A stretch of DNA of 38,588 bases from a virus. Positions 1 through 38,588 of this stretch are shown here, piece by piece. The notes under the pieces are model-generated. The model was not told the DNA's origin and searched no databases. It was given only the letters and a program-made list of their open reading frames with translations. Numbering within the stretch: the first letter of the stretch is position 1; each line of letters starts with the position of its first letter. A program made the translations under genes and the position numbers. Location: positions 1 to 38,588 of the IMG/VR virus record IMGVR_UViG_3300032132_000020; one strand, given 5' to 3'.

Positions 1-3000
1 CCAATTGAAAGAGAAATTGATATATTAATGGAAAGAGATAAACAGGATTTTAGTCCTAAGTCTCATTCAGATACTCATGTATCACTTACTCTTGAAAAAT
101 TTAAGAAAGATTGGGGATTAAAATATACAACACCTGATATTATATATGGACAAACACCAGCTGTTATGTTAGAAACTATAGTAACTGATATGCCTGGAGG
201 ATTTACTCTATCAAACTTCTTTGATTATACAGTTAAAAAAGGTGAAATGAGTAAAGAGATTGATGGTAAAGTCTATACTCATAAAAACTGGAAAGAGATG
301 CCTGAGTATCAGATTGAAAGATTTGTAAATGATGTTATTAAAATATGGTCTGGAATAACTGAAGGCGTTAAGGTTAGAAATTTAAAAGTTGGTGAAGGTG
401 AAGGTCATTTAGACGAACCAAGTTCAGCTAGAAGAAGTGACCTTACAGATTTCCTATCAAGTGAATTTGGAGAATCTGTATTTGTTGATGCTGAGTTTTA
501 TGATAAAGCTGGTATAAAAAGAAATGTTAAAGAAGTAATTGGTGATTTAAGAGTTGGTTTCTATACTGGAGCTGGGAGAGTAGGTCAAAAAGCTGAAGCT
601 AGATTAGCAACAACTGAAGCTGAAGCATATGATTATTATGCAGGAGCTAAGAAACCTCAAAGTGGATATATTGTAGCTTGGCTTGCTGATGTAGAGTCAG
701 GTATAGGTATACCAATAACAACAGCTGAACCAGGAAAAGGTCTTAGTGGTATTCATAAATTGGCAAATAGGTTTGTAGATACTTTAAATGAAGCTAAAGA
801 ACGATGGAAAGATTCCCCTGAGATATCAAATTATATTGATAGAATGATAAATCAGTATGTAAAAACAGATGATACTCGCATTGTAGATGTATTTGATGTT
901 GATGATAAAGGGAATCCAATTAATTATAAATTTAGAGGCGAGATACCTTCAGATGAAAGGACATCAGACCATGCTACTACAATGTTAACTACTGTATTTG
1001 GGGATAAACAATTTGGTAAAAATTTCTGGGATTCTGTAGTTAATTCAAAAGCTGATACAAAAGGATGGACTGCCGAAAAAGAATTTGCTCATGACTCATT
1101 AAGAAGAATAAGACTTTTTACTAATAGAACTACAACTAATCTTGAGACTAAAAGAATTGAACAAATAACTGACTTTATGGATAAAACAGTACCTGAGGGC
1201 ATAATGTCAGATATGAGAGAAATTATTGATACTGTACTAAAGCCTATAAATAAGAGTGGTATGTATAATTTTCATCTCTTAAAAGATGAAGCTTTAGTTA
1301 AAGGTGAAATGAATCCTAAGTTATCGTCTGCTTTTAGAAACCTAGCCGAACAAGTACAAAGAGCAAGAGAACTTAATTCTGATGCTAATATATTAAGTGT
1401 TGATAAAGATTTAAAATATCCTGGAGGGTTAGGAGATACAAGCCACTTTAATTCTATTGTAGTTGTTAGCAATAGATTTATGGAAGCGTTGAAAATACTT
1501 ACTGGTGATTTTCATAGGAGAGGTTCAAAAGCTGCTAAGCCTATTATTTCATTTGCAAGTGATGGTGAGGCTGCTTTCTTAGGTAAGACAATGTTTATGG
1601 TAGATAGTAGATTTGAACCATACTTAGAAAATAACAAGATAGATATGGTAATGTTTGATTCTGCTGTAAAAACTAGAGGCGGAGATTATGATGGTTCTAT
1701 TATAGATTTAGGTAAGTACAGAGATATGGACCAATTTTTAGCATCTACTAATACAGATAAAACAGTAGGTCTTCCTATAGAATCAATACAGATGCAGAGT
1801 TGGCACGCTGAAGATAAACCAGCTCGTATACCAATGCACGTTGCAAATGATTTGGTAGGAGGAAAATTAAATGATGCATATTTTAAATGGTTAAATAGAC
1901 CAGCTGTTAGAAATTATGAAGATAGATTAGCTAGTATTGTAGGTGGTGGTAATATATCTAGAATGACTGCATTCTCTAAGTTCTTAATTGGTGAGGTTGG
2001 TGATGACGTTGATAATGTAATGTATAGTACTATGTCTAGATGGTTAAGTGCTAATGGTTATCCTATGTTTTTACCATTTAAGACTAGTATGAAAAATGCT
2101 ATGATGAGAGAGTTTATTGATAAGGCTGGTATGATAAGCCCTGAGAATCATCATGGTAGTCAAAGTGTATTAGTTCCTTCTTATTATGAATTTGACCATG
2201 TTAATGGCTTGAGAAATATATTATTTGAAGACAAATTAGGTGATGGCGTTCATAGTATATATACATATGGTAATGCTGAAATAGGTTTTAATAATTATAC
2301 AAAAAGATTTGACCCTCAGAATACAAATCTAATTGTAAGTAGAGAAAACGCAGCTGACCAATTAATTACTTGGGGTGACCTTATAAAAGGGATAAGAAAT
2401 GATATTGGCAAAGCTCAAAGAAGTCAAGTATATATAAAGACTAAAGAGCAAGCTAAGCTAAATGCAAAAATGAAAGGTAATGTAGAAGGTTTTGTATTTG
2501 GAGGTAAAAGGGAACATCAATTAGGTAGGTTAGTTGATTGGGTAAAAGATTTAAATACATTTATGGATAAGAATATAACTGTTGAAGTTGCTGGTGTATT
2601 TCAAAGAACGCCTTCTACTCGTTCATCTGATAAAGTTATAGCTGGTATAAAAGGTTTTGTTGATGGAAACTTTGCTAGATTAGATACTGTTGATTTATGG
2701 ACAAGATTAGAAGCTGACCATGATTATGATAAATTAAATTATTGGTGGGATACTCCAACTGACATATTAAATGCTTGGAATGGAATGGCCCCTGATAAAA
2801 AGTCTGTTGTTAATACATCAGAACCAACGTCTATAAGAGAACTTGACTTACTTAATTCTTCTAGTCTAAGAAAATATAATTTTGATTCACAAATAGCTTC
2901 AAAGAAGAGAGGTGAAGTTGTAAAAATTAAAAGAGTCTTTCAATTTATGAAGCATTATAGAGGTGAAGATGGCGAGAGAGGATATAATATAACTTTCCCT

Positions 3001-5385
3001 ACTATGCAAGGAGAACCTAAGACAGTTATAAGAATTAATGAAGCTAGAATGGATGAAGCTGAGTCAAAAACTACAGATGATATTCAAAGAATTGTAGATT
3101 CAAAAGATGGTTTTACAGAAGAAGACTTTGGATTAAACCAAAATTATTATAAAGATATATTATTTGGCAAAGAAGGTTTATTTTTAGAAGTTGAAGATAA
3201 GAATGGAAATATAATCAAAAAAGAATATCAAGGTTTATTTGAAAAAGGAGTTTTAATAAAAGATAAGGGCAAGGAATATTTCCATTCAGAAAAAATAAAA
3301 CCTGTAGAACAAGATATTATAATAGCTTCACTTCAACCTTATAAAGGATTCTTACAATTAGCTACTGATACATATGAAGGTGGAGAAGCTAAAAGAGTTA
3401 ATTATGAGTCATTTATAGCTGGATACGATACATATAGTGATTCTATGTTAAATCTTGAATCTTATGTATTAAGAGCTATGGGAAGAAACCCAAAATATAA
3501 GTTTAAAGATTATGCTAAATATTTTTATTCAGATGCTACTGAAGGTAAAAAGCCTGTTTCAATATTTGGATTGCAAGATGCTAGACTCCCAAAGGTTGCT
3601 AGAAGAGGTGAACGAGTAAGCAATTTAGGTTCAGAGTTATTACCATTTGATAGGTCTGTATGGTCAGCGGCATCAGTTGATAGAATGGGATTAGAAAAAC
3701 CATATAAATCTCACGATAAAAGTGAAGAAGCTTTTAATGATATATGGAGTGACTATATAGATAAAGGTAATGAGACAGATGCTGTTGTAAGAAAAATAGT
3801 AAACTCTATTAAACATGATGCTGAGAATTTTGAATTTTTAAATATTCTAGATAGGAAGATTGTTTCAGCTAAGTCTGGTCTTAAAAGAGCTAAGAGATAT
3901 AATGATGAAAACTTAGAATCTTGGCTTGGAGATAGAGTTAATAGGTTGCAAGGAGTAAGAGATAGTGTAAATGATAAGATATTACTTGATGAATCAGCTA
4001 CTATTCCAATAGCAAAAACTATTAGAAGACAATTAATGCAATCAATCGTTAAAGGATTGCCAGTTGACCTTGTTACTATGTATAAAGATACACAAGGAAA
4101 TATTAAATATGGTAAAAAGCAAAGCGTTGGACCTGACCAAACTGGTAGGTATGTAAAGCAAAGACAAGATTGGATAAGAAAGAATATGAGAAGGATTATT
4201 GCTTCTACTTGGCAGAATAATCAATTAGCTATTGAAATAAAAGGTATTAGTAGTAATGATTATGCTCAGATGGTTATGTGGCATAGAACACTTGCAGAGA
4301 AGACAGGGTTTATGTTAGACCCAAGAACAGTTCCTTATTCAGAAGCGTTTGAGATTAGTGTATCTGAAGCTAGAAGAGAATTAGGTAAAAACTGGTCGAG
4401 TTGGTTTGAGCATAGAGATTATGCTCCTCATGAGAGAGAAGATATTGTGCAAGCTAACATTATGAGATATATGAGAACAGAGTGGGGCAGATGGAATGAT
4501 ATGGAGGATGGCCTTGGCAATCTCTGGATACTAAAGTTTATGACACCTGAACCAGATGGTATGACAGCTACTTACCACCAAAAGCATTTTCTACCAGGAT
4601 TCTCAGAGATAGATAAACAAATTAAATATATTACATTAGGTATGAATTTCTTATCTACAAACCCAGAAATATTAGATATACCTATAGCTAGGCAAGCTGC
4701 TAGAGAAGCTGGTTTATCTGGTAGACAAACAGATTTATTGGTTGACAAAAGACAACTGTTAATCAGAGAATTAGCTGAATCATTCACAGATAAAATGAGA
4801 GCTTTGTATAATCAAGAGTCACCAAGACAAGATGTTAGTAAGATGAGTGGAGAAGAAAGGCTTAAAGCTGCTCTTGGTGGTGATGATATAAGCTCTTCTA
4901 TATTTGCAACAAGTGAATCATTATATTCTGGTACAAGTAATGCTGATATGATAAAAGAAGCTGGTGATGTATTTAAAGCTATAGATAAAGGTGAAATAGA
5001 AACAATACAAGATTTAAACCCTGAGATGAAATTATTATATGGAGTTACTGGAGACTTATCTCTTGATTATCTATCATTAAAAGGAGCCCCAGCTAAGATT
5101 GACCAACTATTGGATATTAAAAATATGGCTAGATTTTATTTTATGCCTAATAAAGTATTGAATAGTAGAGGCAAATTAGAAAATGTAAAAGATTTAAAAG
5201 GGTATTATGATAGTGTTAAGAAAGATGGTAAGATATGGTTTGGTGATTTATCTGAAAAGAATATGCTTGTAAAAGATAAGGTGTCCAGTATTGATATGAA
5301 TCCATTTGGTAGTCCTATAGAGAGAAATGTAGAGACTGGAGAACAAGCTAAACAAGTCTTTAGAGACAATATAATGGGATGTTAA
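1..5385 (+). CDS. Giant virion protein, candidate two-barrel RNA polymerase (5' end outside window)
   Basis: The frame is open from base 1. The first ATG at 28 has no ribosome binding site, so the true start lies upstream and the protein exceeds 1,785 aa. Numbered from that ATG, residues 857-863 read VFQRTPS. 37 residues after R860 comes EADHDYDKL, with D897, D899 and D901. This resembles bacterial RNA polymerase beta-prime, where an NRAPT segment precedes the metal-binding NADFDGD loop by about 35 residues. Upstream, around 540-556, lies MVMFDSAVKTRGGDYDG, whose lysine could belong to a beta-like barrel. Two-barrel polymerases of the YonO and crAss-like virion type are single giant chains, which fits. 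The glycine of DFDGD is replaced by tyrosine here. Late strand and position beside another huge gene suggest a packaged, ejected protein. Polymerase function is inferred from motifs only; otherwise it is an unknown internal virion protein. Confidence 0.45.
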   Translation, partial: PIEREIDILMERDKQDFSPKSHSDTHVSLTLEKFKKDWGLKYTTPDIIYGQTPAVMLETIVTDMPGGFTLSNFFDYTVKKGEMSKEIDGKVYTHKNWKEMPEYQIERFVNDVIKIWSGITEGVKVRNLKVGEGEGHLDEPSSARRSDLTDFLSSEFGESVFVDAEFYDKAGIKRNVKEVIGDLRVGFYTGAGRVGQKAEARLATTEAEAYDYYAGAKKPQSGYIVAWLADVESGIGIPITTAEPGKGLSGIHKLANRFVDTLNEAKERWKDSPEISNYIDRMINQYVKTDDTRIVDVFDVDDKGNPINYKFRGEIPSDERTSDHATTMLTTVFGDKQFGKNFWDSVVNSKADTKGWTAEKEFAHDSLRRIRLFTNRTTTNLETKRIEQITDFMDKTVPEGIMSDMREIIDTVLKPINKSGMYNFHLLKDEALVKGEMNPKLSSAFRNLAEQVQRARELNSDANILSVDKDLKYPGGLGDTSHFNSIVVVSNRFMEALKILTGDFHRRGSKAAKPIISFASDGEAAFLGKTMFMVDSRFEPYLENNKIDMVMFDSAVKTRGGDYDGSIIDLGKYRDMDQFLASTNTDKTVGLPIESIQMQSWHAEDKPARIPMHVANDLVGGKLNDAYFKWLNRPAVRNYEDRLASIVGGGNISRMTAFSKFLIGEVGDDVDNVMYSTMSRWLSANGYPMFLPFKTSMKNAMMREFIDKAGMISPENHHGSQSVLVPSYYEFDHVNGLRNILFEDKLGDGVHSIYTYGNAEIGFNNYTKRFDPQNTNLIVSRENAADQLITWGDLIKGIRNDIGKAQRSQVYIKTKEQAKLNAKMKGNVEGFVFGGKREHQLGRLVDWVKDLNTFMDKNITVEVAGVFQRTPSTRSSDKVIAGIKGFVDGNFARLDTVDLWTRLEADHDYDKLNYWWDTPTDILNAWNGMAPDKKSVVNTSEPTSIRELDLLNSSSLRKYNFDSQIASKKRGEVVKIKRVFQFMKHYRGEDGERGYNITFPTMQGEPKTVIRINEARMDEAESKTTDDIQRIVDSKDGFTEEDFGLNQNYYKDILFGKEGLFLEVEDKNGNIIKKEYQGLFEKGVLIKDKGKEYFHSEKIKPVEQDIIIASLQPYKGFLQLATDTYEGGEAKRVNYESFIAGYDTYSDSMLNLESYVLRAMGRNPKYKFKDYAKYFYSDATEGKKPVSIFGLQDARLPKVARRGERVSNLGSELLPFDRSVWSAASVDRMGLEKPYKSHDKSEEAFNDIWSDYIDKGNETDAVVRKIVNSIKHDAENFEFLNILDRKIVSAKSGLKRAKRYNDENLESWLGDRVNRLQGVRDSVNDKILLDESATIPIAKTIRRQLMQSIVKGLPVDLVTMYKDTQGNIKYGKKQSVGPDQTGRYVKQRQDWIRKNMRRIIASTWQNNQLAIEIKGISSNDYAQMVMWHRTLAEKTGFMLDPRTVPYSEAFEISVSEARRELGKNWSSWFEHRDYAPHEREDIVQANIMRYMRTEWGRWNDMEDGLGNLWILKFMTPEPDGMTATYHQKHFLPGFSEIDKQIKYITLGMNFLSTNPEILDIPIARQAAREAGLSGRQTDLLVDKRQLLIRELAESFTDKMRALYNQESPRQDVSKMSGEERLKAALGGDDISSSIFATSESLYSGTSNADMIKEAGDVFKAIDKGEIETIQDLNPEMKLLYGVTGDLSLDYLSLKGAPAKIDQLLDIKNMARFYFMPNKVLNSRGKLENVKDLKGYYDSVKKDGKIWFGDLSEKNMLVKDKVSSIDMNPFGSPIERNVETGEQAKQVFRDNIMGC

Positions 5386-5401
5386 ATAAAGGAAATTAAT
5401 T

Positions 5402-8200
5402 ATGGCAGGTTGTGACCCAAAAGTATTAGCATTAGGCGAAAAAGTAATAGACAAATGGTTTAAAAAAGGTGGAATCATATCTCAGAATCTTGGAAAAGAT
5501 AGCTATGGATATTTAAAACAACTGTGGTGGTCAACAACTAGAAAAGATTTTGATTATGGTGAGACACCATCAATTTCAGAACTTAAAGTTATAAGTAAAA
5601 GAATTGATAAAGTAGAGAAAGGGTTTACAAAAAGAACAGGAAAGTTTGCTGAATTATTTTATTTACCTGAGGCTGTTTTAGCTAATAATATGCCAGCTAG
5701 AGATGCTTATAGATTTTTTATGAAATCTCATCAGCAATTTCAAGGTCATAGAGATGATTACCAAAGTGTTTTTAATAGTATTGTAAAGAAACTTGGTGAA
5801 AAGTCTAGACTACTTGGATTGAGTCGTAAAGGTGGGTTTAAAAGTATTAATAAAGCTCATAAAGAACTAAAGAAAAAGTATAATAAGTACGAAGAAATAA
5901 TGCAAAATGATGGATGGAAAAAAGCTGAAGATTATTATGAAAAAGAATTAGCTGACCTATCTAAAGATACTCAGTTTGAGATATTTGAATTAGCTAATGA
6001 CGTATTAAGAGACCCTGATTTAGTAAGTAAAGAACCAAAAAAGTATGGCATATTCTCAGACATAGCAAGTGAGTGGAAAAGTATAAGTCCTAAATTGTAT
6101 AAAGATTTAAAAAATGGTTTAAGATTTCATATAGAAGCTATATCAGAAGCCAATGAATTAACCGGTGGTGCTTATACAGAAATGTTAGGCAACATGAGAA
6201 AGATACAAAGTAATTTAAAGCAGAGGAAGAATTATTTTCCAACTGAAGTGCTTAGAATGTTTCCTACTATGAAAGCTGTTCAAGAATCTATATATGAAAA
6301 ATCTAGTACTTTAGAGAAAAAAGATTTAACAAAAGTAAATGACTATGTTGCAAACATGAGTGAGATACTTATTGATGAACTTAATCTATCAAAGCATGCT
6401 TTAGAGGCTAAATATGGAGATATGGCTAGACATAATAAAGATGTCATTGGTGTAATGGATAATTATATTAGAAATATAACGATGTTTAACTTTGCTGGGA
6501 CAACTTCGGCTAAGCTGTTGCAAGGTATAAGAAAGATAAGCGAAATGTCACCAGAAGAGGCAGACCATCAGTCTCAATTCTATATAGATTATCTTTATGA
6601 TACTCATGCAACTATGTTAGGGTTGAATGTTAAATCATCATTTTGGAGAGCTGCTACGAGAAATGTTACAGCTTGGCAGTTCATGTCTAAACTTGGTTTA
6701 AATCTAAGAGGAGCTGCGAGAAATGCAACTCAGTCATTACAAAACTATGTTTACTTTGGTGTAAAGGGAATGGTAGATTCTAAACAATATTTAGCTACTG
6801 CTAATATAGGTCTTTTAGCTGACGCTGAGGCTAAAAAGCATGGTGTTTATTTTGCTGAAGCTCGTGAACTTACAAATACATTAGGTTTGTTCCCAGATGT
6901 AGCAACATCAAAGATAAATGGGAAAGAAGTACTTACATATAAATATGACAGTACATCTAGGAAATTTTCAGAAGGTCTCGAAAAATTTGCATCAAAAACA
7001 GCTTGGCCAATGAGGAAGGTTGAGAATAAAATCAACAGACAGTTAACATTTAAAATGGCATTTGCATTAAGACATCAACAGTTAAATAACAACGCTGGTA
7101 TGATTGAACGAGATGTTACTAGGGCAATAAAAGATGGTAAACTCGATAAAGATACAGATGTAAATGATTATATACAGAATTTAATAACAAAAAGGTCTTC
7201 AAACTTTGCAGCCAATATGGTAAAAGAACTCCATTATGAATATTCTGGGTTTGCAAAGCCAAAAGTTTTAAGAACACCAGCTGGTTCTATATTAGGTCAG
7301 TTTATGACATATAGTGTTAATTTTTGGAACTACCAATACAAGATAGCTTCTAGAGGTAAGGACAGTATAGTTGCTGGAGACTGGGGAAGCCCAGAGTCTT
7401 TTAGACTTTATAGGTTGGGGATGTTATACTCATTTTTATATGGTATACTATCACCTTTGACAAATACAGATGTAGGCAATCTTATACAGCATGATACTTA
7501 TGAAAGATATCAAAACTTTGCTGATGCATTTAGTGAAGATGAAGAAGTTAAGAAAAAAGCTTTCTTTGGCAAAGGTCCTATAATTGGAACTGTAGGTGGA
7601 CCTTTCGTTGGTGATATTGTTACTATGGGTAATGTATTTGGTCTATATGATTTAATGTCCAATGGTGAAATGGATGAACATAGTTGGTTAGGTTATTTAG
7701 CTGGATATCAAGACTATGCTGATTCCCGTGACTCTGATAGAGTATATGATGCTGTAAGAACATTAAACACAGAAGTAGCAAGACAACTCTATGTTGTTTG
7801 GCCTCGAATGTATAACGGTGCTGGTCTTGGTACGTTAGCTCAAATAGAATTAGGTCTATTCCCAGACAAAGGAATGAAAGAGAAGAAGGCTGTAGTTGCT
7901 AAAGCTGTTGGTCTGCCAGCGCCTGCATATGCTGAACCTAAACCTGCAAAGAAAAAACCCAAGAAGAAAGATATAGTATTAGAATCTCTAAAAAATCTAT
8001 CAAAAGATGGTAGAAGAATACGAGGAGCAGAAAATGTTGGTTCGGATGAATGGCTTTTAAATATAGTTAATAGTCAAAAATCTTATTCAGCTGATTTACA
8101 ACCACTTAAAGGTTCTTTATCTAGATATAATACAAGGCTATTATCATTAGCTCACCAAAAAGGATATCAAGGTGGCTTTGACAGAGGAACTTGGAGCTAA
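5402..8200 (+). CDS. Large internal/ejected virion protein (932 aa), function unknown
   Basis: An AAGGA ribosome binding site precedes the ATG, 16 bases after the giant gene, so the two are co-transcribed. The protein is rich in lysine, alanine and predicted helix, with charged coiled-coil-like stretches around residues 140-190. Two hydrophobic segments, about 700-715 (MLYSFLYGILSPL) and 750-775 (glycine-rich, GPIIGTVGGPFVGD), could insert into a membrane. A lysine/proline linker near 845-860 (AKKKPKKK) precedes a short C-terminal domain. I recognise no enzymatic motif. Size, late position and partial membrane affinity match ejection proteins of short-tailed phages, but that role is inferred. 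It is the last gene of its operon, ending at the hairpin terminator. Confidence 0.5.
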   Translation: MAGCDPKVLALGEKVIDKWFKKGGIISQNLGKDSYGYLKQLWWSTTRKDFDYGETPSISELKVISKRIDKVEKGFTKRTGKFAELFYLPEAVLANNMPARDAYRFFMKSHQQFQGHRDDYQSVFNSIVKKLGEKSRLLGLSRKGGFKSINKAHKELKKKYNKYEEIMQNDGWKKAEDYYEKELADLSKDTQFEIFELANDVLRDPDLVSKEPKKYGIFSDIASEWKSISPKLYKDLKNGLRFHIEAISEANELTGGAYTEMLGNMRKIQSNLKQRKNYFPTEVLRMFPTMKAVQESIYEKSSTLEKKDLTKVNDYVANMSEILIDELNLSKHALEAKYGDMARHNKDVIGVMDNYIRNITMFNFAGTTSAKLLQGIRKISEMSPEEADHQSQFYIDYLYDTHATMLGLNVKSSFWRAATRNVTAWQFMSKLGLNLRGAARNATQSLQNYVYFGVKGMVDSKQYLATANIGLLADAEAKKHGVYFAEARELTNTLGLFPDVATSKINGKEVLTYKYDSTSRKFSEGLEKFASKTAWPMRKVENKINRQLTFKMAFALRHQQLNNNAGMIERDVTRAIKDGKLDKDTDVNDYIQNLITKRSSNFAANMVKELHYEYSGFAKPKVLRTPAGSILGQFMTYSVNFWNYQYKIASRGKDSIVAGDWGSPESFRLYRLGMLYSFLYGILSPLTNTDVGNLIQHDTYERYQNFADAFSEDEEVKKKAFFGKGPIIGTVGGPFVGDIVTMGNVFGLYDLMSNGEMDEHSWLGYLAGYQDYADSRDSDRVYDAVRTLNTEVARQLYVVWPRMYNGAGLGTLAQIELGLFPDKGMKEKKAVVAKAVGLPAPAYAEPKPAKKKPKKKDIVLESLKNLSKDGRRIRGAENVGSDEWLLNIVNSQKSYSADLQPLKGSLSRYNTRLLSLAHQKGYQGGFDRGTWS

Positions 8201-8231
8201 AAAAAGGGGGCCGAAGCCCCCTCTCTTTTTT
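8198..8231. terminator. Bidirectional rho-independent terminator between convergent operons
   Basis: A perfect 6-bp stem (GGGGGC at 8206-8211, GCCCCC at 8216-8221) with a CGAA loop is followed by TCTCTTTTTT. It is preceded by a run of seven A residues, which is a U tract when read from the minus strand. It lies exactly between the rightward virion gene ending at 8200 and the leftward gene ending at 8241, so it probably stops both. Confidence 0.92.
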
Positions 8232-8240
8232 GCCTGATGA

Positions 8241-8462
8241 TTAATTAAGAGGAGTCCAGGCAGATGTTCTCTTCATTTCTTTTAATAATCTTTCGTTTCT
8301 TTTACTAGGTATCTCTACACCATAAGTTGCAAAAGACGCCAATACATTTTCAGCTCTAATTCTTATTTTTTTACCCTTATTTTCTAGCTCGGCACCACTT
8401 TTTATAATATCTGATAATTCGTTTAATATTTCTTCTGTTAAAACTATTTTATTTTTAGTCAT
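8241..8462 (-). CDS. Small hypothetical protein (73 aa), last gene of the early operon
   Basis: The protein is charged and helical, with an N-terminal half of mixed leucine/isoleucine and lysine/glutamate and no recognisable motif. Its start abuts the end of the RuvC-like gene: the stop codon of that gene and this ATG overlap in a TAATG arrangement, supporting translational coupling. It ends ten bases from the bidirectional terminator. I do not recognise the family. Confidence 0.6.
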   Translation of the reverse strand: MTKNKIVLTEEILNELSDIIKSGAELENKGKKIRIRAENVLASFATYGVEIPSKRNERLLKEMKRTSAWTPLN

Positions 8463-8911
8463 TAATTATCCTTTTCATTATTTACATACCAAACTACCAT
8501 TAAAGCTGCATCACTTGTACTTAATGTAATCTTATTCTCTGGGAATAAATTAATTGCTATTTGTTTCAACTCATTTTTCCTTTCTCTTTTTATTTTTGGA
8601 AGAGGCTGGAGTGGCTTCATCCATGTTTGAGGTGTAACTTCTAATGTTGGAATATCATATGCTCCAAGTATCCCTAACCATTTACCAAAGTTACATCCGA
8701 ATTTAAACGCACTACTTCTTGCGTCTGTAGGGAAAGCGTGAACCTTCTCTATCACACAAAAAACATTCTTATCTTTAACTCTAGCTGTATTTATTATAGC
8801 TGCCATTTCTTTTGGTGTCTTTGGACATTTGTGTAGTATCATCTTATCTTTAGCTTCATTGTATATTGCTACTCCACCTTTTGCTCCAGGGTCAATACCT
8901 ATTATAATCAT
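8462..8911 (-). CDS. RuvC-like Holliday junction resolvase
   Basis: An RNase H-fold nuclease expected to cut branched DNA before packaging or during recombination. The N-terminus reads IIIGIDPGAKGG, with the first catalytic aspartate at D7. E55 lies in CVIEKVHAFP and D134 in STSDAALMVVWY, giving the acidic set typical of RuvC-like phage resolvases at 149 aa. A TTG nine bases upstream could add three residues, but it sits directly on the GGAAGG ribosome binding site. The ATG at 8911 is ten bases from that site and overlaps the upstream stop as TAATG, so I chose it. It probably works with the Rad52-like and Cas4-like proteins of the same operon. Confidence 0.82.
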   Translation of the reverse strand: MIIIGIDPGAKGGVAIYNEAKDKMILHKCPKTPKEMAAIINTARVKDKNVFCVIEKVHAFPTDARSSAFKFGCNFGKWLGILGAYDIPTLEVTPQTWMKPLQPLPKIKRERKNELKQIAINLFPENKITLSTSDAALMVVWYVNNEKDN

Positions 8912-9174
8912 TATTCCCAATCCTTCCTAGCTGAATATTTATTTTTACTTTTCTTATGTTTATATTTAGACCGATACGTTACTACTTTCTCAGTTTTACT
9001 TTTCATATACTCTTTCCTGTACTCATCTAATATATCATCAAGTTCACTAGATGAGCAATCCCACAACTTTTTAGTACCAACTATCTTCTGTTTAATGTCA
9101 ATAGTCGTTTCTATTGTAAGATGCTCATCAGCTTGGATTGTTGCTAACTTATCTGTAAACTCTTCCAACTTCAC
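8911..9174 (-). CDS. Hypothetical basic-tailed protein (87 aa)
   Basis: The N-terminal half is acidic and helical; the C-terminal 25 residues are lysine and arginine rich (YRSKYKHKKSKNKYSARK), which could contact nucleic acid. The start is a GTG with no clear ribosome binding site, five bases after the helicase stop, so translation probably depends on re-initiation. Its stop overlaps the RuvC-like start. Family not recognised. Confidence 0.6.
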   Translation of the reverse strand: MKLEEFTDKLATIQADEHLTIETTIDIKQKIVGTKKLWDCSSSELDDILDEYRKEYMKSKTEKVVTYRSKYKHKKSKNKYSARKDWE

Positions 9175-9179
9175 TACTT

Positions 9180-10514
9180 TTAAAATGGTACTTTCCTTTT
9201 AGTATTATTATCAATATCGTTCTTTGCATCATCTCTATCAAAGTAAAATTTACATCTGTTTCCATTAAATCCCATAACATAAGTTCCTATTGTTCCATAT
9301 CTACTCTTAGGTACTATTATTTCTATCTCATATTTATCATGTGATTCATTATCAAAGTTCCATCCATAGAACGGCATGATTGCTGTCTCTGCTGTTTGTT
9401 CTATTACACCTGATTCTGCGAAATCACTTAGTCTTGGTTTAGGGTCTATTCTCTTTTCTATTTCTCTATTTAATTGTGATACTAATATTGCACTGCAATT
9501 TTCTTTCTTACATATCCACTTATACTCATACATTATACTTTCTATTTGGAATCTTCTTTCTTCTATATTATCTACTTGTATTAACTGTATGTAATCATCT
9601 AATACTATATCTGGCTTGTATCGAGATATCTCAAGCATCGCTTCACTAAGCTTTCTTATGTTATCATACATTATAAGATTCTCATATTTCTTATCTATGT
9701 TCTCACTTAACAATTCAACTTCAGTTATTTCCTCATCAGTTAATTTATTTTTTCTAATCTTTGAATATTCAATATCTTTACTTTCCATAATAATAATTTT
9801 CTTCATTACTTCTTCATTTGACATCTCCCTATTAAATAACATTACCTTATATCCTTGAGCGATTAAACTTCTTACAATATTTATAGCTAATGTAGTCTTC
9901 CCATGCCCAGGTCTACCACCTAAGACAGTAACTTCCTTTCTTGTCATTCCCCCGGCAGGATAGTCGAGTTGTTGGAGACCGAAAGGTATGATGTTACTAC
10001 CGTTTTTCAAGTTGGACAGAGTGTTGCTTATGATAACATCTATATCTGTCTTCTTAGAAGGTTGTAAATCCTTTAGCTCATCTATTAATCTACTGTGTTG
10101 TTGTAATGTAGTATCTAATTTTTCATAATCTGTGAAACTTGTTTTGTATAATTTATTTGCTGTCTTCGCTGCTTCTCTTTGTATATGTCTTTCCCATATT
10201 ATTTTCGCATGATACTCTGCATTTGCTGTTGTTGCTACTTCCATTGGTAATCCAGTAATGAAGTATCCCATTGTTTCATCGGGACTTGCATCTTTTACTT
10301 TGTTGGTTACCGTTATAACATCAATCGGTTCTCCTGATTTATATATTTCTTTTATTGCTTTCCATACTACTTGATTATCTTTATAATAAAATGCATCTTC
10401 GTCTCTTATCCATGCTGCTACTTTTTCATAAACAGAGACTCCATCAAGCAATATACATCCAAGTACTGATTCTTCTGCATTCTTGCTCGATGGAGCCGCT
10501 TTTAAATTTGTCAA
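9180..10514 (-). CDS. dnaB: DnaB-type replicative DNA helicase
   Basis: A RecA-fold hexameric helicase that unwinds the fork. The N-terminal DnaB domain (about 8-110) opens with the typical EESVLGCILLD stretch. The ATPase domain has Walker A GGRPGHGKTT (199-208), a Walker B-like PDIVLDDYIQL (301-311) and SQLNRE (346-351) in the position of the DnaB H3 region. Length (444 aa) is normal. The start is TTG with a strong AAAGGAG site seven bases upstream; no ATG nearby would keep the N-terminal domain whole. No primase or DNA polymerase is encoded in the window, so those come from elsewhere in the phage genome or from the host. The C-terminus ends in VPF, as does the SSB-like protein. Confidence 0.93.
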   Translation of the reverse strand: MTNLKAAPSSKNAEESVLGCILLDGVSVYEKVAAWIRDEDAFYYKDNQVVWKAIKEIYKSGEPIDVITVTNKVKDASPDETMGYFITGLPMEVATTANAEYHAKIIWERHIQREAAKTANKLYKTSFTDYEKLDTTLQQHSRLIDELKDLQPSKKTDIDVIISNTLSNLKNGSNIIPFGLQQLDYPAGGMTRKEVTVLGGRPGHGKTTLAINIVRSLIAQGYKVMLFNREMSNEEVMKKIIIMESKDIEYSKIRKNKLTDEEITEVELLSENIDKKYENLIMYDNIRKLSEAMLEISRYKPDIVLDDYIQLIQVDNIEERRFQIESIMYEYKWICKKENCSAILVSQLNREIEKRIDPKPRLSDFAESGVIEQTAETAIMPFYGWNFDNESHDKYEIEIIVPKSRYGTIGTYVMGFNGNRCKFYFDRDDAKNDIDNNTKRKVPF

Positions 10515-10535
10515 TATATACTCCTTTCGGTTTTT

Positions 10536-11432
10536 TTAACTGGCAACGCTCCTTATGTTTGTTCCTTCTTGATTAGAATTTTTCTTATGTCTAATATATG
10601 GAGTTTTACAACTGTCACAACGATATACTGGAAACTTATTTGCTGTTGTAATATATTCAGAATCAGTTTCAACTATATCATTTGCTCCACAATTTGGACA
10701 AACATCTTTATCCATTAACACACTTAAATTAGGATGATTATGGATATACGGTCTTATCTTTAAATACAATTCTTCTAATCCCATTACATCATGTTTATTA
10801 TATTCTGCCATCTCATTTAATCTATCTTGATTTCCTGCTTCACAATCAACCCATAATTGAAATTCTGTTGATAATTTATTTTCTAATTTAAAATATTTTG
10901 TTAAGAAATCCTGTTTATATGATGGTGCAAAGAACTCTCGTCTTGCAATCTTTAGTGTATCAATCACCCTGAATGGACTTGGTGGTTGCATACCTTTCGA
11001 TATAAACCTCCAACGAAGCTTTCTTAAATCAAACCTATCTCCGTTGTGTCCAATAACTATATCAGCTTCATCCAATAACTTCCAGATTGATTTCAGTATT
11101 CTTTTATCATCTCTATTTTTAGATTCTTTTGGTGTTACAACATCTGATTGTACGTTATCATCATATAGCCATTTAGCGGCCCAACTAATTATGTACTGAT
11201 GTTTTGTTATTTGGTAATGTTGAATAAACTGTTTATATGTTCCCCATCCTACAAAATGATAGAAGCTTGTTTCAACATCAAACAATAGTATCTTAGGGAA
11301 CTCATATTCTGTATAATCAATTGGAGCTGTAAATTGTCTTTTACATTCAACACAAATCCATCTTTGATTATTTTTTCTTATTCCTTTTTTTCTTGTATGC
11401 GATGATGCACAACTTGGACATACTGCTCTCAT
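10536..11432 (-). CDS. DEDD-family 3'-5' exonuclease flanked by two zinc ribbons
   Basis: The core has the three exonuclease motifs of the DnaQ/RNase H-like superfamily: FDVETS (D52, E54), GHNGDRFD (128-135) and YNKHD (Y211, H214, D215). It is preceded by a CPSC...CVEC zinc ribbon (C5, C8, C27, C30) resembling those of insertion-sequence transposases. A second ribbon follows (CPNC near 245, CDSC near 273). No polymerase domain is attached, so this is a stand-alone nuclease, possibly a proofreader in trans or a processor of recombination intermediates. AAAGGAA precedes the ATG. The nuclease class is secure; the substrate is not. Confidence 0.82.
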   Translation of the reverse strand: MRAVCPSCASSHTRKKGIRKNNQRWICVECKRQFTAPIDYTEYEFPKILLFDVETSFYHFVGWGTYKQFIQHYQITKHQYIISWAAKWLYDDNVQSDVVTPKESKNRDDKRILKSIWKLLDEADIVIGHNGDRFDLRKLRWRFISKGMQPPSPFRVIDTLKIARREFFAPSYKQDFLTKYFKLENKLSTEFQLWVDCEAGNQDRLNEMAEYNKHDVMGLEELYLKIRPYIHNHPNLSVLMDKDVCPNCGANDIVETDSEYITTANKFPVYRCDSCKTPYIRHKKNSNQEGTNIRSVAS

Positions 11433-11443
11433 ACTATTCCTTT

Positions 11444-12253
11444 CTAAAACAATTGGAATTGTTCTTTTGGTTCGTAATTCAATATGACTAATTCAGTTCT
11501 TATTTCACCTCTTTTTTCTGGCGAAGCACCGACATATTTCGTATCAATAGTTTTAATATTATAATCTTTATATAATTCCCTAATTTCAGGCTCATCATCA
11601 TAACTTACCATAAAGTATCCACCACCTTCATCTATTAAATCAACTGATTCTTTTAAATCAATATGGCATTGTTCATCAAATACATTTCTATAATAACCTT
11701 TCTTTGCTACTACATAAGGAGGGTCTAAATAAAACATATCACCTTCTCTTGGAGCATATCTAGGTATTAAATCTCTGAAATCAAAGTTCTCTATTGTTAC
11801 GTTATCTAATTTCTTTTTTGATTCTTCTAATTCTTGAGTGATATTAACATCCCACTTTGTATCTTTAGAAAATACTCCACCCATCATATTGTTAAATGAA
11901 TTTCTGACAACAAAGAAATATTGTGCAGCTCTTTTAGGGTCGGGTATATTTATCTTACCTTCTTTTATGTTTTCCTTGAAGTTATCGAACAATGTTCTGC
12001 TTCTAGGATACCAATAAATATGTCTTTTAAGTTCTTCAAACTCTTCAAGTACACAAATATACAAATTTACGATGTCATTATCAAGGTCATTCAATACATT
12101 CCAATCAACCTTTTTCTTTCTAAAGAACATTGAAGCACCACCTGCGAATACTTCTATATACCTTTTATGAGGGGGCATCATCTCAATAAGTCTTTTACTC
12201 ATTGTGAATTTGCCCCCATAATAAGGAATTACCACAGGGCAATTAGCATCCAC
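11444..12253 (-). CDS. Dam-type (D12 class) DNA N6-adenine methyltransferase
   Basis: It transfers a methyl group from S-adenosylmethionine to adenine in DNA, probably protecting phage DNA from host restriction. The N-terminal PYYGGK, the SAM-binding FAGGASMFF (36-44) and the catalytic DPPY (177-180) appear in the order of D12-class enzymes; 269 aa is the usual size. The start is a GTG overlapping the upstream DUF932 stop (TAGTG). The last five residues are QFQLF, which fits the QxxLF pattern of sliding-clamp binding peptides (inference). Target sequence cannot be read from the protein. Confidence 0.9.
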   Translation of the reverse strand: MDANCPVVIPYYGGKFTMSKRLIEMMPPHKRYIEVFAGGASMFFRKKKVDWNVLNDLDNDIVNLYICVLEEFEELKRHIYWYPRSRTLFDNFKENIKEGKINIPDPKRAAQYFFVVRNSFNNMMGGVFSKDTKWDVNITQELEESKKKLDNVTIENFDFRDLIPRYAPREGDMFYLDPPYVVAKKGYYRNVFDEQCHIDLKESVDLIDEGGGYFMVSYDDEPEIRELYKDYNIKTIDTKYVGASPEKRGEIRTELVILNYEPKEQFQLF

Positions 12254-13017
12254 TAGGCTTTAGCCCATTTAGATATATTTGGATATATCCTGGACTCTAA
12301 CTGATGAGTAGAATTGTATTTTCTATTCATTTTATGAGTATTTATATATGTTGCTACATTAAATAAATCCCAATAGTTTTTCGGCTTGTTTGCAATCATA
12401 TACCGTGCAATGAATACTGACATTGTGGAAGGGAATAGCTTTATCAGTTCTACTATGTGCTTTTGTTTTAGCTTCTTATCTTTTAATGCTGGAAACTCTT
12501 CACCTACTTTTCTAGCATGTATGATTGTATTCTCTATTGATTCATCTAAGTTATCTAGATTTATATTACCAATATTATGTTTATAATTATACTTTTCAAT
12601 TACATTTCCTATAATCATTCCATTGCTACATACTAATCTAAATGCTCCTGACAATATGTGGACTTGTAAACTTCCATCATAACTATTCTTAATTATAATC
12701 TCAGGACTCATTAAGTCGCCTTTGCTGATTTCTATTTTAACATCTGGAATAATCCATTTCCATGTTGTTTGTTGACCATTACCAAAACTTACAGCTTCTT
12801 TTAATTGAGCATTGTGTTCTTTTAGTATTGGTTCAGCAGCATCTATTATTTCTTGGTTAGTTACTAATTTATAATCATTGGTCATACAACTAAGTATTTT
12901 ACCAGTATCTTCTCTCATTATAAATTTGTATCCACTTGGTATAACCTCTTCATCGTTTAAAGGCTGATTGCAAATGGCTGGAACTTCTTTTATTGGAAAT
13001 AATGTTGATTGTAACAT
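12253..13017 (-). CDS. DUF932 (phage/plasmid-like) protein
   Basis: The middle of the protein matches the pattern I associate with DUF932 proteins: YKLVTNQEI (about 49-57), an NSYDGS segment near 111 and RLVCSNGM near 127. Such proteins are common on phages and conjugative plasmids, but their biochemical role is unknown. The N-terminus MLQSTLFPI includes QSTLF, another QxxLF pattern. AAAGGA precedes the ATG at 13017. Its stop overlaps the methylase start, so the two are translationally coupled. Confidence 0.72.
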   Translation of the reverse strand: MLQSTLFPIKEVPAICNQPLNDEEVIPSGYKFIMREDTGKILSCMTNDYKLVTNQEIIDAAEPILKEHNAQLKEAVSFGNGQQTTWKWIIPDVKIEISKGDLMSPEIIIKNSYDGSLQVHILSGAFRLVCSNGMIIGNVIEKYNYKHNIGNINLDNLDESIENTIIHARKVGEEFPALKDKKLKQKHIVELIKLFPSTMSVFIARYMIANKPKNYWDLFNVATYINTHKMNRKYNSTHQLESRIYPNISKWAKA

Positions 13018-13018
13018 T

Positions 13019-13420
13019 TTAATCCTTTCTTTTTAGTTTAACAATTGGAGGCGGCGTGCCTCTTGACTTCCTTTCATTCTTAGAAATTATTTTAGCATTC
13101 TTATGATGATTAAGTATTATGTTTCTCAAATAAGATAATCCTTTACCAGTAAGATGATAGTTACTCATCACATATCTATTGATGGCCCATTTAATTGTCT
13201 TAGAATCAACTTTAGATATTGCTTGTAAGAATTTGTATTGCAAATCTCTATCTCTATCAGATGGAACATTTTTATTAATTAGCATGAATACTTTTCTAAG
13301 TTCATTTTTTAATGATGTACTTCTTTTAGATATTAATTGCTCTATTTCTCTTGTTGGGTTGTATGTTTGATTATATATATATCCACAGCATGGACATTTA
13401 AGATTTTGCTTCTTTTTCAT
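13019..13420 (-). CDS. Small zinc-finger protein, possible replication accessory (133 aa)
   Basis: The N-terminus has a single CPCC knuckle (C9-C12). The rest is basic and helical, and a C-terminal GLSYLRNIILNHHKN segment recalls the end of phage replication-initiator or helicase-loader domains. That resemblance is weak and the function is inferred. The start overlaps the end of the upstream CxxC gene by 23 bases. Confidence 0.5.
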   Translation of the reverse strand: MKKKQNLKCPCCGYIYNQTYNPTREIEQLISKRSTSLKNELRKVFMLINKNVPSDRDRDLQYKFLQAISKVDSKTIKWAINRYVMSNYHLTGKGLSYLRNIILNHHKNAKIISKNERKSRGTPPPIVKLKRKD

Positions 13421-13628
13421 TTAACCATTTCTCATTATGTTCGTCAGCAGTAGTTGGTTCACCTGTTTTCTCCATTATTATATAACCACGTCGGTGAATA
13501 TGAGGTACTTTAACCTTCTGGTACTTTTCATTTTTCATGTTAAGACATTTATTACACATCCTTTCGTCAGTATCTCCATCTCTGTCATCGTAAAGATTCT
13601 CACATTCAATGCACGTATATTCTTCCAT
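13398..13628 (-). CDS. Small zinc-binding protein (76 aa)
   Basis: Two CxxC pairs, CIEC (C6-C9) and CNKC (near 25-28), form a compact zinc ribbon, followed by a basic HIHRRGYI patch. The start lies five bases after the small membrane protein gene. Family not recognised; zinc binding is inferred from the cysteine spacing. Confidence 0.6.
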   Translation of the reverse strand: MEEYTCIECENLYDDRDGDTDERMCNKCLNMKNEKYQKVKVPHIHRRGYIIMEKTGEPTTADEHNEKWLNEKEAKS

Positions 13629-13632
13629 AGAA

Positions 13633-13761
13633 TTACTCTTTAATCTTTCTATATATTTCCATAAAAAGAAGGATTAAAATCATTAATCCAAATGCTAACA
13701 TAATAACACCAGCGCCTAAACATAATACTGAACCTGCTATTTTTACAATTATATCAATCAT
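13633..13761 (-). CDS. 42-aa membrane protein
   Basis: After a short N-terminus, about 30 uncharged hydrophobic residues (roughly 3-34, including GVIMLAFGLMILILLF) are followed by a charged EIYRKIKE tail. That is long enough for one tilted helix or a tight hairpin. It overlaps the end of the 56-aa gene by eight bases. Its role is unknown; small phage membrane proteins may be holins or superinfection factors, but position in the early operon does not argue for lysis. Confidence 0.55.
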   Translation of the reverse strand: MIDIIVKIAGSVLCLGAGVIMLAFGLMILILLFMEIYRKIKE

Positions 13762-13924
13762 GTTTATTCTCTTTTGTTTTATCTTTTTCTATTTCTTCTT
13801 GAGCTTTTAAGAATTGCTCAGCTGCAAATTTAGGCTTTTTGAATCCTTTATCTTTTAAAAACTCTTCTAATTCTTCTCTTGCACCAGTTGTTACAAGATG
13901 ACTAAGCCATGACATATCTCCCAT
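13754..13924 (-). CDS. 56-aa acidic hypothetical protein
   Basis: The ATG at 13924 has a strong AAAGGAG site about seven bases upstream. Another ATG four bases nearer that site leads to a stop after 12 codons. The product begins MGDMSWLSHLVTTG and continues as a charged amphipathic helix (REELEEFLKDKGF). Overlaps with both neighbours support a real gene. Family not recognised. Confidence 0.6.
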   Translation of the reverse strand: MGDMSWLSHLVTTGAREELEEFLKDKGFKKPKFAAEQFLKAQEEIEKDKTKENKHD

Positions 13925-13925
13925 A

Positions 13926-14048
13926 TCATACTCCTTTCTTTTTTAATTGCCTCTTTTTGTACTGATTAGCCGTTCTTCCATTAGATTTTAGCCAATCATT
14001 CAACTTTCTTCTTTTTATTTTTCTTATTTTTGATTTCTTGTTTGGCAT
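13926..14048 (-). CDS. 40-aa highly basic protein
   Basis: An AAAGGAG site seven bases before the ATG makes translation likely. Nearly half of the 40 residues are lysine or arginine (MPNKKSKIRKIKRRKLNDW), which suggests nucleic-acid binding. It ends two bases from the next start. Function unknown. Confidence 0.6.
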   Translation of the reverse strand: MPNKKSKIRKIKRRKLNDWLKSNGRTANQYKKRQLKKKGV

Positions 14049-14166
14049 GATTTATCTCCTTTTTAAAGTAATCTTCTTTACTAGCTTTATCATATTCATA
14101 CTCACTAACCTCTATCCAACTATGATTTCTTGGGTCTCCACCTCTATTCTTTATATAAAAAAGCAT
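13996..14166 (-). CDS. 56-aa hypothetical protein overlapping its neighbours
   Basis: This frame starts inside the end of the conserved MGTRSLTV gene and overlaps the 40-aa gene by 53 bases. The body (NRGGDPRNHSWIEVSEYEYD) looks like real protein, while the overlapping tail is lysine-rich low complexity. The ribosome binding site is weak (GAAG). It fills an otherwise empty 100-base gap, which favours it being genuine. Confidence 0.4.
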   Translation of the reverse strand: MLFYIKNRGGDPRNHSWIEVSEYEYDKASKEDYFKKEINHAKQEIKNKKNKKKKVE

Positions 14167-14597
14167 TCATCTTCTTCAACATCTTGAGTTTCAACATCCT
14201 TTGGATTTCTTATCCAATTTTCATATGCTTCTATATTACCATCAAATAAATCATTACCACCATCATAAGTATCTTGAATTCTTATCTTTAATTCTTCAGT
14301 ATAGTATAATGTGTATATAAATTCTTCACCAATATCTCTTGTTCCTGCTGAATGTAAATAGAAATCTCCTGGAGCTTCTTTAAGATATGCTACAATTTGA
14401 GCTGATAAACAACCCATTCCATTTGCTATTTTTCTCTTTTCATTAGGACTTATTCCATTTACAATTTTCATATTATTTAAGAAACTAAGTAAATCTCTTC
14501 CATGTCCTGTTGGATAACCATCAAATTGTCTGTATAATACAACTATTTCTTCATTATCCCATTCATTATTAAATACTGTTAAACTTCTAGTTCCCAT
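14151..14597 (-). CDS. Conserved phage hypothetical protein (MGTRSLTV family)
   Basis: The start MGTRSLTVFNNEWDNEEI, followed by VLYRQFDGYPTGHGRDL, ANGMGCLSAQ and AGTRDIGEEFIYTLYY, is a pattern I have seen in many unrelated tailed phages and some bacteria. Its function is not established. A strong AAAGGAG precedes the ATG. The C-terminus is acidic. Confidence 0.75.
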   Translation of the reverse strand: MGTRSLTVFNNEWDNEEIVVLYRQFDGYPTGHGRDLLSFLNNMKIVNGISPNEKRKIANGMGCLSAQIVAYLKEAPGDFYLHSAGTRDIGEEFIYTLYYTEELKIRIQDTYDGGNDLFDGNIEAYENWIRNPKDVETQDVEEDECFFI

Positions 14598-14775
14598 TAT
14601 ATATCTCCTTTAGTAATTTGTTAACTTCTTCCACGTGATTTTCACATGAATATCCTATTGTAATTGTTTTATACTCACCTTTTTCATCTTCTTTATCATC
14701 AGTAAATTCATATACAGCTGGTTTAAAACATGATTGGTGTTTACATGGGTCTGCTATTAACCTATTTATTCTCAT
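14587..14775 (-). CDS. Small Cys/His protein (62 aa)
   Basis: Residues C11, H13, C16 and a later C44-H47 pair (CENH) could bind zinc. The sequence between is acidic (TDDKEDEKGEY). GAGGAAAG precedes the ATG, and both ends overlap neighbours by about ten bases. Function unknown. Confidence 0.55.
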   Translation of the reverse strand: MRINRLIADPCKHQSCFKPAVYEFTDDKEDEKGEYKTITIGYSCENHVEEVNKLLKEIYNGN

Positions 14776-14971
14776 CTCTTTCCTCTCTTTCTTTTTTAAT
14801 TTTATTAACGTGGATATTTAAATACTTTGTACCTACATACCACCACCATCCATTACCTGCCTCAGCAAATAATTCACGCCTATCTTTCTGCCATTGTAAA
14901 TCATATGGGGCATCTTCTTTATATTTCCATCCTATTTTCCAATTTTTATAATTATTATATTCTTGTTTCAT
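14762..14971 (-). CDS. Tryptophan-rich small protein (69 aa)
   Basis: Seven tryptophans occur in 69 residues, including a GNGWWWYVG run near 40-48, with a charged C-terminal tail (KKEREERDENK). GAGGT precedes the ATG. It overlaps the upstream gene by four bases. Family not recognised. Confidence 0.55.
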   Translation of the reverse strand: MKQEYNNYKNWKIGWKYKEDAPYDLQWQKDRRELFAEAGNGWWWYVGTKYLNIHVNKIKKEREERDENK

Positions 14972-15270
14972 AAGTCTACCTCAACTTCCGATTCAAGACC
15001 TATAGACTGCTTGCCTAAATAATAATCATTATCACTTTCGTGATGTTTAGAATCTATTATTAGTACTTTAGCTGCTGTTGGTGTTGTGTGAATTAAAATT
15101 CCTGTTAATAAACTAGTTCTAAATACACTACCTATTTCTAGGTCTTTTAAATACTTTTTTCCTGGTGGTGGTTTAGCCTTAAAGCCATTCTTTAAAGCTC
15201 TTTTAACTAACGCTTTAGTCGTTACAGTTTTTGCAGCTTTCCGGGGCTTGATAACTTGTTTTTTTGTCAT
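14968..15270 (-). CDS. Hypothetical protein with basic N-terminus (100 aa)
   Basis: The first 40 residues are strongly basic (KKQVIKPRKAAKTVTTKAL). A beta-rich segment (IGSVFRTSLLTGILI, then AAKVLIID) follows. AAGGGAT lies seven bases before the ATG. The start overlaps the previous gene by 56 bases in another frame. Function unknown. Confidence 0.55.
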   Translation of the reverse strand: MTKKQVIKPRKAAKTVTTKALVKRALKNGFKAKPPPGKKYLKDLEIGSVFRTSLLTGILIHTTPTAAKVLIIDSKHHESDNDYYLGKQSIGLESEVEVDL

Positions 15271-15466
15271 TTATAAAATCCCTTTTCTTTTCTTTTAACT
15301 GATAATTAATACCTTCAACCTCTTTTAGTAATATTCTATATGGTGTTTTCCAATCACCATTATTTTCTGTTGGCACTTTTAAGCTTGTTGTCATATATAA
15401 ACTATTTACCAAACATTCTATTTCTGTTTCTGAAAATTTAATTAGCGCTGTGCCTTGGTCTTGCAT
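15215..15466 (-). CDS. Hypothetical protein (83 aa)
   Basis: AAGGAG seven bases before the ATG gives clear initiation. The N-terminal half is amphipathic helix (SETEIECLVNSLY); the end carries a CKNC pair. The last 56 bases overlap the next gene. Family not recognised. Confidence 0.55.
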   Translation of the reverse strand: MQDQGTALIKFSETEIECLVNSLYMTTSLKVPTENNGDWKTPYRILLKEVEGINYQLKEKKRDFINDKKTSYQAPESCKNCND

Positions 15467-15734
15467 TTTTTATCTCCTTAAATGGGTATGAAATTAGTGG
15501 TCCACAGTCGTCATCTTCTGTGGAAAAGGTATTAAATTTAACACCACTAAATGTTTCTACATACTCAATATCTTTAGTTTTTACAAATTCCCAATAGCCA
15601 TATCTTAACTCTCTATTATAAACATCATTTCTAAATGCAATCTTATTTCTATCATATCCTCTCATTACCAATAAGAGTTTAATCTTATCTTCTATCGGAG
15701 AAACTGTTGGATACATTGTTTCATATGTTGACAT
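15438..15734 (-). CDS. Hypothetical protein (98 aa)
   Basis: Two in-frame starts exist. The one at 15734 overlaps the previous stop as TAATG, the coupling used repeatedly in this operon, so I prefer it to the ATG six bases upstream. The sequence is aromatic and charged (YGYWEFVKTKDIEYVETFSG) and looks like a small globular fold. Function unknown. Confidence 0.55.
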   Translation of the reverse strand: MSTYETMYPTVSPIEDKIKLLLVMRGYDRNKIAFRNDVYNRELRYGYWEFVKTKDIEYVETFSGVKFNTFSTEDDDCGPLISYPFKEIKNARPRHSAN

Positions 15735-16030
15735 TACCATGATGCACCCATTTCTATAGCTATTTGTCTAATTCTTCCAGATAATACTTCCATTTGTAAA
15801 ACCAATCCTCTTAATTCATCAGCTATTTCTTCTTGTTTTACATCATTACGAAATTGTCTTGTCATTTCTTTAACATCTTTTTCTTCAGCAATTTTATCCC
15901 ATAATTCTTTCCAACAACTAGTATGATACCATTTATCATTATATACTCGTGTAAGTGTGCCTGGAAATATACTTTGAGCACATCCTGGGCATGTTGATTT
16001 ATGTTTTGCTCTTATTGTTGTTGCTTTCAT
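15734..16030 (-). CDS. Small zinc-finger protein (98 aa) directly downstream of the 582-nt RNA
   Basis: Residues 14-40 hold CPGC...HTSC, a CxxC-HxxC arrangement typical of a treble-clef or PARP-like finger, with KWYHTSCW close to such domains. A helical, charged region follows. AAAGGAT precedes the ATG, which lies about 35 bases beyond the closing helix of the large RNA. Zinc binding is inferred; partner unknown. Confidence 0.6.
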   Translation of the reverse strand: MKATTIRAKHKSTCPGCAQSIFPGTLTRVYNDKWYHTSCWKELWDKIAEEKDVKEMTRQFRNDVKQEEIADELRGLVLQMEVLSGRIRQIAIEMGASW

Positions 16031-16064
16031 ATCAATCCTTTCTTAATTAATAATGCAGGTTCGC

Positions 16065-16646
16065 TAGATGTATTAGTAGGTGTGTGTTTATACTCACGTT
16101 TTACAGCAGACTTTAACTGCTACCATACCTGCAATAAATAAATAAGGCGAACTCTGCGTACGGTTTAATTTACTGGTTCATTAAGCTGTTTCAACCCCGT
16201 CGGGAATTGCTCATAAGTGTTGAATAATTTCAATGAATCCACTTAATCACATTTATTTTACACGCTTCAACACCTTAAAAATTTTGGAAGAGGTCTGACC
16301 TTTTTCACATCCCATAAGTACTAATGGATACTACATCTGGCAATACCTAGCCTTAAATTTATAGACTGAATCATTACAGGGCAGTCCACAGCGTGTACTT
16401 TGCTATGCTTTACGAGTTCTATGATTCAGCCTAAATTATTTGATTATCCGTACACGACTAGTGCTTTTCAACCTAGTCCACCACTCTATTGCAAAGGTGT
16501 CCTCCCAAAACTTCGGACAATTCGGGCGTCGATGCTTCTCCACTACTCTGCTTTACGCAGTTCCCTCTGGATAATCAATATTAGTATAGATGCAATCAAC
16601 CTCATAACTTATGTCTGCCAACTTAGTCAATTATCAACTACATCTA
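16065..16646 (-). ncRNA. Large structured RNA candidate, about 582 nt (ROOL/GOLLD-like)
   Basis: No credible frame spans 16031-16676. Read on the minus strand, the region folds into long-range helices. The closing helix pairs 16639-16646 with 16065-16072 (8 bp). Others are 16569-16578 with 16440-16449 (10 bp), 16421-16429 with 16366-16374 (9 bp), and hairpins 16473-16478/16456-16461, 16214-16219/16240-16245, 16548-16551/16557-16560 and 16105-16109/16117-16121. Pair 16504-16509/16521-16526 contains a G-U pair that becomes A-C on the plus strand, supporting minus-strand transcription in line with both flanking genes. The length is near the ~580 nt I recall for ROOL RNAs, which also occur in phages. 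Family membership is untested. Confidence 0.7.
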
Positions 16647-16676
16647 TATAATTTCACCTAATTGAAAATAATGGTG

Positions 16677-17246
16677 TTAAAATGGAACATCACTATCAAG
16701 TTCATCAGCAGATAATACTACTCCATCTTTCCATGTTGTTACGCTGCCTACTTGCATAGTTCTTTTCGTTTCACCATCTTTTTCATATTCATTTGTTATT
16801 ACTTTAGCAAGACAAGGCTTGCCAATAACATCAGTTTCTTCTACCTCATCAAGTATAGTATTATCACCATCCGTTCTGAATGTAACACCTAGATTCTCAC
16901 AGAAATCTTTATATGTTCTATTTTTCCACCTTTCTTCTTTTATTGGGTCTGGTGTAAACCATACTCCTTTGCTGTAGAATTTTCTTCCAACAAATGGCTT
17001 GCCTGGTTGTGTAACAACATCTCCTTTATCGTTTGTTGCCGTTACATACCATCCATTTCCATCGCTAACCATTTTAGGTAATTGAAGTTTAGATACTTCA
17101 TCAGCTACTTGGAACTGGAAGTTAAATACCCTATTACCATTGTATTCTCTCGAATTAACAGCTATAACATGACATGGATAAATACCTTCCGGACTTGGTA
17201 CAAATCCATCTGTTGTCTCGTTATATGTTGTTTTTGTTTCAATCAT
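16677..17246 (-). CDS. SSB-like single-stranded DNA-binding protein
   Basis: The protein (189 aa) has a beta-rich body (VFNFQFQVADE, then RKFYSKGVWFTP) consistent with an OB fold. It ends in an acidic tail finishing DSDVPF, the signature of SSB C-terminal tips that recruit partner proteins. Position beside the Rad52-like and Cas4-like genes fits coating of single strands during recombination and replication. The start overlaps the upstream stop (ATGA). Its stop lies 30 bases before the large RNA. The OB fold is inferred; the C-terminal tip is seen. Confidence 0.65.
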   Translation of the reverse strand: MIETKTTYNETTDGFVPSPEGIYPCHVIAVNSREYNGNRVFNFQFQVADEVSKLQLPKMVSDGNGWYVTATNDKGDVVTQPGKPFVGRKFYSKGVWFTPDPIKEERWKNRTYKDFCENLGVTFRTDGDNTILDEVEETDVIGKPCLAKVITNEYEKDGETKRTMQVGSVTTWKDGVVLSADELDSDVPF

Positions 17247-17566
17247 TTACCATTAGCTCCTTTACTAGTTTTTCTATTAACTGTTTCTAATTTAACTACT
17301 TCATGCTTATTTACTGTATGCTTCTCGATAACTTGATTTACTTCAGTTCGTAATTCAGTCATTTCAGTTGTATACTTATCACCACCTAACCCTCTAAAAT
17401 AGAATATTGGTGTTACCCAAGTTCCACTATCAGATTGGATATATCTTTCTGCAGATTTAGACCTTGTTGATACAAGACCATCTTTCTGCATTTTAGCTAA
17501 AGTGTCTTTGGTAATGATACCTTTATCAAGTAGCTCGTTAGCATCTGTTACGCTTAGTTTTCCCAT
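17243..17566 (-). CDS. Hypothetical protein (107 aa)
   Basis: An AGGAG six bases before the ATG at 17566 decides this start over a longer one at 17590. The N-terminal SVTDANELLDKGIITKDTLAK looks like a small helical domain. The middle is beta-like (WVTPIFYFRGLGG) and the C-terminus basic. Family not recognised; between the SSB-like and Rad52-like genes, a recombination role is possible. Confidence 0.55.
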   Translation of the reverse strand: MGKLSVTDANELLDKGIITKDTLAKMQKDGLVSTRSKSAERYIQSDSGTWVTPIFYFRGLGGDKYTTEMTELRTEVNQVIEKHTVNKHEVVKLETVNRKTSKGANGK

Positions 17567-17574
17567 TATTACTC

Positions 17575-17829
17575 CTATGTTATATCCCATCCCGCTTGTA
17601 CTTGCGTTACTGGATTCATTTCGGTTTCTTCTTCTATTATGAAACTATGAAAACTCGGGTTAATACTAACCTGCTTGTCTTCATCAGTTCTGAAAACCAT
17701 CATTGGCTTTCCATTTAATTGTTTTAATCCTACAAATGATACTTTTTTAAATTCTTTACCATCATTAGTACCTATTGTATACTGAGAGCCTTGGATTAAC
17801 AAACTTTCATCATATGAACTATTACTCAT
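17575..17829 (-). CDS. Hypothetical protein (84 aa)
   Basis: A short beta-rich protein (SQYTIGTNDGKEFKKVSFVG, then MMVFRTDEDKQVSI) with an acidic patch (EEETE). It overlaps the Rad52-like stop as ATGA, so it is co-translated with that protein. Function unknown. Confidence 0.55.
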   Translation of the reverse strand: MSNSSYDESLLIQGSQYTIGTNDGKEFKKVSFVGLKQLNGKPMMVFRTDEDKQVSINPSFHSFIIEEETEMNPVTQVQAGWDIT

Positions 17830-18425
17830 TGAGCTAACCTTTCTAGTTTTGCCATTGATGCTTTGTAATTGAATGCATTTATAACACCACTTTTTACTTT
17901 TTCCATCACCTCTGTATCTCGACCTGATATCTTAGCTGATTCAAAAATATTGTTCTTTTGTTCATCTGTAAGTTCAGGGTCTTCAACTTGATTACGATAC
18001 ACATCATCGCAGATATTCATATACATATTAAAGGCTTTCTTTATACAATCAGTATTAGCAGCCTTAATATCATTACCTAAATCTACATAATCATTGGTAC
18101 CACGCTTCTTCTGAACTCTATGAGCGGCCGTTGCATCACCTTCTCTCCATACACCATTATCAAACCACTTTAATCTACCATGTATTACATAAGCTTCTGT
18201 ACCAGCAAACTCAGTCTTAATGACAGTCCAACTCCAGCCCGGATATTCTTTATCTGCAATATCTCTCATGACAGAGTATTCAACATAATCCATTCCCATC
18301 TTTTGTTTGATAAAAGCTTTTGGTGTTGCAATACCACTAACTTTTTTATGTTGCTTAGTAATATTCTTTAAAGCTTTATTAATGTCTGTTAATGCACCAT
18401 TTTCTATTATTGCTAGTTCATTCAT
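17826..18425 (-). CDS. Rad52-like (Sak-type) single-strand annealing protein
   Basis: It anneals complementary single strands in phage recombination. The Rad52 pattern is visible in order: YVEYSVMRDIADKEYPGWSW (47-66), VIHGRLKWFDNGVWREGDA (80-98) and KAANTDCIKKAFNMYMNICD (121-140). These match the YIEGWKVI..GFNGWS, V...G..HED.G and TTDALKRALR..GN..Y elements of Rad52. Length (199 aa) fits phage members. A TAATG overlap couples it to the HTH gene upstream, and the Cas4-like exonuclease that could make its substrate is two genes upstream. Confidence 0.72.
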   Translation of the reverse strand: MNELAIIENGALTDINKALKNITKQHKKVSGIATPKAFIKQKMGMDYVEYSVMRDIADKEYPGWSWTVIKTEFAGTEAYVIHGRLKWFDNGVWREGDATAAHRVQKKRGTNDYVDLGNDIKAANTDCIKKAFNMYMNICDDVYRNQVEDPELTDEQKNNIFESAKISGRDTEVMEKVKSGVINAFNYKASMAKLERLAQ

Positions 18426-18796
18426 TATTTATCTTCCGGGAATATTCTCATAATTCTATCAACTAACCAATTAGTATTTGATTCTAGTTTTGCTATTTTC
18501 TCAAGAATGAAATCAGTTTTTGCATCTTGTGTTATGTAATTAATTTCAGTTGTTGTTAATGTTTCATTATTCTTTGTAGCTTTAACAGTATTATTACTCT
18601 TATTTAATTTCCATCTATTTAATTGTTTATTAACAAGATTGTTATAACTGTCATAATCAAAACCAGTTTTCTTTACATTTTGAATTGTTGCTAATGAAAC
18701 ATTATATGCTTTAGCTATATACTTCTGTTTAGTACCAGCATTAAACATTTGCTTTATTCCATTAATTACGGGAACTGTTATTTTTCTATTACGCAT
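18425..18796 (-). CDS. Helix-turn-helix DNA-binding protein (123 aa)
   Basis: Residues 9-37 (INGIKQMFNAG, KYIAKAYNVSLATIQNVKK) form a helix-turn-helix of the kind found in site-specific resolvases and small regulators. The C-terminal half is a helical segment (LEKIAKLESNTNWLVDRIM), perhaps for dimerisation. The ATG at 18796 follows AAAAGGAA by seven bases; an upstream ATG at 18829 would overlap the exonuclease and has no better site. It could be a regulator of the early operon; no target is proven. Confidence 0.55.
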   Translation of the reverse strand: MRNRKITVPVINGIKQMFNAGTKQKYIAKAYNVSLATIQNVKKTGFDYDSYNNLVNKQLNRWKLNKSNNTVKATKNNETLTTTEINYITQDAKTDFILEKIAKLESNTNWLVDRIMRIFPEDK

Positions 18797-18809
18797 TTTC
18801 TTATTCCTT

Positions 18810-19559
18810 TTAGTTACATATTGATTCAAATTGACAATACCTACACTCCCAATTTTCTATTGGAACATTAAGAGTATCTCTTGGTAAGTCAGCTTCTTCT
18901 TTAACAAGACTTAATGTCTCATTTAATGTTACCCAATACTCAGCTGCATTATCCATCCAAACTGGGCTAACATCTACATACTTCATAGAACTATCATCCT
19001 TCTTATAGTAAACTAAATACAATGATATGCTATCAGGATTTACACTCTCTTGATTACATACACCTAATGCATATGTTCCTAACTGAAGTTCATACATTCT
19101 ACTTGGATGTGGGTCTTTATTTCTACCGAACATCATCTTCCACTTATATGAATGTGTAGTTTTAATATCTAATACTGATGCAGTTTTTTCGCTATCAAGT
19201 AATACAATATCAGCACTACCCATCACATTTAATTCCTCTATTAATACATTATATTCGGTATGAAATGATACATCATACTCACTTGATAAATCAAATAATA
19301 TTTTGTTATTATACCAATCTATTGCTTTCTCAATATCTTTATGAACTATTGTACCAAGTCTTAAAAGTCTTTTACTTCTATCATCACCAGTTGATGCACC
19401 TTCATATCCATTAATCGAATACCAATGCTTTTTAAAACAATGGCCAGCTGCTGATGCTCTATAATATTTATTCGGATTCTTCTTTTTATAATCTAATTTA
19501 TTTGTTAATTCTATTTCTGTGAGATAATCGTTATATATCTCTTTAAGGTCTAACTTCAA
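18810..19559 (-). CDS. Cas4/RecB-like PD-(D/E)XK exonuclease with iron-sulfur cysteines
   Basis: A nuclease expected to resect DNA ends for annealing. The catalytic set is visible: H73 (LGTIVHKDIE), D117 (GSADIVLL), D131 and K133 (VLDIKTTH), and the QxxxY motif Q159/Y163 (LQLGTYALG). A cysteine at 41 (AAGHCFKKHWY) and three at the C-terminus (C239, C242, C248 in CRYCQFESIC) match the four-cysteine iron-sulfur cluster of Cas4 and AddB proteins. There is no cas1 or CRISPR array nearby, so this is a phage recombination nuclease, not adaptation machinery. Start is TTG with AAGGA eight bases upstream. Confidence 0.85.
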   Translation of the reverse strand: MKLDLKEIYNDYLTEIELTNKLDYKKKNPNKYYRASAAGHCFKKHWYSINGYEGASTGDDRSKRLLRLGTIVHKDIEKAIDWYNNKILFDLSSEYDVSFHTEYNVLIEELNVMGSADIVLLDSEKTASVLDIKTTHSYKWKMMFGRNKDPHPSRMYELQLGTYALGVCNQESVNPDSISLYLVYYKKDDSSMKYVDVSPVWMDNAAEYWVTLNETLSLVKEEADLPRDTLNVPIENWECRYCQFESICN

Positions 19560-19608
19560 TAATATCTTCCTTTCGAGTGATTGAATTTAAGAAATACTAC
19601 TCAGAATA

Positions 19609-19839
19609 TCAAGATGATTCTATCAACTTACCAGTATGAACAGTTCCATATTTATTCTCTGATTTTTGTTTTACTCTTTCATCAAATTTTAAACGACAAG
19701 TATCCAATACTAATACTAATCTTCCACCTTCAGCATAAGCATCAATAATTTTATCTGGATATTTATCTTTTATTTCTTTTGCTGATATATTGTTAAGTCT
19801 ATATCTTTGAGGTTCTTTATGTTTATTCGCTTTCTTCAT
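19609..19839 (-). CDS. Hypothetical basic protein (76 aa)
   Basis: A GGAGG site decides the start: two adjacent ATGs lie three and six bases after it, and the second (19839) has the better spacing. The sequence is basic at the N-terminus, with a central KIIDAYAEGGRLVLVLDTC that looks like a small alpha-beta element. It overlaps the upstream gene by 17 bases. Function unknown. Confidence 0.5.
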   Translation of the reverse strand: MKKANKHKEPQRYRLNNISAKEIKDKYPDKIIDAYAEGGRLVLVLDTCRLKFDERVKQKSENKYGTVHTGKLIESS

Positions 19840-20077
19840 CATCTTCCTCCCAATTAGCTTGTTCATGTATTCCATATAAGGGGAATGCTTTTAATAAAAA
19901 TTCCATATCAGCTCTATTGCTTGGTTCAGCTCTTATCATATCTTCATCCACCTCATATGTTTCTAAAACATTATTAGCAATAGTTAATGCTTGAGATATA
20001 ATATACTGCCCGCGAATAGAATTAGCAAACGCTAAAGCATCTTCACTATTAATTATTCTTTTACCTTTAACTTTCAT
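19823..20077 (-). CDS. Hypothetical protein (84 aa)
   Basis: AGGA five bases before the ATG at 20077 favours this start over one 12 bases upstream. The product is helical (SEDALAFANSIRGQYIISQA) with a very acidic end (EEDDEESE). Such small helical acidic proteins are common in phage early regions. Family not recognised. Confidence 0.55.
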   Translation of the reverse strand: MKVKGKRIINSEDALAFANSIRGQYIISQALTIANNVLETYEVDEDMIRAEPSNRADMEFLLKAFPLYGIHEQANWEEDDEESE

Positions 20078-20261
20078 TTTTATCCTCATGTTTATCTATA
20101 TCGTCAATCATAGCAATTAAGTACTGACGAGTATATTTTAATTCTTGGTTATGCTCCATCATGTTTTCTAATGCTTCATGCGGTTTTGAGCCACGACCAA
20201 TCATATATATAAATAATTCTAAGTCTGTTATAGCTATTGTTTCATAATTTTTTCCATTCAT
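20067..20261 (-). CDS. Hypothetical protein (64 aa)
   Basis: A small helical protein (ITDLELFIYMIGRGSKPHEA). It overlaps neighbours by 11 and 20 bases. GGAAG lies six bases before the ATG. Function unknown. Confidence 0.5.
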   Translation of the reverse strand: MNGKNYETIAITDLELFIYMIGRGSKPHEALENMMEHNQELKYTRQYLIAMIDDIDKHEDKNES

Positions 20262-20520
20262 CCCATTCTTCCTTTAATTTATTCATTTCTTTCATTAAAT
20301 TTTTATCACTACAATACTCTACTCTGTCAGTTTCAGTATTATATATTTCAAAATAGTTAAATTCACCATATCTGAACCACATATTGTATTGTAATTCACC
20401 CCTATCCCATGTAATACAAAAGAAATATTCTTCTCTAACAATTTCAATAAGATTATCCCATAAGGATAGATTCCATCCATTTTTGTGAAATGTTCCTTTT
20501 TTTTGATATGCATATACCAT
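20242..20520 (-). CDS. Aromatic-rich hypothetical protein (92 aa)
   Basis: The ATG at 20520 forms TAATG with the upstream stop and follows an AGGAG by ten bases. A longer frame to 20592 would run back into the upstream gene and is less likely. The sequence is rich in W, Y and F (ELQYNMWFRYGEFNYFEIY), resembling a small beta-sandwich. Family not recognised. Confidence 0.55.
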   Translation of the reverse strand: MVYAYQKKGTFHKNGWNLSLWDNLIEIVREEYFFCITWDRGELQYNMWFRYGEFNYFEIYNTETDRVEYCSDKNLMKEMNKLKEEWDEWKKL

Positions 20521-20873
20521 TATACATAAGCTCCTTTCATAATTGGCATTTCTACTGTTTCTCCTGATAATATATATCCAAGTCTTGGACATTCGCCTTT
20601 AACCATACCACCATGCTTTGCTATCATCATTGATACTACTTCGGCTGGTACATATGGATAAACATCATTTCCTGGGTCTTCATTTTCTGGGCTTTCTTGC
20701 CATTTTGCAATAAGTTCTTCTTCTTTAGTAGGGAAACCTAATTCTACTGATGTATAAATAGTATTTAATCCACTAATCTTTGGTGAACAATAATGTAATT
20801 CAGATGCTTGTATTGATACTTTAAATCCATCAGCACATACTACACAATCTCTAGCGTCTTGATAATCTATCAT
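20520..20873 (-). CDS. Conserved phage hypothetical protein (117 aa)
   Basis: The segment CVVCADGFKVSIQASELHYC followed by SP, and then ELGFPTKEEEL, recalls a family of unknown function found in many tailed phages, typically with 'ADGF.xS.QAS..HYCSPR'. The AAAGGTG site is eight bases before the ATG. Biochemical role unknown. Confidence 0.65.
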   Translation of the reverse strand: MIDYQDARDCVVCADGFKVSIQASELHYCSPKISGLNTIYTSVELGFPTKEEELIAKWQESPENEDPGNDVYPYVPAEVVSMMIAKHGGMVKGECPRLGYILSGETVEMPIMKGAYV

Positions 20874-20875
20874 TA

Positions 20876-21013
20876 TTATTTCACCTTTATATGTTTAGTT
20901 TCAGATATTATAAATGGTTCACCTTTTCTATTCTTTTTACCTTTTATAGTAGTTTGATTCACAACCATTCTAGTGTTGCGCTTTTTATTTTCTGATATTG
21001 TTATTTGTTTCAT
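20876..21013 (-). CDS. 45-aa basic protein
   Basis: An AAAGGAG site seven bases upstream and an ATGA overlap with the previous stop make expression likely. The product is basic (ISENKKRNTRMVVNQTTIKG) and ends HIKVK. Function unknown. Confidence 0.6.
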   Translation of the reverse strand: MKQITISENKKRNTRMVVNQTTIKGKKNRKGEPFIISETKHIKVK

Positions 21014-21264
21014 TGTTTATCTCCTTTTATTTGATATTTAAACCACATCTTTAACCAATAACAGCTCTTATCACCTGATATTTTATAATCTAAGTAACTT
21101 GAACAAATATCAAGTGTTAATTTATGAAATTTGCATCTAGTTTTATATGGAATGTGTAAACCTCTGTGATAAAATACGTTTAGATACTTTTTCTCAGCAC
21201 CGTTATTGTAAAATATGTTAACCTTACAACCACATAATCTTTTATATCTTTTCATATATGTCAT
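21010..21264 (-). CDS. Cys-rich hypothetical protein (84 aa)
   Basis: CGC near residue 11, C43, C53 and C68 with several aromatics suggest a small disulfide or metal-binding domain. The ATG at 21264 follows AAGGAG by about six bases. Family not recognised. Confidence 0.55.
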   Translation of the reverse strand: MTYMKRYKRLCGCKVNIFYNNGAEKKYLNVFYHRGLHIPYKTRCKFHKLTLDICSSYLDYKISGDKSCYWLKMWFKYQIKGDKQ

Positions 21265-21265
21265 T

Positions 21266-21529
21266 TTATTCTCCTTTATTAATTAATACTATATAATCTA
21301 AAGTTTTAATAAATGTTTTAGGGTTGTAATAATATCTTATACTTTGATATTCTCCATCTATACCAGTTCTTTTACATATACCTATACCATGTTCAGAATC
21401 AAAATCATCTGCACTATATAAATAATAATCAGCTTTGGTATCAGACCCTAAATACATCTTATGTTTACATTGGTTCTTATACAATGGCTTCACTGGTAAT
21501 ACCCTCTTTGTTCCATGTATTGAACACAT
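21266..21529 (-). CDS. Hypothetical protein (87 aa)
   Basis: Tyrosine-rich (KADYYLYSADDF, SIRYYYN) with scattered cysteines. Its start lies inside the end of the 48-aa gene in another frame, so it probably initiates by coupling; no strong ribosome binding site is visible. Function unknown. Confidence 0.5.
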   Translation of the reverse strand: MCSIHGTKRVLPVKPLYKNQCKHKMYLGSDTKADYYLYSADDFDSEHGIGICKRTGIDGEYQSIRYYYNPKTFIKTLDYIVLINKGE

Positions 21530-21636
21530 TGACTCTTCATTATTGAAAAATATAGAACGCGGCTTGTCATTCTACCATTAGCATCTATAAACATTACACA
21601 CCATGTTTTATCTTTTGTTGAAAATTGTAAACTCAT
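21490..21636 (-). CDS. 48-aa hypothetical protein
   Basis: A GGAGGATATT leader immediately before the ATG is one of the best ribosome binding sites in the operon. The product begins MSLQFSTKDKTWCVMFIDAN. It looks like a small beta-hairpin protein. It overlaps the next gene by 40 bases. Function unknown. Confidence 0.6.
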   Translation of the reverse strand: MSLQFSTKDKTWCVMFIDANGRMTSRVLYFSIMKSQCVQYMEQRGYYQ

Positions 21637-21671
21637 AATATCCTCCAAGATTAATTGTTAATTACGACTAT

Positions 21672-21782
21672 TTAATTATTCCCAAGCAATATCCATATAA
21701 CTGTAGCAGTTCCTATTATGAGAATAGTGCTAAAGAATACAAAGAATGTTGCTTCGATTACAGTTTTTGTTATTTTATTCAT
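21672..21782 (-). CDS. 36-aa single-span membrane protein
   Basis: A short polar N-terminus (MNKITKTVIEA) precedes a continuous hydrophobic stretch (about 12-33, FFVFFSTILIIGTATVIWIL) and a two-residue tail. It starts inside the end of the Cys-rich gene, with the ATG doubled. It is the second tiny membrane protein of this operon. Role unknown. Confidence 0.5.
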   Translation of the reverse strand: MNKITKTVIEATFFVFFSTILIIGTATVIWILLGNN

Positions 21783-21990
21783 CATCTAAACTCTTGTCTT
21801 TATCACAAGTACATATATATCTTGTTCCATCAGGGTCACAACTAAGACATTGGCAGGGATTATTCATAGCTCTTGCCAACTCTTCACAAGCATCACATCC
21901 ATATGTAGGTTCTTTGATTACTTTAGAATAATATGTGCCATCGTCTTCGTATATTGTGAAATTGTAATTACGTTGTTTTATTGGTTTCAT
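21775..21990 (-). CDS. Cysteine-rich zinc-binding protein (71 aa)
   Basis: CDAC, CQCLSC and CTC clusters between residues 30 and 64 make a metal-binding protein likely. AAAGGAG five bases before the ATG at 21990 decides the start; the longer frame to 22062 has no site. The tail is acidic (DKDKSLDDE). Function unknown. Confidence 0.6.
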   Translation of the reverse strand: MKPIKQRNYNFTIYEDDGTYYSKVIKEPTYGCDACEELARAMNNPCQCLSCDPDGTRYICTCDKDKSLDDE

Positions 21991-22009
21991 GATTACTCCT
22001 TTTATTAAA

Positions 22010-22168
22010 TTATCTCCTAAACTTTTTATTGTGACAATAAGGACAATAAGAATATGCTTCACTAAATGTTTTGTTACACTTAGGGCATTTGACTAATAAC
22101 CTTGTCCCAATAGTAGACCTTTTCTTGGTTACAGTCCTTGTTTGCTGAATTTGCATTTGTTTTAACAT
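22010..22168 (-). CDS. 52-aa zinc-ribbon protein
   Basis: AAAGGAG seven bases before the ATG. A basic N-terminus (TRTVTKKRSTIGTRLL) is followed by CPKC...CPYC (about 28-45), a textbook zinc ribbon. It is the first gene after the 470-nt RNA, about 40 bases from its closing helix, just as a zinc-finger gene follows the 582-nt RNA. Nucleic-acid binding is inferred. Confidence 0.65.
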   Translation of the reverse strand: MLKQMQIQQTRTVTKKRSTIGTRLLVKCPKCNKTFSEAYSYCPYCHNKKFRR

Positions 22169-22209
22169 AATTATACTCCTTTGATTAATAATTCTATGAT
22201 TAAAAATTA

Positions 22210-22679
22210 GAGGGTCTCAGATAGGAACAACCCTATCATCTCTTGGGAGCAATTGACTCTGTCGAGTTCACGGCTCAATATATTTCTAGTTTCCCAGACC
22301 GACTACAATGATGTGATTCCCCAATCAAGGGCATCATCCGTTGACGAGACCACAATGGTCAATATATCAGTATCTAGGCTGCTAATGCCAACCAGTACCT
22401 ATTGATACTAAGAGTCCGACACATAGAAGTTATTCCCTTTCGGGTTACTTGATTATGTATGGCACAAGAAGACCTCACCAGTGAAAGTTACTTCACTTCA
22501 CAACCTTTCGGATGTCCTCTCTTGAGTTAGTGCGATAACACACAGTCCATTGACTAAATGCTATCTTGGTGAGTGCACGTCAGAACCTATGGGTCAGTCC
22601 TTCTTTAGAACGTGCGTTGAGTAAACTCCCGTACTAGACAACATCTGCATAATGCTGAATAGCCTTAGAGAGACCCCTC
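22210..22679 (-). ncRNA. Large structured RNA candidate, about 470 nt
   Basis: A gene-free stretch with very dense structure. The closing helix pairs 22670-22679 with 22210-22218 (9 bp, one bulge). Internal elements: 22610-22615/22575-22580; 22539-22543/22530-22534, whose G-U pair exists only on the minus strand; a hairpin at 22500-22515 with a GAAA loop; 22480-22497 (6 bp); a three-tier hairpin at 22421-22458 capped by CCC-GAAA-GGG; 22369-22374/22404-22409; 22348-22360; 22308-22313/22332-22337; and a terminal hairpin 22220-22237 (6 bp). GNRA loops appear only when the minus strand is read, the direction of both neighbouring genes. It does not resemble RNase P, tmRNA or 6S RNA. GOLLD-like or novel; unverified. 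Confidence 0.75.
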
Positions 22680-22721
22680 ATATTGAAATTTTGTTGGTTG
22701 AATGACCATGTTATATGATAT

Positions 22722-22812
22722 TTGTATGATACAAGTAGTTATAGGGTTAAGTGATTATTGCATAATTCTAGTACACCAATTGGTTGTATGCTACAAATAA
22801 CCCTAATAACTA
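22722..22812. promoter_or_regulatory. Paired 13-bp palindromes and inverted TAGTTAT-AGGGTTA arms (operator or origin candidate)
   Basis: Two near-identical palindromes, TTGTATGATACAA (22722-22734) and TTGTATGCTACAA (22784-22796), lie 62 bp centre to centre, about six helical turns. Each abuts one arm of an imperfect inverted repeat: TAGTTATAGGGTTA (22736-22749) and TAACCCTAATAACTA (22798-22812). The array sits between the gene at 22878 and the 470-nt RNA, in an untranslated 198-base gap. Symmetry and helical phasing suggest a dimeric protein binding cooperatively, to control the RNA or to start replication. No consensus promoter is clear. No binding protein is identified. Confidence 0.45.
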
Positions 22813-22877
22813 GTTAATTCCGATACGCAAGCTGCTGTTTCCAATTGCGAGCGTAGCGGCGATGCACAAGGTAAGTA

Positions 22878-23219
22878 CTAAGACTTACCCTTTTGTTTGG
22901 CTAACCGGGCTTCAATACCATCTAACCTTTGTAATAGAGTATCAATTGCTGATGCCTCTACTTCTTCAGGTTTGTCATCCTTCTGAAGCTGTGCTAACAT
23001 TAGTAACGTACCGAAATCAAGACCACCTACACCGGCACTATTGAAGGCGCCTACATCTTTGACAATGTTACTAGCGAAGACAGGTCTGCCCCTTCTAGCA
23101 GCTACTGCGAAGTTCTGACTAATGGTAGCCAGTGCTACGGCCTTCATCTCGGCCTTACCTAAGACAGGCTCTGAGTTAGTCATTTGCTCTGTGATTAACT
23201 TTACTATATCCATTTGCAT
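22878..23219 (-). CDS. First gene of the leftward operon, hypothetical (113 aa)
   Basis: AAGGAG lies just before the ATG. The protein is small, alanine and leucine rich (AEMKAVALATISQNFAVAA), has an ARRGRP basic patch and ends in a coiled-coil-like helix (IDTLLQRLDGIEARLAKQK). Its DNA is visibly richer in G and C than the rest of the operon, with different codon choice, suggesting high expression or separate origin. The stop codon lies in the loop of a perfect 7-bp hairpin (22870-22889). As the first early product it could be an immediate-early host-takeover factor; that is inference. Confidence 0.55.
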   Translation of the reverse strand: MQMDIVKLITEQMTNSEPVLGKAEMKAVALATISQNFAVAARRGRPVFASNIVKDVGAFNSAGVGGLDFGTLLMLAQLQKDDKPEEVEASAIDTLLQRLDGIEARLAKQKGKS

Positions 23220-23458
23220 TTTCTCCTTATTAATTAATTAATCAATCATATAACACTCAATTAAAATCAAAAATAACTAAAATCATAAAACACGAATCTC
23301 ATTAATGAGGTGTACCTATCAATAAAACACCCCATTTCATTTTGTAAAATATTTCTTGACAACACATGGTCAAATGGTGTAGGTTTGTCACCCCCCCTTA
23401 TTAAATAATAGAGCGCTTATAGATATTATATATATAGGGGTAAATAATAGGGTTAATA
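23220..23458. promoter_or_regulatory. Divergent control region between early and late operons
   Basis: There is no reading frame here; leftward and rightward genes diverge from it. Visible elements: a perfect 12-bp palindrome CTCATTAATGAG (23298-23309), two copies of ATAAAACAC (23285 and 23322), a TTGACA at 23356 inside an imperfect inverted repeat ending in TTTGTCA (23390), and a run of seven C. A possible leftward promoter is TTGACC (23368-23373) with TATTTT (23346-23351), 16 bp apart, both on the minus strand. Rightward -10 candidates are weak, so a non-host or activator-dependent polymerase may act there. Confidence 0.5.
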
Positions 23459-23662
23459 ATGGCTAATAGAATAAGTTGGATAGATGCTATACCGGAGGAT
23501 GCTCGAGAGGAGTTAATCCATGACTTGTCTAATAACAAGCAATCTGATTTAGTGCCATTACAAATCAACGATAATGTATATTGGATTCCAATGGAAGTGA
23601 ATATGTTAATCACAGCATTAGAGGAGCAAGAGGTGCAGGAGTTAGACCCTCTTCAGAGTTAG
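23459..23662 (+). CDS. Small acidic hypothetical protein (67 aa), first late gene
   Basis: It begins MANRISWIDAIPEDAREELI and is acidic throughout, with a C-terminal EEQEVQELDPLQS. The AGGG in the leader is a modest ribosome binding site. The ATG of the next gene follows its stop directly. Function unknown; location suggests packaging or morphogenesis. Confidence 0.6.
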   Translation: MANRISWIDAIPEDAREELIHDLSNNKQSDLVPLQINDNVYWIPMEVNMLITALEEQEVQELDPLQS

Positions 23663-24457
23663 ATGCCTGTAGAAGATAAATTAGTAAACAAATGGAAGAA
23701 AGAAGAGAGTTCTGGTCTAAAAGGTTGGTTAGAAGAAAATATATCTAAAAAAGGAATGAAGCGGTCATTGGACAAAGCAGCTGCATACCAGAAGAAGGGA
23801 ATGTCAAAAGAAGTTGTACCTGGCATTACTCAAGGTGATTTATATAGTGGATTAACAGCTGGTGTAACTGGGGCTAAGAAGATACCAGCTATAGGAAAAG
23901 GTATAAGAAATATATTGTTTAAAAATAAATATTTATATGAAGGAACTGTAAAAGGAGCGTCGGGTTCAAGACAATCATTAAATAGAAAATTTGCTGATAT
24001 AATGGGTAAAAGTGAATTTTCACCAGCAGGTAGAGTTAAAAACCCATCAGGTGGAATGACAGATGTATTTATTAGTGATAAATCAGCAATCCACGCTGGT
24101 CGTGAAATGAGAACTGTTGCTTATAAAGGTAAAAAGGATATATCATTACAGCCATTCTATAAGTCAACTGGGAGAGGAACTCCAGAATTAAAAACTGCAG
24201 GTGAATGGATACCATTTGAAGGTATATTAACTAGGTCTGCAAAAATAAAGTCTTGGGAAAAAGGAGGAGCTGGTATTGTTACAAAAAGTAAAAGAACTGG
24301 AATGTTAAAGGAAGTATCTTTTCAAAATGACCCTGGCTGGATTATTAAAGGATATAGAAATCCTGGTCAATCAAAAATATTGGGGCAAGCAGGGAAAAGA
24401 GGATTGACAATTCACCAAGAAACAAATAAAATACTACAAGCGTACTTTAATAAATAA
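23663..24457 (+). CDS. Hypothetical protein (264 aa) upstream of terminase
   Basis: A basic, glycine-rich protein. Residues 60-85 (GLTAGVTGAKKIPAIGKGI) are mildly hydrophobic, and a later region holds KGASGSRQSLNRKFADI. I recognise no family. It couples to the terminase small-subunit gene by TAATG. A packaging-associated or virion role is possible from context only. Confidence 0.5.
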   Translation: MPVEDKLVNKWKKEESSGLKGWLEENISKKGMKRSLDKAAAYQKKGMSKEVVPGITQGDLYSGLTAGVTGAKKIPAIGKGIRNILFKNKYLYEGTVKGASGSRQSLNRKFADIMGKSEFSPAGRVKNPSGGMTDVFISDKSAIHAGREMRTVAYKGKKDISLQPFYKSTGRGTPELKTAGEWIPFEGILTRSAKIKSWEKGGAGIVTKSKRTGMLKEVSFQNDPGWIIKGYRNPGQSKILGQAGKRGLTIHQETNKILQAYFNK

Positions 24458-25251
24458 TGGAGTATCAAAAAATAAAAGGCAAGCGTCATTACATATATGA
24501 TGATATAGATGAGTTCTATGATGACCACCCTAATGAAGTTCTTATAGAGAATTGGCGTGATGGTAAACAGGATGACTGGGTGTGGAGTGATGATAAGAGG
24601 ATTGTGCAGTTATTAAAGGTCAGTACGATAAAGCATCCTCAAGACAGGAAGAATTACAAATGGTCTAAAGGGTGGTTAAGAACTATTGTAGGTACGTTTC
24701 TTATTAGGGACAATACAGTTATGGATACTGATTTTGATAAGCATCCTAACAGATACACATTCAGCACTAAAATCAAGCACACATCAGCTAGGGTAAAAGA
24801 GCGTGAGAACTTAACTAAAAATGAGCGTATATTCTCCGTGAACGTAGCAGGTGGTATGGGGGCGGTTAAGTCTTATATGGAGGCTTATGAAGAAACCAAC
24901 CCTGATAAGGCTAGGAAGAAAGCTATTGTATTATTAAAGCAGGAAAGAATTATGCAAGAAGTAGAAAGAAGCGTACTCGAAGTTTCTAAGACATTAGGTC
25001 TTGACCACGAGTATGTATTACGAAAGCTAAAATTATTAGCAGACCATAGTGAAGATGATAATATCATTTTACAGTCAACCAAGGAGATAGGTAAGATTAT
25101 AGGAACGACTGGAGTTACGGTCAAACAAAAGGAAGTTGGCGTATTTGGGGTTTTTCAGGGATTTAGTCCTGAGCAGCTCGAAAATATAGAAAGGCAAAAA
25201 CTAGGAGATGGAAATACAAATAGACAAATTGACGTTGGGTCAGACGATTGA
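24457..25251 (+). CDS. terS: Terminase small subunit (probable)
   Basis: The small subunit recognises phage DNA and loads the large subunit. The C-terminal half has the layout of phage small terminases: a helical segment (NVAGGMGAVKSYMEAYEETN, about 128-147) that would match the helix-turn-helix over alanine-rich repeats, then KARKKAIVLLKQERIMQEVE and a helix rich in charged residues. An N-terminal 100-residue extension (KHPQDRKNYKWSKGWLRT) is not typical. Order before the large subunit supports the call. Start couples as TAATG. Confidence 0.6.
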   Translation: MEYQKIKGKRHYIYDDIDEFYDDHPNEVLIENWRDGKQDDWVWSDDKRIVQLLKVSTIKHPQDRKNYKWSKGWLRTIVGTFLIRDNTVMDTDFDKHPNRYTFSTKIKHTSARVKERENLTKNERIFSVNVAGGMGAVKSYMEAYEETNPDKARKKAIVLLKQERIMQEVERSVLEVSKTLGLDHEYVLRKLKLLADHSEDDNIILQSTKEIGKIIGTTGVTVKQKEVGVFGVFQGFSPEQLENIERQKLGDGNTNRQIDVGSDD

Positions 25252-25405
25252 AGCTTTGAAAAAGACTTCTGAGGGTTTAACGCAGCTAGAAGTAGAGTTC
25301 CCGGATAATTATATTATCAGGAAGATTATGACAATGAAACATCTTGTCGACCATCTCGATGCAAACGAATTAGTAATTGATGAAGCAGATTATTATAAAA
25401 ATTAA
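25208..25405 (+). CDS. Small hypothetical protein (65 aa)
   Basis: A perfect AGGAG precedes the ATG, which lies inside the end of the small terminase gene (44-base overlap). The product is helical and acidic (TLGQTIEALKKTSEGLTQLE). Function unknown; it may assist packaging. Confidence 0.6.
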   Translation: MEIQIDKLTLGQTIEALKKTSEGLTQLEVEFPDNYIIRKIMTMKHLVDHLDANELVIDEADYYKN

Positions 25406-25464
25406 CGTGCCGTATGCTTTAAGCACTACGACCGTTTCATATAAATATATGGTGTTCTACAAAA

Positions 25465-26100
25465 ATGGCTGAAAAAAATAAAAAACTTTTAGACGACTAT
25501 AAGATTAATAATAAAGTATTTGATATGGTTCAGGCTGTAGCTGATAAAAGTAGTGTTGATATATTGAGAGAAGGAAAAAAATCTGAAAGTTTTGAAGGTG
25601 AAGTATCTTCTTGGTTCCCATCTGGTAAATTTTTAGGGATGAAAGTTCCTAAAGGAACAAAGAATATTATATCATCATTAACTCTACTTGCTATTGGCGT
25701 TAAAGGTAAACCTCAATCAGCAGGATACTATACACAAATACCAACAAAAGAAGTCTTTGCTAAAATGCAAAAATTGCCAGTAAAAATGCAGAAAGATGTT
25801 TTCTCTAAAATATTAGATAATTTGAAGAAACATGACCCTGATGAATTTGTAAAGTTTTGGAAGGAATTTAATAAAAAGAAACAAGCAAGGTGGAAGGCTG
25901 GGGGAATAACAAAAAAAGAATTAGCTGAACAAGTAAAATTACAACAGGAATATGTAGATTTCCATGCAGCTATTAGAGCGAAAGAAAAACTAAATCTAAA
26001 AGAATTTGGAAATAAAATGGGAATCAAAATGGGAAAACCACTACCTAAGATTCGTAAGCAAGTTGATGTTAAGGATATTCAAGAGATTTTTAAAAAATAA
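25465..26100 (+). CDS. Hypothetical protein (211 aa)
   Basis: Lysine-rich and mostly helical, with a short hydrophobic patch (NIISSLTLLAIGV, about 66-78) and a charged C-terminal half (KKKQARWKAGGITKKELAEQ). No ribosome binding site is obvious in the 59-base gap before it. The next gene overlaps its stop by one base (TAATG). Family not recognised. Confidence 0.5.
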   Translation: MAEKNKKLLDDYKINNKVFDMVQAVADKSSVDILREGKKSESFEGEVSSWFPSGKFLGMKVPKGTKNIISSLTLLAIGVKGKPQSAGYYTQIPTKEVFAKMQKLPVKMQKDVFSKILDNLKKHDPDEFVKFWKEFNKKKQARWKAGGITKKELAEQVKLQQEYVDFHAAIRAKEKLNLKEFGNKMGIKMGKPLPKIRKQVDVKDIQEIFKK

Positions 26101-26312
26101 TGATACCAACAAAAAGGAAGATGAAAAGAAAAGACTTGATAGATAGGGTACAAACTTTAGAGTATGTACTATCTAATGTGATTACTAATGCTAGAAATTT
26201 AGAATTAATTATAGATTATTATGTTGAGATGAAAGGTGATGTTAAGAAATTTGAAAAGTTTTTAGACAAGAAACAAGAAGATGCAAACAGCTCCGAATCT
26301 GAATCTAAATAA
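26100..26312 (+). CDS. Small coiled-coil protein (70 aa)
   Basis: A basic N-terminus (TKRKMKRKDLIDRVQTLEYV) leads into a predicted coiled coil and ends in a serine/glutamate tail. It starts on the previous stop (TAATG) and overlaps the terminase gene by 32 bases. Possibly a packaging accessory; function unknown. Confidence 0.55.
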   Translation: MIPTKRKMKRKDLIDRVQTLEYVLSNVITNARNLELIIDYYVEMKGDVKKFEKFLDKKQEDANSSESESK

Positions 26313-27861
26313 TGTTAGTCAAGCCGAAGAGGTATTTGAGCTAGCGAGTAAAGATTTAATATCTTTTGGGAAACTGTTTTTACCCGATGACTTCATGCGG
26401 AGTGAAACACCCCCCTTTCATTATGAAGTAGCAGACAATATAGATAACCCTAATGTAAAGCAACTCGCTATAATCCTCCCTCGAGGTCACGGGAAGACAG
26501 TTTTAACTAAAGCTTCTATACTAAAAGATTTCTTATTCTGTCCTAAAGATGATATGCATTTTTATGCATGGGTGTCAGCGACTCAGAAGTTATCAGTAGG
26601 TAATATGGATTACATAAAATATCACCTTGAATTTAATGATAAAATAAAGTATTATTTTGGGATGACAAAAGGGAACAAGTGGACAGAGGAAGATATTGAA
26701 TTAAATAATGGGTGTAAATTAATTAGTAAATCAAATGTTGCTGGTATTCGAGGTGGTGCTAAATTACATAAAAGATATGACTTAATAATACTGGATGATT
26801 TTGAACATGAAGCAAATACAATCACAAGAGATGCCAGAGACAAGAACGCTAATCTCGTCACCGCTGTTGTTTATCCAGCCCTTGAGCCTCATACTGGTCG
26901 GTTGCGTGTTAATGGTACTCCCGTACATCATGACTCTTTTATTAATAATTTACTTATTAATTACAATAGGGCTAAGAAGGCTGAATCTGATTTTGCATGG
27001 AAAATAATAACATATAAAGCAATTACTAAAAATGGAGATTCGTTATGGTCAAGTTTCTTTCCGAAGACAAAACTAGAAGAAAAGAAGAAATTTTATTCAG
27101 ATTCTGGAAAGCCTCAAAAGTTTTTTCAAGAATATATGATGGAGGTACAAAGCCTTGAAGACTCATTATGGACCAGAGAGCATATTAAGTATTGGGAAGG
27201 ACGCTATGACTACGATAGTGAAGAAAGCCAGAATTATTTGGTCGTTAATGGAGAAAGATTTCCTGTTAATACCTTTATTGGTTGCGACCCTGCCACCGAT
27301 ATTGATACTAAGGAGTCTGATTTTTCTGTTATCATGGCTATTGCGATTGATTCAGAAAATAATTTATATGCTTTAGAATATGAAAGGCATAGAAGTATTC
27401 CAACTGTAGGTCAGAAATCTGCAGATGGTGAAGTGATAGGAAGGAAGGGTGTGGTTGATTATATAATGGATATGCACCAGAAATATCATTGTGTATCAAG
27501 TACAGTAGAAGACGTAGCTATGAATAGAAGTGTTTTTCAAGCACTAAATTCAGAAAGAAGGCGTCTAAATAAGTTCAATATCGCTGTTATTCCTGAAAAA
27601 CCAGGAGGAAGACAGAAGATAAATCGAATATATAGTGGTCTTTCGGGTAGATTTAGTACAGGAACTGTACATTTAAGAGAAAATATGTTTGATTTAATCA
27701 ATGAAATTGTTACTTTTGGACCTAGAATGGCACACGATGATACCATAGAGACTCTTTATTACGCACAAATGCACTCGTTCCCTCCCGATTTAAGGAAGAA
27801 TGAAAGAGATTTGTCGTGGTACAAACCTAAAAAGAAGGCGAAGAATTGGATAGTAGCATAA
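26281..27861 (+). CDS. terL: Terminase large subunit
   Basis: The ATP-driven DNA packaging motor and nuclease. The ATPase has Walker A PRGHGKTV (67-74) and Walker B LIILDDFEHE (168-177). The RNase H-like nuclease domain starts with FIGCDPATD (D336), continues through SDFSVIMAIA (D347) and has a late acidic HDDTIE near residue 495. Length (526 aa) is normal. The start lies within the preceding small gene; AAGAAG just upstream is its site. Confidence 0.95.
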   Translation: MQTAPNLNLNNVSQAEEVFELASKDLISFGKLFLPDDFMRSETPPFHYEVADNIDNPNVKQLAIILPRGHGKTVLTKASILKDFLFCPKDDMHFYAWVSATQKLSVGNMDYIKYHLEFNDKIKYYFGMTKGNKWTEEDIELNNGCKLISKSNVAGIRGGAKLHKRYDLIILDDFEHEANTITRDARDKNANLVTAVVYPALEPHTGRLRVNGTPVHHDSFINNLLINYNRAKKAESDFAWKIITYKAITKNGDSLWSSFFPKTKLEEKKKFYSDSGKPQKFFQEYMMEVQSLEDSLWTREHIKYWEGRYDYDSEESQNYLVVNGERFPVNTFIGCDPATDIDTKESDFSVIMAIAIDSENNLYALEYERHRSIPTVGQKSADGEVIGRKGVVDYIMDMHQKYHCVSSTVEDVAMNRSVFQALNSERRRLNKFNIAVIPEKPGGRQKINRIYSGLSGRFSTGTVHLRENMFDLINEIVTFGPRMAHDDTIETLYYAQMHSFPPDLRKNERDLSWYKPKKKAKNWIVA

Positions 27862-27879
27862 TAACAATAGGAGAATAAT

Positions 27880-28281
27880 ATGCCAAAGAATAAAAACAAA
27901 AAGCGTTCATTAATGGAAGTTATCAATCCTTTCGATAAGGAAAGTAAAGAACGAAGATTAATGCGCAAAGGTAGAAGAGCTGGTAAGAAAGCCGCAAAAG
28001 CAACAGAAGGAATGGTTGGTTTAGGTTCTGCGCCTGCTAAGAAAAAACCTGTAAAAGGACTTACTTCTGCATCAAGAGCTCGAAAACTTGGAGCTGCTAA
28101 AGGCACTAAAGTTCGTACAAAAGCTGTTGATGTACAAAAAACCAAAGGTGGAGATTACGTTAAGTATCAGAAAGGTTCAAAATCGGCTGGAAAGTTTCAA
28201 GCTGCTTTTAAATCTGGATGTGCTGGCGGCGCTAAGTCTTTTAAATGGGATGGTAGAAGTTATAGTTGTAAAAAGAAATAA
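27880..28281 (+). CDS. Basic protein with C-terminal Cys/Trp motif (133 aa)
   Basis: Lysine and arginine are frequent from residue 1 to 100 (RRLMRKGRRAGKKAAKA). The C-terminus is FKSGCAGGAKSFKWDGRSY then SC, two cysteines around an aromatic. Similar endings are seen in two other genes here. AGGAG before the ATG. It may bind DNA in the capsid or be processed; function unknown. Confidence 0.6.
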   Translation: MPKNKNKKRSLMEVINPFDKESKERRLMRKGRRAGKKAAKATEGMVGLGSAPAKKKPVKGLTSASRARKLGAAKGTKVRTKAVDVQKTKGGDYVKYQKGSKSAGKFQAAFKSGCAGGAKSFKWDGRSYSCKKK

Positions 28282-28770
28282 GTGATTAGCATTAATCAAA
28301 TGCGGTCTTTGATTGAGAGTACTTGTTCAAAATTAGGAGATAAGTACTCAAGTCCTGAGGCCGTTGAATTGGTTTTGGCAACTGGAATTGTAGAAAGCCG
28401 ATATGAATACATTAGACAAATGGGAGACGGGCCTGCTCGCTCGTTCTGGCAAGTAGAGCCAGCTTCTGCTGTAGATAACCTAGCTCATTATTTAGTTCAC
28501 AGAAGTAGTCTTATGCAAAAATGCGCAGAAGCTAGTTTTGTTGATTTAAAACATTGGCAGAATTATGATGAACAAGTATGGGCTAATATATTAGAAAAGA
28601 ATATAGCAGCTGGTATTATTCATTGTAGAATAAAGTATTGGAGAGTTCCTAAGAGGATGCCAAATACAATAGAAGGTCAAGCAGATTATTGGAAAAAGTA
28701 TTACAATACAGAAGGCGGGGCTGGTGACCCAGAACACTTTGTTGAATCAGTTAAAAAGTATTTAAGGTAA
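28282..28770 (+). CDS. Lytic transglycosylase-like protein (162 aa)
   Basis: Residues 33-60 read ATGIVESRYEYIRQMG then GPARSFWQVEP, resembling the ES...GARGLMQI..P core of SLT-type lysozymes with E38 as candidate catalytic acid. The start is GTG, right after the previous stop. Located before the portal, it might be a virion muralytic enzyme that opens the cell wall during DNA entry, or a conserved structural protein with a lysozyme-like fold. Moderate certainty. Confidence 0.55.
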   Translation: MISINQMRSLIESTCSKLGDKYSSPEAVELVLATGIVESRYEYIRQMGDGPARSFWQVEPASAVDNLAHYLVHRSSLMQKCAEASFVDLKHWQNYDEQVWANILEKNIAAGIIHCRIKYWRVPKRMPNTIEGQADYWKKYYNTEGGAGDPEHFVESVKKYLR

Positions 28771-28774
28771 TTAA

Positions 28775-31030
28775 ATGGCTAGAATGACAAATAAGAAGAG
28801 AGCTGAAACAAATAAACAGCTTTGGGATAAGGCAAATTCATCTCATAGACAAAGGTGGCAGGTATTAAGCCAAAAAGGATATGACTTTTATTTAAACGAG
28901 CAACTTACTAAAGATGAAACTGATAGTCTCAATGAAGCTGGGATGCCTACATTTACTATTAATAGGGTAACTCCTATTATAGAAATTATGAAGTATTTTG
29001 TTACAGCTAATAATCCAAGATGGAAAGCTGTAGGAGCTACTGGAGATGATGTGGATGTTGCTCAAGTACACTCTGATATTGCAGATTACTGTTGGTATTA
29101 TTCAAATGGTAAATCAATATATAGTCAGGTTGTTCTTGATAGTCTTACTAAAGGTATTGGCTATTTCATGGTTGATGTTGATAGAGATGCCGATAGAGGA
29201 ATGGGTGAAGTTGAATTTAAAAAGATTGACCCTTATGATGTATATGTAGACCCTGCTAGTAGAGATTTTTTATTTAGAGATGCTAATTTTATTTCAGTAA
29301 GAAAGAATGTATCTAAAACTCAGTTAATGAATTTATTCCCTGAGTTCGCTGGTAAAATGAGAAAAGTTTCAGGTAATGCTGGTAGTACAAATTATTCACA
29401 AAGACCTTCAGGTGATATGCAATCTATTCAACCTGAAGATATTACAATGGGTATAACTATCGAAGGTGAAGATGATGATATTATACCATACTACGAAACA
29501 TATTCTAAAAAGAAGCATGCTTATAGAAATGTATTTATAAAAGTTCTCCCATCTCCTATCGAGATGCAACAGATAAGAGAGAATGTTGACGAACAAATGT
29601 CTGAATTTCAACAAGAAGTTCAAGTCCAATTAAAAGAAAAAAGTTTAAGTATTCAACAATCTTTAGAAGCTGGTGAAATAATTCCAGAAAGAGCTGAAAT
29701 TGAAATAGATAGAGCTGCTAAAATGACTGAACAGGCTATAGAAGAAAAGAAAGTGCAATTACTTTCAGAAGCTCAAGATTCAGCTACAATTATTGACCAA
29801 CAAATTATGACAGAAGAAAGCTACCAAGTTATTGAAAAAGGTGGCGATATGAAAGACCAAATAGTTGAGGCTATAAAATTTTATGAGAATAGAGTTCACT
29901 TAACTTGTACTGTTAGTGATGATGTATTTTTATACGATAGAGTTCTCCCTGTTTCAGAATACCCAATAGTACCAATTCCTTATATGTATACAGGAACACC
30001 ATATGCTATGAGTGCTGTATCTCCTTTAATTGGTAAACAACAGGAGATTAACAAGGCTCATCAGATTATGCTACATAATGCAAACTTAGCTTCTAATCTT
30101 AGATGGATGTATGAGGAGGGTTCTGTACCTGAGGAAGAATGGGAACAGTATTCGTCTTCACCTGGGGCTTTGTTAAAATATAGACAAGGGTTTTCTCCAC
30201 CAACACCTATTCAACCAGCTCCTATCAATAATGCTTTCTATACGATTACTCAAGAAGGTAAGGGAGATGCTGAATATATAGCTGGTGTTCCTTCAGCTAT
30301 GATGGGATTTACTCAAGACCAACCTGAAACCTATAGAGGATTACTTGCTAATGATGAGTTTGGTACTCGTAGATTAAAAGCTTGGATGGGTAGTGTGGTT
30401 GAGCCGGCTTTAGAACATTTAGGTAGATGCTTTCAAATGATGGCTCAAAATCATTATTCAGTAGAGAAAGTATTTAGAATAGTACAACCTGAAGCTGGAC
30501 AACAGCCTGATGAAGAAAAAGATGTAAGAATTAATATTCCTATTTATAATGATTATGGTAAAGCTATCTCAGTATATAAAGATTATGCATCTGCAAGATT
30601 TGATATAAGAATTATAGCTGGAGCTACAATGCCAATTAATAGATGGGCATTATTAGAAGAGTATTTCAGATGGTTCCAATCTGGATTGATTGATGATATT
30701 GCGATGATTGGTGAAACTGATATTAGAAATAAGAAACAAATTATTGAAAGAAAATCAATGTACTCACAACTCCAAGGTCAGGTCTCATCAATGGAAGAAG
30801 CGATTAAAGATAAAGATGGAACTATTGAAACATTAGAGCGTCAGTTGGTACAAGCAGGTATTAAGATGAAAGTCGGAGATGCTGCTAATGAAGTTAGAAA
30901 AGATGTGTTAGAGACAGAAGCCCAACAAAAACTTCTAAGAGGTATGATGAAAGCTGAGTTTGGTAGGATGAGAAAAGATATGCAGGAAATGGTTAAATCT
31001 CAAGAATCAGAAGAAGTAGAAGCTGAATAG
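28775..31030 (+). CDS. Portal protein (P22-like)
   Basis: The dodecameric ring through which DNA enters and leaves the capsid. The N-terminal half (RRWQVLSQKGYDFYLNEQL, then TINRVTPIIEIMKYFVTANN) and the KIDPYDVYVDPASRD motif (about 150-164) match P22-type portals, as does the 751-aa length. The C-terminal ~90 residues are helical with charged heptads, like the P22 barrel. Residues 258-345 form an unusual glutamate/glutamine-rich helical insertion (EMQQIRENVDEQMSEFQQEV). Its final TAG overlaps the GTG of the HNH gene. Confidence 0.9.
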   Translation: MARMTNKKRAETNKQLWDKANSSHRQRWQVLSQKGYDFYLNEQLTKDETDSLNEAGMPTFTINRVTPIIEIMKYFVTANNPRWKAVGATGDDVDVAQVHSDIADYCWYYSNGKSIYSQVVLDSLTKGIGYFMVDVDRDADRGMGEVEFKKIDPYDVYVDPASRDFLFRDANFISVRKNVSKTQLMNLFPEFAGKMRKVSGNAGSTNYSQRPSGDMQSIQPEDITMGITIEGEDDDIIPYYETYSKKKHAYRNVFIKVLPSPIEMQQIRENVDEQMSEFQQEVQVQLKEKSLSIQQSLEAGEIIPERAEIEIDRAAKMTEQAIEEKKVQLLSEAQDSATIIDQQIMTEESYQVIEKGGDMKDQIVEAIKFYENRVHLTCTVSDDVFLYDRVLPVSEYPIVPIPYMYTGTPYAMSAVSPLIGKQQEINKAHQIMLHNANLASNLRWMYEEGSVPEEEWEQYSSSPGALLKYRQGFSPPTPIQPAPINNAFYTITQEGKGDAEYIAGVPSAMMGFTQDQPETYRGLLANDEFGTRRLKAWMGSVVEPALEHLGRCFQMMAQNHYSVEKVFRIVQPEAGQQPDEEKDVRINIPIYNDYGKAISVYKDYASARFDIRIIAGATMPINRWALLEEYFRWFQSGLIDDIAMIGETDIRNKKQIIERKSMYSQLQGQVSSMEEAIKDKDGTIETLERQLVQAGIKMKVGDAANEVRKDVLETEAQQKLLRGMMKAEFGRMRKDMQEMVKSQESEEVEAE

Positions 31031-31320
31031 TGGCTTGGACTAAAAAAAGCTATCCTAAGATGGCTAGAGGTGGTAGTAAGAATGGTAGATGGAAAGATGG
31101 AAGCAGTCAAACACACTATAGAAATAAAACTAATGCTAAGTCTGGTCAAGTTGTTCACCATTCTGATGGGAACAAAAAGAACAATAGTAGGTCTAATCTT
31201 AGACTTATTAGTAAAGCTCAGCATAATAAAGACCACCCTGAAAAAGGTGGTAACAGAAAATGCAAAAGTGGCTACGTTTGGAGTAGTAAAATTAAATCAT
31301 GCGTAGGTATAAAAAACTAG
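31030..31320 (+). CDS. HNH endonuclease-like protein (96 aa)
   Basis: VVHHSDGNKKNNSRSNLRLI (41-60) followed by HNKDH (65-69) is the HNH pattern: H43/H44, N51/N52 and a final histidine. The start is GTG overlapping the portal stop. The C-terminus (CKSGYVWSSKIKSCVG) carries the same two-cysteine ending found in two other late genes. It may be a homing-type nuclease inserted between portal and scaffold, or a packaging nuclease; HNH proteins beside terminases assist cos cutting, but this one is not adjacent. Confidence 0.75.
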   Translation: MAWTKKSYPKMARGGSKNGRWKDGSSQTHYRNKTNAKSGQVVHHSDGNKKNNSRSNLRLISKAQHNKDHPEKGGNRKCKSGYVWSSKIKSCVGIKN

Positions 31321-31375
31321 TTGTTTTTATATTTGTTTTTGCATTAACTTAACGAAACCAATAAAAGGATAAAAT

Positions 31376-32233
31376 ATGGCACAAGAACAAGTAGGCAACG
31401 CTTCTATAGAAGAAGCCCCCGAAAGTGATTACCAAGCCCTAGATGATATTGAATCTGGAGATTTCTTTGAATCTTTAGATACAAGTGTCAATTCAGGGAT
31501 AATAGATAGCGAATATTCGCAGTCAACCTCGCAAGATTTAGGTGATAACACGCCGGCGAGCCCTAGCGGAGTTCAAGAGCAAGGCGACGATGCTTTGCAA
31601 AAAAGGTATAGTGATTCAAGTCGTGAAGCTAAACGTCTAAATGGCAAGCTTACCGAAATAGAACCATATATGCCAATACTCGATGCAATGAGAGAAGACC
31701 CTAATTTGATTCAGCATGTGCGGAATTATTTTGAGGGTGGTGGTCAAGCACCAGAAAGTATGGCTCAAAATATGGAGCTTCCTGAAGATTTTTCATTTGA
31801 CCCAGATGACGCTTTTACCGACCCTAAGTCGGATTCAGCGAAAGTATTTGGGGCTACTGTTGATGGTATTGTCCAAAGACGACTTAACAATGAGTTAGGA
31901 AAACAGAAGACAGAAAACCAAAGACTCGCACGAGAGACTGCATTTAGACAAAAGGTTGATATGACCGAAGACGAATGGTCTACTTTTGTCGATTTCGCTA
32001 AGAATAAATCTCTAGAATTGGATGATATATATTATCTCATGAGGAGAAAAGAACGTGAATCTAATATTGCTGATAACGCAAGACAGCAAGTTGCTACTCA
32101 GATGAAAAAAGTCCAAGAGCAACCACGTTCATTAGCAACAGCAGGTAGTGTACCAGTAGAAACATCTCAAGATGACCAAGTATTTGACACCTTACTCGGT
32201 ATTGACCAAAAACTGGATAATGCGTTTGGCTAA
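31376..32233 (+). CDS. Capsid scaffolding protein (probable)
   Basis: An acidic, low-complexity N-terminal half (SDYQALDDIESGDFFESLDT) is followed by coiled coil (YSDSSREAKRLNGKLTEIE, 84-102) and a charged C-terminal helix region. The position directly before the major capsid gene is the standard place of scaffolds. AAGGA precedes the ATG. Function is inferred from composition and order, not from a motif. Confidence 0.7.
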   Translation: MAQEQVGNASIEEAPESDYQALDDIESGDFFESLDTSVNSGIIDSEYSQSTSQDLGDNTPASPSGVQEQGDDALQKRYSDSSREAKRLNGKLTEIEPYMPILDAMREDPNLIQHVRNYFEGGGQAPESMAQNMELPEDFSFDPDDAFTDPKSDSAKVFGATVDGIVQRRLNNELGKQKTENQRLARETAFRQKVDMTEDEWSTFVDFAKNKSLELDDIYYLMRRKERESNIADNARQQVATQMKKVQEQPRSLATAGSVPVETSQDDQVFDTLLGIDQKLDNAFG

Positions 32234-32291
32234 TAGTTGATTTTTTTGGCTATTTAGCAGACGCTTAATGTTAAATAGGAGATAAGGTAAA

Positions 32292-33836
32292 ATGGCTGAT
32301 TTATTTACACTCGACGCCGTTGCTGATGTCGCTGGTGGTAGTGCTGGGTCCCGATTAGGGACTTCACTAGATACTGGTGTTCTTCGCAGACGGTACGATT
32401 TTGGTAGTAGGGTATCTGAGCTAGCAATAGCACAAGACCCTTTCTTCCGTTTCGTATCTAAACTTGCGAAAAAGTCAACCGACGACCCGGAGTTTAAGTT
32501 CACAGAACGTAGACCCTCTTTCCATAAACGATACGCATATGCTACTGGTTTCAGTAATGATAATAGTACTTGGGTAGAGAATCAATCCTCTAACCAAACT
32601 ACGCAGTATGATAAATATGAAACCGCAGCAAATACCGTTTACGTTAAACTAGCTACAGACTATACAAAATCTGGCAATCGTCAGAATGTCTATGGTCAAA
32701 GTGGTCAAGAAATTGTAATTGGTGCTGATGGTACACAACCTCAGTTTTATATGCCTGGTCAGATGTTGAAAATTAATTTTTCTGATTCTGCTGCCGGTGC
32801 TGTAAAGTCATATGCTATTATAAAGGTTGACTCAGTTACTTTGCAAGATGAGAGTACAAATCCTCCTACAGCTCACGATGAAGGTGAAGCTGCTCTTATT
32901 AGAGGAACAGTTGTAAAAACAAAAGATGCTGGAGATGATTACTATGCAGGACCACTTGGTGTGAATGCATCTGCTGGTGATAGTACTTATAGCACATCTA
33001 TTGCTGGTTCAACTTCTTCTAATGGTTTAGAGCAGTCTAGAGTTTATGTAGTTGGCAACTCTCACTCACAAGGTTCTGGTTATCCTGAAACATGGAAAGA
33101 CCAGCCTTTCTCGACAGCATATGGGCGTACCCAGATTTTCAAAACAGCTATGGCAATGGATAACACTACTCGTGCTACCGTGCTAAAGTATGAACCGAAT
33201 GAATGGGCTCGTATCTGGCGTGAAAAGCTAATCGAACATAAATGGGATATCGAACAAGCTATCCTGTTTGGTTCACAATACGATTCAGGAGATGAATGGT
33301 ATACACAAGGTGCTGTTGATTTCATTTCAAGTTATGGAAATGTGTTTAGTTTGACGCATGCGTCAAAAACACAAGATGATTTCTTAGATGATTTGAGCAA
33401 CTTCTTAGACCCACGTTACAATAATGCTAACGCAACATTGTTCTTCGTGGATACGCAGACATATAACTGGCTGCATAAACTAAGTGGTTACTTCTCAAAT
33501 AATCTTGAGGTTTCACCTAACTTCCGTGCTGATATGGCATTGATGGGCAAAAAGAAGGTATTTGGAGCGGATATTACAACTATTAGTACTCCTTTTGGAG
33601 ATATGAACGTAACTCGTAATATTCACCTGGATGGTTCACCTATTAAGATTCTAGCTGTTAACATGAAGCATGTTTCTTACAGACCATTGGTCGGTAATGG
33701 ACTTAATCGTGATACAGCAATCTATGTTGGTGTTCAAACCTTAGAAAATAGTGGTGTTGACCGTAGGGTTGACTTAATTCAAACAGAAGCTGGTATGGAG
33801 TTTCAGATGCCTGAAGCCCATGCTTACTGGACATAA
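32292..33836 (+). CDS. Major capsid protein
   Basis: 514 aa, downstream of scaffold and portal. The N-terminal RRYDFGSRVSELAIAQDPFF and FKFTERRPSFHKRYAYATGF are like capsid proteins of marine podovirus-like phages I recall as the SU10/DUF5309 group, with an expected HK97 fold. A glycine/serine/threonine-rich region (about 130-265) looks like an inserted surface domain. GGAGATAAGG precedes the ATG. High confidence for the role, moderate for the family. Confidence 0.85.
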   Translation: MADLFTLDAVADVAGGSAGSRLGTSLDTGVLRRRYDFGSRVSELAIAQDPFFRFVSKLAKKSTDDPEFKFTERRPSFHKRYAYATGFSNDNSTWVENQSSNQTTQYDKYETAANTVYVKLATDYTKSGNRQNVYGQSGQEIVIGADGTQPQFYMPGQMLKINFSDSAAGAVKSYAIIKVDSVTLQDESTNPPTAHDEGEAALIRGTVVKTKDAGDDYYAGPLGVNASAGDSTYSTSIAGSTSSNGLEQSRVYVVGNSHSQGSGYPETWKDQPFSTAYGRTQIFKTAMAMDNTTRATVLKYEPNEWARIWREKLIEHKWDIEQAILFGSQYDSGDEWYTQGAVDFISSYGNVFSLTHASKTQDDFLDDLSNFLDPRYNNANATLFFVDTQTYNWLHKLSGYFSNNLEVSPNFRADMALMGKKKVFGADITTISTPFGDMNVTRNIHLDGSPIKILAVNMKHVSYRPLVGNGLNRDTAIYVGVQTLENSGVDRRVDLIQTEAGMEFQMPEAHAYWT

Positions 33837-33847
33837 GGAGGTAAATT

Positions 33848-34345
33848 ATGGCAAATCCAATGTATGGACAGAATAAAGCTGATAGTGCTATTCAAAATGG
33901 TAGACATGAGGTGCTGGTTACGGGTGATGACCTTTCTCTAGTAGCTGCTCAATCAGGTGCTACTGTTTTTGTAAACGCTGCTGCTAAAGAAATAACTCTT
34001 CCAGCTGCTGAAGCAGGATTAAATTACAGAGTTATTTTAGGAGTTGATACGACTGCTGGAGCTAAAATAAATGCTGCTTCTGGAGACTGTTTCTTTGGTC
34101 AAATAAAGGTGCTTTCAACAACAGATGATAAGACTGAAGTTCAAGACATAGATTATGCTACAGCCATTGGCACGGTAGCAAGTTATGATGTTCTTGACTT
34201 CACATCTAATTCTGCGACTCTTGCAGGAACATCTGGTGATGTTATAGAAGTTATTGCAGTAGATGATATAGCTTGGTGTGTATTAGCTTGTCTAACGACA
34301 GTACACGCTGAACCAGCTTCGACTGCTATAATTAACGCATCATAA
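33848..34345 (+). CDS. Capsid decoration or virion surface protein (165 aa)
   Basis: Beta-rich and low in charge, with ATVFVNAAAKEITLPAAEAG (39-58) and a later DDIAWCVLACL. It resembles the next gene product (ITLPTAAQAG, DWAELICDG), so the two are probably a tandem duplication. Their leaders are nearly identical (ATAAGGAGGTA before the ATG). Strong initiation suits an abundant virion protein. The decoration role is inferred. Confidence 0.6.
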   Translation: MANPMYGQNKADSAIQNGRHEVLVTGDDLSLVAAQSGATVFVNAAAKEITLPAAEAGLNYRVILGVDTTAGAKINAASGDCFFGQIKVLSTTDDKTEVQDIDYATAIGTVASYDVLDFTSNSATLAGTSGDVIEVIAVDDIAWCVLACLTTVHAEPASTAIINAS

Positions 34346-34356
34346 GGAGGTATAAA

Positions 34357-34773
34357 ATGGCTAAATTAGGTTCAAGAGCTAGTTATGGTGGAACAGTTGT
34401 TGAGAATATCTCAGCAGCTAAGACGCTAGACCCTAGCGATTCTGGAAAAGTGTTTACACTTGACTTAGATGGAACTTTTAGCATAACCCTTCCAACTGCT
34501 GCTCAGGCAGGAGCTGGTTGGGCTGCTAGATTTATCTGTTCAGATGCCGGTAGTGGTACTGTTAAGGTAATCCCAAATTCCGCTGAAGATACTTTGATTG
34601 GCATGATTGTTTCCGCAGATGGTTCTGCGGGTGAATCAGCTGAAACAGGAGTAGACGAGCTCGTATGGGCTTCAGGTAATGCGGCAGGAGATTGGGCAGA
34701 GTTAATATGTGATGGAAGCAACTTCTATGTTTCTGGAATGGAACATGATAATGACCACATGACTATATCGTAA
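34357..34773 (+). CDS. Virion surface protein, paralogue of the preceding gene (138 aa)
   Basis: KVFTLDLDGTFSITLPTAAQ followed by AGAGWAARFICSDAGSG gives a beta-sandwich-like fold common among phage head decoration and fibre proteins. It shares ITLP-A-AG and a late tryptophan strand with the upstream gene. AAGGAGGTATAAA precedes the ATG. A structured spacer follows its stop. Confidence 0.6.
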   Translation: MAKLGSRASYGGTVVENISAAKTLDPSDSGKVFTLDLDGTFSITLPTAAQAGAGWAARFICSDAGSGTVKVIPNSAEDTLIGMIVSADGSAGESAETGVDELVWASGNAAGDWAELICDGSNFYVSGMEHDNDHMTIS

Positions 34774-34793
34774 TAAAAAATTACGATTAAATT

Positions 34794-34849
34794 GGAAGAT
34801 TAACCCTCTCTTGGTTTTTTGCTTCCTTTCTTCCGGGAGAGGGTCTTCC
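34794..34849 (+). promoter_or_regulatory. Overlapping stems in the 93-base intergenic spacer (pseudoknot or terminator-like)
   Basis: Two stems interlock. GGAAG (34794-34798) can pair with CTTCC (34822-34826 or 34845-34849). ACCCTCTC (34803-34810) pairs perfectly with GAGAGGGT (34837-34844) across a 26-base T-rich loop. The first option gives an H-type pseudoknot. No clean U tract follows the second stem, so it is not a standard terminator; it may attenuate transcription or stabilise the capsid mRNA. Confidence 0.4.
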
Positions 34850-34866
34850 TTTAAAAATAAAGATTT

Positions 34867-36546
34867 ATGGCAACAACAAATATATCAACTGAAATAGTAT
34901 CAATCACAGGGGTATCTGCTCATGGAGCATCTGATGATTTCATTGTCTCTGCACAGAAGTTTGTAGCATCAAGTATTCCTAAAGAATTATTGACATTTGC
35001 ACAAAAAGCTTCATCTCCTTCAACTGATGGAAGTGCAATTACTTTTTCAGTAAACGATTCTATTACAGATGTTCAGAGGAATGGATACAGTTGTAGAGAG
35101 ATACCGATGGGTGATGCTGTATGGGCATTAGATAGTACAAGTTTGAGATATGCAACTAGTAAGCATCCAGTTTTTTATCATAAACAAGGAGGCGTTCATT
35201 TTGCACCTGTTACAGATGGAAGTAATGCAGGATATGTGTTCTATGTAGATTATTCTAAGATAGATGATGATAGTGATTTAAGAAATGCAGTTATATATCA
35301 TGCATGTTCAAGTGAGCTTTCAAAGCTTTCTACTGCTGAATTGCCGACAGTATCAATAGCTGCAGTCCCCCCTGATGTACCAAGTTTAACTACAGTTACT
35401 TTTACAAGTATTGATTCAGACTTAGATGCTTCGGCTCCATCATTTACAACTGCAACTGTTTCGGCTGGTGGAGTATTCGGTGCTAATACAGCCCCAGCTT
35501 ATACCAAACCATCTCTTACTACTCCTGTATCATTTGAAGATTTTTTCAATGGCTCGGAGGATTTAAACCCATTTGGAGATGCTGACCCAGGTGTTTTATC
35601 TATTAGTGTATCAGCTCCTGCTATATCAATAGTTTCCTCAGGTATATCAACTACAGCTGCAGCTGATATAGCTACAAATGCTCCAACTTATACAAAACCA
35701 ACTCAAACATTTGATATTACGCAATTTGAAACATTTTTAGAAACGGAAGAGGATTCAGAATTAGCTCAGGTTCAATTAGGAAGATTAAATCTTGAGATGC
35801 AAGAATACCAATCTGATGTTCAAAATGAATTAAATGAGTTTAATAAAGAAAATTCTAAATATCAAGCTAGTGTTCAAGCTCAAATTCAAGCTCAACAACA
35901 TCTTGCAGCCAAGAATACACAATCAGCCACTCAAACTATGGAAGCTTTAATACAAGATACTACACTAGAACTTCAAAAGTATCAAGCTCAAGTGAATGAT
36001 GAAGTGCAAGAATATGGACAAAAGTTAGCTCGTTATCAATTAGAAGTAAATACGGCTTTTCAAGCATGGCAAAAAACTGAATCTGATAGATTATCTCAAT
36101 ATCAAGCCGATATTCAAAGCGAAGTAAATGAGTTTAATAAAGAGAATGTTTCATTTCAGGCAAATATTCAAGAAGGTATGCAAGAGATACAAGTAGCAAA
36201 CCAAGTAAATATTGCTCAAGGACAGGCTAGTTTACAAGTTGCAATGGATAATGAGAATAGAAGCCAGCAAAGACAATTACAAAATGGTATTAATGATATG
36301 CAAGCTATTGTATCTAATAATCAAAATTTAATATCTAAGTATCAATCTGAGTTACAACAGTATAGTGGAGAAGTACAAGCTGAACTTGGTGAATATCAAA
36401 ATAAGATACAAAAACAGCAGGCACTTTCTAAAGAAGCTGATAAGTATTATCAATGGGCTAAGTTAGAAGTAACTACTTATATACAAAATAATTCAAAAAT
36501 AATAGCGGCTACTATGGCACGTCAGCCTGCTAGTGCACAAGCATAA
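34867..36546 (+). CDS. Virion protein with long coiled-coil repeats (559 aa)
   Basis: The N-terminal ~290 residues are beta-rich and serine/threonine rich. From about 300 to 540 the sequence is glutamine/asparagine/glutamate-rich coiled coil with recurring units: YQSDVQNELNEFNKENSKYQ, YQAQVNDEVQEYGQKLARYQ and YQADIQSEVNEFNKENVSFQ. This suggests a rod or collar element. Similar large repeats appear in phage structural proteins beside the capsid gene. Exact role unknown; no ribosome binding site is obvious. Confidence 0.6.
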   Translation: MATTNISTEIVSITGVSAHGASDDFIVSAQKFVASSIPKELLTFAQKASSPSTDGSAITFSVNDSITDVQRNGYSCREIPMGDAVWALDSTSLRYATSKHPVFYHKQGGVHFAPVTDGSNAGYVFYVDYSKIDDDSDLRNAVIYHACSSELSKLSTAELPTVSIAAVPPDVPSLTTVTFTSIDSDLDASAPSFTTATVSAGGVFGANTAPAYTKPSLTTPVSFEDFFNGSEDLNPFGDADPGVLSISVSAPAISIVSSGISTTAAADIATNAPTYTKPTQTFDITQFETFLETEEDSELAQVQLGRLNLEMQEYQSDVQNELNEFNKENSKYQASVQAQIQAQQHLAAKNTQSATQTMEALIQDTTLELQKYQAQVNDEVQEYGQKLARYQLEVNTAFQAWQKTESDRLSQYQADIQSEVNEFNKENVSFQANIQEGMQEIQVANQVNIAQGQASLQVAMDNENRSQQRQLQNGINDMQAIVSNNQNLISKYQSELQQYSGEVQAELGEYQNKIQKQQALSKEADKYYQWAKLEVTTYIQNNSKIIAATMARQPASAQA

Positions 36547-36824
36547 TGACAGTATTAGAAATAATGGAACGAGCAGGTATGAAAGAAACTACGTTAGCGA
36601 TAGCGTGGATGAAAGATGCATTCCACTTAATTCAATCTAATGTTAAAGAGCATACTAAGTCAGAAAAAAGCAATATAATAGATGGTATTCGTGAATACCC
36701 ATTGCCAGCTGATATGATAGCATTAAAGTCAATATCTATTAAAGATACAACAGATTCAAAATACAAAAGGATTAGGAGATTGACTCATAGTCCAGTTGTT
36801 AGTGAGGATACAGACCCAGAATAG
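36546..36824 (+). CDS. Head-tail adaptor-like protein (92 aa)
   Basis: A helical start (MTVLEIMERAGMKETTLAIA) then IREYPLPADMIALKSISIKD, a pattern seen in small phage adaptor or stopper proteins that contact the portal. It couples to the previous gene as TAATG and is the first of a series of small connector-like genes. Moderate certainty. Confidence 0.5.
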   Translation: MTVLEIMERAGMKETTLAIAWMKDAFHLIQSNVKEHTKSEKSNIIDGIREYPLPADMIALKSISIKDTTDSKYKRIRRLTHSPVVSEDTDPE

Positions 36825-36832
36825 GATAAATT

Positions 36833-37273
36833 ATGGCACAGAAAAAACAAAAAAGCATTGGAAGACGGCCAACAAAGGCAGACATGAAGCTATTGGATAA
36901 AAATATAGCAAGGTCTGAGCGACAGGGCTGGGATAGAGATGTAAAAAACATGAAACGTTTTAAGAAGGAACAAATAGCTAAGATGAAGAGAACTGATAAT
37001 GTATCTAGGATTAGTAAACTTTTAGCAGAAAATAAGGGAAAAACTGCTAAATTTAAGAAGGTTGCTGCTAAAAAAGGTATTGGAAGAGCTATAGCTAAAA
37101 GAATACCTGGCGTCTCAGTTGCCTATATGGCTCATGATATTATTAAAGGTGTTTCAAAATCAACATGCTCTAAAAGAGGTGGTAAGTGGGTTAGTGGTAA
37201 ATGTCAAGGAGCTAAGAAATCTACAAGAAAAATAACAAGTCCTGCAGCGAGAGACTTAAAATCTAAAAGATAA
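36833..37273 (+). CDS. Very basic hypothetical protein with Cys/Trp motif (146 aa)
   Basis: Arginine and lysine dominate (SERQGWDRDVKNMKRFKKEQ). A short hydrophobic patch (IPGVSVAYMAHDII) precedes CSKRGGKWVSGKCQG, matching the C-terminal cysteine motif in the HNH gene and the gene after terminase. AGGA before the ATG. Possibly DNA-binding in the virion; function unknown. Confidence 0.55.
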   Translation: MAQKKQKSIGRRPTKADMKLLDKNIARSERQGWDRDVKNMKRFKKEQIAKMKRTDNVSRISKLLAENKGKTAKFKKVAAKKGIGRAIAKRIPGVSVAYMAHDIIKGVSKSTCSKRGGKWVSGKCQGAKKSTRKITSPAARDLKSKR

Positions 37274-37978
37274 ATGAGTTACGATACACATAAAACGTGG
37301 TTTTATCAACTAGTAGGTAGAGATATACACTTATGGCAGTATGTAGAGAGTAATGCTACTGATACATTAGCTGGTATTAGAATATCTCTTCCTGATGAAT
37401 ATTATGGTAAACAATTAATATATCCAGATGAAGATATCACAAATGGATTAAGAGTAGAGTATACTGCATTAATAGAACCATTTGTAGATGAAGCATGGGA
37501 AAGTTTAACTGCAAGAGCAAGTAGTTCTACTATTTCTTTTGGTGATGGAGATGGGGGTAGTTCTAGAGATACGATAAATTACACAAGTGGATTAGGTGAT
37601 TTTGCTACAGGCGATAAAGTAAGAATTATAGGTTCTGCAAGTAATGATGGTGATTATGTTATTGCTAATGCAGCATCTAGTTCAATTCTTGAGGTTGCGG
37701 CTGGGAGTTTTGCAACAGAGGCAGTTGGCCAGAGTATTACAGTTTATCAGATACCTGATGAAGATACAACACCAGGTGAAAGTAATCATATAAATTTAAA
37801 TAGGATGTTAAGTTTAGCTGTTGTTGACTATATTAAAGCTCAGTTATCTGATTCAAAGGGAGAACTCGAAAGAAAAGAATATTATATGAGAGAGTTTTGG
37901 AAAAAAGTTGGCGATAATGAAAGTAATAAGCGTAAAATATCAGTTACTTTCCCAAGTGGACCGTTTGCTATAAGGTAA
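37274..37978 (+). CDS. Head-tail connector-like protein with inserted beta domain (234 aa)
   Basis: The outer parts (about 1-75 and 165-225: YYGKQLIYPDEDITNG, then LNRMLSLAVVDYIKAQL and EYYMREFWKKV) resemble small adaptor proteins. Between them residues about 80-160 form a repeated-strand domain (DFATGDKVRIIGSASNDGDY), a module found in many phage virion proteins. The insertion suggests a surface appendage. Starts right after the previous stop. Confidence 0.5.
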   Translation: MSYDTHKTWFYQLVGRDIHLWQYVESNATDTLAGIRISLPDEYYGKQLIYPDEDITNGLRVEYTALIEPFVDEAWESLTARASSSTISFGDGDGGSSRDTINYTSGLGDFATGDKVRIIGSASNDGDYVIANAASSSILEVAAGSFATEAVGQSITVYQIPDEDTTPGESNHINLNRMLSLAVVDYIKAQLSDSKGELERKEYYMREFWKKVGDNESNKRKISVTFPSGPFAIR

Positions 37979-38370
37979 TGGCTAACGAGAAAATAAAATA
38001 CTCAAACGGATGTTCACCACAGGAACTTGATTCTACAAGTGCGAGATGGTATCAAGATAGTGATGTTGGTACGAAGCTTTCTGGTAGTGCTAATGTTTCA
38101 ATGGGGAGTGGGACTCTAACATATCAATCTGAAAAGACTATTACATCGGCTGAGACAACATTGACTGCAAAAGATTTTATTTATGTTAAATGTATTAGTG
38201 GTGACGATGTAAAAATATCACTTGATAATGGTACTAGTGACCTTATTAGAATATCTGCAGGTGAGTCTTTTGCTTCTGAAATTTATTATGATTCAGATAA
38301 TGCAACTGATTCAGCAATTGTTATAGATACAGATGGAACATCAACAGTAGAATATTTGAGTGGCACATAA
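37978..38370 (+). CDS. Beta-rich virion protein (130 aa)
   Basis: Threonine/serine-rich with alternating strands (VSMGSGTLTYQSEKTITSAE; ISAGESFASEIYYDSDNATD). It recalls the decoration-like proteins after the capsid gene in composition. It overlaps both neighbours as TAATG. Probable tail or connector component; not identified. Confidence 0.55.
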   Translation: MANEKIKYSNGCSPQELDSTSARWYQDSDVGTKLSGSANVSMGSGTLTYQSEKTITSAETTLTAKDFIYVKCISGDDVKISLDNGTSDLIRISAGESFASEIYYDSDNATDSAIVIDTDGTSTVEYLSGT

Positions 38371-38588
38371 TGGCACAAGATAGAAGAGTGATAATGAGAA
38401 CAAGTGTACTTCCTACTGCTCGAACAGCATATGCAGCTGTGCCCGGCTCTTTAGAAGAATATGATATTTCTAAAGCTACATATAATAAGAATACGATTAG
38501 TGCATCTATTGGCAGGCTTGGTGGGAATAGTACATTAACAGATATTACATCTGCTCAATGGGGAGATGGATGGTCTTCAATGATTTCA
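38370..38588 (+). CDS. Start of another virion gene (cut by window end)
   Basis: An open frame of 73 codons reaches the last base without a stop, starting on the previous stop (TAATG). It begins MAQDRRVIMRTSVLPTARTA and contains SASIGRLGGNS. Coupling and strand place it in the late operon. Too short here to identify. Confidence 0.55.
   Translation, partial: MAQDRRVIMRTSVLPTARTAYAAVPGSLEEYDISKATYNKNTISASIGRLGGNSTLTDITSAQWGDGWSSMIS

Follow-up and report, generated by a model that had tools for sequence, protein, structure and literature searches.

Among the structured RNAs of phages, the closest to the one described here are GOLLD, a large ornate RNA of more than 800 nt that forms cages (a 14-mer RNA-only cage), and ROOL, a large ornate phage or prophage RNA of unknown function. 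The put RNA of phage HK022 is a much shorter element than the RNA studied here. GOLLD is described as accumulating in lytic growth of an L. brevis prophage and yet being dispensable for phage production (PMC7567579, citing Harris and Breaker 2018). Phages ICP1 and K produce abundant long non-coding RNAs of unknown role, which their authors have compared with GOLLD and ROOL (PMC7567579, PMC9241854). Kretsch et al. described palindrome switching at the homomeric kissing loops of OLE (L9.3) and noted a comparable switch of a dinucleotide in GOLLD (PMC12286853). HK022 put, as part of the nascent early transcript, needs no phage proteins for its action (PMC9378689).

The RNA analysed here lies in a 38.6-kb contig (the window, 38,588 nt, the whole stretch of DNA analysed) of an uncultured tailed phage that encodes a P22-type portal, an SU10-type capsid protein, a DnaB helicase and a terminase. 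Its nearest cultured phages are distant (best cultured terminases ~23–26% identity), its capsid protein has no match among 50,697 phage records, and its relatives suggest that it is probably marine. Like GOLLD, the RNA is large and ornate, contains GNRA loops, lacks a protein frame and lies at the same phage locus and on the same strand, but it is only ~475 nt long; unlike GOLLD and ROOL, it has no tRNA in its neighbourhood. With OLE it shares a variable loop that retains a 4-nt palindrome, but it occurs in a phage context and has no Rfam match. Like put, it is a structured RNA predicted to be part of an early phage transcript and inferred to work independently of phage proteins, whereas its length, its many GNRA loops, its exchangeability and its position, not always directly behind the promoter, set it apart. 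As a long non-coding phage RNA of unknown role it is also comparable with the transcripts of ICP1 and phage K; in sequence the comparison extends only to blastn against all phage records, which gave no match. Feature coordinates are collected in Table 1.

Table 1. Features of the RNA locus in the window and in related contigs (L numbers)
Feature	Position	Strand	Remarks
Structured RNA	22207..22684	-	5' end near 22684, 3' end near 22207; covarying consensus from four sequences, fifth as check; MFE z -3.65
Closing helix P1, 5' arm GAGGG	22675..22679	-	partner of 22210-22214; two pairs show compensatory G-C/A-U changes
Closing helix P1, 3' arm CCCTC	22210..22214	-	partner of 22675-22679
Apical loop UAUGCAG	22645..22651	-	palindrome UGCA 22646-22649; candidate self-kissing loop
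GAAA tetraloop	22506..22509	-	GCAA in L075, GUAAA in L056/L089
GAAA tetraloop	22438..22441	-	invariant; stem varies CCC/GGG to CUC/GAG
GAAA tetraloop	22290..22293	-	invariant; stem varies G-C to U-A
Conserved promoter-like block	22685..22877	-	74-87% identity in relatives with unrelated downstream RNA
Palindrome in block, TTGTAGCATACAA	22784-22796
Palindrome in block, TTGTATCATACAA	22722-22734
Following element, TATAACATGG	22706-22715
113-aa conserved gene	22878..23219	-	no known family; upstream of RNA locus
First gene 3' of RNA, 52 aa	22010..22168	-	CxxC pairs; ribosome-binding site AAAGGAG 22176-22182
Second ORF-poor region	16031..16676	-	same operon; contains recurrent module M1, also in L014, L019, L030
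Divergent GOLLD	L087:5018-5462, L068:3707-4128, L080:5166-5602	-	homologous early RNA gap
Module M2, ~50 nt	L007:12798-12860, L095:7330-7392, L096:2351-2413, L055:335-397 (-), L097:8502-8564

In the window the RNA is positioned directly behind the promoter-like block, at the head of a leftward operon, and stops just ahead of the ribosome-binding site of the first gene. The operon consists of minus-strand genes from 22168 down to 8241, including replication and recombination genes, and from this gene content we infer that it is early. That the block acts as a promoter is likewise an inference, and a good sigma-70 consensus was not found within it.

A reading of the window made from sequence alone had placed a large structured RNA at 22210–22679 and had seen its GAAA tetraloops and a G-U pair on the minus strand only. 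These coordinates hold to within a few nucleotides, the covarying helices extending from 22679 to 22210 on that strand, and the strand assignment is confirmed. Measured against dinucleotide shuffles, the minimum free energy (MFE) of the whole element was more extreme on the minus strand than on the plus strand (z = -3.65 versus -1.54), and the consensus energy was -157.8 kcal/mol compared with -112.1 kcal/mol. Shuffled alignments folded at -82.2 +/- 5.1, which corresponds to a z of -14.7 for the real alignment. The same reading had described a density of structure far above that of the surroundings; 200-nt local windows do not single out the element, whereas the full-length test and, decisively, the comparative test do.

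Homologues were found in four further phage contigs, full-length in L056, L075 and L089 (84–86% nucleotide identity) and truncated by the contig end in L100 (90% identity to the window RNA). Including the window, only five sequences are known, of which two are almost the same and one is incomplete. The structure was derived from the window, L056, L075 and L089, with L100 left out. In the plain MAFFT alignment, without any correction, 19 consensus pairs are preserved through two-sided changes. After three short segments and both ends were corrected by hand, the curated alignment supports 156 pairs, with 99.2% of cells paired and 27 pairs doubly compensated. Sliding the structure by 1–3 columns left only 1–3 double-changed pairs, and column-shuffled alignments gave a mean of 3.2 (maximum 9). 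Hand correction is biased towards the structure, and the cleanest test is therefore L100, independent of the derivation, in which all 44 of the 44 covered pairs are intact. This sequence also adds new compensations in helices of low variation, such as C-G replaced by U-A or by G-C. L089 and L056, which differ by 3% overall, show one stem changed as a block with its pairing restored. The secondary structure is conserved by covariation, and it is the minus strand that carries it.

Protein coding was rejected, with no conserved frame and no triplet pattern of indels: across the four aligned homologues, the RNA strand stays free of stop codons for 42 aa at most, and the alignment gaps are mostly of 1–2 nt. 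Absence of covariation, or a conserved frame, would have refuted the original proposal of a large structured RNA; both were examined and neither was found. The RNA is long, non-coding, multi-branched and covarying, as expected of the general class of large ornate structured RNAs. No transcript data are available, and its existence as a separate molecule has not been shown.

The consensus is composed of a closing helix near both ends, from which several helices branch, and it ends in 13 hairpin loops, where about ten hairpins had been counted from the sequence. The terminal helix recognized there, with nine pairs and one bulge, is real and covaries, but it is not one continuous helix; the consensus has GAGGG(G)U/A-CCCUC together with the helices CUCUC/GGGAG and CUCA/UGAG. 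Three GAAA tetraloops are present in the window copy rather than two. The retention of three GAAA-type loops despite changing stems suggests, from general knowledge of RNA, that they make tertiary contacts. All full-length homologues have a palindrome of 4 nt in one variable apical loop (GGCC in L056/L089 and CAUG in L075 in place of the window's UGCA) and in no other loop. A palindrome is expected by chance in roughly one in five loops of 6–7 nt, and the register of the L075 palindrome is shifted; self-kissing at this loop is a lead only.

Covariance-model searches place the RNA outside the known families. Scans of the region against Rfam 15 gave no match at the gathering score or at E<=5, and this holds equally for group I introns, group II introns and HEARO. 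The GOLLD model, which represents the conserved 3' region, had no match at E<=10 in the window, L056, L075, L089 or L097; the same model finds GOLLD (RF02032) in L050:5532-5949 (-), on the early strand, with 177.5 bits and above the cutoff, so that it works within this clade. The ROOL model (RF03087) likewise had no match in the window (E<=10) or the clade, with the qualification that no positive-control genome responded. A blastn search with the RNA against 50,697 phage records returned no relatives. An exact 18-base pattern was present at four loci in genome contigs that share only those bases, and both these and an apparent relative in L094 were set aside as chance matches. Neither the RNA family nor an exchangeable, GOLLD-containing cassette locus was described in the literature searched, which did not cover subscription papers and most preprints. 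That the window RNA represents a new structured RNA family is, in our judgement, close to certain. The sequence-only reading had left the choice between a GOLLD/ROOL-like RNA and a new class; the model tests support a new family, and the analogy with GOLLD proved stronger than could have been known from the window alone.

Full-length divergent GOLLD matches were detected below the cutoff in three further relatives, L087 (141 bits), L068 (119 bits) and L080 (117 bits), with E values from 3e-41 to 1e-33; they would extend the GOLLD family. A covarying region in L068 and L080, considered as a further new family, was rejected when it proved to be divergent GOLLD. GOLLD is thus found at the locus in L050 and, in divergent form, in L087, L068 and L080, and in none of the carriers of the window-type RNA, from which we conclude that the two are alternative residents of one locus. 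The window RNA is absent from Rfam 15 and is a positional counterpart of GOLLD, not a GOLLD.

The contents of the locus are exchanged in the manner of cassettes. In the nearest relatives that have it (L010, L013, L014 and L017; terminase 96, 95, 95 and 93% amino acid identity), the promoter-like block is common to all and the downstream flank is shared by most, with unrelated non-coding sequence between them; in L010 the intervening sequence also contains a short ORF. Homologues of the RNA are instead found in distant phages, with terminases of 76–77% amino acid identity, and the RNA identity (84–90%) exceeds the nucleotide identity of the terminase gene in the same phages (72–74%). On these two grounds we conclude that the RNA moves as a cassette. 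L100 and L050 share an upstream RNA array (90% identity over 710 nt), after which L100 continues with the window-type RNA, the junction coinciding with its 5' boundary, and L050 with other modules and GOLLD. Between L056 and L089, which are otherwise 98% identical in these regions, one closed hairpin of ~128 nt (L056:3713-3840, -) has been cleanly gained or lost. The RNA is preceded by a coding gene in L075, by another folded RNA in L056 and by the promoter-like block in the window, and no protein neighbour is common to its carriers; this variable position and the lack of a shared protein neighbour argue for action in trans. We regard it as highly likely that the locus is an exchangeable site for RNA cassettes.

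The explanation that we prefer overall, with moderate confidence, is that the window RNA belongs to a new family and is one of several interchangeable cargoes of a hypervariable locus in a clade of probably marine, uncultured phages, GOLLD being another. As to function, we lean towards a trans-acting, protein-independent RNA scaffold, which is an inference. The RNA would be co-transcribed with the leftward operon and then freed by processing; GNRA contacts would compact it into a particle, a stable scaffold with tertiary folding, which may perhaps oligomerize through self-association of the palindromic apical loop, for which there are no oligomer data. It would have no dedicated protein partner, would work in trans, and may serve an accessory, host-dependent task early in infection, such as host take-over or counter-defence. 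Such tasks select for exchange, and a role of this kind would explain why the RNA is swapped among close relatives; the published lytic accumulation and dispensability of GOLLD fit an accessory role. Counter-defence or host take-over as the actual purpose is inferred only from mobility and position, with no defence target known, and remains tentative, short of an even chance.

The RNA could instead act in cis, as a leader that modifies its own RNA polymerase in the manner of put or that protects or times the downstream mRNA, with leaders differing from phage to phage. Its placement in the window, with the promoter-like block before it and the first gene of a long operon after it, is that of a leader, and the put RNA offers a precedent (PMC9378689). 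The position relative to the promoter, however, fits in the window and not in L075 or L056, where the gene or the other folded RNA comes first; a length of ~475 nt with several GNRA loops far exceeds the needs of a leader, and GOLLD occupies the same place in relatives. A cis role is unlikely by our assessment, and it is not excluded.

It is also possible, if rather improbable, that assembly is itself the function, the RNA forming a GOLLD- or ROOL-like cage or oligomer that encloses or presents host or phage molecules. Four relatives carry GOLLD or divergent GOLLD at this locus, which is consistent with this reading, as is the apical-loop palindrome kept through UGCA, GGCC and CAUG, which recalls the kissing-loop switching of OLE (PMC12286853). 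Against a cage, palindromes in three such loops have a ~1% probability by chance and the one in L075 is out of register, the RNA is smaller than ROOL or GOLLD, and there are no three-dimensional data. A self-spreading, intron-like or MITE-like mobile element is very unlikely: the observed movement between phages with breakpoints at the closing helix and the precise gain or loss of a closed hairpin module speak for one, but no group I, group II or HEARO match was found in Rfam, no nuclease gene is adjacent, no gene is interrupted, the conserved flanks suggest homologous exchange, and selection acts on the interior helices. A chance fold in non-coding DNA or in decayed coding sequence, for which only the unremarkable 200-nt z-scores could be cited, is refuted by the covariation (27 compensated pairs and an intact fifth sequence), alongside the missing frame and the non-triplet indels, and can be dismissed.

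With the new family and GOLLD as exchangeable cargoes, the shared slot gives GOLLD a comparative framework, where the role of GOLLD- and ROOL-like phage RNAs has been an open question. The question becomes which selection makes phages swap large folded RNAs beside replication genes. A broader proposal, that self-assembling RNA machines replace one another at the one locus, with the window-type RNA, GOLLD and several undescribed RNAs all acting as RNA-only devices, is doubtful at present; if true, these phages would trade RNA devices as others trade genes for anti-defence proteins.

In the terminase clade, most of the contigs that extend to the locus contain 0.5–2 kb of ORF-poor sequence at this place, which in the majority folds better than shuffles on the early strand. 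Genes were called with a simple codon-usage script, and some gaps, with z near or above zero, are missed genes. The early strand has 52 GNRA tetraloops with four closing pairs, the opposite strand 9; with the window-type family and duplicates removed the counts are 41 and 9 (p = 5.6e-6), compared with 13 and 9 in the coding control. Scans of ~30 kb of early-strand folded sequence against Rfam detected only GOLLD and one tRNA, and blastn with two more of the clade's RNA regions found no relatives. The clade apparently offers many RNA structures not yet described.

Recurrent pieces reappear in new contexts as modules M1–M6. M2 forms a pseudoknot in which bases in the inner hairpin loop pair with a segment upstream of the outer helix; pairing is complete in five sequences (all 16 pairs kept), with four double-changed pairs. 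A common AT-rich, RNase E-like linker between modules was rejected (the k-mer is not enriched), as were tRNA-like modules suspected by eye, for which ARAGORN and Rfam gave nothing except a tRNA-Tyr (GTA) at L044:1914-1996 (-). This is the only tRNA gene in the scanned related contigs and lies in another non-coding gap. M3 is a probable H-type pseudoknot, recognized by eye and uncounted, in the cassette regions of L023, L050, L055, L059 and L075; it pairs UGAUU/AAUCA or UGAGU/ACUCA together with ACCA/UGGU, and its contexts differ. The second ORF-poor region of the window has shuffled pieces in common with L014, L019, L021 and L030, and the evidence for structure is weaker there. Four further long folded regions without an Rfam match, all on the minus strand (L037:3189-4140, L076:1-1248, L063:2081-3065 and L023:2350-3447), have z from -3 to -10 and are candidates for large RNA families.
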